64,000 nucleotides of DNA from Ferroplasma sp. (GTDB lineage: Archaea; Thermoplasmatota; Thermoplasmata; Thermoplasmatales; Thermoplasmataceae), in contig NZ_CP133597.1 of NCBI RefSeq assembly GCF_031200575.1, positions 1,550,001 through 1,614,000 of the forward strand, written 5' to 3'. The notes under the pieces were generated by a model. The model was given only the letters and a program-made list of their open reading frames with translations, had not been told where the DNA came from and did no database searches. Of the stretch, positions 1 to 64,000 are shown in pieces; the stretch's first letter is position 1; the number at the start of each line of letters is the position of its first letter. A program made the translations under genes and the position numbers.

Positions 1-111
1 CAGATCATTGACATCATATCCGCGGTATCTTAAAACCCCCGCATTGCCATCTATATATGTTAATCCTGTGTATTTTATGAATACATCCTCGAGTCCCAAA
101 CTCACTGCCAT
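1..111 (-). CDS. gltA: Citrate synthase, N-terminal fragment
   Basis: The first 37 codons of a gene that runs off the left edge of the window. Reading from the ATG at 109-111, the protein contains GLEDVFIKYT, TYIDGNAGVLRYRGY and DVNDL, the conserved N-terminus of citrate synthase, which condenses oxaloacetate and acetyl-CoA in the citric acid cycle. The start codon lies one base beyond the stop of the CBS-domain gene, so the two are almost certainly co-transcribed, CBS gene first. No separate promoter is visible. The catalytic residues lie outside the window. Identification rests on the N-terminal motif only, but that motif is distinctive. Confidence 0.85.
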   Translation of the reverse strand, partial: MAVSLGLEDVFIKYTGLTYIDGNAGVLRYRGYDVNDL

Positions 112-112
112 T

Positions 113-538
113 TTAATCACTTCCGAACCAATCTGAATTCTTTACATTTGCAAGTTCCTTCAACGTCTGGCTCTCTCTCATTAGGTCCCTGGTTGAAAGA
201 ATGCCTGAAACAGCTCCGGTGCTGGATTTAACAATAAGGTGCCTTATATTGTGTTTGCTCATAAGCACTGCAGCCTTGGTAATGGAGTCATCCTCATGAA
301 TAAATATGAGGTTCTCCTTTGTAGCCACATTTCCCAGAGAAGTGTCCAGCTTTTTGCCTTCGGCAATTGCCTTTATGATGTTGCGTTCTGTAATAATCCC
401 CCTCAGAGATGTTGGCTCACCAAGAAGTATGGAGCCTTTATTTGCCTCTGACATTTTCTTTGCGCCATCATATACAGTTGCATTTTCATCCATGTATATA
501 GGCTGTTTCTGCATGATATTTTTGATTTCAAGAGCCAT
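113..538 (-). CDS. CBS-domain pair protein
   Basis: A 141-residue protein made of two CBS motifs, which form a Bateman module binding adenosyl ligands such as ATP, AMP or SAM. The first motif covers roughly residues 8-60 (IMQKQPIYMDENATVYDGAK, then GIITERNIIKAIAEG). The second covers about 70-125 (IHEDDSITKAAVLMSKHNIR, then GILSTRDLM). There is no fused catalytic domain, so it is a stand-alone energy or ligand sensor. The ATG is preceded by an AT-rich TATA-like stretch near 554-567, at leaderless distance. It sits directly upstream of citrate synthase with one base between stop and start, which suggests a link to carbon flux; that link is inference. Confidence 0.85.
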   Translation of the reverse strand: MALEIKNIMQKQPIYMDENATVYDGAKKMSEANKGSILLGEPTSLRGIITERNIIKAIAEGKKLDTSLGNVATKENLIFIHEDDSITKAAVLMSKHNIRHLIVKSSTGAVSGILSTRDLMRESQTLKELANVKNSDWFGSD

Positions 539-663
539 GCTTGTAATATAGTTCGATTTAATTTAAAGATTATGTTTGGGAAAAATAGCCCTTTAAGATG
601 AAAATATCTCAATTAAAATACGTCAATTAATGAAATATGCACAAAATGAAAACAGTTATGTAA

Positions 664-680
664 TTTGCATATATTGCAAA
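664..680. promoter_or_regulatory. Inverted repeat just upstream of the CPAC membrane protein gene
   Basis: TTTGCA, five bases TATAT, then TGCAAA: a perfect 6-bp inverted repeat ending five bases before the ATG at 685. The central TATAT is too close to the start codon to be the TATA box of a leaderless transcript. The element would therefore overlap the transcription start, as repressor sites often do. Seen in sequence; the operator role is inference. Confidence 0.35.
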
Positions 681-684
681 TACA

Positions 685-1419
685 ATGAAAAACGGCAATA
701 TTATAATTACTATGGTGGGCATCTTACTCATTCTTAATGGATATGAAATATATTCACGGTTCGGAAACCTATTTTATCCATCGCCCTTTAATTATTCTGT
801 TACCGCTGCCACTGCCAGATTCTATACATCACTGGATGATGCAATAATTATAGCCGGTGCGGCCCTCATAGGATTTGCAGTTTACAGGGCACTAAAAAGC
901 AGGTATACTCTGCCTGTGTTGAACCATTTCTATCCGATTCTTGCAATTTATACTGTAATTCTTGCCATAGCCGGTGGAATGATACATATAATGCCTTCAG
1001 GATATCATTATCCTCATTATGTCTCCTTTTTCTACGGGCTCCCCATGTTTACACCGGATTTTCTTGTCTACTATTCACATTTTATTGGGGTATACCTGTA
1101 TCCTTTCCAGATCATTTCTCTAATAGCTGCAGCCATCACAGGTAGCGCTATATTTTCTTATTCCATAAAGGGCATGAAACTTAAAAAGGCCACACCAATG
1201 TCAATTATTGGTGCTGTGGGGGTTTGCCCCGCATGTGCAACAGGAACCTTTTTTGGTATAATAATAGGTGCAAGCCCCTTCCTGAGTAATGTATACCTTG
1301 ACCAGATTTATGGAAGTACCCTGAATGAAATAACCATAAGCATGGTGTCCATTGCACTGATGTTAGGAGTGTTTATTTACATGATAAGAAAATATCGCAT
1401 TTCCTTCAGGACTCAGTGA
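685..1419 (+). CDS. Polytopic membrane protein with a CPAC motif
   Basis: A 244-residue integral membrane protein with about six hydrophobic segments: residues 5-20, 52-68, 82-98, 130-155, 172-195 and 215-235. I do not recognise a named family. The notable feature is GVCPACATGTFFG near residue 180, a CPxC pair at a membrane helix, which could bind metal or do thiol-disulfide chemistry. The first extracytoplasmic loop is rich in Tyr, Phe and Pro. It lies 112 bases upstream of the EtfBA gene on the same strand, but that gene has its own TATA-like element, so co-transcription is not certain. An inverted repeat (664-680) directly precedes the start. Confidence 0.65.
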   Translation: MKNGNIIITMVGILLILNGYEIYSRFGNLFYPSPFNYSVTAATARFYTSLDDAIIIAGAALIGFAVYRALKSRYTLPVLNHFYPILAIYTVILAIAGGMIHIMPSGYHYPHYVSFFYGLPMFTPDFLVYYSHFIGVYLYPFQIISLIAAAITGSAIFSYSIKGMKLKKATPMSIIGAVGVCPACATGTFFGIIIGASPFLSNVYLDQIYGSTLNEITISMVSIALMLGVFIYMIRKYRISFRTQ

Positions 1420-1531
1420 TCTGCTATTTTTCCGGCATTATGGCAGTACCGGTTATATTGCTTTTTATACTGTGAAATTTATTGTTATTTCCCTTCGAAA
1501 AGATTTTTAATAGCACTTTGCATATACTCCC

Positions 1532-3358
1532 ATGAAAGGCATTAATATTGTTGTTGCTGTGAAGCAGGTTCCGGATGCCGATGATTTGAGAATTGACCCG
1601 GTAACCAATAACCTTGTCAGAGAGGGAGTACCCGCAATTATAAACCCTCCTGACCTGCATGCCATAGAAGAGGCACTCAGGATAAAAGAAAAATATGGCG
1701 GAACAGTTTCTATTGTTTCAATGGGCCCACCCAAGGGCGACCTTACATTAAGGGATGCCGTGGCAATGGGCGCAGATAACATATATCTCATAACAGACGC
1801 AGCAATGGTTGGATCAGATACATGGGCAACATCATACACCGTTTCAAGAGGAATAGACAAGATAGGGAAGCCAGATATAATATTATTCGGGAGGCGTGCC
1901 CTGGATGGGGAAACCCAGCAGGTTGGGCCGCAGACAGCTATGTGGCTGGGCATTCCGGAAATAGCATATACAGATAAAATACTGGATATAAATATGGAAA
2001 CAGGGGTTGCAAAACTCCAGAGAACAACGGAGTTTGATACTGAAACAGTTGAGGTAAAGATGCCCTTTGTTGCAACCATAACAGAGAATTCAAATAACCC
2101 AAGGGAGGCAACCCTTGAGGGCATGATCAAATCAATGACCTATCAGGTTACAAGGCTTTCGAAGGATGACATAAAGGCAGATCCTAAAAAGATCGGCCTG
2201 GCTGCATCTCCCACAAAGGTTATAAGGGTAAGGCCGCCGCCCAAGATGAGAAATCCTGAAATTATTAAGAATGAGGATTTGAACAAAACTGTGGATTTTC
2301 TCGTGGCCAAGATCAAGGAATCCCTGAAGGGAATGAAATCTATGGAAAATGCCTATGAAAAGCCAGAGCCTGTAACAAATGTAGAAGACAATATATGGGT
2401 TTATATCGATCATTTCGATGGTGAGCTTAATAAAACATCACTGGAAATTCTCGGTGCTGCAAGGAGGGTTGCAGACCTCATGGATACGAAGCTCGGTGCA
2501 GTTATTATAGGAGACAAGGATGAAAAGCTTATAGACACATCATTCAAATACGGTGCAGATGAAGTTTATTACTGCGAGGCTGAAAATGCTGGAAGATATG
2601 ACAACGATATATACACTGCTGCCCTTGAAATGATGATTAATAAATACAAGCCAAACTCAATATTCTTCCCTGGAACCTCAAATTCAAGGGAACTGGCATC
2701 AACAACAGCGATAAAGGTCAATACAGGGCTTATAGCAGATTGCATTATATTCGATGTGGATGAAAAGGGACAGCTGCAGGCAACAAGGCCCGATTTCGGC
2801 GGCAAGGAAACATCAACAATCATATGCCCGAACAACAAGCCCATAATGGTAACTACCAGGGCAGGAGTGTTTTCTGCACTTCCTGAAAGGGACTTCAAGG
2901 GAAAAGTTATACGGGAAAAAATGAAAAAGGCTGACACAAGATTCAAAATAACCGATTACAAAAATATAGAGAAAACCAATGTTCTTGCTGCTGCACAGGT
3001 GGTTGTTGGAGCAGGCAGGGGGCTGGTAAATAAGGATAACCTGAAGCTCGCCGAGGAGCTTGCAGACAAAATAGGAGGAATAGTCGGTGTGAGCAAGCCA
3101 CTTGCTGATGCAAACTGGTACCCTCATGACAGACAGGTCGGGCAGACAGGTACAACAATAAGACCAAATCTTTACATAGCCCTGGGAATATCAGGAGCTA
3201 TACAGCATCTTGTTGGAATCCAGGGATCGAAGAGAATAATTGCAATAAACAGCGATCCAGAAGCGCAGATATTTGAAAATTGTGATTACGGAGTTATAGG
3301 GGATGTTTTCCAGATAGTCCCGGAACTCATTAAAAAAATTGGTGATGTAAATGCTTGA
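1532..3358 (+). CDS. etfBA: Electron transfer flavoprotein, fused beta-alpha subunits
   Basis: A 608-residue fusion of EtfB (about residues 1-255) and EtfA (about 288 to the end), normally separate polypeptides. The beta part opens with IVVAVKQVPD and carries FGRRALDGETQQVGPQTA, the nucleotide-binding signature. The alpha part has VVVGAGRGL (near 490) and GQTGTTIRPNLYIALGISGA (540-560), the FAD-binding segment. It accepts electrons from acyl-CoA or other flavin dehydrogenases and passes them to the FixC protein encoded next; the stop overlaps the fixC start by eight bases. The ATG follows a TATA-like TTTTTAATAG at about 25 bases, so the mRNA is probably leaderless. The fusion removes the intersubunit stop without losing recognised motifs. 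Confidence 0.93.
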   Translation: MKGINIVVAVKQVPDADDLRIDPVTNNLVREGVPAIINPPDLHAIEEALRIKEKYGGTVSIVSMGPPKGDLTLRDAVAMGADNIYLITDAAMVGSDTWATSYTVSRGIDKIGKPDIILFGRRALDGETQQVGPQTAMWLGIPEIAYTDKILDINMETGVAKLQRTTEFDTETVEVKMPFVATITENSNNPREATLEGMIKSMTYQVTRLSKDDIKADPKKIGLAASPTKVIRVRPPPKMRNPEIIKNEDLNKTVDFLVAKIKESLKGMKSMENAYEKPEPVTNVEDNIWVYIDHFDGELNKTSLEILGAARRVADLMDTKLGAVIIGDKDEKLIDTSFKYGADEVYYCEAENAGRYDNDIYTAALEMMINKYKPNSIFFPGTSNSRELASTTAIKVNTGLIADCIIFDVDEKGQLQATRPDFGGKETSTIICPNNKPIMVTTRAGVFSALPERDFKGKVIREKMKKADTRFKITDYKNIEKTNVLAAAQVVVGAGRGLVNKDNLKLAEELADKIGGIVGVSKPLADANWYPHDRQVGQTGTTIRPNLYIALGISGAIQHLVGIQGSKRIIAINSDPEAQIFENCDYGVIGDVFQIVPELIKKIGDVNA

Positions 3359-4544
3359 TTATGATATAGTAGTGGTGGGAGCAGGCCCAGCAGGTTCGGC
3401 CGCTGCACTTAAGGCAGCCTCAGAGGGGAAGAAGGTACTTGTGATAGAGAGGGGTCCGGAACCCGGATCAAAAAACGTTTCCGGCGCCATGATAAGAAAG
3501 GATTATGTAACGTCTATCTTCGGAGAGGATATGCCATTTGAGAGAAAAGTTGAAACTATCAAAGTTTCTCTTTACAATGGTAATAAACCGGTAGATATAG
3601 AATTCCATCCAGATGGCCTTGTTACAACAGGCAGGTTAAAATTTGATAAATGGCTATCATCTATTTCTGAAAAGGCGGGCGCCATGGTCATTCCCAAGAC
3701 AACTGCATTGAAGCTTAACTGGGAGAATGGCGTTGCAAAATCACTTACAACAGACAGGGGAGAGGTATCTGCCAAATCCTTTGTTCTGGCAGAGGGAGTC
3801 AATTCACTGGTTTCCATGGAATCGGGAATCAATGGCGACTGGACGCCTGAAAACTCTGTACAGGCTGTAAAGATGGTCTATTCCATAAAGAAAGGAGATC
3901 TGAATACATTGTTCAATTTGCCCGATGATAATACCGGCATGTCGTGGAGAATGATTACATCAGATCCGCTGGTGGCAGGGTTCATGTACACATACAAGGA
4001 TAGCCTTGCAGTTGGAATTGGTTCTCCGATTAAAGAACTTGTCGACAGAAAGATAAGGCCGGAAAAACTTCTTGATGATTTCCTTGAAATGACAGGCATT
4101 GCTGAGAAGGTAAAGGGATATTCCCTCAGGGAGTATTCGGCCAAGATTATACCTGAGGGTGGATTCCCTGATATCAATGTTGCAAAGGGCAATGTTTACC
4201 TCTGCGGGGATGCAATTGGGCTTGTAGATCCTTTGACATTTGATGGAATTACCCCGGCAATAGCATCAGGAACAATAGCAGGAGAAGCCGCAGTCTACAA
4301 TTACGATAAGGAGATCTACAGATACAACCTTATGAAGAATCCAGAAATTTCAAAGATTGCAAAGGAGAGGAAACTGGAAACAGATTTCATGACCGGCAAT
4401 AAGGCTGGTGAATACATAAATATGGTATCATCTATGCTGGAAGGCTGGGCTTCAGGAGATCTGATGGGAATAAGGAACACCATGGTCAGCAATTATAGAA
4501 ATCTAATACCTGACCTGATGACTTTTGTTATGAGGATGAGATAA
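3351..4544 (+). CDS. fixC: FixC-type FAD oxidoreductase (ETF:quinone oxidoreductase family)
   Basis: A 397-residue flavoprotein of the FixC / geranylgeranyl-reductase-like superfamily. The dinucleotide-binding loop VVGAGPAGSAAALKA is at residues 7-21, followed by VIERG. The second FAD motif, YLCGDAIGLVDPLTFDGITP, is near residues 283-302. It receives electrons from the EtfBA protein and, with the FixX ferredoxin, passes them to quinone at the membrane. Archaeal homologues include lipid reductases, but the etfBA-fixC-fixX order makes the ETF role much more likely. The start overlaps etfBA by eight bases, and the stop abuts the fixX ATG (TAA directly followed by ATG), giving a tightly coupled three-gene operon. 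Confidence 0.9.
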   Translation: MLDYDIVVVGAGPAGSAAALKAASEGKKVLVIERGPEPGSKNVSGAMIRKDYVTSIFGEDMPFERKVETIKVSLYNGNKPVDIEFHPDGLVTTGRLKFDKWLSSISEKAGAMVIPKTTALKLNWENGVAKSLTTDRGEVSAKSFVLAEGVNSLVSMESGINGDWTPENSVQAVKMVYSIKKGDLNTLFNLPDDNTGMSWRMITSDPLVAGFMYTYKDSLAVGIGSPIKELVDRKIRPEKLLDDFLEMTGIAEKVKGYSLREYSAKIIPEGGFPDINVAKGNVYLCGDAIGLVDPLTFDGITPAIASGTIAGEAAVYNYDKEIYRYNLMKNPEISKIAKERKLETDFMTGNKAGEYINMVSSMLEGWASGDLMGIRNTMVSNYRNLIPDLMTFVMRMR

Positions 4545-4832
4545 ATGAGAACAGAAGAAAAATTATACACGTTGAGATATAAGAAGGACGACAAATCGCA
4601 TCTTGCAATCAAGGATGTAAACACGTGTCTGGAGTGCACTGCTAAGTACGGTGAACCACAGCCCTGTGTTTCCATATGCCCGGCAAATGTGTTTTCATGG
4701 CAGAACAATAGAATAGTAATAGGTTACGAAAACTGTGTGGAATGCGGTGCATCTAGGATTGCCTGCCCCTATGAAAACATTGACTGGAATTATCCCCGCT
4801 TCGGAAAAGGCATAGCCCTGAGATATGCATAA
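4545..4832 (+). CDS. fixX: FixX-like ferredoxin
   Basis: A 95-residue iron-sulfur protein, last gene of the Etf/Fix operon. Cysteines lie in CLECTAKYGEPQPCVSICP (about residues 27-45) and CVECGASRIACPY (63-75), the FixX arrangement that holds one or two clusters. FixX works as the iron-sulfur partner of FixC between ETF and quinone. The gene begins immediately after the fixC stop, so translation is probably coupled. After the stop the DNA becomes very AT-rich with T-runs (4833-4880), a plausible transcription end. Confidence 0.9.
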   Translation: MRTEEKLYTLRYKKDDKSHLAIKDVNTCLECTAKYGEPQPCVSICPANVFSWQNNRIVIGYENCVECGASRIACPYENIDWNYPRFGKGIALRYA

Positions 4833-5035
4833 TCCCTTAAATATTAATTTATTAATAATTTTTGGATACTTTTTATTCGCTTTTAGTATAATATAATTTA
4901 TAGTTGTACGTGTTTATATTATATAGAATAAAAACTATAAATAAAATAATAAAAATTCGTGATAAAGGCCTTAAATTCGTAATTATCCATGTCATCATCT
5001 TATAAGTTATAAAATCTATATTATAATATTTAAAA

Positions 5036-5218
5036 TTATTCTGTATTTCTACTTTTATGCAATTTTATTGTGTTATACACTAAACTTATAAGAAGACCGA
5101 TAAAAAGTAACAAAAACAAAATTATACCGAGTTTATAACTTGTATATATTGAAACTATTAACTCGCCCAAACTTAGAATTATTAAATAGATGATAATTAA
5201 AATATTCCTATTAGCCAT
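5036..5218 (-). CDS. Small two-helix membrane protein, immunity candidate (cassette C)
   Basis: A 60-residue protein with two hydrophobic stretches (about residues 5-22 and 30-50) and a charged end, KLHKSRNTE. No family recognised. It starts 11 bases after the stop of the cassette C peptide gene (5230-5535), with AAAGGCGAC upstream of the ATG as a weak ribosome-binding site. Its first half resembles the 72-residue protein at 6357-6575: both begin with a short Asn/Lys-rich head, then Ile/Leu-rich residues ending in LGE. Position and size fit an immunity protein for the adjacent hydrophobic peptide; this is inference from architecture. Confidence 0.55.
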   Translation of the reverse strand: MANRNILIIIYLIILSLGELIVSIYTSYKLGIILFLLLFIGLLISLVYNTIKLHKSRNTE

Positions 5219-5229
5219 TTTTGTCGCCT

Positions 5230-5535
5230 TTAAAGATCAAAGTTGTTAAAACAACTATGCGCTACCGACGCCGTTACACCAATAAGTGCAATACCTGCAA
5301 ATACAATTACACCCCATGTCGCTAAAAGTGCCAAACCGAATCCAATCCATGCTAATGCGTAAAATATTATCTGTACTGCACACCACCAGTTATTGTCTAT
5401 AGCTATCCCTACTGTTTGATTTATCTCCATATTCTTTACATTATTATCTGTAGACTTTAACATATTACTCATTCCTGTTGCTATGTATGAGTATTCTATA
5501 CCGAATTTGTGCATTGTATTATTTGTCGAGAACAT
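5230..5535 (-). CDS. Variable hydrophobic peptide with conserved leader (cassette C)
   Basis: A 101-residue protein starting MFSTNNTMHKFGIEY. Residues 1-47, up to VGIAID, match the same region of the proteins at 5975-6334 and 6585-7460 with one visible change (KNMEIN for KNKEIN). The last 54 residues are unrelated to theirs: a Gly/Ala/Ile/Trp-rich hydrophobic tail with about two membrane-length segments and Cys near both ends (NNWWCAV and AHSCFNNF). It lacks a signal peptide. The homology continues upstream at DNA level to 5577, but a stop in that frame and no earlier ATG leave MFST as the only sensible start. It is likely an orphan toxin-like cassette, silent or dependent on recombination for export (inference). 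Confidence 0.6.
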   Translation of the reverse strand: MFSTNNTMHKFGIEYSYIATGMSNMLKSTDNNVKNMEINQTVGIAIDNNWWCAVQIIFYALAWIGFGLALLATWGVIVFAGIALIGVTASVAHSCFNNFDL

Positions 5536-5577
5536 ATAATTGATTGATATTAATTTTATACTGTTTATTAAGTTTTT
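5395..5577 (-). repeat. Direct repeat, copy C (183 bp, two mismatches)
   Basis: Third copy of the leader-encoding repeat. It matches 6750-6932 over 183 bases with two substitutions by my reading, one silent and one changing Lys to Met. It spans the conserved leader of the cassette C peptide and stops exactly where the variable tail begins on one side and where the upstream immunity gene ends on the other. Confidence 0.85.
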
Positions 5578-5990
5578 GTTGCTTTATTTTTTTGGGTTAT
5601 AGATTTTTTATTGTAGTTATATGATATCAGAGATAGGAATATTACCCCTATAATTATCGATAAAATTCTTATGATTTTCTTATCTGTTATTTCAAATACA
5701 GCAAATAAGGAGAATGTTAATATTATAATGTCTAAGATATACACTATTTTATTATATACAATTTGCCTATTCTCTTTTACAAAATGTATCGTACCTTTTT
5801 TAGCACTATAATATACGAAAATTAACATTAAAAATAATAATGAAAAGGAGACGATAAATAGTATAAAGGAATCCTTCAATGTAAATACATAAAGTAAACT
5901 GAAAATTATAATGAAAGCAACATCGATAATTGAGTATATCTTTAGATATTTGTATTCATCCATTTTAAATCCCTTTAAAAGCAACCCCAT
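5568..5990 (-). CDS. Four-helix membrane protein, immunity candidate (cassette B)
   Basis: A 140-residue membrane protein with four hydrophobic segments (about residues 17-35, 38-58, 81-103 and 107-125) and a basic C-terminus. No family recognised. It directly follows the cassette B peptide: the first ATG (5990) overlaps the end of that gene by 16 bases, while a second in-frame ATG at 5963, preceded by AAAGGGATT, lies just after the peptide stop and may be the true start. Its stop falls inside the start of repeat copy C. Larger than the partner proteins of cassettes A and C and not obviously related to them, as expected if each partner is matched to its own peptide tail. Confidence 0.55.
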   Translation of the reverse strand: MGLLLKGFKMDEYKYLKIYSIIDVAFIIIFSLLYVFTLKDSFILFIVSFSLLFLMLIFVYYSAKKGTIHFVKENRQIVYNKIVYILDIIILTFSLFAVFEITDKKIIRILSIIIGVIFLSLISYNYNKKSITQKNKATKT

Positions 5991-6334
5991 AAAGTCCCAA
6001 TTATGGATGAGCCACTCGCAGCTATAAATAATCCATTATAAATCCAGAATACTAACATAGTGTCGAATACCAGTCCCACGCCAGACAATAATAGCATCAG
6101 CACCCCAGCAACAAGTCCCACTAAAGAAACAGTACACATCCAATTCCAGTCTATAGCTATCCCTACTGTTTGATTTATCTCCTTATTCTTTACATTATTA
6201 TCTGTAGACTTTAACATATTACTCATTCCTGTTGCTATGTATGAGTATTCTATACCGAATTTGTGCATTGTATTATTTGTTGAGAACATATAATTGATTG
6301 ATATTAATTTTATACTGTTTATTAAGTTTTTCAT
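5975..6334 (-). CDS. Variable hydrophobic peptide with conserved leader (cassette B)
   Basis: A 119-residue protein. Residues 1-65 (MKNLINSIKL through IDWNW) are identical to the corresponding part of the precursor at 6585-7460. The last 54 residues are completely different: MCTVSLVGLVAGV onward, two hydrophobic segments rich in Gly, Leu and Val, with Cys near the beginning and in the final GCF. The copy lacks the signal peptide and the first ~170 codons of the precursor. Reading frame and start are supported by exact conservation. The likely role is a membrane-active peptide cassette paired with the membrane protein at 5568-5990; toxicity is inferred, not shown. Confidence 0.62.
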   Translation of the reverse strand: MKNLINSIKLISINYMFSTNNTMHKFGIEYSYIATGMSNMLKSTDNNVKNKEINQTVGIAIDWNWMCTVSLVGLVAGVLMLLLSGVGLVFDTMLVFWIYNGLFIAASGSSIIGTLWGCF

Positions 6335-6347
6335 TTCATTATTATAT
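6144..6347 (-). repeat. Direct repeat, copy B (204 bp)
   Basis: Identical, as far as I can read, to 6745-6948 over 204 bases. It covers the last few codons before MKNLINSIKL, the whole conserved leader and the IDWNW codons, then ends abruptly at the variable tail. Perfect identity next to completely unrelated flanks indicates recent duplication or ongoing recombination between copies. Confidence 0.9.
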
Positions 6348-6356
6348 TGATGATTC

Positions 6357-6575
6357 CTAGTTTAAATACTTTTTAAATATTCCGCGCCTCCAGTATATTA
6401 TAGTAATAACAGGCAATAATATTGCAAATACTAAAAATATTATAGTAAAATATAAAGAAAAAATTTTATGTTGAACATTATATAGCGTTAAAAAATCTAG
6501 AATACCTAATAGAGCCACAAATTCTCCAAGGACAAGTTCAAATATAAATATAAAAATTTTATTTTTATTATTCAT
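6357..6575 (-). CDS. Small two-helix membrane protein, immunity candidate (cassette A)
   Basis: A 72-residue protein with two hydrophobic segments (about residues 6-27 and 38-60) and a basic tail (YWRRGIFKKYLN). The ATG is preceded by a run of six G that overlaps the stop codon of the precursor gene. This gives a Shine-Dalgarno-like site and tight translational coupling to the peptide. The N-terminal half resembles the 60-residue protein at 5036-5218, including an LGE motif. No named family. Best read as the immunity partner of the cassette A peptide, on context alone. Confidence 0.55.
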   Translation of the reverse strand: MNNKNKIFIFIFELVLGEFVALLGILDFLTLYNVQHKIFSLYFTIIFLVFAILLPVITIIYWRRGIFKKYLN

Positions 6576-6584
6576 ATAACCCCC

Positions 6585-7460
6585 CTAACAGTATATACAT
6601 TCTGTTAAGCCCCCAACAACAGCAAATAGAGCTAAGCCAAGTAATACGATGGTAATTGCAACTGGCCCACCTATGATCAAAAACGCAATTAAACCTATTT
6701 CGAAACTAATGCCACCAGCAAATATTAGAGATAATGGAAGCCAGTTCCAGTCTATAGCTATCCCTACTGTTTGATTTATCTCCTTATTCTTTACATTATT
6801 ATCTGTAGACTTTAACATATTACTCATTCCTGTTGCTATGTATGAGTATTCTATACCGAATTTGTGCATTGTATTATTTGTTGAGAACATATAATTGATT
6901 GATATTAATTTTATACTGTTTATTAAGTTTTTCATTTCATTATTATATGTTGATTTATAGTCAAGTGTAAACTCATTGCCGAGGAGTATTTTAGATGAAT
7001 TGATTGGTACTATGTTTGCATATATGTATGAGATGTTTTCTGAATTACTGCTGTATATTATATCGCCTATTTCAACCTTATAATTCTTGAATGTATCTGT
7101 GAATGCTATTGTATACTTTATATCTGAATTGTTATAGCACTGTAGAAGATAATTTGTATTGTTTGTTCCTTTATAGCTGTATCCCGATGCCTTGAGTGTA
7201 TTGTTTTTTATGTCCCTGTTCTCATATGCCCTTACACTGTTTATTTATTTGCTGCTTATTCCTCCATACTGTATATTACCTGACTGTGAGATGTTGAAGT
7301 TGTTCATGTATGTTATATTGCCTATTTTAACATATTTGGTAGTGACAGTATGGTTATTTATAATATCAGAATTATTATGGTCAACATTATCTGAAAATGC
7401 CATCATGACAAACAAAAGCGCTATAATTATGGATAGTCCTATAATATACTTTTGCTTCAT
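6585..7460 (-). pseudogene. Secreted archaeocin-like precursor, interrupted by one in-frame TAA
   Basis: From the ATG at 7458-7460 to the stop at 6585 the frame has 291 sense and internal-stop codons, broken only by TAA at 7245-7247 (codon 72). Both halves are in the same frame and the downstream half continues without interruption. Residues 1-23 form a signal peptide (MKQKYIIGLSIIIALLFVMM). Next comes an Asn- and Ser-rich exported region of about 200 residues, then the repeated leader (MKNLINSIKL through IDWNW), then a 51-residue hydrophobic tail, Gly/Leu/Ile-rich and ending ECIYC. Size and plan (signal, propiece, C-terminal hydrophobic peptide) recall the halocin C8 proprotein and sulfolobicin precursors; I see no sequence match to either. 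The TAA may be a nonsense mutation, strain polymorphism, or readthrough. Confidence 0.6.
6745..6948 (-). repeat. Direct repeat, copy A, inside the full-length precursor
   Basis: The 204-bp repeat unit in its full-length context, within the precursor gene. Copy B at 6144-6347 is identical by reading; copy C at 5395-5577 matches 183 bases with two changes. All three are in the same orientation, spaced about 600-750 bp apart, so recombination would delete or exchange tail plus partner-gene cassettes. Confidence 0.9.
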
Positions 7461-7752
7461 ATAAAATATAACACATAGTTATATATAGAGTTTTGGTACA
7501 AATATCTTTCATAATATTATCCTCAATTACCATACTGTATAGGAAATTCTTATGTACACCCAAACTAATTCCAATTTAATCACATAATGTAATTCCTTGG
7601 GATTCTGAAGAGGGAATTCACGGTGTCCATATAAGAGTTGAGTAGTAAGGCAGAATGTATGTTCTATATATAACAAAAATTGGCCGGAATTATCTGGGAG
7701 ACATTACATATTTTCATATATCGGGAACAGAGATAGCCACTTATGATTTTTA
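7461..7752. other. Intergenic region with the precursor promoter
   Basis: About 290 bases of AT-rich DNA between the precursor and the amidohydrolase. On the minus strand a TATA box (TATATATAA, 7479-7487) lies 23 bases ahead of the precursor ATG, so the precursor mRNA should be leaderless. I see no credible gene or RNA in the remainder. Confidence 0.6.
7479..7487 (-). promoter_or_regulatory. TATA box of the archaeocin-like precursor
   Basis: TATATATAA read on the minus strand, centred about 23 bases upstream of the ATG at 7460. This is the spacing expected of an archaeal TATA box serving a leaderless transcript. Cassettes B and C have no comparable promoter immediately upstream of their leaders, so they depend on read-through from here or are silent. 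Confidence 0.6.
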
Positions 7753-9351
7753 TTAATGTACCGAAATGGCATTAATTTTCATGTTTAACCATGGATTCAA
7801 TTTATTGCCCAGGTCTGATGGATTTTTATCCCATATGGAAAAATCAGAAAAATGATTATTGCCAAGAACTCCGATGTTATCCCATTCTACAGTCAGGGAG
7901 CTCTGTGATGTGTATGTTTTCAAGGTTTCTTCCAGGGTAAGCTCTTCCCTTCCGCTATAAATTTCACTGTGATTTCCTGTATATGTTTTTCTGAATATAG
8001 AGGAGTACAGCCCGTATACCGGATTGAACGGTGTTACCGGACTATCCGATCCGTTTGATACCGGTATACTGTTCATCATCAATGTTTTTACAGGAAACAG
8101 GCATCTTGACTGCTCCTTTCCAATATTTTCTGTAAGGCCATCACCTATAAAGTATATAAATGCCAGCTGGGTTTCAACACCAACATTTAATGTTTTAATT
8201 CTTTTAATTATATCCTTATCCAGTTTATAACAGTGTACAAGACTATAAGTTGAAGATTTCCCATATTTTTTGACTTCCTCTATGGCATCAAGTGCGGTTA
8301 CAATTGCCCGATCGCCTATGGTATGTATGCTTATATGCTGCCCCGTTTGTGATAATAGTCCCAGGGCCTTTCTGAAATTCTCTATATCCCATAATGGGAT
8401 TCCTTTGTTATCAGTATTTTCAGGTTTGGCGTAATTATTTCTCATCCATGCAGTTCTTGAAAGTATACTTCCATCCATGAACATTTTGAATCCCGAAAAT
8501 TTCAATCTGCTACTTTCATGTACCTTTTTCCATAATTCTATTTTTCTCTTAACATCCTCCAGTGAATATACCGGCAATACGAGAGCTACCCTTAATTCCA
8601 GACATCCTTCATCGGATAATCTATTCAATGCGGCAACACGGGTATCCTCATTAACGTCCTTTCCAGTACCGCCCATGTCCTTCACAGTGGATATTCCGGC
8701 TTCTTTATATTTACCAGCACCGAACTTAATAGCTTCCATATAATCGTTTATATCATATTCAGGAATCATTTTTTTAACAAGATCCATGGCATTGGCCTCA
8801 TAAAGTATGCCGTTGGGTTCTCCGTTTTCATACCTTCCAATTTTTCCATTGGGTGGGGATTCAGTCTCCTTAGATACTCCTGCTAGCTCCAGTGCTTTGG
8901 AGTTGCATATACCATAATGTTCAGTCATCTGAGTAATAAACACCGGCGTATCTGGAAATACTGTATCAATAACCAGCCTGTCAGGGAGCTGTTTTTCCTC
9001 CATATCATATTCGTTGATAGCATATCCCTGGAACCACCTATGTATAACTTTATCCCTGTTATTTTCAAGCATTTCTAAAAATTGGGAAAATGATCGGACA
9101 CTGGAAAAATTTACCTGATATTTCAATTTTAATGATGTAAGTGTAAAATGGTTATGGGAGTCTATAAGACCAGGAGTAACAAATTTATCACGGTAATCCA
9201 CTGCATTATCCTTTTTAAGCAGTTCTTTTACCTTATCCCCGTTTATGTCATAATTTTCTGATATCATGCCATCGTTTATAACAAAAACATGATCTGAATT
9301 ATGTGTACTGTAACCATCAAAATAGTTCCTGGCAATAATATACTTTTCCAT
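7753..9351 (-). CDS. Amidohydrolase family 3 protein (YtcJ-like)
   Basis: A 532-residue metal-dependent hydrolase of the amidohydrolase superfamily. DSHNHF near residue 64 gives the HxH metal ligands. Further conserved elements are HTIGDRA (near 343), LVHC (near 372) and SNGSDSPV (near 435), the late Asp that activates water. This subfamily includes N-substituted formamide deformylases and many proteins of unknown substrate; the substrate here cannot be told. No signal peptide, so cytoplasmic. A GAGAGGTAG motif lies before the ATG and a TATA-like GTATATC further upstream. It stands alone between the accessory island and endonuclease III. Confidence 0.85.
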   Translation of the reverse strand: MEKYIIARNYFDGYSTHNSDHVFVINDGMISENYDINGDKVKELLKKDNAVDYRDKFVTPGLIDSHNHFTLTSLKLKYQVNFSSVRSFSQFLEMLENNRDKVIHRWFQGYAINEYDMEEKQLPDRLVIDTVFPDTPVFITQMTEHYGICNSKALELAGVSKETESPPNGKIGRYENGEPNGILYEANAMDLVKKMIPEYDINDYMEAIKFGAGKYKEAGISTVKDMGGTGKDVNEDTRVAALNRLSDEGCLELRVALVLPVYSLEDVKRKIELWKKVHESSRLKFSGFKMFMDGSILSRTAWMRNNYAKPENTDNKGIPLWDIENFRKALGLLSQTGQHISIHTIGDRAIVTALDAIEEVKKYGKSSTYSLVHCYKLDKDIIKRIKTLNVGVETQLAFIYFIGDGLTENIGKEQSRCLFPVKTLMMNSIPVSNGSDSPVTPFNPVYGLYSSIFRKTYTGNHSEIYSGREELTLEETLKTYTSQSSLTVEWDNIGVLGNNHFSDFSIWDKNPSDLGNKLNPWLNMKINAISVH

Positions 9352-9649
9352 TATTTCTACCTCTCTATTCAGATATACGCTTAATTGCGCATTTCTGATC
9401 TTAACAAATAATGGAGTTATTCTTAATTACTGTTTCGTCAGGGAACAAGTTGAATAGTTAATATTTCTCCACTAATTTATTACACTGATTGCAGAAATAA
9501 ACCGTTAACATTATTTCTTTTGTAATAACCCCGGGCCTTTCGCCATATATAAAGATTTAAGTAGAAAGTGATAGGTATATTGCCATAAAAATTTTATATT
9601 AACCTGGCTAGATGAGTTATGCAACTGGATGCTGGGCAGGGCAATAAAT
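9352..9649. other. Intergenic region, no gene seen
   Basis: About 300 bases between two minus-strand genes. The right part is less AT-rich (CCTGGCTAGATGAG and GCTGGGCAGGGC near 9604-9640), but I could not find convincing C/D boxes, a tRNA or a coding frame. The left part carries the promoter of the amidohydrolase. Confidence 0.5.
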
Positions 9650-10321
9650 TTATAATAGGTCATTTTTTCCTTTCACCTTAGTTTTTACCGTCTTTTTTGT
9701 GTATACACTAGAATAATAGTCACAGTATGATGATACTGGGCATATATTACATTTAGGGGATACAGGTTTGCAGATATTTTTTCCGAATTCTACCATAACC
9801 GGGTTGAATTCCACCTGTAATTTTTCCGGCACGATTTCCTTAAGTGCGGCTTCTGCCCTATCAGGGTCCTTTGCATTTATAATTCCAATCCTGTTGCAAA
9901 TCCTGAAAACGTGGGTGTCTACCGCTATAGCCGGTATGCCGAATCCCTGCGTCAGGACGATGTTGGCTGTTTTACTTCCTGTCCCCGGAAGTTTGACCAG
10001 TTCGTCATGGTTGTCTGGCACCCTTCCACCGTATTCATGGTTTATTATTCTGGCAATATCAATAATCCTCTGTGATTTTACGTTGCTGAAGCCCACATAT
10101 TTTATAATTGCCTTAACATCAGAGGGGTCGGCATTCTCCAGGCCATATGAATCGTGGTATTTATTGTAAAGCCCTCTGGCGGCTGCGTCAGTTACAATAT
10201 CCTTTGTGCGGTGTGAGAGTATGGTTGTTATAAGTATCCAGAAAGGTGAGTCAGTAAACTCAAAATGATGTTCCGGGGAAACCGATTTTATCTTCTGATA
10301 AATCTTTTCAAAATCTTTCAT
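9650..10321 (-). CDS. nth: Endonuclease III, DNA glycosylase/AP lyase
   Basis: A 223-residue base-excision repair enzyme removing oxidised pyrimidines. The helix-hairpin-helix LPGTGSKTANIV (near residue 107) carries the catalytic Lys, and VDTHVFRICNRIG (near 131) the catalytic Asp. The C-terminal iron-sulfur signature is complete: C-x6-C-x2-C-x5-C in CKPVSPKCNICPVSSYC. Length is normal for the family. It is transcribed from the gap before carB's end, 55 bases downstream of carB, so it may be read from the carAB transcript or from its own promoter. Confidence 0.95.
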   Translation of the reverse strand: MKDFEKIYQKIKSVSPEHHFEFTDSPFWILITTILSHRTKDIVTDAAARGLYNKYHDSYGLENADPSDVKAIIKYVGFSNVKSQRIIDIARIINHEYGGRVPDNHDELVKLPGTGSKTANIVLTQGFGIPAIAVDTHVFRICNRIGIINAKDPDRAEAALKEIVPEKLQVEFNPVMVEFGKNICKPVSPKCNICPVSSYCDYYSSVYTKKTVKTKVKGKNDLL

Positions 10322-10376
10322 GTAAACCCAATGATATAATTATTAATAAAACTATGATAAATTTTATAAAATATAT

Positions 10377-13300
10377 TTAATAGTAATCCCCAAGCTCTCT
10401 TATACCTGCCTTTTTTCCGGATAGTATAGAATCAACAAGCTCTCCTGCAAATTTTATGTTTGTAATCAGAGGTATATCCTTTTTGATTCCCAGGTTCCTT
10501 ATGGAAAAGCCATCACGAATGGATCCGTAAGATTCAGAGGGAGTATTGATTATCATTGATATGTTTTCATTCCTGATAATATCACTCAGGCCGGGAAGCC
10601 TGAGATCCTTTACCCGGTAAACTACCGTTGACCCGATGCCTGCAGCATGGAGGCTGCTGTAAGTGCCCGGTGTTGCATAAATCTGTACCCCATTCTGGCT
10701 TAGTTTTCTTGCTATTTCAATTGCTTTAGGCTTGTCAGGATCGTTTACAGTTATTATAACAGATTTCAGCTGGAAGTTGCGCTTCATTATCCGTATAACC
10801 TTGGACATTGCCTCGTGGAAGGTTTCACCACAGCACATAGCCTCTCCGGTCGACTTCATTTCGGGACCAAGTATAACATCCATATCCCTGAACCTCTTGA
10901 ATGGAAATACAGGAACCTTGATGAAATATGATTTCGGTTCGGTATATTTTATATCAGGGTCCATGCCCATCATGGCCTTTATACCGTAATCTACCCAGTT
11001 TATGCCTGTTGCCTTGGCAACAAAGGGTACTGACCTGGATGAACGGGCATTCAGCTCTATGACATATATTTCTCCATCCTTTATTGCAATCTGCAGGTTT
11101 GATAGGCCCAGAAGATTAAAATTCACCCTCAGTTTCTCCACAATGTCCTGAATTTTTTCCACTGTGGAGGTTTCCAGCAGGTGCGGGCCCAGAACCATTG
11201 TGGCATCGCCTGAATGTGTGCCTGCCTCCTCTATGTGCACTGATATGCCGGCTATTACCGATTTTTTCTTTGATGATATAAAATCTACATCAATTTCTGT
11301 GGCATTCTGCAGGTATTTGCTTACAAGTACTGGAGATCCCGGCCTCTCTATGAACAGTTCACGGACACGATCCTGAAGTATTCCATAGTCGTATATTATA
11401 TCCATTGCCCTGCCCCCAATAATGAAGCTTGACCTGATTATAACCGGTAGTTTGATACTTCCTATCTTTTCTTCCAGCTCATTCATATTGGAAGCTTCAA
11501 TAAAATCAGGCTGCTTTATGCCCAGGTCCTTAAGGGCTGCAGAGAATTTTGTCCTCTCCTCTATTCTGAATATATCTGCTGGCTGCGTTCCTATCACCGT
11601 ATCCCTGAATATTTTAGAAAGACCATCCGCCATGTTCTGACCTGTCTGTCCCGAGAACTGGATTATAATGCCCTGTGGTTTTTCCACAGATACTATATTT
11701 GATATATGCTCCAGCGTTATGGGCTCAAAATACAGCTTGTCAGATATATCAAAATCTGTTGATACCGTCTCAGGATTGCTGTTAACCATTATTGCCTCAA
11801 AACCCATTTTTCTCAGTGAGAGTATAGATTTTACTGCTCCGTAATCAAATTCTACACCCTGGGAAATCCTGTTTGGCCCCGATCCTATTACAATAACTTT
11901 TTTTCTCTGTGCTATTTTATTATCGCTGTATCTGTCATATGATGAATACATATAGGACGTATCTGACTCAAACTCGGCAGAGCAGGTATCTATGCTTTTA
12001 TAAACCGGGATTATATTCTTATCCAGCCTGTATTTTATAATTTCGGGTACACCTATTTTGGAATAATATGAAATGGTTTCATCTGATATCCCAAGAAGTT
12101 TCAGGTATTCCATGTTTTCAGGTATTTTTCCTGGTTTTATTGATGATATGCCACCGGCTATGTTCCTCATTTTCTCAACAAAGAATTCATCGTAACCGGA
12201 CAGTTCCGATATTTCAGCAGAGGAAATACCCTGAAATAGGGCATCAAAAATGGCAAATATTCTCTGGTCATTGGGAATTTTCATGAGTTCACGTGCCTTC
12301 TCGGGAGATGTGAACAGCCTCATGGGAACTGCCTGCTTGATATCCAGCGATGAGATTGATTTCATTAGGGCTTCTTCGAATGTCCTGCCAATGCCCATGG
12401 CCTCTCCAATAGATTTCATTTCTATTCCAATTTCTCTTTTTACCGAAAATTTATCAAAGGGCCACCTGGGGATTTTCACGGTTATGTAATCCATAGACGG
12501 TTCAAAGGCTGCATATGTATTTTTGGTTACCGGGTTTTTTATCTCATTTATATTGTACCCCATTGCAATTTTAGTTGAGATACGTGCTATTGGATACCCG
12601 GATGCCTTTGAGGCAAGTGCAGATGACCTGGATGTTCTTGGATTGACCTCAACCACGTAGTATTCGTTTGTTGCCTGGTTAAGGGCGAACTGTATATTGC
12701 ATGACCCTATCACACCTATCTCATTCACAATATGAATGGCAGAGGTCCTTAATTTCTGGTAATCATCGTTGGTCAGTGTAAGGGATGGTGTTGTTACTAT
12801 GCTTTCTCCAGTATGAACCCCCATGGGGTCCAGATTCTCCATATTGCATATGGAAATGCAGTTTCCTGCATTGTCCCTCATCATTTCGTACTCTATTTCC
12901 TTGAGTCCAAGAAGCGATTCGTCCAGTTCCACAGTATCATCATGCACAGAAAAATAGTCATCACAGTATGAAATTAATTCATCCCGGTTTTTAATTACAA
13001 CCCCACCTGATCCGCCCAGGGAAAAACCGGTTCTCAGTATCAGTGGGTATTTTTTAATGCGGTCAATCATGTCTTTATAATCCTCCCTGACCAGCGTATA
13101 TGACTCTATTATAGGTTCACCTATCTGCCTCATGAGGTTAAAAAACTTCTTTCTGTCCTCTGCAATTTCTATGGATGTTACTGGTGTGCCCAGGACCTTT
13201 ATCCCATTTGATTTTAGTATTCCAAGTTTGTCAAGCAAAATTACCAGGTTAAGTCCCACCTGCCCCCCTGTTGAGGGCAAAATGGAATCTATTTTTTCCT

Positions 13301-13532
13301 TTTTTATAATTTCTAATACACTTTCCGGGTCAACCGGCTCTATGTATACCCTGTCGGCTATTTCATGGTCTGTCTGTATTGTTGCAGGATTTGAATTCAG
13401 GAGTACAGTGCGGACACCCTCCTCTTTCAGTGCCAGGCATGCCTGTGATCCCGAATAATCAAATTCTGCTGCCTGGCCAATAACTATGGGCCCTGACCCT
13501 ATAACAAGTGTGCACTTTATATCTGTATTCAT
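10377..13532 (-). CDS. carB: Carbamoyl-phosphate synthase, large subunit
   Basis: A 1051-residue enzyme, close to the usual 1050-1080. It contains two homologous ATP-grasp halves, each starting with an SGPxxIGQ/SQxxEFDYSG-type segment: GSGPIVIGQAAEFDYSG near residue 12 and GSGPNRISQGVEFDYG near 553. It then has an allosteric MGS-like C-terminal domain. It makes carbamoyl phosphate from bicarbonate, ATP and ammonia delivered by CarA, for pyrimidine and arginine synthesis. The carA stop lies two bases before the carB ATG, so the operon is carA-carB on the minus strand. Confidence 0.97.
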   Translation of the reverse strand: MNTDIKCTLVIGSGPIVIGQAAEFDYSGSQACLALKEEGVRTVLLNSNPATIQTDHEIADRVYIEPVDPESVLEIIKKEKIDSILPSTGGQVGLNLVILLDKLGILKSNGIKVLGTPVTSIEIAEDRKKFFNLMRQIGEPIIESYTLVREDYKDMIDRIKKYPLILRTGFSLGGSGGVVIKNRDELISYCDDYFSVHDDTVELDESLLGLKEIEYEMMRDNAGNCISICNMENLDPMGVHTGESIVTTPSLTLTNDDYQKLRTSAIHIVNEIGVIGSCNIQFALNQATNEYYVVEVNPRTSRSSALASKASGYPIARISTKIAMGYNINEIKNPVTKNTYAAFEPSMDYITVKIPRWPFDKFSVKREIGIEMKSIGEAMGIGRTFEEALMKSISSLDIKQAVPMRLFTSPEKARELMKIPNDQRIFAIFDALFQGISSAEISELSGYDEFFVEKMRNIAGGISSIKPGKIPENMEYLKLLGISDETISYYSKIGVPEIIKYRLDKNIIPVYKSIDTCSAEFESDTSYMYSSYDRYSDNKIAQRKKVIVIGSGPNRISQGVEFDYGAVKSILSLRKMGFEAIMVNSNPETVSTDFDISDKLYFEPITLEHISNIVSVEKPQGIIIQFSGQTGQNMADGLSKIFRDTVIGTQPADIFRIEERTKFSAALKDLGIKQPDFIEASNMNELEEKIGSIKLPVIIRSSFIIGGRAMDIIYDYGILQDRVRELFIERPGSPVLVSKYLQNATEIDVDFISSKKKSVIAGISVHIEEAGTHSGDATMVLGPHLLETSTVEKIQDIVEKLRVNFNLLGLSNLQIAIKDGEIYVIELNARSSRSVPFVAKATGINWVDYGIKAMMGMDPDIKYTEPKSYFIKVPVFPFKRFRDMDVILGPEMKSTGEAMCCGETFHEAMSKVIRIMKRNFQLKSVIITVNDPDKPKAIEIARKLSQNGVQIYATPGTYSSLHAAGIGSTVVYRVKDLRLPGLSDIIRNENISMIINTPSESYGSIRDGFSIRNLGIKKDIPLITNIKFAGELVDSILSGKKAGIRELGDYY

Positions 13533-13534
13533 TT

Positions 13535-14581
13535 TTACTCACCAACTGTGTTCCTTACCATATTGAAAAACCATGTGCTGTCGTAAGGGCCAGGATATGC
13601 TTCAGGATGAAACTGCACTGAAAATACAGGCAGTTCCCTGTGCCTGATCATTTCAACAGTGCCATCGTTGATATCCCTGCCTGCGACTTCCAGGCCGGTA
13701 CCACCAAGTGAATTGCCGTTGACCGCATAGCCGTGATTATGGGATGTAATGTATACCCTGCCATCTATAAGCACAGCATGATTTATGCCACGGTGGCCGT
13801 ATTTCATTTTTTCCGTTTTACCTCCCAGGGAAAGTGCTATCAGCTGGTTGCCGAGGCATACCCCGATTACAGGCATTTCAGATGATTTTTCCCTTATAAA
13901 ACCCCTCAGGGGCTCAAGGGATTCGTGATCAGGGTCTCCCGGCCCATTTGGCAGGAATATGGCATCATAATGGAATTTGATTGAATCAAAATCATAATTG
14001 TATGGAACAATATGGAGCGAGGCAGTTTCACTGATGCGCTTGACCAAGCTGTTTTTGGTTCCCACATCCACGAATAAAATCTCCTTTTTTCTGCCGGAAT
14101 TATAGTACTGGTAATTCTTTCTGGATACAGTTCCCACAAGGTTAAGCTTCATTGGATCCGGGAAGCTGCCCGGGAATTCGTTCTTATTGCCGATATAAGC
14201 CCTCACAGTGCCATTCTGCCTTATCTTCTCAACCAGCTCCCTGGTATCTATGCCATCTATTGCAGGTATTTTATTTGCCTTCAAAAATTCATTGAACCCT
14301 TTCCCCGGGTCGCCGCCGTTCAGGAAGGCATGTGCATCCCTTGTGATTATTCCGGAGACCTGAATTTTATCAGATTCCATATGCTCCATGCTTATACTGT
14401 AATTTGCAATCTCGGGAAAGGCAAAAATCAGTATCTCTCCAGCGTATGATGGGTCAGTTATAGTTTCCACATACCCGGACATTGATGTTGTAAAAACGAT
14501 CTCCCCGCTGGCCTCCCCATCATAGCCGTAGCCATAGCCCTCATATGATGTCCCGTCCTCAAGTAACAAGTATCTTTTCAT
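13535..14581 (-). CDS. carA: Carbamoyl-phosphate synthase, small subunit (glutaminase)
   Basis: A 348-residue class I glutamine amidotransferase. The N-terminal CPSase domain opens LLEDGTSYEGYGYG. The catalytic triad is visible: Cys in GVCLGNQLIALSLGG (near residue 237) and His/Glu in SVQFHPEAYPGP (near 322). It hydrolyses glutamine and channels ammonia to CarB, encoded two bases downstream. The ATG at 14581 faces a 195-base region that also holds the promoter of the divergent gene at 14777. Confidence 0.97.
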   Translation of the reverse strand: MKRYLLLEDGTSYEGYGYGYDGEASGEIVFTTSMSGYVETITDPSYAGEILIFAFPEIANYSISMEHMESDKIQVSGIITRDAHAFLNGGDPGKGFNEFLKANKIPAIDGIDTRELVEKIRQNGTVRAYIGNKNEFPGSFPDPMKLNLVGTVSRKNYQYYNSGRKKEILFVDVGTKNSLVKRISETASLHIVPYNYDFDSIKFHYDAIFLPNGPGDPDHESLEPLRGFIREKSSEMPVIGVCLGNQLIALSLGGKTEKMKYGHRGINHAVLIDGRVYITSHNHGYAVNGNSLGGTGLEVAGRDINDGTVEMIRHRELPVFSVQFHPEAYPGPYDSTWFFNMVRNTVGE

Positions 14582-14776
14582 TTAAACCTTAAAAAACCTA
14601 ATCTCAACATCCAATATATTATTTTTCATTATGTTTTATAATTATTCCACATTATGCATCATTCTTTTTGGGGATTATCCATTTTTTGATGTTTGAATAA
14701 AACATGGTCATATTTAGTACATTACTGGTACATACAATAACATTAAGTTAATAAACACTTTTTTAATAAACTACTC

Positions 14777-15454
14777 ATGAAAGTTATAGCAGCACCTGGA
14801 CCGGTTTGCTACCCTCTTGTGGCAGCAATGATGGAAAGGAAAGATATAGATGTAGAATTCAAAAAATCCTCTGATATTGGAAAGGACAAGCCAGACGTTG
14901 TCCTGGATTCCACGGTTTCTCTGGTAAAAAGCGGATTGCCCATTGATTATGTAACTATTGAGAATCTTTCCAGAGTCGCACCGAAGCTCGGATACAAAAT
15001 AGGCATGACAAGAAAGGGTGGTGCCTCCGATGTTTTATTCAGGGCATACGTTGGAGAAACAAAAAAGGATGTGGAAATCCAGTATTTCGAGAGCATGGGA
15101 GAGCTCATGGAGGCAATGAACGCAAATAAGGTTGATACAGTTGTTGTACCGGCAATGGACAATGCCGGAGTCAGCATAGAGGAATATTTCAAGAAAAATA
15201 ATGTTGCAATACCTGGAAGCTGTGGTGCCACTGTGTACGGCAAGGAAAAAGATTTCGTTGATGCATACAACCTTGGAATCAAAATACTGAAGGAAAAGCC
15301 AGAGGAAGCAGCGAAATTCATTATTTCACATCTGCCCATGCAATTTCCTCCTGAGTTCGTTATAAACACCATGAAGAATTCTGATTTAAATGTACACAAG
15401 CCAGGGGATTACAGTGAATTTGTGAGGCTTGTTAAAAAATATTCTACACAGTGA
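14777..15454 (+). CDS. Substrate-binding-like protein (DUF3834-type)
   Basis: A 225-residue cytoplasmic protein with the alternating alpha/beta pattern of a periplasmic-binding fold, but no signal peptide. Early residues KVIAAPGPVCYPLVAAMM and the later VDTVVVPAMDNAGVS and IPGSCGATVYG recall DUF3834, a small family known mainly from Thermoplasmata and related to solute-binding proteins. Ligand and function are unknown. It is divergent from carA and followed 79 bases later by the ACT-domain regulator, which may hint at a metabolite-sensing role. The ATG is at leaderless distance from an AT-rich stretch (TTTTTTAATAAAC). Confidence 0.6.
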   Translation: MKVIAAPGPVCYPLVAAMMERKDIDVEFKKSSDIGKDKPDVVLDSTVSLVKSGLPIDYVTIENLSRVAPKLGYKIGMTRKGGASDVLFRAYVGETKKDVEIQYFESMGELMEAMNANKVDTVVVPAMDNAGVSIEEYFKKNNVAIPGSCGATVYGKEKDFVDAYNLGIKILKEKPEEAAKFIISHLPMQFPPEFVINTMKNSDLNVHKPGDYSEFVRLVKKYSTQ

Positions 15455-15533
15455 GATGAGAACTGCTAGAATATTAAATTATTTTAATTTGTTATATTGA
15501 ATTATTAAATACTCAAATTACATTAGAGGTTTT

Positions 15534-16046
15534 ATGTGGGACTACATCAATCAAATATTTCAGGGATACCCTGCAGAAATGAAGGTCATACAGAAAATGA
15601 CAAAGGTCGGTATATCAGTCAAGATTGTATACGATGAGCCAAAATTGTTCTGTGATGCCATTGAGATTAAGCCCAATTCCATTGCAAGGGCATATAATGT
15701 GGACAGGCGGGTCATTGTCAATCTTATTCAGAAAGTAATAAGCGACAAGCGGCTTTATGATTTTTTCAGCAACCTTTCCCCTGTTTCCAATTTTGAAAAT
15801 TCAGGATCAAAAATTGGCTTCGGGGTTATAGAAATTATTCCGGTGGATGCGGGAAAGCCGGGCATTATCGCAGGAGTTATGAAACTCCTTGCGGATAATG
15901 GGATATCAGTAAGGCAGGTAATTACTGATGACCCGGACCTGATAGATAATCCCAGGGCAATAATAGTGACAACTGAAACAATAAGTGGAAGTGTACTAAA
16001 TGAAATAAAAAAGGTTAACGGTGTAAAGGCTGTTCTCCTGCTTTAA
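15534..16046 (+). CDS. HTH-ACT regulator of amino acid metabolism
   Basis: A 170-residue protein with an N-terminal helix-turn-helix-like part (about residues 10-75, including SIARAYNVDRRVIVNLIQKV). The C-terminal half is an ACT domain (about 95-170: VIEIIPVDAGKPGIIAGVMK, then NGVKAVLLL). It matches the archaeal COG2150 type, thought to sense an amino acid and regulate its synthesis. AGAGGT lies just before the ATG. The stop overlaps the tail of purK by four bases in convergent orientation. The ligand cannot be deduced. Confidence 0.75.
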   Translation: MWDYINQIFQGYPAEMKVIQKMTKVGISVKIVYDEPKLFCDAIEIKPNSIARAYNVDRRVIVNLIQKVISDKRLYDFFSNLSPVSNFENSGSKIGFGVIEIIPVDAGKPGIIAGVMKLLADNGISVRQVITDDPDLIDNPRAIIVTTETISGSVLNEIKKVNGVKAVLLL

Positions 16047-17119
16047 ATAAACTTTTCCAGGTTGTCACCATATATTATTTCCATTACATCCTTTATCTTT
16101 TCCCGGACCTCCTCATAGGTATCACCATAAACGTTAACGTGCCCCATTTTTCTCTTGCGCCTTACCTCATTCTTGTGGTACCAGTATATGTTTGTTTTGC
16201 CCAGTTCCAGTATTTTTGGTATGTGCCTTTCTATATCTGTGCCTATTATGTTAACAATTCCGGATGGCACAAAGAGATCTGGCCTTACAGCATCCATTCC
16301 TGAGACCGCCAGTATATGTTCCTCGAACTGGGAAATTGAACTCCCTGTCAGTGTATGATGACCCGTGTTGTGTACTCTTGGCGCATATTCATTTATTATT
16401 ACATCTCCATCCTTTACATAATATTCAATCCCCATAACACCAATATAATCCAGGGATTCCATTAGCCTCTTTGCTATGTCAATCATTTCAAGGGTATTTT
16501 TCACAGGCGAGATGTTGTATATGAGAATGCCGTTCTGGTTATAGTTAAAGGAGGGCTCAAAATTGAAGAATTTTCCCTTTTCGTCCCGGACGGCGATAAT
16601 GGATGCTTCGTAATCATAATCTATGAATTTCTCTATTACATAGGGCATATCTGGATGGCTTTCATATTGCGTATCCTGATTTATATAGTACTGGTTTTTT
16701 CCGTCATATCCCCCCATGCAACTTTTTATTACAGCTTTTTGGAATGATTTTGCCATGTTGAACGCATCCCGGTAGGTTTCAGCGTACTGGTAATCTGCTA
16801 TGGGGAAATTATGATCCTTAAGAAATTTTTTTTCCAGTGACCTGTCCTTCTTTAACTCCACAGCTTTCCTGGATGGGCGCAATTTTCCCATCTCATCAGC
16901 ATAGTTAAGGATTTCACTGCTTATATGTTCAAACTCGTATGTAACGTAATCACAGGCATCAACAAATTCCTTATATTCGGAAACATCATAGAATTTATCA
17001 GCTATTTCCGAGGAGGGGCCCCTGTTATCATCTATCACATAAAATTCTATGGGATACCTGCGCATGGTATTTATCATCATGTATCCCAGCTGTCCTGAAC
17101 CGATAATCCCGATTTTCAT
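16043..17119 (-). CDS. purK: N5-carboxyaminoimidazole ribonucleotide synthase
   Basis: A 358-residue ATP-grasp ligase of purine synthesis that carboxylates AIR using ATP and bicarbonate. The N-terminus [13 protein letters not shown] is the PurK nucleotide-fold signature. The ATP-grasp core includes [15 protein letters not shown] (near residue 131) and [15 protein letters not shown] (near 229), with the His pair typical of PurK. It overlaps purE by four bases (ATGA-type), with purE upstream. Its product is the substrate of PurE. Confidence 0.95.
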
Positions 17120-17583
17120 AGCTTATCACCCAGTACCGAATCCCTCTGCTTTGCCACGAAATCATCCAGCATTTCCCTGATCTTGGGATACTTTATTGAA
17201 AGAATTCTCACAGCAAGCAAAGCCGCATTCCTGGCGCCATTTATTGAAACAGTAGCCACCGGAACCCCGGGTGGCATCTGAACAATAGAAAGCATTGAAT
17301 CCAGGCCATTCAGAGATTTTGATTGAACCGGAACCCCTATAACAGGAAGTGTTGTCATTGCTGCCACCATGCCAGGCAGGTGTGCTGCCCCGCCGGCACC
17401 GGCTATTATCACCTCAATGTTGTTTTTAATAGCATCATGCGCATACTGAAGCATGAATTCCGGGGTTCTGTGTGCCGAAACAACCCTGTACTCAACCTCA
17501 ATGCCAAAATTCTTTAATTCGTCTACAGCTGCCTCCATTACAGGAAAATCCGATTTGCTGCCCATGATTACTGCCACTTTCAT
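17116..17583 (-). CDS. purE: N5-CAIR mutase
   Basis: A 155-residue class I PurE. It has [10 protein letters not shown] (residues 8-17) and SAHRTPEFM (about 40-48), both lining the CAIR site, and [15 protein letters not shown] (near 65-78). It rearranges N5-CAIR to CAIR. It forms a two-gene operon with purK (overlap of four bases). The presence of PurK with this class of PurE indicates the bicarbonate/ATP route rather than direct AIR carboxylation. Confidence 0.95.
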
Positions 17584-17623
17584 AATGGATTATGGAAGCA
17601 ATAGTTATAAAAATTTTCAAAAA

Positions 17624-19267
17624 TTAAAGGAAGCAACTTTCGTTTTTTAATATATACTCATCAACAGATCTTCTTCCGCTCTTCATGGCCTCCAGGATAT
17701 CGTACTGATTTTTATCATATAATTTTATATCGTAGGAATCAAGGTTTTTAAATTCAACGCCTGCCTTTTCGGCCAATTTCCTGTATCCGGATACCCTTGA
17801 CCGCTCAAGAGTGTTTAATGAATCATTGCTCATTATCACATGATTCCTGGCTGCTATGCTTAAAACATCATCGAAGTACCTGTATATATTAGTATCAATG
17901 CTAATGTCTCCATTGCCCCTGATGTCAGGATAAACCCTGTCTGGTATGCACATTATTCCATTTTCCACTGATTCATGCCTCACATCTATGCCATATCTAT
18001 TCAGCATCACACTGTAATAATCTATTAGAGGCATGAAATCACGCCTCTTGTATTTATCCACGATTTCATTGAACTGACCGCCAACCTGGATCTTCTCGTA
18101 TACTACTGGCTTTAAACCGAGACTGGCTGCGTAAATCGATGCTTCGAGCCCTTTTATGCCTGCCCCGACTATTACAACCTCCCCCATGTATTTCCTGTCA
18201 CGGTATCCAATGTTCTCTAGGCCTGTATATGGATTTACAGTGCATCTTACCTCCGCATTGGACAGGTTTCTGCATGCCTGGTTGCATCTAATGCAGGGCC
18301 TGTATGGAATTCCATTCTGCAGCTTGAATGGCGTGTAAGGATCAGCAAGTGCCTGCCTCCCGAGAACCACAAAATCTGAAACTTCCAGTGCTTTCTGTGC
18401 ATCTTTCATTGAATTTATGGAACCCACAAGCATAATATTTCTATCAAGCTTTTTTCTGAGTTTTTCCCCTATATGCACATGGTCGTAGTAAAATGATGCT
18501 GAAGACCCTGGCGGTGCAAATCTGCCAGCAGAGAAATGCACATAGTCAATATTATTCAGTGCAGATGCTATCTTTATACCGTAATCTGCATTATAACCAT
18601 CCTGGTCGTCCTCATAAAGGCTCAGCCTGATCCCCACGGGAATATCAACTTTTTTTCTTATCTGTGATGCGATTTCATTGATAATCCTCACCCTATTTTC
18701 CATGGAACCGCCATATTCATCAGTTCTGTGGTTCAGTGCGGGAGATATAAACTCCTGGAAGAGGTAACCATGTGCCCCGTGCAGCTCTATGCCATCGAAT
18801 CCTGCCCTGGCTGAGAGTTCGGCCGCATTCAGGAATTTATCTTCAACGCTTCTAATATCCTCAAAGGTCATTTCATCCGGAATATTCCCCATGTAATCAA
18901 CACTGGACGGTGCAAACACACTACCACTGTTATAATGTGGATTGGCCTTTCCGCCGGCATGAACAAGCTGCACAAATATTTTAGAGCCTGATGCGTGAAT
19001 TCTTTCAGTTAGTCTTGAAAGTTTTGGAATCTGTTCTCTCTTAAAAACCCCCATCTCATTGGGGGAACCTTTTCCATTTGAAGAATCCACGTATGCATAC
19101 TCTGTTATTATGAGACCAAACCCCCCTCTTGCACGTTCATTTAGATATGCAATGTGATTCTCATTTGTTGTGCCATCAATATTGCATAAATTTGATATCA
19201 TGGGTGCCATGACAAATCTATTCTTAAGCTCAACATTTCCTATTGTGCCTTTTTCAAAAGGATTCAT
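17624..19267 (-). CDS. Old Yellow Enzyme-type NADH:flavin oxidoreductase, short form
   Basis: A 547-residue protein. Residues 1-330 form an FMN TIM barrel: MNPFEKGTIGNVELKNRF at the start, HGAHGYLFQEFISPALNHRT near 173. Then comes an iron-sulfur site, CIRCNQACRNL with a further Cys in VRCTVNP (C-x2-C-x3-C-x11-C). After that, EVVIVGAGIKGLEASIYAAS begins an FAD-binding domain. Full relatives such as 2,4-dienoyl-CoA reductase have about 640-680 residues and a second dinucleotide motif; here the C-terminal part is shorter and I see no second GxGxxG. Substrate unknown; enoate reduction is plausible. It ends 40 bases before the purE start and may lie in one transcript with purEK. Confidence 0.82.
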   Translation of the reverse strand: MNPFEKGTIGNVELKNRFVMAPMISNLCNIDGTTNENHIAYLNERARGGFGLIITEYAYVDSSNGKGSPNEMGVFKREQIPKLSRLTERIHASGSKIFVQLVHAGGKANPHYNSGSVFAPSSVDYMGNIPDEMTFEDIRSVEDKFLNAAELSARAGFDGIELHGAHGYLFQEFISPALNHRTDEYGGSMENRVRIINEIASQIRKKVDIPVGIRLSLYEDDQDGYNADYGIKIASALNNIDYVHFSAGRFAPPGSSASFYYDHVHIGEKLRKKLDRNIMLVGSINSMKDAQKALEVSDFVVLGRQALADPYTPFKLQNGIPYRPCIRCNQACRNLSNAEVRCTVNPYTGLENIGYRDRKYMGEVVIVGAGIKGLEASIYAASLGLKPVVYEKIQVGGQFNEIVDKYKRRDFMPLIDYYSVMLNRYGIDVRHESVENGIMCIPDRVYPDIRGNGDISIDTNIYRYFDDVLSIAARNHVIMSNDSLNTLERSRVSGYRKLAEKAGVEFKNLDSYDIKLYDKNQYDILEAMKSGRRSVDEYILKNESCFL

Positions 19268-19331
19268 TGTACATTAGCATTATATGAAAAATAAAGTTTT
19301 TGTGGATAAAAAATATTCAAAATTTTAAAAT

Positions 19332-19892
19332 TTAATTTATTATAACTGATGCGCTCATGTTGAATGTCTTGGAGCTCATGTGGATATTATTAGATAGGTT
19401 GAAATCAGTTACCATGGATGTGGTGGTATGTGCGGCTACTGTGAGCGGATGGACAAAGACAACAAGTGCAAATGCGTGTGCCAGATGAAGACTAACGCTT
19501 GTTGAACTAGAAAATCCAAGGAATCCAGCTTCAATGTATACTGAAACGTTGCTTATGTATATTTTCATCAGATTATAGCTTCCTGCATGTACTGAAAGAT
19601 TTGATAGGAAGGCTGCATCGCTTGCGGTTAGATTCATTATGTTAACAGTCTTATCATGCAGTGAGTAGTTTGTCCATCCTGTGGAATTTGAAGATGCTTT
19701 ATCAGAATGCAGTGCAATAGCAGAGAATGTCACATTTACATCCATAACCCCACTGAGACCAGTTGGGGTATCTGCTGCACTGACCTTCAATTTTCCGGTT
19801 GTTTCGTAATGGTAGGCATAATAGCCTCCACCGGCAACAACTGCCACTATTATTACTATCACGATTACCGACATTAATTTATTCGATTTCAT
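19332..19892 (-). CDS. Membrane-anchored DUF4382-type protein
   Basis: A 186-residue protein with one N-terminal hydrophobic segment (about residues 8-26, VIVIIVAVVAGGGYYAY) and an exported domain rich in Ser, Thr and Asn. The pattern LKVSAADTPTGLSGVMDVNV, then TVNIMNLTASDAAFLSNLSV and AGSYNLMKIYISNV, agrees with DUF4382, an extracellular beta-sandwich domain of unknown role. About ten N-x-S/T sites suggest glycosylation at the cell surface. It has its own promoter and no clear operon partner. Confidence 0.7.
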   Translation of the reverse strand: MKSNKLMSVIVIVIIVAVVAGGGYYAYHYETTGKLKVSAADTPTGLSGVMDVNVTFSAIALHSDKASSNSTGWTNYSLHDKTVNIMNLTASDAAFLSNLSVHAGSYNLMKIYISNVSVYIEAGFLGFSSSTSVSLHLAHAFALVVFVHPLTVAAHTTTSMVTDFNLSNNIHMSSKTFNMSASVIIN

Positions 19893-20012
19893 AAACTATA
19901 TTCGAAAAATTTATATTTAAAGTTTTACAATTATTATTACAGGCAAAATGTTTTCTTACAGAATAATTATTATATTGAAATCATTTAAATACATGGAGTA
20001 AATATTTATTTT

Positions 20013-21464
20013 ATGAAATATAATGTGGCTACCAGCCATCCGTTAAGCTCGCAGGCAGGAATAGAAGTGCTGGAAAAGGGCGGTAATGCATACGATGCCA
20101 TGCTCGCAGCGTCATCTGCCCTAGTTGTGGTTCAGCCCCATTTCAATGGCCTTGGGGGAGATTTATTTGCAACGATAAATGATAATAAATATTACTGTAT
20201 CAATGCAAGTGGATATGCCGCGGCAGACGCCAGCATAGATTTTTACAATCAAAAAGGCCTTAAGGAGATACCAAAGAGGGGGCCATTATCATCTTTTTCC
20301 ATACCCGGGCTTGTATCCGCATGGATTATTGCCAGTGAAAAGGCCAATCTACCACTTAAAGAGGATTTTAAAAGGGCCATACAGTTCGCAGAAACCGGCT
20401 TCGAACCCAGTAGAAAGCTCGTTAAGGCAATCAATAAATTCGATGGTGGAGATGAGGACTTCAACAGCATATATAAAGATACAGAGAAATGGCTTGTGCA
20501 GAAAGATCTGGGAAATACATTAGAATATCTTGTGAATAATGGGCTGGAATCTTTTTACACAGGAGAAATAGCCGGGAAGATTGAAAAGGACATGGAGGAG
20601 AAAGGCGGATTAATAACAATGGATGACCTGGCTAAATACAGGGCTGAGATAGTTGACCCTATAAGGGTAAAATACAGGGATTACAGTATTTATACAAACC
20701 CACCTGTAAGTCAGGGACTAACAGCCGCTGTATGGTTAAGAGACCTGAACAAATACGAACTTTCTGGCATGGAACACCAGAAGTACTATGATACACTGAT
20801 TAAAACTATGTATGATGCCTATAATATAAGGAGAAATTACATCTACGACGGGGTTAAATTGCCTGAAAATATTGATAACTTAAAACCTGATGGTACACAG
20901 AATGTCAGTGGGAAATCCGATCTGTCCGATACCACTGCGTATTCTGTATACGATGGTAATATTGAAATCAGTGCCATACAGAGCAATTATATGGGATTTG
21001 GATCAGGGCACACTATTAGGGGCACAGGCATAAATATGAACAACAGGGGAAGCTACTTTTCACTTGATAGTGATAACAAAAACTCACTGAAGCCCGGAAA
21101 GAAAACATTTCATACACTGATGAGCATTATTGCATCTGGTAAGAAGGATATTATGCTGGGTAGCATGGGCGGAGATGTACAGCCACAGGTGAATGTGCAG
21201 ATTCTCTCAAGAATTATTGATCTTGGGTACACCATACAGGATGCAATTGCATATCCCAGATTCGGGTATCCGGCCTCAATATACGGGGACTCAAAAATTT
21301 ATTATGAGAGCTCTCTGAGGCTTGACCACTACGAACCGGTGGATGATCTCAACGATATGATGGGGCATGCGCAGGGAATTACTACTGGAAAAGATGCAGA
21401 TAGAGGGATAGATCCCAGGGGTGATGGTCTGTTGCTATACATGAAGGGAAAATATTTCACATAA
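20013..21464 (+). CDS. ggt: Gamma-glutamyltransferase
   Basis: A 483-residue Ntn hydrolase. It starts NVATSHPLSSQAGIEVLEKG, and the autoprocessing and catalytic nucleophile is the Thr in DTTAYSVYD (about residue 307). SMGGDVQPQVNVQ (near 390) forms the oxyanion and glycine-rich part of the small subunit. The family cleaves gamma-glutamyl bonds in glutathione-like peptides or polyglutamate. There is no signal peptide, so it appears cytoplasmic, unlike most bacterial forms. The ATG follows an AT-rich TATA-like element at leaderless distance. It converges with moaD, leaving only three bases between the ends. Confidence 0.93.
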   Translation: MKYNVATSHPLSSQAGIEVLEKGGNAYDAMLAASSALVVVQPHFNGLGGDLFATINDNKYYCINASGYAAADASIDFYNQKGLKEIPKRGPLSSFSIPGLVSAWIIASEKANLPLKEDFKRAIQFAETGFEPSRKLVKAINKFDGGDEDFNSIYKDTEKWLVQKDLGNTLEYLVNNGLESFYTGEIAGKIEKDMEEKGGLITMDDLAKYRAEIVDPIRVKYRDYSIYTNPPVSQGLTAAVWLRDLNKYELSGMEHQKYYDTLIKTMYDAYNIRRNYIYDGVKLPENIDNLKPDGTQNVSGKSDLSDTTAYSVYDGNIEISAIQSNYMGFGSGHTIRGTGINMNNRGSYFSLDSDNKNSLKPGKKTFHTLMSIIASGKKDIMLGSMGGDVQPQVNVQILSRIIDLGYTIQDAIAYPRFGYPASIYGDSKIYYESSLRLDHYEPVDDLNDMMGHAQGITTGKDADRGIDPRGDGLLLYMKGKYFT

Positions 21465-21467
21465 TTA

Positions 21468-21704
21468 CTATCCCCCGCTTACTGGAGGAAAAAAAGCCAC
21501 CCTGTCTCCATTCTTTAAGGGAAGCCCGGAATAGTATTCATTATTGACTGATATGAGAAGATTACTTAAATTTCTAAGCCCGGGGTACATTGAAAACAGG
21601 GTTTCCCTTAGCTCATCCATGCCACCTGAGCCTATTTCCACAGACTCCTGGGTTTTACCTGTTATATCCCTGACATGGGCAAAATAAAGTACTGTTATCC
21701 TCAT
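21468..21704 (-). CDS. moaD: MoaD-like small sulfur carrier
   Basis: A 78-residue ubiquitin-fold protein ending in VSGG, the terminal Gly-Gly that is thiocarboxylated to donate sulfur during molybdopterin synthesis. VLYFAHVRDITGK and NGDRVAFFPPVSGG are characteristic. It starts four bases after the moaA stop, with GGAGG overlapping the moaA stop region as a strong ribosome-binding site, so its translation is coupled to moaA. No moaE is present in the window. Pairing with MoaA argues for MoaD rather than a ThiS or tRNA-thiolation carrier. Confidence 0.88.
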   Translation of the reverse strand: MRITVLYFAHVRDITGKTQESVEIGSGGMDELRETLFSMYPGLRNLSNLLISVNNEYYSGLPLKNGDRVAFFPPVSGG

Positions 21705-21707
21705 TGT

Positions 21708-22655
21708 TTACCTCCAGTAAGGCACCCTTGCAGCTACCGCCTTTCTGTATACCTTATCTATTTCCTCGCTGTTTTCAAGTACATCCTTTATATTGAAATA
21801 GTCATTTTCACGTAGCAGGCAGGTCTTAAACTGCCCATCTGCGGTTATCCGCAATCTGGTGCAGTGTTTGCAGAAATCCGTGTTTCTCATGGGCTTTACA
21901 AATTCTATTTTGACCACGCCAGAGTCAGTATTCACGGTGTATCGTTCCCTGTTGTGAAGGGGGTTGTATTCTATTCCCTCAGCCTGTTTCCTGATTTTAT
22001 TTTCAATTGCATCCAGTGGCACATGGTATTTTATGTATTCCTCACTGTGCTCCTTCTCCCTGTTTGCCTCGAATTCAATCAACTGAAGGGTGCAATCATT
22101 CTCAGCGCAGAATTTTATCATGCCATCTACCTGATTCTCATTGATATTCTTCATCAGGACAAAGTTTATTTTTATGGGGCCCAGCCCGGCATTCTTTGCT
22201 GCTTCTATGCCCTGTTTTACCATGGGGAGGAAGTTCTTCTTAGTATCGGTTATAAAATGGAAGTTGTACTCATCTATTGCGTGCATGGATATATTGACAC
22301 GGTCAAGCCCTGCCTTTTTGAGACCAGAAGCAAGCTTCGGCAGCTCAACCCCATTTGTTGTCAGGGATATGTTCCCGGTAATGTGTTTTCTTGTCCTTCT
22401 GACAATGTCCAGTATATCCTCACGCAGAAGTGGCTCCCCACCGGTAAATTTGATTTTATTTACACCATGGCTTGCGGCAACAGCAACAACTTTCTCAATC
22501 TGTTCCGGGGTCATGTACTGCATGCTTCTTTCTGTTCCTTCCATATGGCAGAATATGCAGTTGAAATTGCAAATGGCATTTAACTGAATTCTAAGGCTGT
22601 TAACCGGTCTGCCGAATTTATCATAAAGCATTTCGGAATCCACAGTGTTTAACAT
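21708..22655 (-). CDS. moaA: GTP 3',8-cyclase (radical SAM)
   Basis: A 315-residue enzyme starting at the ATG at 22655. It carries CNFNCIFC for the radical SAM cluster. The C-terminal second cluster has Cys in CKHCTRLRITADGQFKTCL, which binds GTP. It makes the first pterin intermediate of molybdopterin. A longer frame reaches a TTG at 22709, but the ATG at 22655 fits the usual distance to LYDKFGRPVNSLRI and sits about 27 bases from a strong TATA box, as for a leaderless mRNA. It leads the moaA-moaD operon. Confidence 0.94.
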   Translation of the reverse strand: MLNTVDSEMLYDKFGRPVNSLRIQLNAICNFNCIFCHMEGTERSMQYMTPEQIEKVVAVAASHGVNKIKFTGGEPLLREDILDIVRRTRKHITGNISLTTNGVELPKLASGLKKAGLDRVNISMHAIDEYNFHFITDTKKNFLPMVKQGIEAAKNAGLGPIKINFVLMKNINENQVDGMIKFCAENDCTLQLIEFEANREKEHSEEYIKYHVPLDAIENKIRKQAEGIEYNPLHNRERYTVNTDSGVVKIEFVKPMRNTDFCKHCTRLRITADGQFKTCLLRENDYFNIKDVLENSEEIDKVYRKAVAARVPYWR

Positions 22656-22677
22656 ATACTCACATATTGCAGGAAAT

Positions 22678-22687
22678 CTATATAAGC
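22678..22687 (-). promoter_or_regulatory. TATA box of moaA
   Basis: GCTTATATAG on the minus strand, centred 27 bases before the ATG at 22655. It decides the start choice for moaA, because the alternative TTG start at 22709 would lie upstream of the promoter. Confidence 0.65.
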
Positions 22688-22734
22688 ATTTCTTTGTATA
22701 CTGTTTCAAATAATGGATAAATAATAAGGAAAAA

Positions 22735-23466
22735 TCAGTTCTCCCTCCATCTTACCAGAATCCTTGCCAGTATTGCGTAAACAGCTGTTTCAATAATAAG
22801 TACATAGAGCATTATATTCAGTTCTGGTGAAAGCCCGAATGCTCCCTGGGCAAGCACTGCAGCAGGGGTTGTTGGGGACAGCGCAATAAGATACAGAAAA
22901 ACCCTGGGAACATATGAATATGGATAGAAAGTTGGTGGAAGTATGCTTGTTATGATGGTGAGTATGCCTGTAATTCCCCAGATATTCCTCAGATGCTTTA
23001 TTGACCCTGAGATAATAAAGGAAATTGATGTTGTAGAAATAATCAAGAGCACCATGATGAGGATCATTACCAGGGAATCATATACAGTAAACAGATGGTA
23101 CACAGAACCCAGATAGATGTATAACACTATTCCTGGTACAGAAAAAACCAGATAGCTCATTGTGAACGCGGCCATGTAGTCAAATGGCGATACCCGACTG
23201 GGAACATAGAGATCCTGTATCCTGAGCTGCAGCCTGAAAAACGCTGAATCCCCTGCCCCTGAAAGCCCCACAGAACCAACGAATGCTATAAGCCCTCCGA
23301 CGATTGCGAATTTAACAAGCGCTCCATGGCTCAATACGAATACAAGAAATAAAAGTGTCAATGGCGTAGCTAATGAGGCGAACAAATATGAAGGGCCCCG
23401 TACTATAGTTTTAACACCGTAATACCACGCCATTGTGAGTATAAACTTAAGATTCAAGATCAACAC
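22735..23466 (-). CDS. ABC-2 type transport permease
   Basis: A 243-residue membrane protein with six hydrophobic segments, the permease half of an ABC-2 exporter. LSPTTPAAVLAQGAFG near residues 199-214 is typical of this class. The longest frame starts at GTG 23466, overlapping the ATPase gene by 20 bases. GAGGTG six bases ahead of the TTG at 23457 suggests the true start may be there, three codons later. The substrate is unknown: the family exports drugs, polysaccharides or peptides. It lies 80 bases from the moaA start. Confidence 0.85.
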   Translation of the reverse strand: MLILNLKFILTMAWYYGVKTIVRGPSYLFASLATPLTLLFLVFVLSHGALVKFAIVGGLIAFVGSVGLSGAGDSAFFRLQLRIQDLYVPSRVSPFDYMAAFTMSYLVFSVPGIVLYIYLGSVYHLFTVYDSLVMILIMVLLIISTTSISFIISGSIKHLRNIWGITGILTIITSILPPTFYPYSYVPRVFLYLIALSPTTPAAVLAQGAFGLSPELNIMLYVLIIETAVYAILARILVRWREN

Positions 23467-24286
23467 CTCTTATTATGAAAAGGTCTTCTATTGAGATTTT
23501 TTTAAGGGAATAATATACATTTTCATATTTTGAAAGATCACCCCTGTTAACATATTTAATATACATATTGCCAACATGATATGAATTGGGCATAGGATCC
23601 CGGGATTCAACCCTTACCTTATCCTTCAGGTCATGTAAAAGCTGATCTGCTGTTCCTGAACCTATAAAGCTTCCTGAATCCATCATGTATATTTTTTCTG
23701 AAAGCTCTGTTGCCTCCTCCATGTAATGCGTTGTTAATACAACGTTTCCGGTGAGCTCCTTTATGGCACTCCATGTTTCCATTCTGGACAGTGGGTCAAG
23801 GCCTGTTGTGGGCTCATCAAGAAAAACTGTATCTGCATTTGAACCCAGGGCCATGGCTACAAACATCTTTCTCTTCATGCCACCTGACAGCTCATCAGTG
23901 GGAACATGCATTTTATCACTGAGCCCCACACTTTTCAGTGCTCTTATGGACTCATGCCTGGCAGAATGAAATGAAAAACCCTTTCCAGTGAGGTACATGA
24001 ATACCTGTTCATATGCAGTTAGGATGCCTATGGGGGCAGCCTCCTGGGGAATGCTTACAATTCTCTCCCGTATCTGGCGTGTATCCTTTGTTATGCTCAG
24101 CCCATCTATAAGTGCGTCTCCGGAGGTAGCCTTTAACTGGGTGGACAGTATCCTTAGAAGGGTGGTTTTTCCAGCGCCATTTTTTCCTATAATAGATATA
24201 ATCCCATTATCCAGATTCTGGGAAATAGAATCCAGAGCTTTCTGCCTTTTTCCATATTCTTTGCTAAGCCCCTGTATCTGAATCAT
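23447..24286 (-). CDS. ABC transporter ATP-binding protein
   Basis: A 279-residue ATPase with Walker A GKNGAGKTTLL (about residues 35-45), signature LSGGMKRKM (near 133-141), Walker B DTVFLDEPTTGLDP (near 154) and switch His in TTHYMEE. It drives the permease encoded downstream, whose start overlaps its end by 20 bases. The DrrA/CcmA-like sequence and ABC-2 partner mark an exporter rather than an importer. No substrate clue is visible in the neighbouring genes. Confidence 0.93.
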   Translation of the reverse strand: MIQIQGLSKEYGKRQKALDSISQNLDNGIISIIGKNGAGKTTLLRILSTQLKATSGDALIDGLSITKDTRQIRERIVSIPQEAAPIGILTAYEQVFMYLTGKGFSFHSARHESIRALKSVGLSDKMHVPTDELSGGMKRKMFVAMALGSNADTVFLDEPTTGLDPLSRMETWSAIKELTGNVVLTTHYMEEATELSEKIYMMDSGSFIGSGTADQLLHDLKDKVRVESRDPMPNSYHVGNMYIKYVNRGDLSKYENVYYSLKKISIEDLFIIRGVDLES

Positions 24287-24415
24287 CTGGCTTCATGAAC
24301 TCAATGCTTATATATTTTAATATCTACTTGTTATAATTACCCTGAAAGAGAAGGAAAATTTCAGGATATATAATTAATTTATCTTCATAATAAAAATATA
24401 GATACTGTTAATTGA

Positions 24416-25225
24416 TTAGGCAATTCTCCCCTGATTTTCCATTATTCTACCCTGCACCCTTTCAAAAAATTTCTCTGTTGGTTTATAGTTGGTAACGTTG
24501 TGGCCATGTATGGAAAGCGGAGTTACTGAGATATTTTTCTCCTCCATGAGGACATAATAATCAGTATTTTTATCTTCCTGCATTTCTATCTCATTCCCGA
24601 GCCAGTAATAGTCCTTTCCATTTGGGTCCTTATTATGCACCAGATAATCATGGAAAACGCTGGAGGCCATTGGAACGACTTTAATTTCTGTATCATCTGT
24701 TATATTTTCTGGAAAATTTATATTTAGCACATCAGCATTTTCCGGGAATCCATTCTGGAGGCTTTCCTCCATTATATACCGGGAATATACGCCTGCCCTG
24801 GAAAAATCTGAGTCCTCATTTGCGTTGATTTTATCAGTAACCATGGAAAAGGCCATGGATTTAATTCCCTTCAGTGCAGCAGCCATTGCAGCTGATATAG
24901 TCCCGCTGGCGTAAATGGATCTCAGTGATATATTGGACCCGAGGTTTATGCCGCTTGCCACAAGATCAATTTTCCTGCCCGGAAGTATGACATTCTGTGC
25001 TATTGTTATTGTATCGGCAGGATAGCCTGATATGGAGTAGCCATTAATCCCGTAATTTTTAAGCGACTGTATCCTCATTGGCCTTGTAAAGGTAATAGTC
25101 ATGCCAGAAGCACTTCTCATACTGTCGGGTGCAACCATAACAGCCTCATCAATCAGGGAGGCATTTTTATACAGCTCTTTTATGCCCACTGCATTATATC
25201 CATCGTCATTTGTAACTAAAATCAT
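24416..25225 (-). CDS. surE: 5'/3'-nucleotidase SurE
   Basis: A 269-residue metal-dependent phosphatase acting on nucleoside monophosphates. The N-terminus MILVTNDDGYNAVGI holds the metal-binding Asp pair. APDSMRSASG (near residue 37) and SGINLGSNISLRSIYASGT (near 91-109) are family signatures. Length is normal. It follows the hypothetical gene at 25259-25972 by 33 bases on the same strand and may share its transcript. Confidence 0.94.
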   Translation of the reverse strand: MILVTNDDGYNAVGIKELYKNASLIDEAVMVAPDSMRSASGMTITFTRPMRIQSLKNYGINGYSISGYPADTITIAQNVILPGRKIDLVASGINLGSNISLRSIYASGTISAAMAAALKGIKSMAFSMVTDKINANEDSDFSRAGVYSRYIMEESLQNGFPENADVLNINFPENITDDTEIKVVPMASSVFHDYLVHNKDPNGKDYYWLGNEIEMQEDKNTDYYVLMEEKNISVTPLSIHGHNVTNYKPTEKFFERVQGRIMENQGRIA

Positions 25226-25258
25226 AGTGTTTTTATATACGACTATTATATTTAGTTT

Positions 25259-25972
25259 TTATCTAAAATTTTCAGAATAATTCTCCATCAGGCATTCAAT
25301 TGCACTGTAATAATCATTAAAATTTCCTGTTTTCATTGCGTTCCGAAGTTTCTCCTGGCAGTTGCCGTTTTCAACAGGTGATATATGATCCTTGAATAGC
25401 TCTTTTATGCTGCTGTCCACTAAAAATATCCCGCTTCTGACTGTAAATGGATCTGGAGGGCATTTATAATCCGTGTTTGATTCTTCATTATAAAGTGTGC
25501 ACTGCTTTTTCTCATAGTCAATTCTGAAACTTTTAACGCCCTTAAATTTAGCAATTGCGATGCTTATTCCTCCAGGCTCGATGCCATTCCATCCTCCTTC
25601 AAGCACTGAATAGGACTCACCGCCGGAAAGTGTATAAAGAAAGGCAACGAGCATTTCTGAATCTGAATTTTCTATAATTGCAAGGGGTGCACTGTTAGTT
25701 TTTACATTTACGTTTTTCAGGCTTTCCGGGTGTGTTACAAAATCCACGTTAAAATTATGGTAATAAAGTGGATAAAACGCATCCCCGAAGGCATAAATTT
25801 CTGAAACCTTTCCGTTCTGTGAAACTCCACGTATCAGTATAAATGATTTTGTTGTGCTGCTCCTGTTTTCAAAATTCCACTGGATAATGCCCTGTGAACG
25901 ATCATACCATGTATAATTAACTGTCACCGGTAGCTTTCTTAAATCCTCTGAAATAAGTCCTGCAACTGCCAT
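25259..25972 (-). CDS. Hypothetical protein, 237 residues
   Basis: No family recognised. The protein is soluble, without signal peptide or membrane segments. Residues 10-170 look like beta-rich structure with repeated aromatic residues (NYTWYDRSQGIIQWNFENRS, VLEGGWNGIEPGGI), as in carbohydrate-binding or jelly-roll domains. Residues 200-237 look helical. Four Cys are present (CTLYN, CPPDP, NCQEK, IECLM). Codon use looks like the neighbours. It lies directly upstream of surE. Confidence 0.6.
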   Translation of the reverse strand: MAVAGLISEDLRKLPVTVNYTWYDRSQGIIQWNFENRSSTTKSFILIRGVSQNGKVSEIYAFGDAFYPLYYHNFNVDFVTHPESLKNVNVKTNSAPLAIIENSDSEMLVAFLYTLSGGESYSVLEGGWNGIEPGGISIAIAKFKGVKSFRIDYEKKQCTLYNEESNTDYKCPPDPFTVRSGIFLVDSSIKELFKDHISPVENGNCQEKLRNAMKTGNFNDYYSAIECLMENYSENFR

Positions 25973-26126
25973 AACAATATAACTTAATCATAGTATAAAA
26001 ATGTTCATGAAAAATCCAGTCTACAATTTAAATATTATATAAGGTCTTTGGACACAAAAATTATGCCCTGCATTGTTATTACATGCCGTAAGGTATTGTG
26101 TTTTTCAAAGTTAATTATTTGCCTGT

Positions 26127-26273
26127 TTATTTATCAAGCTTTTTCTTTAATTCATTAATTTCTGCCTGTATAGACTTATCCATAGGATTTTTTCTTGCCT
26201 TCTGCTCAAGTTCCTCAATTTTCATTTCGATGCTTTTCTTTTTTCTATTCAAATCTCTTTTTCCTAGTCCCAT
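26127..26273 (-). CDS. Small charged coiled-coil protein, 48 residues
   Basis: A short frame of 48 codons beginning MGLGKRDLNRKKKS and ending INELKKKLDK. A second ATG directly upstream (26276) is equally possible. Heptad-like spacing of Ile, Leu and Met among Lys and Glu predicts a single amphipathic helix or coiled coil. No family recognised. Support for its being a gene comes from clean composition, an ATG and a stop in an otherwise empty gap, and TTTTTATACG upstream at leaderless distance. Confidence 0.5.
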   Translation of the reverse strand: MGLGKRDLNRKKKSIEMKIEELEQKARKNPMDKSIQAEINELKKKLDK

Positions 26274-26351
26274 CATTAATAATATTAACATCGTATAAAA
26301 ATATTGATTTAAATTAGGGTTATATAAAAATAAAATATTAAATAATATAAT

Positions 26352-27209
26352 TCAATAAAATTCTTCAAGGTCTGCTTCGGTTAATTTATAAGGCTCTTTA
26401 TCCTTCAGATTGTATTTTGATAGGGTTTCGTCTACGTCTTCGTAAACCGGGGCATCCACATCATAGAATATGCCTATGGGTATTGTATGTGCCTCCTCTC
26501 CCCACTCAGATGCGTGTTTGAATGCCTCAAAGAAATCCTTTCTGTTATTTCCCTGAAGCTCGTAAGTTGTTTTCCTGAAGAAATCGTAACCTTCAATTTT
26601 ATTGTATGTTACACAGGGACTGAAGACGTCAATGAATGAGAAACCTTTGTGCTGAATCGCGGCCTTGGTAATTTCCTTTAATTGCTTTATGTCCCCGGAA
26701 AGCCCACGTGCGACAAATGTGGCACCGGCGGTAAGTGCATAGTGCATTGGATTGAAAGGCGGCTCTATGTTGCCGTCCGGCGTGCTTTTTGTAATTCTTC
26801 CTATGGGTGTTGTTGGTGATGCCTGGCCTGTTGTCAACCCGAATACCTGGTTATCAGAAACCATATATGTCATGTCAACGTTTCTTTTTGCTGCATGATA
26901 AAAATGCTGCGTGCCCTCGAAGAATCCATCGCCATCTCCGCCATAGGCTATTACTGTAAGCTTTCTGTTGGCCCATTTAATTCCCTCTGCTACAGGCAGT
27001 GACCTGCCATGAAGCCCGTGGTATCCATATGTGTTGATAAATTCAGGCATATTGCTTGAACAGCCTATGCCGGATGATATTACAACATTCTCTGGCCTTA
27101 TATCTAGCTCTGAAAGAGCCATTGAAATTGCCCTCAGCTGTGAGAAATTCCCACATCCCGGGCACCAGTCGGGTGCCACCTTTCCCTTATATTCTGCTAC
27201 AGGTATCAT
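26352..27209 (-). CDS. 2-oxoacid:ferredoxin oxidoreductase, beta subunit
   Basis: A 285-residue thiamine-diphosphate subunit. WCPGCGNFSQLRAI (near residue 15) and GIGCSSNMPEF (near 46) supply cluster and cofactor ligands, and GGDGDGFFEGTQHF (near 90) is the ThDP/Mg motif. With the alpha subunit encoded upstream (overlap four bases) it decarboxylates 2-oxoacids such as 2-oxoglutarate or pyruvate to acyl-CoA while reducing ferredoxin. As in other two-subunit archaeal enzymes, there is no separate ferredoxin-like subunit. Substrate range cannot be fixed from sequence. Confidence 0.93.
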   Translation of the reverse strand: MIPVAEYKGKVAPDWCPGCGNFSQLRAISMALSELDIRPENVVISSGIGCSSNMPEFINTYGYHGLHGRSLPVAEGIKWANRKLTVIAYGGDGDGFFEGTQHFYHAAKRNVDMTYMVSDNQVFGLTTGQASPTTPIGRITKSTPDGNIEPPFNPMHYALTAGATFVARGLSGDIKQLKEITKAAIQHKGFSFIDVFSPCVTYNKIEGYDFFRKTTYELQGNNRKDFFEAFKHASEWGEEAHTIPIGIFYDVDAPVYEDVDETLSKYNLKDKEPYKLTEADLEEFY

Positions 27210-28960
27210 AATTTCTCCTCCACATTTATTTTCTTTCCGAATATTGCCTCTTCAAGCTGCATAGCAAGGTCTGAAGGGAAGAAGGCCTCTCCGTCGTATT
27301 TCCCTATGAATGTTGTATCCACAAGGAATTCCTTCCTTATCAGACCATTAAGCTGCCCTGAGAAGTTATTTTCAACAACTATTATCTTCTTTTTCCCGGC
27401 AATCAGCTTCTGGATGTCGTGATTCATTGGGAATACATGGGTAATCTCAACTGCACCTATTTTTGTGCCGTTCTTTCTCATGCAGTCCACTGCCTCTTCT
27501 ACAGCGCCTCTGGTTGATCCCCACTGAATTATTACATACTCGGCATCATCCATTTTGTATGTTTTTGTTGCCGGTATTTCTTTTATGTACTCATTCAGCT
27601 TCCTCATTCTTTTCTCCATGGAAAGCTTTCTCTGGGTTGGATCTGTTATTGCATCACTGACCACAGCGCCGTACTCGTTGTGCTCATCAGAATCCTCATT
27701 ATGCATTAATCCAGGCTGTCCGGGGAATGCCCTCTTGGATATTCCAGTTTCTGTGAATTCATACCTCTTATAGTCCGGCTCGTTGTCCTTTGCCAGAAGC
27801 CCTCTGTCCATCTTGTAGCTCAGGTCAAAGCTTACTGTTTCATCATGCTCTGCAAGGTAGAGATCTGTAACAACAAAGACCGGCAGCTGGTACCTCTCTG
27901 CAAGGTTGAAAGCTTCCTTTGTAAGATTGAAGGCTTCCTCAACTGTTCCCGGGGCAAGAACTATTCTGGGCATATCTCCCTGACCTGCTCCCAGTACCTG
28001 ATTCAGGTCCCCCTGTTCAGTTTTTGTGGGCAGACCGGTGGAAGGGCCAGGCCTCTGTGCTTCATAGATGACCAGGGGCACCTCTGTCATTCCCGACAGG
28101 CCTACACCCTCTGTCATTAGTGCAAAGCCGCCTCCTGATGATCCGGTAGCAGCCCTGACACCTGCATAATTTGCCCCTATTGCGGCATTTATGGCACTTA
28201 TTTCATCCTCTGTTAGTTTAAGGAATACATTATACTTCTTGCCATGCGTGGCTATGAACTGCAGGAATGATGAAGCTGGAGTCATCGGATACGCGAAATA
28301 CATCTGCATTCCTGCGTTTATAGCTCCCAGCGCAGCTGCATCTCCTCCAGATATGGTATAAAGCTTTCTGTCAAATTTATCCAGCTTCCTATAAACTGAA
28401 TAGTTCTGCAAATAATATTCATATCCTTCCTTTGCAGCGCTTATATTGGCATCAACAAGCTTTCCTTTCTTGTTGAATACCTTCTCTATAACTCCAGAAA
28501 ATACTTCGAAGTCCAGTCCAAGCGCAGCAACTACTGCACCCAATGCCACAGTATTTTTCAGCAATGGATTTGCATCGAATTTCATTGCAATATCTCTCAA
28601 TGGAACAGGGCAGTATTTTACCTCACTGTATTTCTTGAAATTTTTTATGGTTCCAGGATCATATATGGCTATTCCACTCAGTGGGGATGCCCCGCCCTCA
28701 TTTATATCCCTGTTTGTATGCCTCTCCAGTGAATCGGCATTGAGAGCCACAAGCACGTCCAAACCGCTTCCCTGGTTCCTGACCTTTTCATCAGAAGCCC
28801 TTATCTGGTACCAGCTTTCACCCCCTCTTATGAGGCTCTGATAGTAATTATATGTGCTTATATATAATCCACTTCTTGAAAATGTTTTGGCCAGGGTCAA
28901 CCCGGCGGACTGCACTCCATCTCCAGCAGCCCCTCCTATTCTCACAATTATTTCTTCCAT
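27206..28960 (-). CDS. 2-oxoacid:ferredoxin oxidoreductase, fused gamma-alpha subunit
   Basis: A 584-residue protein. The gamma domain (about residues 1-190) starts VRIGGAAGDGVQSAGLTLA and the alpha domain follows from about 205. YPMTPASSFLQFIA (near 223) corresponds to the YPITPSS motif that recognises the 2-oxoacid and CoA, here with Met and Ala substitutions. ATGSSGGGFALMTEG and FVVTDLYLAEH are also conserved. It precedes the beta gene in a two-gene operon. The upstream 235 bases are shared with the divergent MarR-type regulator, a candidate controller. Confidence 0.93.
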   Translation of the reverse strand: MEEIIVRIGGAAGDGVQSAGLTLAKTFSRSGLYISTYNYYQSLIRGGESWYQIRASDEKVRNQGSGLDVLVALNADSLERHTNRDINEGGASPLSGIAIYDPGTIKNFKKYSEVKYCPVPLRDIAMKFDANPLLKNTVALGAVVAALGLDFEVFSGVIEKVFNKKGKLVDANISAAKEGYEYYLQNYSVYRKLDKFDRKLYTISGGDAAALGAINAGMQMYFAYPMTPASSFLQFIATHGKKYNVFLKLTEDEISAINAAIGANYAGVRAATGSSGGGFALMTEGVGLSGMTEVPLVIYEAQRPGPSTGLPTKTEQGDLNQVLGAGQGDMPRIVLAPGTVEEAFNLTKEAFNLAERYQLPVFVVTDLYLAEHDETVSFDLSYKMDRGLLAKDNEPDYKRYEFTETGISKRAFPGQPGLMHNEDSDEHNEYGAVVSDAITDPTQRKLSMEKRMRKLNEYIKEIPATKTYKMDDAEYVIIQWGSTRGAVEEAVDCMRKNGTKIGAVEITHVFPMNHDIQKLIAGKKKIIVVENNFSGQLNGLIRKEFLVDTTFIGKYDGEAFFPSDLAMQLEEAIFGKKINVEEKL

Positions 28961-29195
28961 GTTGATAGTTAGTAGTAAGTGGCGTATAAATTTTTTTATG
29001 ATTACGGAATTTATAATTAGCCAGATGACGTAATTTTTTGTATATTAATATCTTGGCATTGATTTAAATATGTTAGTTTTGCCATAAAATACGGGTTTTC
29101 AAGCCTAAAATATTTAACCATAAATCGTTTAATGAACAATTATTTACTCAATGGAAACCATAAAATAGGACTTCCATATCAGTAAATGATATAGA

Positions 29196-29624
29196 ATGGA
29201 AAAAATCAGTAGCTATGATGTCTGGAGGGAATTTCTCAGAACATGGAAAACCTGGTATAAAGCCTCCGAAAAAAATCTGATTTCCATGGGCGTATCTACT
29301 GTTGAGTATAGAATTTTAAAAAATTTGACAGAAAGAGGTTCACTTCCAATGATTGAACTTGCCAACATAAATATGGTAACACAGGGATGGATAACAGGAG
29401 TTGTTGATAAACTTGAAGAATTGGGATACGTAAAGCGTGAAAGAAGCGATACCGATAGAAGGGTTATAAATATCTCAGTATCAAATAAGGGAAAGGCGTT
29501 TTTCAAAAAAATAGAGACACTACACCTCAAATTCATTGATGATTCACTGAAAAATTTTACGGACGAGGAAAAATACAACATTCTGAATTTCCTTAAAAAA
29601 ATAGAGGTAAATGTTGAGAAATAG
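29196..29624 (+). CDS. MarR-family transcriptional regulator
   Basis: A 142-residue winged-helix protein. The recognition region is MIELANINMVTQGWITGVVD (about residues 52-71), followed by the wing LEELGYVKRERSDTDRRVIN (about 73-92), the typical MarR DRR signature. Helical ends would form the dimer. It is divergent from the 2-oxoacid:ferredoxin oxidoreductase operon and 49 bases upstream of a membrane protease. Ligand and targets are unknown; control of either neighbour is possible. Confidence 0.87.
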   Translation: MEKISSYDVWREFLRTWKTWYKASEKNLISMGVSTVEYRILKNLTERGSLPMIELANINMVTQGWITGVVDKLEELGYVKRERSDTDRRVINISVSNKGKAFFKKIETLHLKFIDDSLKNFTDEEKYNILNFLKKIEVNVEK

Positions 29625-29673
29625 AACCGGCAGGGAAAAAGATTATTATTGATATTTTACTATGAGTTTATAA

Positions 29674-31233
29674 ATGAGCTATAATGAGATATTTCTGATA
29701 ATACTTATTGTTTTTTCGTGGATAATCATAATAATATCGCTGGCGCCAGAAATCAATAAATCAAAGCATTTTTCTACCATGGGGCCCGCTTTGATGATCA
29801 AATCAACCAGCAACAAGGGAGTGCTTGATGCAGTGGCAAAACATCTACCTGCAAAGGGAATGAGCCGTTTCTCCACAATACTTGTTGTCCTTGGTGGCCT
29901 TCTGGCCTTTGCCATGCTTCTCTATGAGGCTGTGCTTCTGACAATAATTCATGAGCCACCAAGTGCGGCGCCACCACTCAACGAATATCTTGCCCTGCCA
30001 CTAATAAACCCATTTATACCGCTTGGATATGGAACTGCCAGCCTGGTATTTGCAGTTGTGATACACGAAATGTTCCATGGCATTGTGGCCAGAAAGCACG
30101 GCATAAAGGTCACCAGTGTAGGTGCACTGTTCTTTATTATTCCTGTTGGTGCTTTTGTTGAGCCTGATGAGAAGGAAATCATGGCAGCTGATCCTGTTGT
30201 AAGAAGGCGCATAATAGCTGCCGGGCCTGGGATCAACCTTATCATTGCAATTATATGCATAGTCCTGCTCATATTTGTAATGATGCCTGCATCTGCACCC
30301 ATACATTCAGGTATCTACGTTGAGGATTCTACAAGCATTTACAGTGGCCATTCAATACCAAAGGGCATGGAAATCACATCCTATGGCAATCTGTCTGGAA
30401 AGCAGCTTAACAGCCTTGAAACAACTTCCATGATTACCCCCGGAATGGCAAATGTTACACTTTTCAATGGCAAGACCAGTACTGTTGAAAGCGTGCCAAC
30501 CGGAGTTGCCATAGTAGATTTGCTCTCTGGGTTCCCCGCTGCAGAAGACAAGGTTCCGACGGATTCCATAATTTATAATATAAGTGATAATGGCAACTCT
30601 CACATTATTTACAACATAGATACACTTGGCAATGTTCTGGACAAAATACCGCCAGGCACAACCATAAATATGACGGTAATTACCTTCGGAAGTACTGAGC
30701 ACTTTACTACATACACAATGAAGACGGTTTCCACATACAGCTACTATGCAAAGGATGACCCGGCGGCAAACAGTGCTGCCTACAAAGACGAAAGCTTCAT
30801 AGGGGTCCAGATATCATATTCGGGAATAGGCTATGCATCCATAGACAGCATGCACAGCCTTGTATTCGGGGCCCAGATAGCCGGCCCGGAGTTTTATGAA
30901 ACCCTTGGGCTTCCCATACTGGGGCTCTCACCTATACCGGGAAGCCTGGCCCACCTGTTTTCAACGCCCTTTAATTCCTACATATTCTTCGGCATAGTAA
31001 ACAGCCTTTACTGGATATTCTGGATAGATTTCCTTCTGGGGATTATGAATGCACTTCCGCTCTCAATACTGGACGGCGGGCAGTTCTTCAAGGATACACT
31101 AAATATAGCTTCCAGGAGGGAAAGATTCAAATTTCTCAGGGATGAAAAAAATGTTACAAAGATATACTATGCCCTGGGTCTGTTTGTATTCTTCCTTTTG
31201 CTCTATATAGTTATAGCCCCCCGGATTTTATAG
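29674..31233 (+). CDS. Site-2 type membrane metalloprotease (M50)
   Basis: A 519-residue polytopic protein. The zinc site HEMFHG (near residue 131) lies in a membrane helix and the third ligand in ILDGGQFF (near 465), the HExxH / LDG pair of intramembrane site-2 proteases. Between them lies a large exported domain (about residues 210-430) rich in Thr, Ser and Asn, which may be PDZ-like. Such proteases cleave membrane-bound regulators. The gene follows the MarR gene closely. Its stop overlaps the convergent alpha/beta hydrolase end by six bases. Confidence 0.88.
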   Translation: MSYNEIFLIILIVFSWIIIIISLAPEINKSKHFSTMGPALMIKSTSNKGVLDAVAKHLPAKGMSRFSTILVVLGGLLAFAMLLYEAVLLTIIHEPPSAAPPLNEYLALPLINPFIPLGYGTASLVFAVVIHEMFHGIVARKHGIKVTSVGALFFIIPVGAFVEPDEKEIMAADPVVRRRIIAAGPGINLIIAIICIVLLIFVMMPASAPIHSGIYVEDSTSIYSGHSIPKGMEITSYGNLSGKQLNSLETTSMITPGMANVTLFNGKTSTVESVPTGVAIVDLLSGFPAAEDKVPTDSIIYNISDNGNSHIIYNIDTLGNVLDKIPPGTTINMTVITFGSTEHFTTYTMKTVSTYSYYAKDDPAANSAAYKDESFIGVQISYSGIGYASIDSMHSLVFGAQIAGPEFYETLGLPILGLSPIPGSLAHLFSTPFNSYIFFGIVNSLYWIFWIDFLLGIMNALPLSILDGGQFFKDTLNIASRRERFKFLRDEKNVTKIYYALGLFVFFLLLYIVIAPRIL

Positions 31234-31842
31234 CTCCCCTAAAAATTTCTTAACATTATTAAAAAATATGTCCGGCTTTTCCATCTGTACGCAGTGGCCT
31301 GCCCCGTCGATTTTAACAAACGTCGATGATGCAATGAGGTCGTGATATTTTATCCCGTGTTCAATTGGAACCATGTTATCCTTTCCTCCCCACAGTATAA
31401 GCACAGGGCTGTCGATCCGGTTAAGCTCATTCAGGAGTGGGTCAACTCCAAGGCCGCCTATTATTATGGCTGACTTAATTATGCCATTAAAATCTATTAA
31501 GCTTTTCAGCGCTGTTCCGGCCGATGCTGATGGACCCACCACTACAATATTCTCCAGATAAAGCTTTTCCGAGAAATCCCTTATGAAATCTGCCCCCTTG
31601 GATGGAGCCCCAACAAAGTTATATTTGAAACTGGAGTCCGATTTTCCGAATCCTGGCATATCAGGGGCATAAACATTGTATCCCCACTGCCCTACCTTTC
31701 TCAGGGCATCTATCCCTGCCCAGGACGCCGATGTCTGGGATGTGTCATGCAGAAGAATAAAGTTTCTCCCACTACCGCGGGTATATGAAATATAATGTAT
31801 ATTAACTCCTCCTACTTCCATGTCATTCTCATTTACTTCCAT
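31228..31842 (-). CDS. Alpha/beta hydrolase
   Basis: A 204-residue hydrolase with nucleophile Ser in VVGPSASAG (near residue 105), Asp in LWGGKDNMVP (near 152) and His in GAGHCVQME (near 182), so the triad is complete. HDTSQTSASW forms the oxyanion region. At 204 residues it is shorter than the usual 240-280; the cap region is minimal. A second ATG at 31821 (MEVGGVNIHY) is an equally good start. Substrate unknown. Confidence 0.83.
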   Translation of the reverse strand: MEVNENDMEVGGVNIHYISYTRGSGRNFILLHDTSQTSASWAGIDALRKVGQWGYNVYAPDMPGFGKSDSSFKYNFVGAPSKGADFIRDFSEKLYLENIVVVGPSASAGTALKSLIDFNGIIKSAIIIGGLGVDPLLNELNRIDSPVLILWGGKDNMVPIEHGIKYHDLIASSTFVKIDGAGHCVQMEKPDIFFNNVKKFLGEL

Positions 31843-31980
31843 GTATTCATGATTTATCTATTGTTATTATAATTATATAGTTGAGTTAATTTGAATAAAG
31901 TTACCGTGGATGTGACAGGACTAAGAAATCAAAAAGATTATATGACAATGTTAAAATAAGAGCAATCATTAATTGAAATT

Positions 31981-33831
31981 ATGAAACTCAAGGAATCGTC
32001 ACTGGATTTCCATGCATTTGTAAGCATATATGGAGATGCCATGCTAAACTCATTCATCAAGAAGATATACCAGGTCAACCAGAAAGAATTTGTATTCCAG
32101 CTATACAGGTCAGACCTGAAGAAGAGGGATTTTTTTATCTCTCTAACAAAGGGAATAGCCTTCTATGATGCCGAAAAGCCGGAGGAGGCAACACAGTTAT
32201 CAATGCTGTTCAGAAAGCAATTATCAGAGAAGAGGATAGTTGGAATTGAGCAAATCAATTTTGACAGGGTTGTTAAAATTACCCTGCATACAGGCCAGGA
32301 AATAATACTGGAGCTTTTCAGTGGTGGAAATCTTATTATCACTGATAATGGGAAAATTGTATTTGCCATGGACCAGCATGTATACAAAACAAGGAAGATA
32401 CTCATAGGGGAGGAGTATATCCCACCATCAACCGTGAATCCGGTGGAAAGCAGGGAAACATTTTTTGATATACTTAACAACAGCAAGGCATCCATAGTGA
32501 AAACACTGGCAACAAGGGGCAACCTGGGGGGGGAAATTGCGGAGGAGGCACTTTATAGAAGCAACATAGAGAAAAATAAAATGCCCTCTGAGGTAAGAAA
32601 TGACTATGACAGGCTTTACGGAACGGTAATGGAGATATTGGAAGAATCAAAAAAGAATATGGCATATTATTATGAGGGGGATGAACTTCTATCGCCTGTG
32701 GTGCTGACTGCCTTGAATAAAGACCCGGACAGCAAATTTGAGGACTTAAATGAAGGAATCTGCTATTATATAAAGCACTACCCGGAAACGGATAAAAACA
32801 AATCCAGCGTTGAGAGAAGGATAGAATCCCAGAAGCGTTCCATAGAAGAATTCAATAAATTAATGCTTGTATATACAGAATTCGGGAATTACCTGAAAAT
32901 GAATTTCCAGCCACTGCAGAAACTGCTCAACATTGTACATAACAATGTAAAACACAACAACAGTGAAAATTTTACGTTTTCAGACCTTGAAATCAGCAAC
33001 ATAAATCCGGCCAGGGGAACATTTACGGTAAACTATCAGGGCACCGACATAGTATTGAGCTATGTGGAATCCCCGGGAAATAATATAAACAGGGTGTTCA
33101 ATACGGCCAAGGATTACAGGAACAAGATTGAGGGTGCCGAGAGGGCTATAGAGGAAACAAAAAAGCTTATTTTAAAGGAAAAGCAGAAGTCAGGGAAAAA
33201 GAAGAGGGTAAAATACTGGTTTGAATCCTACCACTGGTTTACCAGTTCTGCCGGAAATATGGTAATGTCAGGAAGGGATGCAAAAACAAATGAAAAGCTG
33301 GTAAAGAAGCATATGTCAGATAATGATATTTATGTACATGCCGACCTTTACGGCGCTCCAAGCACGGTAATCAAAAATGACGGCATCGGCATAACAGAGG
33401 AGACAATAAGGGAAGCATGCGAATTTGCAGTATCACTGTCCAGGGCATGGCCCGCCGGCATAGGTTCCGGAACTGCCTACTGGGTGGAGCCTTCACAGGT
33501 AAGCAAAACCCCTGAATCCGGTGAATTTGTATCGAAAGGTTCATGGATTGTCCGCGGAAAAAGAAATTATGTACTCAACCTGCCCCTGCAGTTAAAAATC
33601 TCACTTGTAGGTTATAAGGGAAATACGCTGCCAATGATATCACCGGCAGAAACGAAAACAGAATCTGAAAAGTATGTTATCATAAAACCTGGAAATGAGA
33701 AGAGATCCACTGCAGCTGAAAAAATTTCCAAAATACTTGGGATAGACAGGTCAGAAATAGAATCTATACTTCCTCCCGGTGGGTCAATCATCGTGGAGAG
33801 CTCAAAGGAAATAGCATCCACGACTTCATGA
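31981..33831 (+). CDS. RqcH/NEMF-family ribosome quality-control protein (NFACT)
   Basis: A 616-residue protein with the NFACT-N domain (about residues 1-200), a central helical/coiled-coil part (about 270-400, including EGAERAIEETKKLILKEKQK) and an NFACT-R domain near 410-520 with MVMSGRDAKTNEKLVKKH and DIYVHADLYGAPSTVIKN. Homologues (archaeal RqcH, bacterial RqcH, eukaryotic NEMF) bind tRNA-obstructed large ribosomal subunits and add C-terminal tails to stalled peptides. Older annotations call them fibronectin-binding proteins, a role without meaning in this organism. Monocistronic. Confidence 0.9.
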   Translation: MKLKESSLDFHAFVSIYGDAMLNSFIKKIYQVNQKEFVFQLYRSDLKKRDFFISLTKGIAFYDAEKPEEATQLSMLFRKQLSEKRIVGIEQINFDRVVKITLHTGQEIILELFSGGNLIITDNGKIVFAMDQHVYKTRKILIGEEYIPPSTVNPVESRETFFDILNNSKASIVKTLATRGNLGGEIAEEALYRSNIEKNKMPSEVRNDYDRLYGTVMEILEESKKNMAYYYEGDELLSPVVLTALNKDPDSKFEDLNEGICYYIKHYPETDKNKSSVERRIESQKRSIEEFNKLMLVYTEFGNYLKMNFQPLQKLLNIVHNNVKHNNSENFTFSDLEISNINPARGTFTVNYQGTDIVLSYVESPGNNINRVFNTAKDYRNKIEGAERAIEETKKLILKEKQKSGKKKRVKYWFESYHWFTSSAGNMVMSGRDAKTNEKLVKKHMSDNDIYVHADLYGAPSTVIKNDGIGITEETIREACEFAVSLSRAWPAGIGSGTAYWVEPSQVSKTPESGEFVSKGSWIVRGKRNYVLNLPLQLKISLVGYKGNTLPMISPAETKTESEKYVIIKPGNEKRSTAAEKISKILGIDRSEIESILPPGGSIIVESSKEIASTTS

Positions 33832-33842
33832 GACCCTGAAGC

Positions 33843-34760
33843 TTAGCTTAATTTAGCCTTGAGTTCCTCTATGGTGGATACATCAGTTGGGTCCACATTC
33901 CTTACCAGTGCAAGCTCGTATGTGAGATAATCTGCGTAATGGATAAGATAGAATAATTTCACGAAATAATCATTTGACGGGGATTTAACTACTGTAAACT
34001 GTTCTCCTGTTATGTCCTGTGTTATTTTTATCCTCTGATTAATTCTGGCATTGTCCGATTCAAATGCATAGAATAGATACTCAGACCTTCTGTAGGCTGA
34101 CTTTAATGGCATGGTATCATTATGGTTCAGCTCAGGGAAATAACTGTAGAATGCGAAGGTCTTTGCATTTTCGTTGAACTGTGTTTTCCATCTATATGCC
34201 ACGGATTTGAAGGGTTTTGATCCGTATATAATCGGGATTGAGCTATTCTCGTAAATTTTGAATGCCTCTGATTTCATTTCACCGTGGTTTTTGTCCATAT
34301 CGTTGAGAACATCGTATGCTGCAGAAATTTTGTCGCCGTCTATTGGTGAAAATGTATTATAAAGAGGCATGAGCATATAGCCCAGTGCCGATCTCGGCTG
34401 GAGGCCGGAAGGTATTATTATAGGATTTTCAACTAGGGTTTCCAGTTTTCCACCGGATGTAATAGCCATGACATGGGCACCTTTTTTCTTGGCCTCCTCA
34501 ACATTACTTATTGTTTCCTCAGTGTTCCCGGAGTAACTCACGGCAATGAAAAGCGTCTTTTCATTTACAAAGGACGGGATTCCGTAATCCCCTATAGAGA
34601 TAACAGGGCGCTCTGTATAGTATTCCTGGAATATATTTCCAACTATTCCCGATCCGCCCATTCCAGAAATGACTATATTGTCAAAATTAAAATCCACAGT
34701 GAATTTGTCATTGGATTTCAGCTGCTCCTTTAAATTTTTTAACTCATTGAGAAAATTCAT
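33843..34760 (-). CDS. Bifunctional phosphoglucose/phosphomannose isomerase
   Basis: A 305-residue double-SIS-domain enzyme. VISGMGGSGIVGNIF (about residues 30-44) and AVSYSGNTEETISNVEE (about 73-89) are the sugar-phosphate binding loops. The C-terminal half contains ELNHNDTMPL (near 207-216). The archaeal PGI/PMI family interconverts glucose-6-P, mannose-6-P and fructose-6-P. Length agrees with known members of about 300-325 residues. Monocistronic, ending 11 bases from the convergent RqcH homologue. Confidence 0.92.
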   Translation of the reverse strand: MNFLNELKNLKEQLKSNDKFTVDFNFDNIVISGMGGSGIVGNIFQEYYTERPVISIGDYGIPSFVNEKTLFIAVSYSGNTEETISNVEEAKKKGAHVMAITSGGKLETLVENPIIIPSGLQPRSALGYMLMPLYNTFSPIDGDKISAAYDVLNDMDKNHGEMKSEAFKIYENSSIPIIYGSKPFKSVAYRWKTQFNENAKTFAFYSYFPELNHNDTMPLKSAYRRSEYLFYAFESDNARINQRIKITQDITGEQFTVVKSPSNDYFVKLFYLIHYADYLTYELALVRNVDPTDVSTIEELKAKLS

Positions 34761-34801
34761 AATAGATTAGATAAAAATAGCATATTATTTTTTCTATTAT
34801 A

Positions 34802-36007
34802 TTATTTTATGTTATCCCCTGACAGCCCTGATAAATATGATGTGGACTCCTTTTTCTTTTTTATGGTAATGCTCACTGCAAAAACTGATAGAAGGCATAC
34901 GAGGGTGGTCAGGTCAATGATCAGTATAAGGCCCGTATATCCAACAATGCCACCGATAACCCCCAAAAGCACAGATATGAGACCACCAAAAAGTGCCCCA
35001 AAATTATATGATATACCGGATATAAGCCCGCGAACAGCAGGATCAATTCTATCCATAAGCAGCAGCGGAATTATAGGCATTGACCCCACTCCGAAGGTGA
35101 ATATAATCATTCCTGGAAGGGCAAATGGCCTTAAAAATCCAAAATAGGGCATTGCAACCCATGAAAAGGCCAGGGCAATTAATGACCCTGCCATAATCAG
35201 ATGCTTCTTCCTGAAGTTGTTTGAGAGTCTTCCGAAGATCAGAAATCCTATGGCGACAGTAATGCTTGAGGCTATCATCACAACCCCCACAATTGATCCC
35301 GGGAGTCCAAATGAGGGAGCCACCGTGGGATAAAATGAGAGTATGGCGAAATATGCGGAAAAATAGCCAGACATCATAATCATGGACTTGATAAGTGGAA
35401 TTTTATAGTCCATGAGATGTATTTTATTTTTGGCTTTTTTTATTACCCGCTTATCGCCTGGAAGCTTCATTAGTGTATAGGGGGCAATAATAAGGGGTAT
35501 GGTACCTGTTATGAGGAAAAGCCTCCATGTTGCACCTATGGTGGGCAGGAACAGTATGTATGCAACCCCTGTTAACGCATATCCTATCCCGTATCCACTC
35601 TGTATTATTCCGAATATTGTGGATCTTATATCGGCAGGAGAGAATTCATATCCGAGAACAGTACCAGATGTCCATTCACCTCCCATAAATATGCCCTGCA
35701 CGAATCTTGCAGAGAATAAAATAAAAACATCAGGTGAGAATGCCATTATCCCGGCAAATATGGCATATCCAGCAGTGCTTAGTGCCATGACACGCCTGGC
35801 ACCGGCCCTGTCGGTAAGTGCTCCGAGATAGAGGCCCCCGAAAAACCTGCCTATGAGTCCAAGTGCAAAGAGCAATGATACAACACCGAGTCCTATGTGA
35901 TAGGATTTTTCAAGTTCAGCATATATATAGGTAACAAGAGTGAGATCATATATATTTCCTATCCAGGACCCTGTAGATGCAAAAGTTGCATGAACATAAT
36001 CCTTCAT
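34802..36007 (-). CDS. Major facilitator superfamily transporter
   Basis: A 401-residue protein with 12 predicted membrane helices. GGLYLGALTDRAGARRVM is the loop 2-3 signature of MFS carriers. GRFVQGIFMGGEWTSG resembles the sugar/organic-acid (SHS/MHS) branch, which is common in acidophiles; the substrate is not determined. The frame extends upstream to a TTG at 36097. The ATG at 36007 (MKDYVHATF), about 25 bases after a TTTAAT box, fits a leaderless start and normal family length better. Confidence 0.87.
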   Translation of the reverse strand: MKDYVHATFASTGSWIGNIYDLTLVTYIYAELEKSYHIGLGVVSLLFALGLIGRFFGGLYLGALTDRAGARRVMALSTAGYAIFAGIMAFSPDVFILFSARFVQGIFMGGEWTSGTVLGYEFSPADIRSTIFGIIQSGYGIGYALTGVAYILFLPTIGATWRLFLITGTIPLIIAPYTLMKLPGDKRVIKKAKNKIHLMDYKIPLIKSMIMMSGYFSAYFAILSFYPTVAPSFGLPGSIVGVVMIASSITVAIGFLIFGRLSNNFRKKHLIMAGSLIALAFSWVAMPYFGFLRPFALPGMIIFTFGVGSMPIIPLLLMDRIDPAVRGLISGISYNFGALFGGLISVLLGVIGGIVGYTGLILIIDLTTLVCLLSVFAVSITIKKKKESTSYLSGLSGDNIK

Positions 36008-36134
36008 AATAGGTAATCGCGACAATTCAATTAAAGTTTCCCTGACTGTGGATAGCACATTATCCGGATTACCCTGAAAAACTGATAAGCTTGTCAATAT
36101 GGAAATTACAAAGGCTCATTTAAAAGATTATCCT

Positions 36135-36581
36135 TCACTCCGTAAAATCTATCTTGACCTTCCACATGGAACGCTCCTGTACGGCTGTGGCCTTCACACC
36201 CCTTTGATTTATGAGATCAGCAAGTTTTTCTGCCCTCTCCTGGCCATTGAACTCTATGTATAGTGCATCTATACCGAACTCTGGCATACTTCCCTGAGAG
36301 GAAACAAGGTCTCCTATCTTATTCATGACTTCAATGAATTTATCCTTCTCTATGTAGAATGTCCCTTTCTCTATCTTAGAAACCCCGGTTTTAACTATCC
36401 CGTCATAGGTAATACTGGAAACCCTTTTATTGACGTGTATTGATGAAGTTTTATAATAAAATCCCATTAAAACTATGAAAATAATCAGGAGAGGTATTCC
36501 GAGGAATAAGAGCCCAACGGCAAAGGATAAGGCTGACATTATTAGAAATATTACGCCGATAGCCAGGTAAACGTTTGCCAT
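36135..36581 (-). CDS. Membrane-anchored hypothetical protein
   Basis: A 148-residue protein with two adjacent N-terminal hydrophobic segments (about residues 5-24 and 26-43), then a cytoplasmic-looking domain of about 100 residues with alternating helix and strand (FIEVMNKIGDLVSSQG, ALYIEFNGQERAEKLADLIN, WKVKIDFTE). No family recognised. The domain has the ferredoxin-like pattern of a small regulatory fold. It lies 37 bases upstream of the longest MFS frame on the same strand and may be expressed with that transporter. Confidence 0.6.
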   Translation of the reverse strand: MANVYLAIGVIFLIMSALSFAVGLLFLGIPLLIIFIVLMGFYYKTSSIHVNKRVSSITYDGIVKTGVSKIEKGTFYIEKDKFIEVMNKIGDLVSSQGSMPEFGIDALYIEFNGQERAEKLADLINQRGVKATAVQERSMWKVKIDFTE

Positions 36582-36772
36582 TTTGGATGTATCTGTATTA
36601 ATTATAAATAATTTATTAAAATTCCCGATCAGGAAATTATGTTGAAAATATCCATAGAATGCCCGGATATCTGAACTTTATCCTGCATTTTTACTTAAAA
36701 TTTCAATTTTTCAATTACGCATATTGTATATTTTTAGAAACATTTTATTATATTATGTGATACTGTAATTAA

Positions 36773-37483
36773 ATGGAAAAGATCAGTCTTGACGATTCAA
36801 CGCAGAAGGTTTCATCGGGCTATAGCTGCCTTGACTCCCTGATGGATGGTGGAATAGAACAGGGAATAATAACCGAACTGTACGGTGAAGGAGGTGCCGG
36901 AAAATCCAACCTGGCAATGATATATTCACTTTCGGTGCTTAAGGGCGGACGTTCTGTTATATATGTTGATACCGAAGGTTTTTCTACAGAGCGTTTTTTG
37001 AGCATATCAAAGGGCTGCACGGAATATTTACCTCATATGAACATATACAGGGTTAAGTCCCTTGATGACCAGTACCTAGCCCTTATCAAATCTGATAAAC
37101 TTATTGGGGAAAAACGTGATTCAAAACATAGCATAGGGATAATGGTTGTGGATTCCTTCACAAATTTTTTCAGAATGGAAACAGGCAAGGATCCATCTGC
37201 CAGGATGGAGGGATACGAAAAACAGTTGAGCATACTTTCCGGAATAGCACTGAAATACAAAATACCCGTTCTAATAACAAATCAGATATATGAAGATGTA
37301 AACAATAATTCTCTGGAGCCTTTCGGGGGCTTCTTCATAGACCATGCAATGAAGGCTATTTACAGGGTGGAAAAATTCAGGGATGGTACCAGGACCCTGA
37401 CTGTAGACAAACACCGTTCCATTGCAGAGGGCCACAGCGCAAGATTCAAAATAACCGATAATGGGATTACCTGCGAGGTGTAA
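36773..37483 (+). CDS. radB: DNA repair and recombination protein RadB
   Basis: A 236-residue RecA-fold protein, the archaeal RadA paralogue lacking the N-terminal domain. Walker A GEGGAGKSNLAM is near residue 40, Walker B IMVVDSFTNFF near 123, and ITNQIYEDV near 167 corresponds to loop L2. RadB modulates RadA-dependent recombination. It is followed two bases later by the flap endonuclease gene, with GCGAGGTG before that start, so the two repair genes form an operon. Confidence 0.93.
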   Translation: MEKISLDDSTQKVSSGYSCLDSLMDGGIEQGIITELYGEGGAGKSNLAMIYSLSVLKGGRSVIYVDTEGFSTERFLSISKGCTEYLPHMNIYRVKSLDDQYLALIKSDKLIGEKRDSKHSIGIMVVDSFTNFFRMETGKDPSARMEGYEKQLSILSGIALKYKIPVLITNQIYEDVNNNSLEPFGGFFIDHAMKAIYRVEKFRDGTRTLTVDKHRSIAEGHSARFKITDNGITCEV

Positions 37484-37485
37484 AC

Positions 37486-38505
37486 ATGGGAGTTGATATT
37501 TCAGGAATACTGGTAAAACATGAAACAACTATCAAGGAAAATGCTGGAAGTACAGTTTCTGTTGACGCGTACAATATCATATACCAGTTTCTCAGCAGCA
37601 TAAGAGGCGAAGACGGCGAGCCCCTGAAGGATTCCTCCGGAAATATTACATCCCATTTATCCGGGATTTTTTACCGTACCGCAACACTGCTCCAGAATAG
37701 CATAAAGCCCGTGTACTCATTTGACGGGAAGCCATATCACCTCAAAAGTGAAACCCTGAAAGAGAGGAAGGCCATAAAGGACAAGAATATTGCTGAGCTT
37801 GATATCGCCATAAAAAATAACGATACAGAAAGGATTAAAACGCTATCTTCCAGAATCAATTACATAACGGCCGATATAGTTTCAGAATCAAAAAAACTCC
37901 TGGACCTGATGGGAGTTCCATGGGTGCAGGCTCCCACAGAGGGAGAGGCACAGGCATCATATATGAGCAAAACCGGCGTGGTGGATTCAGTTGTTTCCCA
38001 GGATTATGATTGCCTTTTATTCGGTGCCAGAAGAGTCCTGAGGAATTTTACAATGTACGGGCGTCGCAGGATATCGGGCACAGGAAGGTTCATTAACATT
38101 AGCCCTGAAATAATAGATTTGAAGGAGAATCTGGAAAATATGGGAATCACACAGGATCAGCTAATTGGCATTGGCATAATGGTAGGAACAGATTTCAACC
38201 CGGGGATTAGGGGCATAGGTGCCAAGACAGGCCTGTCATTGATTAAAAAATTTGGCACAGTGGAGGAGGTTTTAAAATATAAGGGAAAGGAGATAGAAAA
38301 CCTTGCAGAAATAAAGGAATTTTTTAATAACCCGCCGGTGGCAGAGTGCGATGATATCAAACTTAAACCGCCTGACAGGGATGGAATTATAGACTATCTA
38401 TGTAATCAACATAGTTTTTCACAGAACAGGATTAACCAGATTCTGGATCAGATGGAAAAGGGTTATTCCAGTGCAAACCAGTCGAACCTCGATAAGTATT
38501 TTTAA
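37486..38505 (+). CDS. fen: Flap endonuclease 1
   Basis: A 339-residue structure-specific nuclease of Okazaki fragment maturation and repair. VDAYNIIYQF (near residue 26) starts the N-nuclease domain. PTEGEAQASYMSKTG and DSVVSQDYDCLLFGA hold metal-binding acidic residues of the I domain, followed by GTDFNPGIRGIGAKTGL. The C-terminus QSNLDKYF is a PCNA-interacting box. It sits two bases after radB with a strong Shine-Dalgarno GAGGTG. Its stop overlaps the convergent neighbour by four bases. Confidence 0.95.
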   Translation: MGVDISGILVKHETTIKENAGSTVSVDAYNIIYQFLSSIRGEDGEPLKDSSGNITSHLSGIFYRTATLLQNSIKPVYSFDGKPYHLKSETLKERKAIKDKNIAELDIAIKNNDTERIKTLSSRINYITADIVSESKKLLDLMGVPWVQAPTEGEAQASYMSKTGVVDSVVSQDYDCLLFGARRVLRNFTMYGRRRISGTGRFINISPEIIDLKENLENMGITQDQLIGIGIMVGTDFNPGIRGIGAKTGLSLIKKFGTVEEVLKYKGKEIENLAEIKEFFNNPPVAECDDIKLKPPDRDGIIDYLCNQHSFSQNRINQILDQMEKGYSSANQSNLDKYF

Positions 38506-38780
38506 TTTTTAATTTCCTGCTCTGTTACCATTACCTGATGGGATCTTGGATATTCCAGTTCCAGTATATCCTTCATGGCTTTTTTTATATCCTTTTCATC
38601 AACATCCATACTCTGGTTTCTAAATCCTTCCTCTATCACAGTAAACTTTTCTCCTGTTTTTTTAACTGTAACGATTCTATCTTTCTTGAAGCTCTTTATG
38701 ATAAGCATGTGGTTGCTGTCCATCTTGGCAAGCATGGTGTGGACATGCTTATCTACGCTTCTTATGGGCATCCATGGCAT
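38502..38780 (-). CDS. Small hypothetical protein downstream of tyrS
   Basis: A 92-residue protein beginning MPWMPIRSVDKHVHTMLAKM. It has a compact alpha/beta composition: beta-strands in MLIIKSF, RIVTVKKTGEKFTVIEEGF, and a C-terminal helix in EKDIKKAMKDILELEYPRS. No family recognised. It starts immediately after the tyrS stop with no intervening base, so it is translationally coupled to the synthetase. Coupling suggests a translation or RNA-related role, but nothing in the sequence demands it. Confidence 0.65.
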   Translation of the reverse strand: MPWMPIRSVDKHVHTMLAKMDSNHMLIIKSFKKDRIVTVKKTGEKFTVIEEGFRNQSMDVDEKDIKKAMKDILELEYPRSHQVMVTEQEIKN

Positions 38781-39770
38781 TTAATCACTGTTAAGCTTAT
38801 TGCTTACTGGCAATATAATATTTATGAGTATTTCAGTCAACGCTTTTTTAAGGTCCATTGGGTGAATCTCGGATCTCTGGTACCTTTCCTCCAGTTCCCT
38901 GAAAGACTTAATAGTGTAGGGTCCACCGTGGGCCTCTGAACGTTTAATTTCCAGATCCTTAACGTAGTATGGAAATATAAGGTATCTGAGTATATCGATT
39001 ATGGGATTGTTTTCAACTATGCCCATGGGGCAGAAGGCATTTTTAATTTTCCTCCTTATATCATCTTCCCTGTCAGTTAAAAACAACGCTGATTCCGGAT
39101 CACTTTTTGACATTTTCTTGAAATCATCCATTCTCCCTTTTCCTTTCAATGATGCTATAAGAGGCATCTCCATGAGGACAGGCTTTTTCCTTCCCATCTT
39201 CTCTGCTATGTCCCTTGCAAGCATGTACGCATGTCTCTGGTCTGTGCCACCAAGTGCAAGATCGGAATTCAGATAAAAAACATCCGTAACCTGCATTAGA
39301 GGATAAATATATTTACTGAAGTCCTTGTCTGCATCCTCCTCTGTCCTGCCCATGATGGGAAGTGATCTCCTGATTCTTAAAAGTGAGGAATTTTTAGCAG
39401 TCTGGAGCAACAATTCCCAGTAATCCGGATTTGCAACGACATCTGATGCCCAGATAAACTCAACCTCCGGGCTCAATCCTGCATAGATCATGCTGTTTTT
39501 TAGACGGTTGCCACTCTCCCTTATGAGATTTATATCACCTCCAAGTTTATCATTTACCCTGGCGTGCCAGTCTGCAAGCAGAACCTTCATATGAAAGCCC
39601 AGTTCAACAAGCTGGTTAATTTTATTGACATAAATCAGTATAGCTATGTGGGGAAGGCCAGATGGCTCGAATCCTATGTAACCCTGGCCGTTTCCGGTGA
39701 ATAGGGTTTCACACTCTCCGGGAGTAACCACTTCCGAAGTATTTGATTTGAGAATTTCCAGTTTGTCCAT
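38781..39770 (-). CDS. tyrS: Tyrosyl-tRNA synthetase
   Basis: A 329-residue class I synthetase of archaeal type. GFEPSGLPHIA (near residue 33) is the HIGH-equivalent, here PHIA. LLADWHARVN (near 64), YPLMQVTDVFYL and LGGTDQRHAYMLA (near 172) form the tyrosine pocket, with KMSKSDP (near 217) as the KMSKS loop. The order and residues indicate TyrRS rather than TrpRS. It starts a two-gene operon with the 92-residue protein. Confidence 0.92.
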   Translation of the reverse strand: MDKLEILKSNTSEVVTPGECETLFTGNGQGYIGFEPSGLPHIAILIYVNKINQLVELGFHMKVLLADWHARVNDKLGGDINLIRESGNRLKNSMIYAGLSPEVEFIWASDVVANPDYWELLLQTAKNSSLLRIRRSLPIMGRTEEDADKDFSKYIYPLMQVTDVFYLNSDLALGGTDQRHAYMLARDIAEKMGRKKPVLMEMPLIASLKGKGRMDDFKKMSKSDPESALFLTDREDDIRRKIKNAFCPMGIVENNPIIDILRYLIFPYYVKDLEIKRSEAHGGPYTIKSFRELEERYQRSEIHPMDLKKALTEILINIILPVSNKLNSD

Positions 39771-39802
39771 TGGCAGGTAATACAGTGTTATTTAATTAAT
39801 TT

Positions 39803-39985
39803 TTATTTTTTGAGAAGCAGATCCAGTAGCGATGATGCCTCTTTTTTTGTTAATTCTTCAAGGGAGCCCTTCTTCAATGATTTCAAATAATCGTCTACTA
39901 TCTTCTGATTTGACTCTTCTCTTTTTAATAGGTCGTTTACAAATGATAGTTGTTTTTTTGTTATCTCATCGTTTTTATTATACAT
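39803..39985 (-). CDS. Small helical protein, 60 residues
   Basis: A short Lys/Leu/Glu-rich protein: MYNKNDEITKKQLSFVNDLL, then a helix of charged residues, ending LEELTKKEASSLLDLLLKK. The outline (KKQLSFVNDLLKRE ... LTKKEASSLLDLLL) resembles a short helical motif seen at the ends of some single-strand-binding and helicase proteins, where a second such helix follows ELTKxEAS. No firm family. It lies 32 bases upstream of tyrS on the same strand. Confidence 0.55.
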   Translation of the reverse strand: MYNKNDEITKKQLSFVNDLLKREESNQKIVDDYLKSLKKGSLEELTKKEASSLLDLLLKK

Positions 39986-40279
39986 AGAATGAAATGTGAT
40001 TGCCGTACATAAGGTTACGGTTTCTCTCTATAGGATGCATATGAATGAAACATTTCAGATGATTTATACAGAAGCTTGTAATTCCATATCCAATACTGAT
40101 TTATACATATTGAATGCTTACCATGTGTCCATGTATAAAAATTACAGTTTTTAAAGGGACTTTTGTTTAAGTTAAAAGTTATGGATAACAGTATATTGCT
40201 AGAATTCAGGCACAATATAATTATCCTGTAGTACCTGGAAAATAGAAAATGTTTTAAATAAATAAGGCATTTATTAGTT
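39986..40279. other. Intergenic region between divergent genes
   Basis: About 290 bases, AT-rich, holding the promoters of the 60-residue protein and of the TrmB gene. TTTTAAATAAATAAGG lies roughly 25 bases before the TrmB ATG. No RNA gene or coding frame is convincing here. Confidence 0.5.
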
Positions 40280-40993
40280 ATGGAAGCTAATCCAGAACAC
40301 ATAATGAAAACAGCAAACATGCTCAAAATCCTTGGGCTTTCGTCCTATGAAGCCCAGGCCTTTGCCTCATTAGTATATCACGGTGTGGCAAATGCTGATA
40401 CTATTGCAGACACGGCGGGTATCCCAAGAACATCTGCTTATAAGGTCATGGAATCCCTGGTGGCACGTGGATTTGCAAGGGAAACAGAGGGCAGGCCCAG
40501 GATGTTCAAGCCCGAGGACATGTCAAAAATAAAGGAAGATTTTATTAACAGTGTGAATAAGTTATTTGATGACCTGAAGGAATTACAGGATGTGCTTCCG
40601 TCAAAAGGTGATCCCCAGCTGGTCTTTACCATCTATGGCAGGTCAAAGGTAATGAGCAAAATGGCCGAGATGTTTGACCTTACAGAAAGGGAAATCCTTA
40701 TCGCAACACCACGTATAAGGGAGATCCGGAGTGAATTGAAGAAAAACATAGAGAACGCCTTGAAGAGGGGGGTAAAGGTTGTTTTTATAACACCGCCGAA
40801 TAAGAGGGTCCCGCACAATACAATAGTTTACAGGAAAGAAGGACTGATAGCAACAGATGTGGCAAGTGATGATTCAAGGGCGATGCTGGCCGGAGCTGAC
40901 CTGGATGCCTGCGGATATACTGATAACCCTATTCTTTCACTGCATGTACTGCAGTTCATAAATATGATGATGAACGATGAAATTAAGATGTGA
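40280..40993 (+). CDS. TrmB-family transcriptional regulator
   Basis: A 237-residue protein. The N-terminal winged helix (about residues 12-75) reads LGLSSYEAQAFASLVYHG, then IADTAGIPRTSAYKVMESLV and the wing FARETEGRPRMFKP. A helical linker (80-105) leads to a phospholipase D-like ligand-binding domain (110-235) with EILIATPRIREIRSEL. TrmB proteins sense sugars or other metabolites. Its end overlaps the endonuclease IV gene by 17 bases, so that gene may be read with it. Confidence 0.87.
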   Translation: MEANPEHIMKTANMLKILGLSSYEAQAFASLVYHGVANADTIADTAGIPRTSAYKVMESLVARGFARETEGRPRMFKPEDMSKIKEDFINSVNKLFDDLKELQDVLPSKGDPQLVFTIYGRSKVMSKMAEMFDLTEREILIATPRIREIRSELKKNIENALKRGVKVVFITPPNKRVPHNTIVYRKEGLIATDVASDDSRAMLAGADLDACGYTDNPILSLHVLQFINMMMNDEIKM

Positions 40994-41822
40994 TTTCGAG
41001 AGCAGGAATAAGCTAGTGGGCGGGCATGTCTCAATAGCAGAGAGCATAGCGTTATCACCTGAAAGGGCGAATTCCTTTGGATTCAATACATTTCAGATTT
41101 TTGTAAAAAGCAATCTCCAATGGAAATACAGGGAAATAAGCGATGAGGAGTATGAAAATTTTAAACATAATGTTATGGAATTTAAAATGAAAAAGCCTGT
41201 GGTACATGCTACATATCTGCTCAACCTTGGCTCAGAAAATAAGGAACTGGTAGAAAAGTCTGTGAATGACCTGAAGTATGAAATAGGCGTGTGCAACCGT
41301 CTAGGCATTGAGTATCTCGTGATTCATCCCGGATCCAACAGGGACAGAAAGCATGCAATTGAATCCATAATGGGAATAATTAATTCAATGGAAACAGGAA
41401 ATGTAAGGATTCTCATTGAAAATTCATCTGGAAAAGGCAGTACAGTTCCTGCCACAATTGAAGAAATGCAGTCCATGATAGACAGTTCAAAGAATAGAAC
41501 CGGAATATGCCTTGATACCTGCCATTTTTTTGCAGAGGGGTATGACCTGGTTGATAAATATGGTGAGTCCATGGAAAGCCTGAAATCGTCGGGCGTAATG
41601 AAAAACATTTATGCCATGCATATCAATGATTCCATGTTTGAACTGGGATCAAAAAAGGACAGGCACGAAAATATAGGAAATGGATTTATCGGGAATGCTG
41701 GATTTAAAAATATAATAAACGACAGTTCATTCAACGGGATTCCAATGATCATGGAAACTCCCGGCGGGGATGAAAACTATTTATCCAATATACAGAAATT
41801 AAGAGATTTAATGGTGATGTAA
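40977..41822 (+). CDS. nfo: Endonuclease IV, AP endonuclease
   Basis: A 281-residue TIM-barrel repair enzyme with three zinc sites. VGGHVSIAES, YLVIHPGSNRDRK, ILIENSSGKGS, GICLDTCHFFAEGYD, MHINDSMFELGSKKDRHENIG and MIMETPGGDE are all present in order. It cleaves abasic sites. The ATG start gives an unusual 13-residue extension (MKLRCDFESRNKL) before VGGHVSIA; a GTG at 41016 would yield the standard N-terminus. Overlaps TrmB upstream and the DUF1015 gene by one base downstream. Confidence 0.93.
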   Translation: MKLRCDFESRNKLVGGHVSIAESIALSPERANSFGFNTFQIFVKSNLQWKYREISDEEYENFKHNVMEFKMKKPVVHATYLLNLGSENKELVEKSVNDLKYEIGVCNRLGIEYLVIHPGSNRDRKHAIESIMGIINSMETGNVRILIENSSGKGSTVPATIEEMQSMIDSSKNRTGICLDTCHFFAEGYDLVDKYGESMESLKSSGVMKNIYAMHINDSMFELGSKKDRHENIGNGFIGNAGFKNIINDSSFNGIPMIMETPGGDENYLSNIQKLRDLMVM

Positions 41823-42982
41823 TGAACATTAAAGAATTCAAACCCTATCTATTTTCATGTGACATAAAGGACGTTGTTTCTCCACCATTTGACACAATCA
41901 CACCAGAGCAGGAAAAGAAATTGCGTTCTGCAAAGTGCAATATAACTGCACTGAGCATGCCCGAGTCTGGGAGCAATGGGGTAAGTCCTAAAAAAATTCT
42001 GGAAAAATGGCTAAAAGATCACCTTGTTTATGAGTACAGCAGGGACATCATAATAATCCTGAAACAGATATTTTACATAAATAAAGAGGCTGTATCAAGG
42101 TACGGTATTATATCGCTGCTGGAACTCAACGGTACCATAAGTGCACATGAAAATACATTTGATAAGCAGGTAAGGGAAAGGCAGGGAATTATGCAAGAGT
42201 TACAGGCAGAGCCAGAACCCATATTCATAGTCATACCGGACAACAGCTTCGATAAAATGGTAAAAAGGTATGCATCTGACCTGGAAGAAAAATTCAAATT
42301 TGAGGAGCCCAGCGGCGTGGAAAATTATGTTTATTTCCTGGATGACCCTCATCGCATCACAAGGATAAAGGAATCACTTGAAAATGTTCATGGGATTGTG
42401 GCTGATGGCCATCACAGGACTCAGGCAATAAGGAACCTGGAGGCAGAGACAGGAGATAAGTTCTGGAATTATGCACTGGCATATACAACATCAATTTATG
42501 GAAATGGGTTAATGATCGGAGGTGTTGACAGGCTTGTTTACAGACTCAATTTTGAGGAAAACATGAACAGGATAAAAAACTTATTCGATATCTACACTGA
42601 GAAAACCATGGAAGATGACGATTGTATAAGGATTTATAGCAGGGGTTTGTTCTACAGGCTCATTCCCAAGGAATATGCTATAAATGAGACATTCGGCGCG
42701 AACAAACCTCTTTCTACAGAAATAATAAACAGAATACTATTCGAAAACGCATTCGGACTAAGCAGGGAGGAGATGGAAACAAAGATCGGTTATATATATA
42801 ACACAACAGATGCCATAAACGCTGTTGACAGCCATGAGTGCGAATTTGCAGTGCTTATACCTCCATGGCATAAGGATGATTTCCTGAATCTCACCATGCA
42901 GAACAGGATATTCCCTCAGAAATCAACATATTTTTATCCAAAAATTCCATCAGGAATTGCAATATACTGCAGGCCATCGTAG
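41822..42982 (+). CDS. DUF1015 family protein
   Basis: A 386-residue protein of a widespread family of unknown biochemical function, sometimes called a HTH or SpoU-linked protein. The family signature VADGHHRTQAIRNL is near residue 196, and the opening KDVVSPPFDTITPEQ matches as well. The ATG shares one base with the nfo stop (TAATG). The TAG stop at 42980-42982 lies inside the downstream tRNA-Thr gene, so coding sequence and tRNA overlap by ten bases on one strand. Confidence 0.85.
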   Translation: MNIKEFKPYLFSCDIKDVVSPPFDTITPEQEKKLRSAKCNITALSMPESGSNGVSPKKILEKWLKDHLVYEYSRDIIIILKQIFYINKEAVSRYGIISLLELNGTISAHENTFDKQVRERQGIMQELQAEPEPIFIVIPDNSFDKMVKRYASDLEEKFKFEEPSGVENYVYFLDDPHRITRIKESLENVHGIVADGHHRTQAIRNLEAETGDKFWNYALAYTTSIYGNGLMIGGVDRLVYRLNFEENMNRIKNLFDIYTEKTMEDDDCIRIYSRGLFYRLIPKEYAINETFGANKPLSTEIINRILFENAFGLSREEMETKIGYIYNTTDAINAVDSHECEFAVLIPPWHKDDFLNLTMQNRIFPQKSTYFYPKIPSGIAIYCRPS

Positions 42983-43045
42983 CTCAGCAGGTAGAGTGGT
43001 TGATTCGTAATCAACAGGTCGCGAGTTCAAATCTCGCCGATGGCT
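42973..43045 (+). tRNA. tRNA-Thr (CGT anticodon)
   Basis: A 73-nt cloverleaf. The acceptor GCCATCG pairs with CGATGGC and the discriminator is T. The anticodon arm is GTTGA-TTCGTAA-TCAAC, giving CGT, and the T arm is GCGAG-TTCAAAT-CTCGC. It decodes ACG. CCA is not encoded. The 5' ten bases overlap the end of the DUF1015 gene, so the promoter must lie inside that coding region (TATTTTTATCC at about 42929-42939 is a candidate) or the tRNA is processed from the protein-coding transcript. Confidence 0.95.
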
Positions 43046-43051
43046 CTGGAT

Positions 43052-43264
43052 TTATATAAATTCTTTAACAAAAATTATTTTATCCTCATTGAATACAAGC
43101 GCGATTTCATAACTTCTTTCAATGTCATTGAAACTTGTATGGGATGTCCAGTTACCGGTGTACTGATCATGATTCAATTCACGTATTCTTATATTATCCA
43201 CACCGGCATAATTTTTCATAATGTATTCCCTAATAAATTCAATGGCACGTGCACGGTCATCCAT
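43052..43264 (-). CDS. Small hypothetical protein, 70 residues
   Basis: A compact acidic/aromatic protein: MDDRARAIEFIREYIMKNYA, then IRIRELNHDQYTGNWTSHTS and EIALVFNEDKIIFVKEFI. It reads as one helix followed by three or four strands. A TATA box (ATTTTATAC) lies 25 bases ahead of the ATG, as expected for a leaderless gene, which supports it being real. No family recognised. The strand pattern resembles that of the divergent 83-residue protein at 43357. It ends seven bases from the tRNA-Thr. Confidence 0.6.
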   Translation of the reverse strand: MDDRARAIEFIREYIMKNYAGVDNIRIRELNHDQYTGNWTSHTSFNDIERSYEIALVFNEDKIIFVKEFI

Positions 43265-43356
43265 TGAAGCAGATCGAAATACGGTATAAAATACTTGGCA
43301 GGTTTGTTATTCCAAAATTTAAAAAGGCTTATAATAACCTGTTGCATTTATTATCC

Positions 43357-43608
43357 ATGGAGTTTAAATTAACCATTGGAAAAATGGAAGATTTAAAAAA
43401 TATGATCATGGAAGATATGGCAAAAACAGAAAATATAGATATTGATGATATTGAATTCCAGGATATATTTTATTATTCTGGGTTGAAGAAGTGGAATGCA
43501 AAAATTGAATTCAGAAAAAATGGGAAAAATTACATGGCCAGTATGGATATAATGGAAAATGGCATGATCACCAGATACCAGCAGAGGGAGGAAAATGAAT
43601 TCAAATGA
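43357..43608 (+). CDS. Small hypothetical protein, 83 residues
   Basis: A protein starting MEFKLTIGKMEDLKNMIMED, with a helix followed by strands (DIEFQDIFYYSGLKKWNAKI, YMASMDIMENGMITRYQQRE). The frame is open further upstream, but the ATG at 43357 lies 24 bases after TTATAATAA, so a leaderless start there is preferred. No family recognised. Its end overlaps the HxlR-type regulator by 14 bases, with GAGGGAGG inside this gene serving as ribosome-binding site for the regulator. Confidence 0.6.
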   Translation: MEFKLTIGKMEDLKNMIMEDMAKTENIDIDDIEFQDIFYYSGLKKWNAKIEFRKNGKNYMASMDIMENGMITRYQQREENEFK

Positions 43609-43921
43609 ATGCCCCCTGAGCATAGCATTAAAGCCGCTTAAGGGAAAATGGGAACCGGTAATAATCAAGTTTCTATCCATAAACGGGAAATCGGGATACA
43701 AGGACATATATGACAGAATGGACAATATAACACCCAAGGCACTTACAGGGGCCCTGAAGATCCTTTACCAGGAGGGAATAATCAATAAGGTAACCATATC
43801 AGAAAAACCACATAGAGTCCTATACAGCCTGACTGAGAAGGGGGTTGCCATGATCAAGCCTCTGGACGCCATAGAATCACTGAACGGCAAGGCTAAATAT
43901 TCTATGGCAAAGTCTAAATAA
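43595..43921 (+). CDS. HxlR-type winged-helix regulator
   Basis: A 108-residue DNA-binding protein. CPLSIALKPLKGKWEPVIIK (about residues 6-25) with one Cys, then YDRMDNITPKALTGALKILY (near 39-58) as recognition helix and LYSLTEKGVAMIKPL as the wing and dimer helix, follow the HxlR/MarR-like pattern. It is translated from a strong Shine-Dalgarno GGGAGG, coupled to the preceding small gene. The lone Cys near the N-terminus might sense redox or electrophiles; that is inference. Confidence 0.83.
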   Translation: MNSNECPLSIALKPLKGKWEPVIIKFLSINGKSGYKDIYDRMDNITPKALTGALKILYQEGIINKVTISEKPHRVLYSLTEKGVAMIKPLDAIESLNGKAKYSMAKSK

Positions 43922-43942
43922 TAACTTTTTGTTATAGACCGC

Positions 43943-44770
43943 ATGACGTATTACAGCAGTGACGATTCCATAGCCAAGATAGACAGGATATCCCGGTTGC
44001 TTCTATTCATATCCATAGGATTCTTTATAGTGGCCTCACTGATAAACACACTGTATACACTGACGGGGCATCATGATCTTTTATTCAAAACCGGGCTTGT
44101 GTTTATTATACTGTTTGATATATTTTATGCAGTAATACTCCTGAGCATTTACCAAACCGGAAAGCTTCAGATTACAGACAGGCTGATATTTTTATCCCTT
44201 GGCCTATTTGCTATAATATTCATATCTGAAATAATGCTGGAAATAAATGCTGGTACAGGCCTTTTCCCCGGGATAGTTGGGTTTGTTGGCCTTGCCTTTG
44301 GATTCATGTATTATTACTTTAAGGGCGATGAGCTACTGTCACGGGTAATGATAATAATAGCGGCCATACTGGCCTACATTGCTATGGCAGGATACCCTTT
44401 AATGCCATATATATTCACATTCGGCACGTCATACCTGAATTCGGCATTGTGGGCTCAGGCATTCATAATTATGGAGATACTGCTAATACTTGCATTCCTG
44501 TTCAAATCAACACAGATCGTTGCAGATTTTCTCACTGAATCTGGCAAATCCCTGGGGCTGTTCATATTTGCCATAGGCATGATAATAACAGGCGCCTCAA
44601 TGGTTTCCACAAACCTGGCAGCACTTCCTGCCGGGCTGGGAGATGCACTATCTGCCATACTTATTATAGCAGGCATCTTTGCACTCATTGCAGGTATTCT
44701 AATAGTCATAATATCGCTTATGGATTTTTATAACTCCGTAATAAAACCTAGAATCCATTTTATGAGATAA
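43943..44770 (+). CDS. Polytopic membrane protein, 275 residues
   Basis: Seven or eight hydrophobic segments predicted (about residues 18-38, 48-68, 78-98, 103-122, 130-155, 168-190, 200-222 and 230-260), with short charged loops and a basic C-terminus. No family recognised. It resembles other archaeal multi-helix proteins of unknown role annotated only by membrane topology. It follows the HxlR-type regulator by 21 bases and is likely co-transcribed with it. Confidence 0.6.
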   Translation: MTYYSSDDSIAKIDRISRLLLFISIGFFIVASLINTLYTLTGHHDLLFKTGLVFIILFDIFYAVILLSIYQTGKLQITDRLIFLSLGLFAIIFISEIMLEINAGTGLFPGIVGFVGLAFGFMYYYFKGDELLSRVMIIIAAILAYIAMAGYPLMPYIFTFGTSYLNSALWAQAFIIMEILLILAFLFKSTQIVADFLTESGKSLGLFIFAIGMIITGASMVSTNLAALPAGLGDALSAILIIAGIFALIAGILIVIISLMDFYNSVIKPRIHFMR

Positions 44771-44800
44771 AAATTATATTTAATTAAGGCATTATTGCAT

Positions 44801-46246
44801 ATGACTTTTGACGATTTGAATGATTTCATAAAATACCAGGAGGGCAATAATGACATTATAAAGATAAACGAAGAGGTAGACCCGAACCTAGAGCTTACAT
44901 ACATACTCAGTGAGGAGGAAAGGATAGGCAGGAAAAAAACCATACTATTCAACAATGTTAAAGGTTCAAAGATGCCTGTTTTAGGCAATATATTTTCATC
45001 CGAAAAGAAGATAGAGGCAATACTGGGTGATACTCCATACAATATAGGCCTTAAACTGAAAAATATAGTCAGGATACCGGACGACACGGAGTCAATGATA
45101 TCAAGGGGGCTTGAAATGCTAAAGGAAATGAGCGGCATAAAGCCCAAGGTATATAACAGGAAAGGATCGGAGTTTGAGGTGGTTGACCCACGCCTAACTG
45201 AGTATCCAATAACAAAAAACTGGCCAAAGGATGGAGGACGTTACATAACAATGCCCGTTGTGATAACAAAGGACCCGGACACCGGGACAAGAAACGTCGG
45301 AACATACAGAATGCAGGTCTATGATGATGAAACTGCCGGCATGCACTGGCATATACACAAGGGTGGGGCAGAACACATGGACAGGTATAAACAGGAGGGA
45401 AAAATAATGGATGTTGCAGTTGCCATAGGAGTCGACCCTTTAACGTTCTTCTCATCCATAGCACCGCTTCCAAATGGCATAGATGAATTTTCATTCAGGG
45501 GCATACTGGCAAAAAAACATTTAGAGCTTATAAAGGGGGAAACAGTAAATCTCGAGTACCCTAGAAGCTCACAGATAGTCCTGGAAGGTTACATAGATCC
45601 CAGTGAGACAAGGGTAGAAGGCCCATTCGGCGATCATACGGGATATTACTCACTGGAAGAGGAGTTTCCGGTATTCCATATCAAAAAAATTGTACAGAGG
45701 CTTAATCCAATTTATTCCACAACAATAGTTGGAAAATTATGGCATGAGGATGTAAAAATAGGCAAGGCAATAGAAAGAATGTTTTTGCCACTTATACAGA
45801 TACAGATACCGGAAATTGTGGATATGAATATACCTGAAGAAACCGTCGTAAGCAACATGATAGTTGTATCTATAAGGAAAAGATATCCAGGCCAGGCAAA
45901 AAAGGTTATGTTTGCCATATGGGGAACAGGGCAGATGATGTTCACTAAAATAGTTGTTGTCGTTGATGATGATGTGGATGTACATGATATGAAGCAGGTC
46001 ATGTGGGCAATGACCACAAGGATAGACCCTGTAAACGATGTTTTTATGGTTCCTAATACACCCACGGATTCGCTTGACCATCCAGCAAGGCTCTTCAATC
46101 TGGGATCAAAAATGGGCATTGATGCAACCAGAAAATCCCCTGCAGAAAATTATAATAGGCCCTGGCCGGATACCCTATCAATGTCATCCGATGTTGAAAA
46201 AAAGGCAGATGAGTTAATCAAAAAATTGGAACAGTCACAGAACTAG
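44801..46246 (+). CDS. UbiD-family decarboxylase
   Basis: A 481-residue prenylated-FMN-dependent decarboxylase. GGRYITMPVVITKDPDTGTR (near residue 147), MQVYDDETAGMHWHIHKGGA and VEGPFGDHTGYYSLEEEFPV (near 271) are family signatures, including the acidic residues that bind metal and flavin. It may act in the archaeal modified mevalonate route (decarboxylating anhydromevalonate phosphate) or in quinone synthesis. No UbiX is in the window. The ATG at 44801 lies 24 bases after TTATATTTA; an in-frame TTG two codons upstream is less likely. Confidence 0.88.
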   Translation: MTFDDLNDFIKYQEGNNDIIKINEEVDPNLELTYILSEEERIGRKKTILFNNVKGSKMPVLGNIFSSEKKIEAILGDTPYNIGLKLKNIVRIPDDTESMISRGLEMLKEMSGIKPKVYNRKGSEFEVVDPRLTEYPITKNWPKDGGRYITMPVVITKDPDTGTRNVGTYRMQVYDDETAGMHWHIHKGGAEHMDRYKQEGKIMDVAVAIGVDPLTFFSSIAPLPNGIDEFSFRGILAKKHLELIKGETVNLEYPRSSQIVLEGYIDPSETRVEGPFGDHTGYYSLEEEFPVFHIKKIVQRLNPIYSTTIVGKLWHEDVKIGKAIERMFLPLIQIQIPEIVDMNIPEETVVSNMIVVSIRKRYPGQAKKVMFAIWGTGQMMFTKIVVVVDDDVDVHDMKQVMWAMTTRIDPVNDVFMVPNTPTDSLDHPARLFNLGSKMGIDATRKSPAENYNRPWPDTLSMSSDVEKKADELIKKLEQSQN

Positions 46247-46836
46247 GAGGAAAGTTTTGTAAAGCTCAGGGCAATGAATTCCCCTGATGTGTCTACTTTC
46301 TTTTCATAACCATCAAAATGGAGGGATTCAGCATATTTCTTTGAGATAGAATGTTTTTTATGCAGGGACACAGGTGACTTATAATTATCTTCCATGAATT
46401 CTATGATAAGGAAAGTCCCATTATCAGAAAGCTTTGAGAGTATATATGAAATACTGCTATCCCTGTTTTCCCAGTGATGGAATGACAGTGTTGTAAATAT
46501 GAGGTCGAATTTTCTATCAAATGGTATTTCCCTGCTGCTTCCAAGTTTGCATGTAGCCTTTATGCCAGCCTTCCCAAAATTTTTATTCTCCACCCTCACC
46601 ATATATTCTGAGGGATCAACCGTGTAGAATTCTGCATGGGGGAATTGCTTTGCCACCATTACAGATAATCTGCCTGGCCCGGCACCTATATCAAGTATAG
46701 ATAATGGGGACATGTTTTTTACCTCCTCAATAGTAAAATTGTAAAGCTTTTTGAGCATGCGCCATGCAAAAACGTCATAAAATGATGTTGTAAAGTATCC
46801 GAATTTTTCCTCACCATCAGCATAATAATCTTTCAT
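46243..46836 (-). CDS. SAM-dependent methyltransferase
   Basis: A 197-residue class I methyltransferase. ILDIGAGPGRLSVMVA (near residue 46) is motif I, FYTVDPSEYMVR contains the acidic ribose-binding Asp, and FDLIFTTLSFHHWEN is motif IV. The C-terminus is short. Substrate unknown; the type resembles ubiquinone/menaquinone or small-molecule methylases. It converges with the UbiD gene, overlapping by four bases. The possible link to quinone synthesis with UbiD is speculative. Confidence 0.85.
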   Translation of the reverse strand: MKDYYADGEEKFGYFTTSFYDVFAWRMLKKLYNFTIEEVKNMSPLSILDIGAGPGRLSVMVAKQFPHAEFYTVDPSEYMVRVENKNFGKAGIKATCKLGSSREIPFDRKFDLIFTTLSFHHWENRDSSISYILSKLSDNGTFLIIEFMEDNYKSPVSLHKKHSISKKYAESLHFDGYEKKVDTSGEFIALSFTKLSS

Positions 46837-46933
46837 ATCTTACAATATTAAATATTGGTTATAAATATGTCTATAATATATTATTGAAAAGTTACAGATG
46901 GTTATGGATAGTTTAAACTTATACACATCTAAA

Positions 46934-46977
46934 GAGATATATATAATGAATAATTTATATAAATATATAAAGGAGGT
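46934..46977 (+). promoter_or_regulatory. Promoter and strong Shine-Dalgarno of the peptide operon
   Basis: GATATATATAATG (from 46936) is a TATA-like element. AGGAGGT (46971-46977) lies seven bases ahead of the ATG at 46985. Most genes here look leaderless; a perfect Shine-Dalgarno for a first gene is unusual and marks a highly translated transcript with a 5' leader. Confidence 0.55.
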
Positions 46978-46984
46978 AATCTAA

Positions 46985-47293
46985 ATGCCTGGAAGAATAT
47001 GGACCGGTGAAGATAAGTATAATACTATCATGGAATCATTCCAGAATTCTAATATTACCATAGCAGAGATAGGTGTTTCTGAAGGGAACTGGTACAACCC
47101 TTGGAATATAGGAGCCTATGCTGAAATTGGGGCGTATTCAAATCGGGCGTATAATTTCAATGGAAAATTAGTATATTCAGGACCGCCATTGTATTTTCCA
47201 TTTTTAACGTCTGAATCCAAATCAAGCCCAGAATTTGCCATTAGCTTGGTGCTGCATCAATCTGTATGGCCTTCTGTGTCTCCGCCTTGGTGA
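46985..47293 (+). CDS. Trp/Tyr/Pro-rich peptide, first gene of a small-peptide operon
   Basis: A 102-residue protein without hydrophobic leader. After MPGRIWTGEDKYNTIMESFQ comes a Gly-, Trp-, Tyr- and Asn-rich part (GNWYNPWNIGAYAEIGAYSN) and a Pro/Ser/Trp-rich tail ending SVWPSVSPPW. No family recognised and only low-complexity structure predicted. It has the best ribosome-binding site in the window and is followed within four bases by two small membrane-protein genes. The arrangement is that of a peptide with transport or immunity partners, but its activity is unknown. Confidence 0.55.
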   Translation: MPGRIWTGEDKYNTIMESFQNSNITIAEIGVSEGNWYNPWNIGAYAEIGAYSNRAYNFNGKLVYSGPPLYFPFLTSESKSSPEFAISLVLHQSVWPSVSPPW

Positions 47294-47297
47294 TAAA

Positions 47298-47519
47298 ATG
47301 ATACAGGAAAATTTAAAAAGACGCAAACAAATAAATGTATACATGGCTGCACTATCGGCCGCCTTGATTTTTGTTATAGGTTTACTTTTTTATTGGATAT
47401 CTGAATATGGCGCCTTACTGGAAAAAAGTGGGGCATTTTTTAACTTAATTACAGTAATTATACCAGGTATTATTATTGAATATGGATTTATAGATGCATT
47501 TTTTATCTATTATCCATGA
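47298..47519 (+). CDS. Small two-helix membrane protein (peptide operon, gene 2)
   Basis: A 73-residue protein: basic head MIQENLKRRKQ, then two hydrophobic segments (about residues 16-34 and 46-70). It begins four bases after the peptide stop. A longer frame reaches upstream inside the peptide gene, but the ATG at 47298, in a GATAAAATG context right after the stop, is the natural start. No family recognised. Possibly an immunity or export helper for the preceding peptide (inference). Confidence 0.55.
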   Translation: MIQENLKRRKQINVYMAALSAALIFVIGLLFYWISEYGALLEKSGAFFNLITVIIPGIIIEYGFIDAFFIYYP

Positions 47520-47713
47520 GGGAGACGTATAGTGGAAGAAAAATACAAAATATACTATATCTGTTGATACTTCTTATTATCCTAAGCTTTTTAGTCCCTG
47601 TTTTAACAGATCAGCACATGAAGATTTATTACATTATTCCTGCCGTAATTTCAATATTCCTCCCGATAAGTATGCTTTATAATATCAAGCATGGAAATGT
47701 AAAGAAAAACTAA
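47516..47713 (+). CDS. Small two-helix membrane protein (peptide operon, gene 3)
   Basis: A 65-residue protein with a basic head (MRETYSGRKIQN), two hydrophobic segments (about residues 12-30 and 38-55) and a basic tail (NIKHGNVKKN). It overlaps the preceding gene by four bases (ATGA), so the two are translationally coupled and might form one complex. No family recognised. Size and topology recall the partner proteins of the cassettes at 5-7 kb, without clear sequence similarity. Confidence 0.55.
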   Translation: MRETYSGRKIQNILYLLILLIILSFLVPVLTDQHMKIYYIIPAVISIFLPISMLYNIKHGNVKKN

Positions 47714-47737
47714 ATTATATATTAACCATTAAAGTCT

Positions 47738-48241
47738 GTGGATGCAATAATAATGGCTGGCGGAAAGGGAAGCAGAATGGGAAATGTTAAAAAAATGCTT
47801 CTGAATATTAACGGCATGCCAGTGTTATATGGAATTATTGCCTCATTGAAGGATGCTGGTTTTAAAATAAATATTTGTATCACAAAAAATACAGAATTTC
47901 TATCAGATATAAAGGGAACTAATATAATAGTTGGCACTGGAAACTACGCTGATGATCTTAGGTATTCACTGGGCTTATGTTCTGTCCCTGCACTTATTCT
48001 TCCAGCAGATGTTATATTTTCAAAAAATCTCTTAAACATTTTCATTGGATTATCAGATAATGTCAGAACTGACATAGCAACCTTGAAGGTAAACGGTGAA
48101 CTCTCTGGAATATCAATTTTCTTTAAAAGGCCAGAGGATACGGAGCTATCGTATACTAACATAGAAATAGAGGATAATAGTTTCTTCAATCTTAATTATC
48201 CGAATGATTATATAAGGGCACGGCAATATTTCAAACAATAG
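47738..48241 (+). CDS. CobY/MobA-type nucleotidyltransferase
   Basis: A 167-residue nucleotidyltransferase fold. DAIIMAGGKGSRMGNVKK (from residue 2) is the NTP-binding loop, ALILPADVIF (near 88-97) the metal-binding Asp region, and YPNDYIRARQYF the end. The archaeal CobY type makes adenosylcobinamide-GDP for cobamides; MobA proteins are related, but a MobA is encoded at 59445-59996, so CobY is favoured. The start is GTG at 47738, about 22 bases after TTATATATT, a leaderless arrangement. Confidence 0.7.
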   Translation: MDAIIMAGGKGSRMGNVKKMLLNINGMPVLYGIIASLKDAGFKINICITKNTEFLSDIKGTNIIVGTGNYADDLRYSLGLCSVPALILPADVIFSKNLLNIFIGLSDNVRTDIATLKVNGELSGISIFFKRPEDTELSYTNIEIEDNSFFNLNYPNDYIRARQYFKQ

Positions 48242-48274
48242 CAAAATTTTTTTAACATGTCTACATTGCTGTTA

Positions 48275-48578
48275 TACTGGACTAGACCGGGGAGCTAGGC
48301 CCTCCCTGTGACCCGTGCCGAAATGCGGGGGCGACTGCCTGGCAAGGGCAACCAGGCCTTTGGCAGTCTCCATGGAATCGTAGAGTCTCTGTCCTTTTGG
48401 ATCGGGGGTTTGCATGTATAACTTCAAAGGAAGATATGCATGCAATTTACCGGGAAAACCCCGCCAGGCCCGGAAGGGAACAACGGTATCCTGGACCATC
48501 GATGCTGAGAGGGTGCGGGGAGGAGAGGAAGTGGAGGACGCTACCAAAACACCTGGACTGAACCAGGCGTGTCCAGTA
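48275..48578 (+). ncRNA. 7S SRP RNA
   Basis: About 304 nt of unusually GC-rich sequence in AT-rich surroundings. The ends pair (TACTGGAC with GTCCAGTA), as in archaeal SRP RNA helix 1/5. The conserved helix 8 region, CCAGGCCCGGAAGGGA followed by ACAACGG near 48462-48487, contains the GGAA tetraloop and asymmetric loop bound by SRP54. A T-rich TATA-like element (TTTTTTTAAC) is about 25 bases upstream. It scaffolds SRP19 and SRP54 for co-translational targeting. Confidence 0.93.
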
Positions 48579-48589
48579 TTATGATTATT

Positions 48590-49744
48590 ATGTACAAGAT
48601 TATCCAGGATCCTGTAAACGGACCGATAAAAATAGAGGGGATATTCAACGAAATAGTTGATTCAAAGTATTTTCAGAGGTTACGGTATATAAAGCAGCTA
48701 GGTTTATGCAATACCGTATTTCCCGGGGCAAATCACACAAGATTTGAACATTCCCTCGGATCCATGTTTCTTGCTAAAGAACTTATGGAAGCTCTGGGAA
48801 TTGAAAGCAATATTCCAGTCCTTGCTGCTTTGCTCCACGATATAGGGCATATGCCATTCAGCCATGGAATAGAAGAGGAGTTTCACAGCCTTTACGGGGT
48901 GGTTCATGAAGATATCACAGAGAAAATCATTACAGGATCAGCACAGTATGATGATAGCGATATACCTGATATATTGAAAAAATACGGATATGATCCGAAA
49001 GATATAGCAGATGTTGCTACAGGCACATCAAAAAACTACCCGCTGTTTTCTGAAATGGTCAGCGGACCCATAGATGTGGATGAAATAGATTACCTAAGAA
49101 GGGATGCACTCTTCTGTGGCGTAACAATGGGACAGATCGATTACAAGAGATTATTCAATACCGTAATGGTGGATGATAATAAGCTGGTGGGGGTTGAAAA
49201 ATCTATACCAACAATTGAATCCATTATAATAACCAGAATCCTGATGTTCAATACTGTCTATTTCCATAAAACGTGCAGAATAGCACAGAAAATGCTAGGA
49301 TATGCATATATTGATATGGAAGACAGAAGCAGGGAGGATATAAAGCTAAATGATTTTGAATTTATGGAGAAAATCAGGGTCGGGAATTCCTCATATATGT
49401 TAAAACGCATCATGAACCGTGAACTGTTTAAGGTTTCTTATAGGGCAAGTTACACCAAAGAAAAAGTGGAATGCGTTAAGGAGGCTCTGAAAACGTTCAA
49501 TCCTCATGACTATATATTAGATATAGTGCCACCTCTTTATTTTTCAGGCAAGGGCAGAATAAAGAATTATGCTACAGTATACTTTGGTGGCAGAAAACAG
49601 GATATCACTGATGTTTCCTCTATGGCAATGGCACTTTCAGGTGAAATGGAAAACAGGCAGATTATTGTATCGTGTACTGAAAATATATATATCAAAGTAA
49701 GGAGCATTCTTAATGAGTTTAACCTGGAAAACAGAAATGGATAG
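48590..49744 (+). CDS. HD-domain phosphohydrolase
   Basis: A 384-residue protein from the ATG at 48590 (MYKIIQDPVNGPIKIEG). HTRFEHSLGSMFLAKEL, then LLHDIGHMPFSHGIEEEF, supply the metal-binding His and HD pair, and DVDEIDYLRRDALFCG is the conserved following block. The family includes SAMHD1-like dNTP triphosphohydrolases. ATG 48581 is possible too. The start lies only 12 bases after the SRP RNA, so its promoter is inside the RNA gene or it is read through from it. Confidence 0.87.
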   Translation: MYKIIQDPVNGPIKIEGIFNEIVDSKYFQRLRYIKQLGLCNTVFPGANHTRFEHSLGSMFLAKELMEALGIESNIPVLAALLHDIGHMPFSHGIEEEFHSLYGVVHEDITEKIITGSAQYDDSDIPDILKKYGYDPKDIADVATGTSKNYPLFSEMVSGPIDVDEIDYLRRDALFCGVTMGQIDYKRLFNTVMVDDNKLVGVEKSIPTIESIIITRILMFNTVYFHKTCRIAQKMLGYAYIDMEDRSREDIKLNDFEFMEKIRVGNSSYMLKRIMNRELFKVSYRASYTKEKVECVKEALKTFNPHDYILDIVPPLYFSGKGRIKNYATVYFGGRKQDITDVSSMAMALSGEMENRQIIVSCTENIYIKVRSILNEFNLENRNG

Positions 49745-49859
49745 GATAAACGGTAATTATGAAAGACATAGAAGATGGCTTCCCTTAGTTAGGGTATGGG
49801 GCTTACCGCTTTCCGGTCAAAAAACTATAATTTATTAACACATAGTTTATAACATATAA

Positions 49860-50462
49860 ATGCCTGCCAACCTAATAGAAATTATACTAACCGCTGAAAA
49901 ACCATCATGTGAGGTTCTTAAGAAGCTCTCAACAGTTAACGTTAGTGCCAGAATATTCCAGATCAATCCCGGAACAGAGGATACAAACCATCTTCTGGGA
50001 ATTGAGAATTACTCTAAAAACCGGGAAATTCTCAAGGATGATAATATAACAGTGTACAAAAATCAGAGGGATAAAACATGGATGGAAACAAAAAGCTGTG
50101 AAATATGCAGAGCATCAGCGATCTCCAGAGCCATGATAATATCAGTAAAAATTTTTGAGAACCAGAAAGTACAGTATAAGATTCTTTTAAAAGATAAGAA
50201 TTCATTAAAGAATTTGCAGGAGAGCATTACCGGTATAAAATATGGGTATTATGAAGTTGATGACCATTTGCCGGGGGAATTAACATTGAGGCAGAAAGAA
50301 ATATTGTACACGGCGTATTCAATGGGATATTTTGATTTTAACAGGAAGATAGACCTTGATGGAATAGCGAAGGAACTGGGAATAAGTAAAAAGTCTGTAC
50401 AGGCAACATTGAGGCGTGGCATAGAAAAGATAATAGAGGAATACATTTTTAATAATCTATAA
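49860..50462 (+). CDS. HTH_10 (bacterio-opsin activator-like) regulator
   Basis: A 200-residue protein. Residues 1-135 form an uncharacterised sensor-like alpha/beta region with Cys pair CEICRA. Residues 140-200 carry the Bat-type helix-turn-helix: LTLRQKEILYTAYSMGYFDF, IAKELGISKKSVQATLRRGI. This archaeal family controls diverse genes; targets here are unknown. The ATG follows TTTATAACATAT, consistent with a leaderless start. Confidence 0.83.
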   Translation: MPANLIEIILTAEKPSCEVLKKLSTVNVSARIFQINPGTEDTNHLLGIENYSKNREILKDDNITVYKNQRDKTWMETKSCEICRASAISRAMIISVKIFENQKVQYKILLKDKNSLKNLQESITGIKYGYYEVDDHLPGELTLRQKEILYTAYSMGYFDFNRKIDLDGIAKELGISKKSVQATLRRGIEKIIEEYIFNNL

Positions 50463-50524
50463 ATGCATTACACATGTGATATGCCTATTTTTAATATTAA
50501 GGAATAATAAGTGATGTGATAGAA

Positions 50525-50701
50525 ATGGGATACGAATTTAAATGCAAGGATATAGGGATGGATTGTGGATTTGACGTAAAGGCTGACTCTGTGGACCAGT
50601 TAATACCGGTAATACAGGCACATGCAAAGAATGCACATGGAATAAACGAAATAACCCCCGAACTGTTTGAGAAGGTTAAATCCGCAATAAAAGAATATTA
50701 A
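50525..50701 (+). CDS. DUF1059 family small protein
   Basis: A 58-residue protein: MGYEFKCKDIGMDCGFDVKA, then LIPVIQAHAKNAHGINEITP and a helical end. The spaced Cys pair and His residues (CKDIGMDCGF, HAKNAH) match DUF1059, a small predicted metal-binding family of unknown role. The ATG at 50525 is preferred; a GTG three codons earlier is in frame. No neighbour suggests a partner. Confidence 0.8.
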   Translation: MGYEFKCKDIGMDCGFDVKADSVDQLIPVIQAHAKNAHGINEITPELFEKVKSAIKEY

Positions 50702-51060
50702 ATAATTTTTTTATTTTTTAAATTACAGTGTAATTCATTATCACGTTAGATAACTATTATTCAACTAAAATTATTAAATTTTTATATTTATTGTTTCAAT
50801 ATATAATAGTATTTTCAGCTACTATATGAGGATTAATTCCATCAATTGATATTATATGTTATTCTGTTGCTTATAAATGATGATTTCTCTCTTTCTATTT
50901 ACTATTAATACTGCAGATCGATGTTATATTGCTTAAGATTAATATAAAAATCTCTTTATAAGGATAATAAGCCCATATGAGGATTATCTCATATTTTTTC
51001 AATAAGTTTAGTTCTTAAATTTTTGACAGGAATATTCAACATTCAAAATCTTTATATTTA
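50702..51060. other. AT-rich intergenic region, no gene seen
   Basis: About 360 bases of very AT-rich DNA. The 12-mer ATATGAGGATTA occurs twice (about 50825 and 50976), roughly 150 bases apart. ATGATGA near 50876 resembles a C box but no D box follows. I found no tRNA, no coding frame above 40 codons with sensible composition and no origin-like repeats. Confidence 0.5.
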
Positions 51061-51145
51061 TGCAGAGGACGGGATTTGAACCCGCGAACTCCTTCGAGAC
51101 TAGACCCTTAATCTAGCGCCTTTGTCCTAACTCGGTAACCTCTGC
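51061..51145 (-). tRNA. tRNA-Leu, class II; anticodon reads AAG in a standard loop
   Basis: An 85-nt class II tRNA. The acceptor GCAGAGG pairs with CCTCTGC, with discriminator A. There is a long variable arm (CTC-GAAG-GAG), and the T arm is GCGGG-TTCAAAT-CCCGT. The anticodon stem CTAGA/TCTAG encloses TTAAGGG, giving AAG (Leu, CTT codon). Class II form, A73 and A-G in the anticodon all support Leu. A34 is rare in archaea, where GAG normally reads CTT/CTC, so the anticodon should be checked. The D stem has one A-C mismatch at its first pair. Confidence 0.85.
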
Positions 51146-51258
51146 TCTTGTGTATCATTTTTACGTATATTAAGTTTAATCAAATAATTCATTAAAAAAT
51201 CTATTTGCAACCCATGAAAACCTTATAATTTATTAAACAGTACAACATTAGATTCTAA

Positions 51259-53931
51259 ATGATAAATAAGGATACTCTTGTAATATCAAATCCAGGCACA
51301 GGTAAAACAACCAGGATAGCAGATGAGGTGGTTCATCTCATAGAGGAAGGGGTATCACCGGACAGTATACTTTGCATTACATTCACAAATAATGCGGTAG
51401 CACAGCTCCAGGATACTATAAATAAGAAATTGCTTTCAGCCAAAATTACAGGATATACTGCCTATGATATAAACATATATACGTTCCACGCACTGGCATT
51501 CAACCATCTACCCGGTATTAAATCAGAAAATTCCATTATTTCATACAATCTCGCCAGGTATCTTATATATAAAAAATTGAGGGAGCTGAAGGCCTTCAAT
51601 TACGGCCGTGATTACGTGGTTAATGAAATAGTTCCCAAGCTGGAAAATGCCATAAGGTACATAAAAAGTTTCGGCATTACTCCGGTAGATATAGAAAATC
51701 ATAGGGAGGAGATATCAGAAAATATAAGGGAAAAATTCTCTACCGGAAGGGTAAGAAATATTAGTGGTGATGAGGAACAGTATTTATTTGATTATTTTTA
51801 CCAGGCTTTCAAATACTACGAGGAAAAAAAGGGAAATCTGGACTTCAATGACCTGCTTTTTGAGTTTCAGAAATTCCGTGGAAAGAAGATCTATAAATAT
51901 GTGTTCGTGGATGAACTGCAGGATATTAATGATATAGAGGCATCAATTGCAAAATCCTCCGGAGAGATAAAATTCATGGTGGGGGACAGAAAGCAGTCTA
52001 TTTTCGGATTCCAGGGTGGTGCCCTATCTGTATTCAATTCTCTGCTTGCTGATGAAAGCGTGGCAAAGGAAAATATGAAAACAAATTACAGGAGTACAGA
52101 TACAATCCTGAAGTATTCCAAAAATTACTACATGAAATTCGAAAAAGATGCAGGAGAACTTGAGAACTTCAGGGGTGTGCATGAGAGGGGTGATAAAGTC
52201 ACTATAATACAGTCTGAATCGCCTGAGGAATCCCTTATTAATAGGATATCAGAAATAACCAGCCATGATGGCACAACCGGAATAATTGCAAGGACAAACG
52301 CCCAGATAGATATGATTTCAACACTCCTTGATAAGTATAATATTGATTATTCCAGCGATTCAAATGTACATTCGGTAAACGAGGCAAAAAGGGACATTAC
52401 CTTATTTCTACGTGGGATTTTCTATGATGCGAATGATGATATTCTCTCTGCCATGGTAACACCATTCTCAGGGTTACCTCTCAAGGAGGCATTTGAAATT
52501 TCTGAATCTTTGCAGGGTGATGACAGCACCATAGACAGGTTCGACCGTGGAAACCCATTTTTTTCACTGAGGAACATGGGGCTATCAAGGGAGGGGATAA
52601 AAAAACTATTCGACACAAGAATACTGCCTGTGGCAGCATCAATCAGCCCGGAATATTTCTTAACAGCATCCACTGTTAAGTCTTCCATTGATGAGTTTTT
52701 TCAGGGCGAAAAGGAATATACAAGAGAAAACTTCTTCGACTTCCTTGATTTGTCATACTCAGAAAATGGCGTTAAAGCCAGCAGGTCAAAACTGGTTCTT
52801 ACGACTGTGCATAAGGCCAAGGGCAGGGAATTTGACCGCGTTGTATATTTGCCAAAAAAACCCAGGGTATCAGACGCATATATAGACCTTATAGTTTCAT
52901 CCATAATAGAAACAGTTAAGGGCATAGACGTAGACGATGAATTAAAAAACGAAAGTATAAGAATTGATTTTGTTGCATTTACCAGGGCAAGGGAAAAATT
53001 GTGGATATGCGCGTCCACAAGGGAGGCACCAACCTATCTCATACCTGAATATTCAGATCTGGTTATAGATGAGGCTTTCAGTGAAAAATCCCCTGTGCCC
53101 GATAAAACAAAGTATGATGAGGCATACTTTCAGTTTGTTTCAGGAAACCATGAAGCTTCAGAGAAGATTATTAAGCAGAATGATGGCTGGCTCAGGGAAA
53201 AAATATATGAATTTTTCAAATCAAAAAACGTCCTATCCTACTCTCTTATAAGCCTGGACAACCCTTACTGGCTCCTAAAAAATAATATTTTAAAATTGAA
53301 TGAAAAAACAGAGGCCCTTTATTATGGGTTAAATGCCCATGAGATGGCGGAATCACTTTACAAGGGAGAAATCCAGGAGGAAATATTATCCATGAAGGAC
53401 AGAAAAGTGCTTGACAATATAGAGGCTGTCATAAATCAGATAAAATCCACATATGGTGTGGATCAGATAGAATCAGAGGTTTCTGTCATAGCAAGGGTAA
53501 ATCAGATGTTTCCGGAGTTCTCTGATGAGCCCGATTCAATAATGTTCTATGGAAAACTTGATGCAGTATTCGGGAACGGAAAGAAGTATGTAATCCTTGA
53601 TTATAAAACAGACAAAACAACTGAGAGATCATCGCATCACAGGGTACAGCTGCTTGCTTACCGTATACTTTATGCCATAAAGAATAGCATAGATGTAAAT
53701 AATATCGATATTGCCATAGGTTATATCAGCCTGAGGGGAAAAATAAATACCGGTGAAAATTCTAATGGAATAGACTTCAGGCAGCCAGATAAAAGATCTT
53801 TGGAACAGTTAAAAAAATATATCAGCAGATTCCTGAGATATAAAAATAACCCGGATGAGTTCATTTCAGATTATTTAAGTTATCCCTGCGATGATACGCT
53901 CTACAGGAGGCTTGCGGACCTGCTTAAATAA
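51259..53931 (+). CDS. UvrD/AddA-type helicase fused to RecB-like nuclease
   Basis: An 890-residue enzyme. Helicase motifs, in order: NPGTGKTTRIADEVV (residues 10-24, Walker A), CITFTNNAVAQL (motif Ia), FVDELQDINDIE (about 217, Walker B), VGDRKQSIFGFQGG (motif III), NYRSTD (motif IV), TTVHKAKGREFDRV (motif V) and VAFTRAREKLW (motif VI). The last 200 residues form a PD-(D/E)XK nuclease with YVILDYKTDKTT and HHRVQLLAYRIL (near 775-800). This is the AddA/AdnB plan, but no partner AddB-like gene is nearby. It likely resects or processes DNA ends. Confidence 0.9.
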   Translation: MINKDTLVISNPGTGKTTRIADEVVHLIEEGVSPDSILCITFTNNAVAQLQDTINKKLLSAKITGYTAYDINIYTFHALAFNHLPGIKSENSIISYNLARYLIYKKLRELKAFNYGRDYVVNEIVPKLENAIRYIKSFGITPVDIENHREEISENIREKFSTGRVRNISGDEEQYLFDYFYQAFKYYEEKKGNLDFNDLLFEFQKFRGKKIYKYVFVDELQDINDIEASIAKSSGEIKFMVGDRKQSIFGFQGGALSVFNSLLADESVAKENMKTNYRSTDTILKYSKNYYMKFEKDAGELENFRGVHERGDKVTIIQSESPEESLINRISEITSHDGTTGIIARTNAQIDMISTLLDKYNIDYSSDSNVHSVNEAKRDITLFLRGIFYDANDDILSAMVTPFSGLPLKEAFEISESLQGDDSTIDRFDRGNPFFSLRNMGLSREGIKKLFDTRILPVAASISPEYFLTASTVKSSIDEFFQGEKEYTRENFFDFLDLSYSENGVKASRSKLVLTTVHKAKGREFDRVVYLPKKPRVSDAYIDLIVSSIIETVKGIDVDDELKNESIRIDFVAFTRAREKLWICASTREAPTYLIPEYSDLVIDEAFSEKSPVPDKTKYDEAYFQFVSGNHEASEKIIKQNDGWLREKIYEFFKSKNVLSYSLISLDNPYWLLKNNILKLNEKTEALYYGLNAHEMAESLYKGEIQEEILSMKDRKVLDNIEAVINQIKSTYGVDQIESEVSVIARVNQMFPEFSDEPDSIMFYGKLDAVFGNGKKYVILDYKTDKTTERSSHHRVQLLAYRILYAIKNSIDVNNIDIAIGYISLRGKINTGENSNGIDFRQPDKRSLEQLKKYISRFLRYKNNPDEFISDYLSYPCDDTLYRRLADLLK

Positions 53932-53956
53932 TAGAAATATTTACTAGTTTAATATA

Positions 53957-54802
53957 TCAATTGCATGAAGTCTGCGAATAGCCATTTCTAAGTTCTATAC
54001 GCTCACCGTGTGTGTATAAGTTAAACCTGTTTCCCCTGACAAATGATAGAAGAGTAATATTGAACTCATCGGCCAGTTCAACGGCAAGTGAGGATGGTGC
54101 TGATACAGAGCTCACAACAGGGATGCCGAACATTGCGGCTTTCTGCAGTATCTCAAATCCAGCCCTGCCACTTACCTGAAGCACCGCCTCCGGGTTTCTT
54201 TTCATTCCCTTCAGGATCATGTTCCCTATGGCCTTATCAACTGCATTATGCCTTCCAATATCCTCACCCATTGAAAGAACATTTCCAGAATAGTCTATAA
54301 TAGCAGCCGCATGGATTCCGCCCGTGCTGTTAAATATTTTCTGTGACCTTTTCATTATTTCTGGCATTTCTAGGATATCCTCATAATTCAGAACACTTTT
54401 ATTTTTTATAAGCTCCCCAGATTTTACAAATATATCATCTATATTGGTTTTGCCGCAGACACCACAGCTGGAATTTACATAGAAATTCCTCCTGCCCAGA
54501 AGATTTTCCTCGAAATCAGAAACTTCAACCTGGACTATATTGTTCCTTTCTGAAATTTTTACTGAATTTGAATATTTAATTTCTTTTATGCTGTTCTCCT
54601 TCACTATCCCCTCTGTAAATAGAAATCCAGCCGCAAGTGAGAAATCGTCCACAGGAGTCCGCATTATAACTGATACGCTGTATTCAATTTCATTATGGAT
54701 TATTTTAATTTCCAGTGGCTCCTCCACAGTGATCGTATCGGTTTCTTTTTCAGGAAGTCCGTTATTGACCCGTAATATTTTTCTTTCTATAAATCCGCTC
54801 AT
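53957..54802 (-). CDS. fdhD: FdhD, formate dehydrogenase sulfur transferase
   Basis: A 281-residue chaperone that inserts sulfur into the molybdenum or tungsten cofactor of formate dehydrogenase. The redox-active Cys pair is SSCGVCGK (near residue 111). EDIGRHNAVDKAIG (near 177) and the late SAPSSLAVELADEFNITL are conserved. It is the last gene of the fdhA-DUF1641-fdhD operon, overlapping the DUF1641 gene by four bases. Its presence supports a working, cofactor-containing FdhA. Confidence 0.94.
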   Translation of the reverse strand: MSGFIERKILRVNNGLPEKETDTITVEEPLEIKIIHNEIEYSVSVIMRTPVDDFSLAAGFLFTEGIVKENSIKEIKYSNSVKISERNNIVQVEVSDFEENLLGRRNFYVNSSCGVCGKTNIDDIFVKSGELIKNKSVLNYEDILEMPEIMKRSQKIFNSTGGIHAAAIIDYSGNVLSMGEDIGRHNAVDKAIGNMILKGMKRNPEAVLQVSGRAGFEILQKAAMFGIPVVSSVSAPSSLAVELADEFNITLLSFVRGNRFNLYTHGERIELRNGYSQTSCN

Positions 54803-55239
54803 TTTTTCTCCTGAAGGCCGGACAGTATCTTCAAAATCAGGGTTATATATCCTGCAACAGTTTTATCGTTGAGCATCCTCATGATATCCATAAGCCCCTT
54901 ATCCTGAAGCTTGCCGGCACTATTTATAGAATCACCCAGGCGATTCATCAGGTTAACAGTCACATCTGGATCAAGTTTTGATAGGAGGTCAAATATGCTC
55001 ATAATATTTGTAATCGATTTTTTTGTTGTGTCAGAGTTAAACTGGTCTGAAAACGTGTCCATTATAAACTTATAATTTGCTGCCATGGCGTTAATCAGTG
55101 TAAGAAACCCAGAATCGTTGAGATTCTTGATCGTTTTCAGAAAAGACCCAAGGCTTTCCCTGTATTCATCCGGTATAAGCGAATCCTCCTCAGTTTCCTT
55201 TTCCTCAATATATTCTATAGGTTTAGACATTTTAATCAT
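54799..55239 (-). CDS. DUF1641 protein of the formate dehydrogenase operon
   Basis: A 146-residue helical protein containing LKTIKNLNDSGFLTLINAMA and LLSKLDPDVTVNLMNRLGDS, typical of DUF1641, a small family repeatedly found beside fdhA and fdhD. The role is unknown; assembly or electron-partner roles are suggested by context only. It overlaps fdhA by eight bases and fdhD by four, so it is fully embedded in the operon. ATG 55239 or the ATG three codons later can be the start. Confidence 0.85.
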   Translation of the reverse strand: MIKMSKPIEYIEEKETEEDSLIPDEYRESLGSFLKTIKNLNDSGFLTLINAMAANYKFIMDTFSDQFNSDTTKKSITNIMSIFDLLSKLDPDVTVNLMNRLGDSINSAGKLQDKGLMDIMRMLNDKTVAGYITLILKILSGLQEKK

Positions 55240-58165
55240 CCGTTAATTTTACATAATCCGATCTCTTCCATTTCTCGCCAACCATTATCCCCTTCTGTGG
55301 ATGCGGGGTCCCGTACCTTGAATTGTTAGCAGGTAATGGAGTTCCACCATTGCCCTTCAATTTTTTGATTTTCACGGGCAATTCCTTATATGATGGTGTG
55401 TCTGAGTCAGGGTCCCTGTTATAGGATGTGAGAAGGTTTACAGTAGCATCATCAGAAGCTGCATTCATTGGCATATAAAGCTCATTCCCACTTACCCTTT
55501 CAGTGATGAGGGCGCGGAGTTTTATGCTCCCCCATTTTGAAATAACGCGAACATAATCTCCTGTGTTTATTCCATACTCATCTGCAAGTTTCTGTGATAT
55601 TTCCAGGAATGTATCCGGAACCTTTTCTTTTATTCCCTCAGTTTTGAAGGTTTCATTCCCCTCGTGGAAATGCTCCAGCATCCTGCCATTATTCAAATGT
55701 AGTGGATACTCCTCAGATATGGAAAGTGGCGGCCTGTATGAAAGTGGGTAAAGCCTTGCCTTTCCATCTGGGAAATTGAACCTGTCCGAATACAGGTACT
55801 CTGAGTCCTTACCGTCCACCATTGGCCACTGAAGGCTTTTGAATCCCTCAAGCCTTTCATAGCTTACCCCATTGAATATGGGTGATAGAGAACAGGCCTC
55901 ATCCATTATCTCAGAGGGGTGGCTGTAATGCCAGCCAGCCCCAAGGGAATTGGCTATTCCCTGTATAATCTCCCAGTCCGGCCTTGTTTCACCGTATGGT
56001 TCCATAACCTGGTAAATTCTCTGTATGCGCCTTTCTGTGTTAACAAATGTTCCCTCCTTTTCAAGGCTCACCGATGCAGGTAGCACAACGTCTGCATACT
56101 TCGCAGTTTCAGAGAAGAATACGTCCTGGACAACCAGGAAATCGAGTTTTTCCAGTGCATCCCTCGTCTTTCCGGCGTCGGGGCCGGTGGATGCAATCTC
56201 CTGACCAATAACGTACATTGCCTTGACCTTATCGTTGTCTATATTTTCTATGCATGATACATTATCAATGCCGGGTTTTCTTGAAAGTTCAGTATTCCAC
56301 GCCTTTTCAAACTTTTTAACAGCCTCCTCGTCCTTTATTGGCTGGTATCCCGGAAGATATGTTGGCATTGATCCGAAATCACTGGCACCCTGCACATTGT
56401 TATGCCCCCTCAGTGGATATGCACCTGTTCCTGGCCTGCCATAATTGCCTGTTACTAGAAGCAGGTTGGAAATGGCCGTTGATTCATCTGAACCTGCGGA
56501 GTGCTGGGTTATTCCCATTGCCCACAGTATGCACATGCTTTTTACACTGTGTATCATTTCAGCCGTTTTTATGATCTTATCCTCAGGAATTTTTGTTATT
56601 TTAGATGCGTTTTCCAGAGTAAATGTTTCAAGGCTTTTACGGTACTCATCGAAGTTGTTTACCCTCTTTTCTATGAACTCTTTGTCGTACCAGCCCTTGT
56701 CTATTATATATTTAGAAAGTGCAGATAAAAGCACTATGTCTGTACCGGGTATAGGATGGAGATAAATATCTGCCCTTTCCGCCATTTCGTTTTTCCTGAG
56801 GTCAGAAACTATTAATTTCTGATTATTGAGCTTATGTGCCCTCTTTACCCTGGTTGCAAGCACTGGATGTGACTCTGCAGTGTTAGCCCCCACAATCATC
56901 ACCAGCTCTGACTTATATATGTCCTGGATAGATCCGGCATCCCCACCGTAGCCAACCGTTCTCCAGAGCCCGGTTGTGGCAGGCGCCTGGCAGAATCTTG
57001 ATGAATTGTCTACATTGTTGTTATGAAATATCTGCCGGGCAAGCTTCTGCATTAAGTATGATTCCTCATTAGTCCCCTTCGAGGATGCTATAAACATAAC
57101 TGATTCGTTTCCGTGTTTATCTGCAGCCTTTTTCAGTCCCTTTGCGGCAAATTTTATGGCCTCATCCCATGATGCCCTGACGAACTCACCGTTCTTTCTT
57201 ATAAGTGGATATTGCAGGCGTTCTTCACTGTTAACAAAGCCCCAGCCAAATTTTCCCTTTATGCATGTTGATATGCCGTTGGCAGGTGATTCAACCTCTG
57301 GCTGCACCTTCAAGATTTTTCTACCCTTGGTCCACATTGTAAAGGAACACCCGACACCACAGTACGTGCATACGGTCTTGGTCTTTTTTATCTGCTCCTC
57401 CCTCATTTTTGCCTCAATATTGCTGATTTTCATTATCAAGCCATTTCCCACGGGCTTTTCAAGGTCCTTCCCAAATTCGATTAGATTGTATTTTGCCTTT
57501 CTGGTAAGTGACGTAAAATAACCTGCCTCTTCCAGCATTGATTTTTCCATTAATGCGTTTACCGGGCATACTGTAACGCAGTGGCCGCACGATACACATG
57601 AGGAATCATTTATCGCCTTTCCGTCGTCCCATATAACACGAGGCCTTTCAAGGGACCAGTCTATATGCAATGTTTCATTAACCTCTACATCCTGGCATGC
57701 CTCCACGCATCTTCCGCATAGAATGCACTGATCAGGGTCATACCGGTAAAATGGATTGGTTGAATCCACTTCATATCCCTTGGTTGTAAACGGATATTTC
57801 TGCCTGGTAACGCTTAGCGTATCCACAGCACTGTGAAGGGCGCAGTCTCCGTTATTATTTTCACAGACAGTACAGTAAAGGTCATGGTTGTGCAATATTC
57901 TATTGACTGCCTCTACCTGCCTTGCCTTAACTTCAGAATCATTATACTTCACATGCATGCCATTCCTGGCCTTTGTTGAGCATGCCCTCAAATATTTGCC
58001 ATCCACATTTACTATGCAAGTATCACAGGATTCTATTGCACCCAGGGCAGGATTGTAGCACACATGGGGAATATCAATGTTATTCTCCATCATTATCTGC
58101 AATACTGTTTTATCCCGGTCTGCATTGAATTGAATCCCGTCAATAGAAATTTTCCCTGCAGCCAT
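55232..58165 (-). CDS. fdhA: Formate dehydrogenase, catalytic subunit with NuoG-like N-terminus
   Basis: A 977-residue protein. Residues 1-80 form a [2Fe-2S] domain (CYNPALGAIESCDTC and a further Cys in YLRAC), followed by a His-Cys cluster region (CTVCENNNGDCALH). Two [4Fe-4S] sites follow (CILCGRCVEACQ and CVSCGHCVTVCP). The molybdopterin oxidoreductase part starts at about 260 with CTYCGVGCSFTM, and SSRFCQAPATTG supplies the catalytic Cys (no selenocysteine). The N-terminal clusters suggest a soluble, possibly NAD- or quinone-linked enzyme; no diaphorase or membrane subunit is adjacent. The ATG at 58165, behind TTGTATAATTG, is preferred to the TTG at 58183. Confidence 0.92.
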   Translation of the reverse strand: MAAGKISIDGIQFNADRDKTVLQIMMENNIDIPHVCYNPALGAIESCDTCIVNVDGKYLRACSTKARNGMHVKYNDSEVKARQVEAVNRILHNHDLYCTVCENNNGDCALHSAVDTLSVTRQKYPFTTKGYEVDSTNPFYRYDPDQCILCGRCVEACQDVEVNETLHIDWSLERPRVIWDDGKAINDSSCVSCGHCVTVCPVNALMEKSMLEEAGYFTSLTRKAKYNLIEFGKDLEKPVGNGLIMKISNIEAKMREEQIKKTKTVCTYCGVGCSFTMWTKGRKILKVQPEVESPANGISTCIKGKFGWGFVNSEERLQYPLIRKNGEFVRASWDEAIKFAAKGLKKAADKHGNESVMFIASSKGTNEESYLMQKLARQIFHNNNVDNSSRFCQAPATTGLWRTVGYGGDAGSIQDIYKSELVMIVGANTAESHPVLATRVKRAHKLNNQKLIVSDLRKNEMAERADIYLHPIPGTDIVLLSALSKYIIDKGWYDKEFIEKRVNNFDEYRKSLETFTLENASKITKIPEDKIIKTAEMIHSVKSMCILWAMGITQHSAGSDESTAISNLLLVTGNYGRPGTGAYPLRGHNNVQGASDFGSMPTYLPGYQPIKDEEAVKKFEKAWNTELSRKPGIDNVSCIENIDNDKVKAMYVIGQEIASTGPDAGKTRDALEKLDFLVVQDVFFSETAKYADVVLPASVSLEKEGTFVNTERRIQRIYQVMEPYGETRPDWEIIQGIANSLGAGWHYSHPSEIMDEACSLSPIFNGVSYERLEGFKSLQWPMVDGKDSEYLYSDRFNFPDGKARLYPLSYRPPLSISEEYPLHLNNGRMLEHFHEGNETFKTEGIKEKVPDTFLEISQKLADEYGINTGDYVRVISKWGSIKLRALITERVSGNELYMPMNAASDDATVNLLTSYNRDPDSDTPSYKELPVKIKKLKGNGGTPLPANNSRYGTPHPQKGIMVGEKWKRSDYVKLTDD

Positions 58166-58356
58166 GTTATCACAATTATACAAGGATTCATTATTATTTA
58201 TATCTTATGGTACGGGGATTTCTTACTTCTCATGTTTTTGGTCATACCGTCCATAATATTTACAGGCTTCAGTGAATTTCCTATGTTCACCGCATTATAT
58301 ATGCAATATGTTTAACAAAATACAAGTGCTTAAATACGACTAATGATTATAAAATT

Positions 58357-58938
58357 ATGATAGCTGCGGCTTTACCGCCTCTGGCGGTTGGGTTCTTCGG
58401 TCTGGGAATCGGTTATTTTGTTTTTGGAGGGGCTACATTTTTCAAATACCCAAGGGAAAGCAACGAAAACATTAACCATGCCATGGGTTTGTGGGGTATC
58501 TTTATGCCTGGATTTATGCAGTTCCTTACCGGAACATATATATTTCTGGGATTGACTGTATTCACTGCATTCAGGTCTTCACCAATACTGTACATGGCCG
58601 GGCTCGCATTCACTGCTTATGGTGTACACTGGTTTGCACTTGGATATAACAAGTACAAAAATGCAGATACCACAGTGGATGGATTTATGGCGGTGGGTTT
58701 TCTGTGGATTTCAATAATAGGGGCACTTGTCTTTGGTCTCGGGCATGATATACCGGTAATGATCCTGTTCATACTTCTTGCCTTTGTGTATATCAATGAT
58801 ATACCTGCAAGCCTGATGCACTCATCTTCATGGGGGAGGGCCAAGGCATTCTTCCAGCTGGTTACAGGCACATGGCTTATGTATCTTACCTTTGCCGCTA
58901 CATTGAACTTTGCACTGGGATACCACCTGTTCCTTTAA
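58357..58938 (+). CDS. YaaH/GPR1/FUN34 (acetate-formate) transporter
   Basis: A 193-residue protein with six predicted membrane helices and no soluble domains. PLAVGFFGLGIGYFVFGG, GIFMPGFMQFLTGTYIFLG and AYGVHWFALGYNKY are the patterns of the acetate uptake (SatP/YaaH) family. It stands divergently beside the formate dehydrogenase operon, so uptake of formate or acetate for that enzyme is a reasonable guess. The ATG lies 24 bases after TTAAATA (leaderless). The next gene, mobB, starts 30 bases downstream. Confidence 0.8.
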   Translation: MIAAALPPLAVGFFGLGIGYFVFGGATFFKYPRESNENINHAMGLWGIFMPGFMQFLTGTYIFLGLTVFTAFRSSPILYMAGLAFTAYGVHWFALGYNKYKNADTTVDGFMAVGFLWISIIGALVFGLGHDIPVMILFILLAFVYINDIPASLMHSSSWGRAKAFFQLVTGTWLMYLTFAATLNFALGYHLFL

Positions 58939-58967
58939 AATTTTATATTAATTTACAATACAATTAC

Positions 58968-59423
58968 ATGAAAATTTTTACATTTTTTGGATCCTCTTCA
59001 TCTGGAAAAACCACTGTGATTGAAAATCTTATTTCTATCCTTTCCGGAAGGTATAAAATAGTTTACATAAAGGACATCCCCCATGACAACATATCACTGG
59101 ATACCAGTGGAAAGGATACATGGATAATGGAAAACGCCGGTGCCCATGCAACTTACGGGCTAATGCCAGGAAGAACATATAGAATGGTAAGGGAGCGTAT
59201 GGAACTTGACAGAATAATCAATGAAAATAGGGATTATGATATAATTTTTATAGAAGGTTTCAGGGACTATGGAAATGGCACCAGATTTCTTGTCCTCGGC
59301 AATGAGGATTATTTAAAATACGGATACAATTATATTATAAAAGCCAACAACGGCACCTATAAGGGCGAATGCATCGCCTACCCTGAAGAAATCGCCAGAC
59401 TCCTTGATATTATTGCACAATAA
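58968..59423 (+). CDS. mobB: Molybdopterin-guanine dinucleotide biosynthesis protein B
   Basis: A 151-residue GTPase-like protein with P-loop FFGSSSSGKTTVIENL (from residue 5) and DIIFIEGFRDYG (near 85), the Walker B/metal motif of MobB. It assists MobA in attaching GMP to molybdopterin. An open frame extends 46 codons further upstream inside the transporter gene, but the ATG at 58968 gives the normal N-terminus (MKIFTFFGSS) and lies 23 bases after TTTTATATTA. It converges with mobA. Confidence 0.9.
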   Translation: MKIFTFFGSSSSGKTTVIENLISILSGRYKIVYIKDIPHDNISLDTSGKDTWIMENAGAHATYGLMPGRTYRMVRERMELDRIINENRDYDIIFIEGFRDYGNGTRFLVLGNEDYLKYGYNYIIKANNGTYKGECIAYPEEIARLLDIIAQ

Positions 59424-59444
59424 TCTGGAAATTAATATATTCTC

Positions 59445-59996
59445 TTAAAGACTGCCACCACAGAGAAGCCTTCTTGCCTCATAAAGATCAGAGATATAAT
59501 TGATGCTCTGTAATTGATTGCCACCGACATCAATAGTTTCTATGCCAGAGATACTAAGAAACCTGCTTATACTTTCACCGCCAGAATTCCTGTACTCTTT
59601 CATGGATTTATAGAGCTTTTCGGTGTAAATGGTAAAGAGAGGCTGGTAAAATCCACCAGATATGCATGCAATAGCTTCTCCATGGTAATTGCTAATTATA
59701 CTGCGAATCAGTGATGCATCTATATATGGCATATCCCCACCAACTGCCAGGAATCTCCTGTATTTTTCAATGCAATATAGAATAGAATCAATGAGGATGC
59801 CGCCAGTTGCATCATATTCTGTCCTGCAATATTTCGATGATACCGATGGGTCCTTTGTAAAAAGTATTATTTCATCGAATAAACTGGATTGGAGAATTAT
59901 CCTTGAAACCCTCTCTATTAGCGGTTCCCCACACAGATCCATTCTGTGCTTACCCATGAGCCTCTGGCTTTTCTTTGCGAAAACTATTGCTATCAT
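59445..59996 (-). CDS. mobA: Molybdenum cofactor guanylyltransferase
   Basis: A 183-residue nucleotidyltransferase. MIAIVFAKKSQRLMGKHRMD is the start, with KKSQRLMGKHR replacing the usual GGxSxRMGxxK. FLAVGGDMPYID (near residue 82) is the metal-binding block and GFYQPLFTIY the MobA-specific strand. It converts molybdopterin to the guanine dinucleotide form used by formate dehydrogenase. The atypical glycine-poor NTP loop is a notable departure. The start overlaps the moeA gene end by four bases, in one operon with both moeA genes. Confidence 0.8.
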   Translation of the reverse strand: MIAIVFAKKSQRLMGKHRMDLCGEPLIERVSRIILQSSLFDEIILFTKDPSVSSKYCRTEYDATGGILIDSILYCIEKYRRFLAVGGDMPYIDASLIRSIISNYHGEAIACISGGFYQPLFTIYTEKLYKSMKEYRNSGGESISRFLSISGIETIDVGGNQLQSINYISDLYEARRLLCGGSL

Positions 59997-61747
59997 TTAT
60001 TTGCTCCAGCGAGGGATGCAAAGGCATTTTTCAGGTCTTCGTATCTCCTGCTGTCCTTATTTATAATTACATGGAATGGCATACAGCCTTTCTGTTCAAA
60101 CTCCAGAGAGTAAAGTTCAGCATATTGCCTGTATGTTATTCCAGCATCACATCTTCCGTTTCTTACGTAATCACAGATAATTTCCGGGTTGTCAAGGTAG
60201 GTTATGTCATTAGGCCCTGATATTCCTTCTGAATATTCATAGAGCCCTGAACCCTGATACATAACCGCCATGGTTTTATAATTACCATGCCTGTAGGCAA
60301 CTCCATATGGGATTTTGAATGTTGCTGAATCGTAATAATTGGCCATGTCAGGCAGTTCCCTGTAGTTCCATAAATAAACATCTGCATCTCCATATGCCAT
60401 TGACCTAACAATTTCATTCTTTCCCGCCTCAACAAATGTAGATATATCAAGTATCCCACCGGGAATATGCTCCATGGCGGGAAGGTACTGACCGTATAAT
60501 AAAATCTCTGGGATTTTTGGAGTAAATAGTTTCACGCCCAAACTGGAATGGCGGGGAAGATATGATGAATCTGAATGCACTATGGAAAAGCCGGCTGCCC
60601 TGCTTATTCTTGATATTGAACCTGAATTGCCGGGTACCTGATAGGCATAATATGACCCGGCGCGGTTGACCAGTTTTAAAAGAAGAAGATCGGTATTGCC
60701 CTGGTGAAGATCAATACGATCCCCCGATATGGCATTTATTTCAGTGTAAGAAAACATATGGCCGGCCATTGAGAATAGTGCCGGGATAACAAGGGAATAA
60801 AGTATCATCATGGATGATACCGGAAATCCCGGAAGGCCGAAGATCAATTTATCTCCTGATTTTGCAAATATTGCAGGCTTCCCGGGCTTAACCCTAATTC
60901 CATGGAAGATTATTCCCGGTTTTTTATCACCAAGTATAAGGTAAACCATATCATGATCTCCGGCAGAGGTGCTACCGATAGTAATGGTTACATCATTCTC
61001 TTCTATGGAGCTATCTATAGCATCCTTTATTTCTGAATAGTCATCCCTTATGATTCCATAGTTCCTGACTTCAAATCCGGGATGCCTTTTAAGCTCAGAA
61101 TACACAGATATACTGTTTGACTCATAGATTTTGCCCTCTTCATATTCCTGGCCCGGATAAAGCAGCTCATTCCCTGTTGATACTATGCCTATCCTGATCT
61201 TCCGGATTACATTTACAGTTCCTATTCCTGTAGATGCCATCACAGCAATGCTCCTCGGGTCTATGATTGACCCCCTGCCAAGCAGCCGTTCACCCTTTAT
61301 TACATCAATGCCGGAGTTGGAAAGCTCGTGAAAGCGCCCTATCTTATTGAAGAATAGGATACGGTTTCCCTCTGTTTCTGTATCCTCAAATGGCACCATG
61401 GCATCGGCGCCCAGCGGAATAACGCCCCCAGTAGGTACCTTTATGCATTTTCCATTCCCGGGGAATTTAACTGCCGGTTCTCCTATACTGGTTTCACCGG
61501 AAAGCTCCAGTGATACGGGAGCATCCCGCGATGCAAAAGCAAGATCAGATGCAATCACCGCATATCCATCAACCTGGGATCTGGAAAAAAGTGGAAGATT
61601 GCTGGCGCTGAATATATCCTCAGCAGATATCCTGCCACAGGAGTCGCCTATCTTTATCCTTTCTGTTTCTGAAATCTTTTTAGAATTAATCCTTATCTTT
61701 TCTTCAGCTTCCCTAAATTTTATAAGATTATGAAAAATCATTCCCAT
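59993..61747 (-). CDS. moeA: MoeA fused to a periplasmic-binding-like domain
   Basis: A 584-residue fusion. Residues 1-395 are MoeA: LPLFSRSQVDGYAV (near 50), IPLGADAMVPFED, GIVSTGNELL, GSTSAGDHDMVY (in place of GGxSxGxxD) and PGFPVSSMMIL. Residues 400-584 are a LysR-substrate/PBP-like domain seen in MoeA-PBP proteins of archaea, possibly sensing molybdate, tungstate or a pterin. MoeA inserts the metal into molybdopterin. The start overlaps the end of the second moeA gene by ten bases, and the stop overlaps mobA, giving the order moeA, moeA-PBP, mobA on the minus strand. Confidence 0.9.
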   Translation of the reverse strand: MGMIFHNLIKFREAEEKIRINSKKISETERIKIGDSCGRISAEDIFSASNLPLFSRSQVDGYAVIASDLAFASRDAPVSLELSGETSIGEPAVKFPGNGKCIKVPTGGVIPLGADAMVPFEDTETEGNRILFFNKIGRFHELSNSGIDVIKGERLLGRGSIIDPRSIAVMASTGIGTVNVIRKIRIGIVSTGNELLYPGQEYEEGKIYESNSISVYSELKRHPGFEVRNYGIIRDDYSEIKDAIDSSIEENDVTITIGSTSAGDHDMVYLILGDKKPGIIFHGIRVKPGKPAIFAKSGDKLIFGLPGFPVSSMMILYSLVIPALFSMAGHMFSYTEINAISGDRIDLHQGNTDLLLLKLVNRAGSYYAYQVPGNSGSISRISRAAGFSIVHSDSSYLPRHSSLGVKLFTPKIPEILLYGQYLPAMEHIPGGILDISTFVEAGKNEIVRSMAYGDADVYLWNYRELPDMANYYDSATFKIPYGVAYRHGNYKTMAVMYQGSGLYEYSEGISGPNDITYLDNPEIICDYVRNGRCDAGITYRQYAELYSLEFEQKGCMPFHVIINKDSRRYEDLKNAFASLAGANK

Positions 61748-62967
61748 TTTATATCACCTATTACATTGATTATTATTCTGCTACCCTTCTCCATGCCCTC
61801 CAGGTTTTCACCTATTAAGGTAAAGGAATTTCCCATGAGAAGCGAGGATATCCTTCCAGAAGCCGTTGTTTCCAGTGGCCTTGCATACAGTTCTCCCCCT
61901 TTCACAAATGCATTCATAACCTGAAATGTTGTAAATCCTGTTTTGTTATGTATCCTCTCCTCCAGTATTGCCGGGGCTTTTTCTGTAATCTCTAGACCAA
62001 AAGCATTCTGTACATATCTGTTTACAAAAATTAGAGAGGACATAAGGGCAGCTACAGGAAGGCCTGACACTGATAGAACCGGCATATTATCCACATTGAA
62101 CAGGGCTATAGTCCGTCCAGGCCTTATGGAAACACCTGAAAACAGCATTTTGCCCAGTCTGGATATTGCATCAGTGGTTAGGTCTTTCCTTCCCAGGCTG
62201 CTTCCTCCTGTTACTATAATTATATCGCATTTTTTCCTGATATTTGATATCTTTTCTATTATGGAATCCACACTGTCATCAGCCATGCCACCATCTATTA
62301 TATCCATGAATGCCCGCCTGTAAAATGATCTTAATAGGGACCCCGTGGAATTATTTATCTGGCCAGTTACCAGTTCCCTTCCGGTATTTACAATGCCGAT
62401 TGTAATATTCCGGTACACGGTGGCTGATTTAATGCCTGCCGCAGTCATGGATGAAATGTTCTGGGGCCTTATTATGGATTTCTCTCCCAGTATAAGGCTC
62501 CCCCTGCTTATATCCTCCCCTATTGAAGCTACATTTTCCCCGGCAAGTACCGGCGAGTAAATGTAAATATAATCGCCAGATTGTTCACAATTTTCAACCT
62601 TGATTACGGCATCTGCACCTTCTGGCATGATGGAACCTGTATAGATTTCCCTGCATTGCCCATCCTTAAGCGGGTATCCTGCACCACCTCCTGCCATATT
62701 CACACCGGAGAGCTCAAGCCTTGCAGGGTTATGATCCGAGGCATTGGATGTATTTATGTGTTTTACAGCGTAACCATCCATGGCAGCCTTATTCTTATCA
62801 GGAATGTCCATAGGTGAAAATACACTGCATGCAGAAATTTTACCTGCAGCATCCTCAATATTTACCCTTTCACGGCCGGGCAAATGCCATGGCACAGCAT
62901 CGAATATGGAAACTGCCTCACTGTATGGCAGCAAACTTTCAAACCGCTCCATAATACGTTTTACCAT
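61738..62967 (-). CDS. moeA: Molybdopterin molybdenumtransferase (stand-alone)
   Basis: A 409-residue MoeA: MDIPDKNKAAMDGYAV (near residue 53), SIMPEGADAVIKVE, GIVNTGRELV, IIVTGGSSLGRKDLTT (near 249) and VSGLPVAALMSSL. All domains are present without a PBP extension. It retains the GGSSLG motif that is altered in the downstream paralogue. Two MoeA proteins per genome are common in archaea; one often serves molybdenum and the other tungsten (known for related species, not shown here). First gene of the moeA-moeA-mobA operon. Confidence 0.92.
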   Translation of the reverse strand: MVKRIMERFESLLPYSEAVSIFDAVPWHLPGRERVNIEDAAGKISACSVFSPMDIPDKNKAAMDGYAVKHINTSNASDHNPARLELSGVNMAGGGAGYPLKDGQCREIYTGSIMPEGADAVIKVENCEQSGDYIYIYSPVLAGENVASIGEDISRGSLILGEKSIIRPQNISSMTAAGIKSATVYRNITIGIVNTGRELVTGQINNSTGSLLRSFYRRAFMDIIDGGMADDSVDSIIEKISNIRKKCDIIIVTGGSSLGRKDLTTDAISRLGKMLFSGVSIRPGRTIALFNVDNMPVLSVSGLPVAALMSSLIFVNRYVQNAFGLEITEKAPAILEERIHNKTGFTTFQVMNAFVKGGELYARPLETTASGRISSLLMGNSFTLIGENLEGMEKGSRIIINVIGDIKWE

Positions 62968-63114
62968 AGGCTTACGTAGTGTTATTTATTCTTTGTATTA
63001 ATGTTTATAGCCAGTTTAACAGAATAAAGCATAGTTGATGGCCGGCAATTTATTCCATAGATAAATATAATATCTATCAATAAATAATAAATATGGTTAA
63101 GTAATAAAGTGTAA

Positions 63115-64000
63115 ATGACATTAATTCTGATAATTGTCAAATTCCTTACAATCGTCTTTGGTTCTATCATTGCTGGATTCATAGGATCCCTTACTGGTCT
63201 TGGGGGCGGGACAGTTCTTGTGCCAGTTCTTACGCTTTTCTACGGCATACCTTTCATCTTCGCAGCAGGTGCAAGTCTGATATCGACAATAGCAACCTCA
63301 GCTGGTTCGGCAAGTGCGTACACGAAGAAGAAGATTGCGAATATAAAAATAGGTATTGGCCTGGAGATAGCAACAACCACAGGTGCTATTGTAGGCTCCC
63401 TGACTCTTGTTTTTATAGATAAGCATGCCCTCATCTGGGTTGTATATGTGATCTTCGGGCTGGTTCTTCTGTTTTCCCTTATTCCTACTATCAAGAAAAT
63501 AGGAAAGGAGGTGCCGCCGGAGATGAAACCGGACTGGAGCACTAAGTTATTCCAGCTAACGGGGTCTTATTACGACGAGAGGCTTAGAAAAACAATAAAA
63601 TATCACGGTGTCAGATGGTGGCTTGGAGAAATAGTCATGTTCTTTGCGGGATTTGTTTCCGGGCTTCTGGGCATTGGATCCGGAGCATTGAAGGTTCTGG
63701 GAATGGACTGGGCAATGAATCTTCCAATGAAGGTTACAACCACATCCAGCAATTTCATGATAGGAATTACGGCTGCAACGGGCAGTTCAATATACTGGTA
63801 TGAGGGATATATAAATCTGTTTATTGCAGCAGCCACGGCAATAGGCGTTCTTATAGGTGCTTTTTTCGGTGCTAAAGTTCTGGTCAGAATTTCCAATGAA
63901 AATATAAGATGGATATTCTTTGCAATTTTATCTTTCCTGGGATTTGGCATGGTGTTCAAGGGGTTGCACCTGATAAATTTCCTGATAACCTTTTCACTGA
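63115..64000 (+). CDS. TauE/SafE family permease, cut by the window edge
   Basis: An open frame of at least 295 codons running off the right edge. It starts MTLILIIVKFLTIVFGSIIA, followed by GFIGSLTGLGGGTVLVPVLT (residues 21-40), the TauE/SafE signature, repeated in part at GFVSGLLGIGSGALKV near residue 182. About seven hydrophobic segments are visible. The family exports or imports sulfite, sulfoacetate and related anions; the substrate is unknown. The ATG follows ATGGTTAAGTAATAAAGTG with no strong Shine-Dalgarno. Confidence 0.88.
   Translation, partial: MTLILIIVKFLTIVFGSIIAGFIGSLTGLGGGTVLVPVLTLFYGIPFIFAAGASLISTIATSAGSASAYTKKKIANIKIGIGLEIATTTGAIVGSLTLVFIDKHALIWVVYVIFGLVLLFSLIPTIKKIGKEVPPEMKPDWSTKLFQLTGSYYDERLRKTIKYHGVRWWLGEIVMFFAGFVSGLLGIGSGALKVLGMDWAMNLPMKVTTTSSNFMIGITAATGSSIYWYEGYINLFIAAATAIGVLIGAFFGAKVLVRISNENIRWIFFAILSFLGFGMVFKGLHLINFLITFSL

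What the first reader, a model, noticed from the sequence alone, without database searches (positions are those of the whole stretch)
7245..7247. Single in-frame TAA splits the secreted precursor
The 71-codon signal-peptide part and the ~219-codon remainder are in the same frame, 312 bases between the TAA and the internal ATG at 6933-6935 being divisible by three. The stretch between is free of other stops and reads as protein. The break lies in AAATAAATAAAC. It could be a recent nonsense mutation inactivating the toxin, a strain-level polymorphism, a sequencing error, or rare readthrough.
Basis: seen in the sequence. Interest (0 to 1): 0.6.

Follow-up and report, generated by a model that had tools for sequence, protein, structure and literature searches.

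The report
Disarmed archaeal toxin with spare cassettes
An acid-loving archaeon carries a secreted toxin-like gene with swappable ends, broken by one recent stop codon while its spare ends and putative protective genes stay intact, and several related species have lost the start of the same gene in other ways.

Summary
The TAA at 7247-7245 (minus strand) is real. It is the only stop in a 291-codon frame where about 22 are expected by chance, and it cuts off the signal peptide. The gene is the sole full-length "head" in this genome of a polymorphic secreted-toxin-like family of Thermoplasmata; genome sizes suggest Ferroplasma. Behind it lie two orphan 3' cassettes. Each tail is hydrophobic, usually bracketed by two cysteines, and followed by a small membrane protein (putative immunity). 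Across genomes, tail similarity and neighbour similarity correlate at r = 0.70, against 0.08 +/- 0.05 shuffled (0 of 2000). A species with the same locus has a sense codon there and a different tail on its head. Over codons 1-174 dN/dS between the two is 0.16 at dS 0.34, so the stop is recent. No start codon follows the stop before the anchor, so the remainder cannot be secreted; readthrough is unlikely. Most likely a recent nonsense mutation giving an immune non-producer. It is not isolated: 10-11 of 18 heads surveyed are damaged, and every single-lesion case lies within the first ~72 codons, while tails and their neighbours mostly stay open. Toxicity and immunity are inferred, not shown.

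The parts
7245..7247 (-). In-frame TAA, codon 72 of the precursor frame
   Evidence: only stop in a homologous N-part
7248..7460 (-). N-piece: signal peptide (hydrophobic stretch, residues 5-23) and first part of the conserved secreted domain (71 codons)
   Evidence: aligned with intact homologues
7480..7487 (-). TATATATA box starting 27 nt before the ATG, as expected for an archaeal promoter with a leaderless transcript (inferred)
6585..7244 (-). Remainder of the precursor after the stop (219 codons): rest of the secreted domain, anchor, toxin tail 1; no ATG/GTG/TTG in frame before the anchor ATG at 6935
6741..6948 (-). Anchor repeat: 208 bp, 100% identical to 6140-6347 and 92% to 5386-5593; the shared segment in which cassettes would recombine
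6585..6749 (-). Tail 1: hydrophobic putative toxin end of the head gene; same family as the last orphan cassette of G008
6357..6575 (-). Putative immunity protein 1 (72 aa, 2 predicted TM)
5975..6334 (-). Orphan cassette 2: anchor plus tail 2, no signal peptide
5568..5963 (-). Putative immunity protein 2 (131 aa, 4 predicted TM); homologues follow the same tail family in G001 and G002
5230..5577 (-). Orphan cassette 3: anchor (without its start codon) plus tail 3
5036..5218 (-). Putative immunity protein 3 (60 aa, 2 predicted TM)

Best explanation
The gene is the expressed head of a polymorphic archaeal bacteriocin-like (archaeocin) locus. A signal peptide and a conserved secreted domain would carry an exchangeable hydrophobic, usually Cys-bracketed helical hairpin out of the cell to act on the membranes of competing archaea. 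A small membrane protein encoded just behind each tail would protect the producer. The two downstream cassettes are silent donors (anchor + tail + immunity) that can replace the head's 3' end by recombination in the anchor. Shown here: the architecture, tail-neighbour pairing, different tails at one locus, the stop, and the selection pattern. Inferred: secretion, toxicity, membrane target, immunity. A recent nonsense mutation at codon 72 cuts the secreted domain behind the signal peptide, so no toxin can be exported. The organism is probably an immune non-producer that keeps its donor cassettes.
For: Only one lesion in the gene, in an otherwise conserved N-part. N-part dN/dS is 0.16 (dS 0.34) against the same-locus homologue of G008, which has a sense codon at the site and no length change. 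It is the only head in the genome; the one other weak hit is a transposase. No start codon lies between the stop and the anchor ATG. 44 of 45 tails across nine genomes are followed by a small downstream ORF, usually a membrane protein, and tail similarity tracks ORF similarity across genomes (r = 0.70; shuffled 0.08, sd 0.05; 0 of 2000). Flanks on both sides match G008 at 82-84% while the head tails differ, and the window's head tail has its best match in G008's last orphan cassette. The anchor is 100% identical over 208 bp with cassette 2, meaning recent recombination. Intact heads exist in G002, G004, G005 and G007. Other 5' lesions occur in other genomes, including a 2.6-kb insertion with two transposase genes in G009.
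Against: No read data and no second strain, so an error or a minority variant cannot be ruled out. No toxin or immunity activity is shown, and no Pfam, NCBIfam or PDB relative supports the function. The structure model has low confidence (pLDDT 42), so the hairpin is a secondary-structure hint only. Tail 1 lacks the first of the two conserved cysteines. The same-locus head in G008 has lost its canonical start codon, so the locus may have been weakening in both lineages.
Confidence: 0.78

Rival explanations
1. Sequencing or assembly error: the gene is intact in the living organism.
For: No reads are available; one base can create the stop; a frame so well conserved is what an intact gene would show.
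Against: The genome is one contig at 99% completeness. Large neighbouring genes are intact full-length frames. The difference is a substitution without length change, not the homopolymer indel typical of long-read errors. Several related heads are damaged too, so a real lesion is not surprising.
Confidence: 0.1
2. Plain decay: the whole locus is a pseudogene family on its way out in this clade.
For: 10-11 of 18 heads are damaged. One head (G078 C34) carries many stops. G003 keeps only a signal fragment. G008 has lost the canonical start.
Against: N-part dN/dS is 0.16. Cassettes and immunity genes in the window are all open, and immunity 2 has dN/dS 0.26-0.30 against G001 and G002. Seven intact heads exist, with new tail combinations and near-identical anchors showing ongoing recombination.
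Confidence: 0.08
3. The split gene still works: readthrough or recoding of TAA, or internal restart making a shorter product.
For: The frame continues cleanly for 219 codons. An ATG sits at the anchor (6935) and also starts orphan cassette 2.
Against: TAA is the ordinary terminator here (27 of 43 long frames). There is no start codon before the anchor. A product from the anchor ATG has no signal peptide. That ATG is not conserved: G005 heads and orphans, and window cassette 3, lack it.
Confidence: 0.04

Closest known systems
Polymorphic toxin systems (Zhang et al. 2012, PMC3482391)
   Same: One full-length protein with an exchangeable C-terminal end; downstream standalone cassettes of homologous ends; each followed by its own immunity gene; recombination brings tail and immunity in together.
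   Different: Tails are short hydrophobic stretches rather than nucleases or deaminases; no known delivery system, repeat stalk or processing domain found; archaeal, where PMC3482391 calls such systems generally rare.
Archaeal antimicrobial peptides and polymorphic toxins surveyed by Makarova et al. 2019 (mBio e00715-19; not held here, known only through citing papers PMC6869823 and PMC8416519)
   Same: Predicted secreted weapons in archaea; 141 archaeal genomes were reported to encode polymorphic toxins (PMC6869823).
   Different: Could not check whether this family is listed; PMC8416519 says DNases and RNases are the commonest archaeal toxin ends, unlike these tails.
Halocins and sulfolobicins (archaeocins)
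   Same: Secreted proteinaceous agents of archaea, reported to act on membranes (PMC6869823).
   Different: No sequence family hit; cassette arrays with exchangeable tails are not a described feature of either, to my knowledge.
CDI / two-partner secretion and MafB systems of Gram-negative bacteria (PMC3848433, PMC4287609; abstracts only read)
   Same: As I know these systems: 3' end exchange from silent downstream cassettes with cognate immunity genes.
   Different: Different secretion route and proteins; no homology detected.

Membership tests
Polymorphic toxin systems | Constant N-terminal region with variable C-terminal end | tested here: met
   Alignment of 12 heads: conserved to the anchor, then divergent tails
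Polymorphic toxin systems | Downstream standalone cassettes homologous to the 3' end | tested here: met
   Two in the window, more in other genomes
Polymorphic toxin systems | Immunity gene right behind each toxin end, specific to it | tested here: inconclusive
   Position and pairing met (44 of 45; r = 0.70, 0 of 2000 shuffles); protection itself not testable here
Polymorphic toxin systems | Exchange of ends by recombination | tested here: met
   Same locus, different head tail in G008; 100% identical 208-bp anchor copies
Polymorphic toxin systems | Recognisable toxin domain and delivery or processing domain | tested here: not met
   No Pfam or NCBIfam hit above cut-off, no PDB relative. So it works like such a system; formal membership is not claimed
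Polymorphic toxin systems | Growth inhibition of related cells | not testable with these tools
   Needs experiment
Archaeocins (halocins, sulfolobicins) | Sequence homology to a characterised archaeocin | tested here: not met
   No archaeocin family hit in Pfam or NCBIfam; sulfolobicin and halocin sequences were not compared directly
Archaeocins (halocins, sulfolobicins) | Secreted and antimicrobial | not testable with these tools
   Signal-like hydrophobic N-terminus seen; activity unknown
Pseudogene by nonsense mutation | Single premature stop in a conserved frame with intact homologues | tested here: met

The most novel reading that the evidence does not exclude
Loss of the secretion end of the head is a repeated, selected or even reversible state: populations switch between armed producers and disarmed but immune carriers by 5' lesions (nonsense, start loss, slippage in short repeats, IS insertion), keeping the tail-immunity library intact and re-arming through recombination with intact heads.
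Probability: 0.2. Interest if true: 0.68.

Novelty: new variant of a known kind. Interest (0 to 1): 0.52.

Why it matters
It places a cassette-swapping secreted-toxin-like family with hydrophobic, mostly Cys-bracketed tails and paired membrane immunity candidates in Thermoplasmata, some of which lack a cell wall (Ferroplasma, PMC12350378). It also gives a natural series of armed and disarmed alleles with immunity kept, making it possible to test in archaea whether weapon producers, immune non-producers and sensitive strains coexist.

Tried and rejected
Own-genome search for a second, intact head: the only other hit (G000:C1:1366326, L050) is an IS3-like transposase. Pfam, NCBIfam, PADLOC and PDB sequence searches found no convincing family (PADLOC LeoBC at 1e-4 in one member was not pursued). 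AlphaFold of an intact natural homologue gave pLDDT 42, too low for fold searches. Viral contigs hold neither the stop-spanning DNA nor a relative of the N-part. Slippage at AAATAAATAAAC as the cause was rejected: no length change against G008. Two separate functional genes was rejected: no start between the stop and the anchor. The sigma-70 promoter scan is uninformative for an archaeon. Makarova et al. 2019 could not be opened.

Full report
OBSERVATION. The minus-strand frame 7460..6585 has one internal stop, TAA at 7247-7245, codon 72. A composition-matched model predicts 22.5 stops in that length and never gave one or fewer in 20,000 trials.

THE GENE. The frame is the N-part, anchor and tail of a secreted precursor. 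Residues 5-23 form a strong hydrophobic stretch, and a TATATATA box starts 27 nt before the ATG, the spacing of a leaderless archaeal transcript (inferred). Close homologues occur in the nine same-genus genomes searched except G006, and in G026 and G078 of a second genus; G001 shows only cassettes and G003 only a signal fragment. Weaker relatives in G021, G098 and G146 extend the family within the class (presumably Thermoplasmata, from the record titles); all three also end in a hydrophobic, cysteine-containing tail.

THE LOCUS. Behind the head lie two orphan cassettes that begin in or near the anchor and have no signal peptide. The three anchors share a 208-bp repeat, 100% identical between head and cassette 2 and 92% in cassette 3. 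Each tail is followed by a small membrane protein with 2 or 4 predicted TM segments. Over all genomes examined, 44 of 45 tails have a small ORF directly downstream, and tails that resemble each other across genomes have ORFs that resemble each other: r = 0.70 against 0.08 +/- 0.05 when ORFs are shuffled within genomes, 0 of 2000 shuffles reaching it. For tail 1 and tail 2 of the window the neighbour pairs as expected; for tail 3 the tail matches the G008 head tail but the neighbour does not, so that pair may have been reshuffled.

CASSETTE EXCHANGE. G008 has the same site: the flanks (electron-transfer genes on one side, an amidohydrolase and carbamoyl-phosphate synthase genes on the other) align at 82-84%. 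Its head carries a different tail, and the window's head tail is most like G008's last orphan cassette. The same locus has therefore carried different ends. Orphans begin at varied points of the anchor, and the anchor ATG is not conserved (G005, window cassette 3), so orphans look like silent donors rather than genes of their own.

THE STOP. Against the G008 head, codons 1-174 give dN 0.055, dS 0.34, dN/dS 0.16; the parts before and after the stop are alike (0.19 and 0.15). Neutral evolution along the whole window branch would have given a much higher dN, so most of the divergence came before inactivation. G008 has a sense codon at the position and the alignment has no length change, so this is a substitution, not slippage. 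No ATG, GTG or TTG follows in frame before the anchor, so reinitiation cannot make a secreted product. TAA ends 27 of 43 long frames in the window, so recoding is unlikely. No other head exists in the genome.

OTHER BROKEN HEADS. Of 18 heads with a readable 5' region, seven are intact (G002, G004, G005 twice, G007 three times). Damaged ones are: G000, nonsense at codon 72; G008, canonical start lost, with an in-frame ATG five codons upstream, so equivocal; G007, one frameshift just after the start and one start loss; G009, a 2.6-kb insertion with two transposase genes between signal and domain; G026 and G078 C55, frameshift in a short A-run after the signal; G078 C40, signal deleted plus that frameshift; G078 C25, signal replaced; G078 C34, many lesions; G003, only a signal fragment left. 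All single lesions lie at or before codon 72 of about 236 codons upstream of the tail. The profile search reads through stops, so later lesions would have been seen. With at least six independent events this is suggestive (about 8e-4 if positions were uniform, my own arithmetic), but the cut-off was chosen after looking and several genomes are MAGs in which an assembly error is possible.

MECHANISM. Best reading: Sec-type export of the precursor, release or display of a membrane-active hydrophobic tail, self-protection by the paired membrane protein, and change of specificity by recombination in the anchor. Only architecture, pairing, different tails at one locus and selection are shown. The stop removes export while leaving immunity and donors, which fits an immune non-producer. 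Whether that is selected, drift or reversible is open.

COMPARISON. The layout is that of polymorphic toxin systems (PMC3482391): constant body, exchangeable 3' end, standalone cassettes, immunity gene next door. It differs in having hydrophobic tails, no known toxin or delivery domain, and an archaeal host, where that paper calls such systems generally absent. The 2019 archaeal survey of such systems could not be opened, so prior description of this family cannot be excluded.

Noticed in passing
L030 about 5247-5306; L037, L041 and L040 just before the head start; L032 about 6305-6337: Short tandem tracts, (TA)n or (ATTAT)n, of different lengths lie between the TATA box and the head start in several genomes; they could vary promoter spacing by slippage.
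   Followed up: partly
L043 (G009:C1:761249-763882): Head gene of G009 (size of F. acidarmanus fer1) is interrupted by a 2.6-kb insertion with two different transposase genes between the signal peptide and the rest.
   Followed up: yes
L047, L082, L083: Heads of a second genus share a frameshift in a short A-run just after the signal peptide in two genomes.
   Followed up: partly
L085 2238-3591, L086 2587-4445, L093 (minus strand): Distant members (315, 470 and 358 aa) in other genera and another family of the class, each ending in a hydrophobic cysteine-bearing tail; L085 and L086 are followed by a ~137-aa membrane protein; the L086 member seems to carry extra Ig/PKD-like repeats (by eye).
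   Followed up: partly
L050 964-1905 (G000:C1 near 1366326): IS3-like transposase with internal stops, a decayed insertion element in the same genome.
   Followed up: no
window 5036-5577: Cassette 3's tail resembles the G008 head tail but its downstream membrane protein does not resemble the G008 partner, a possible mismatch of tail and immunity gene.
   Followed up: no
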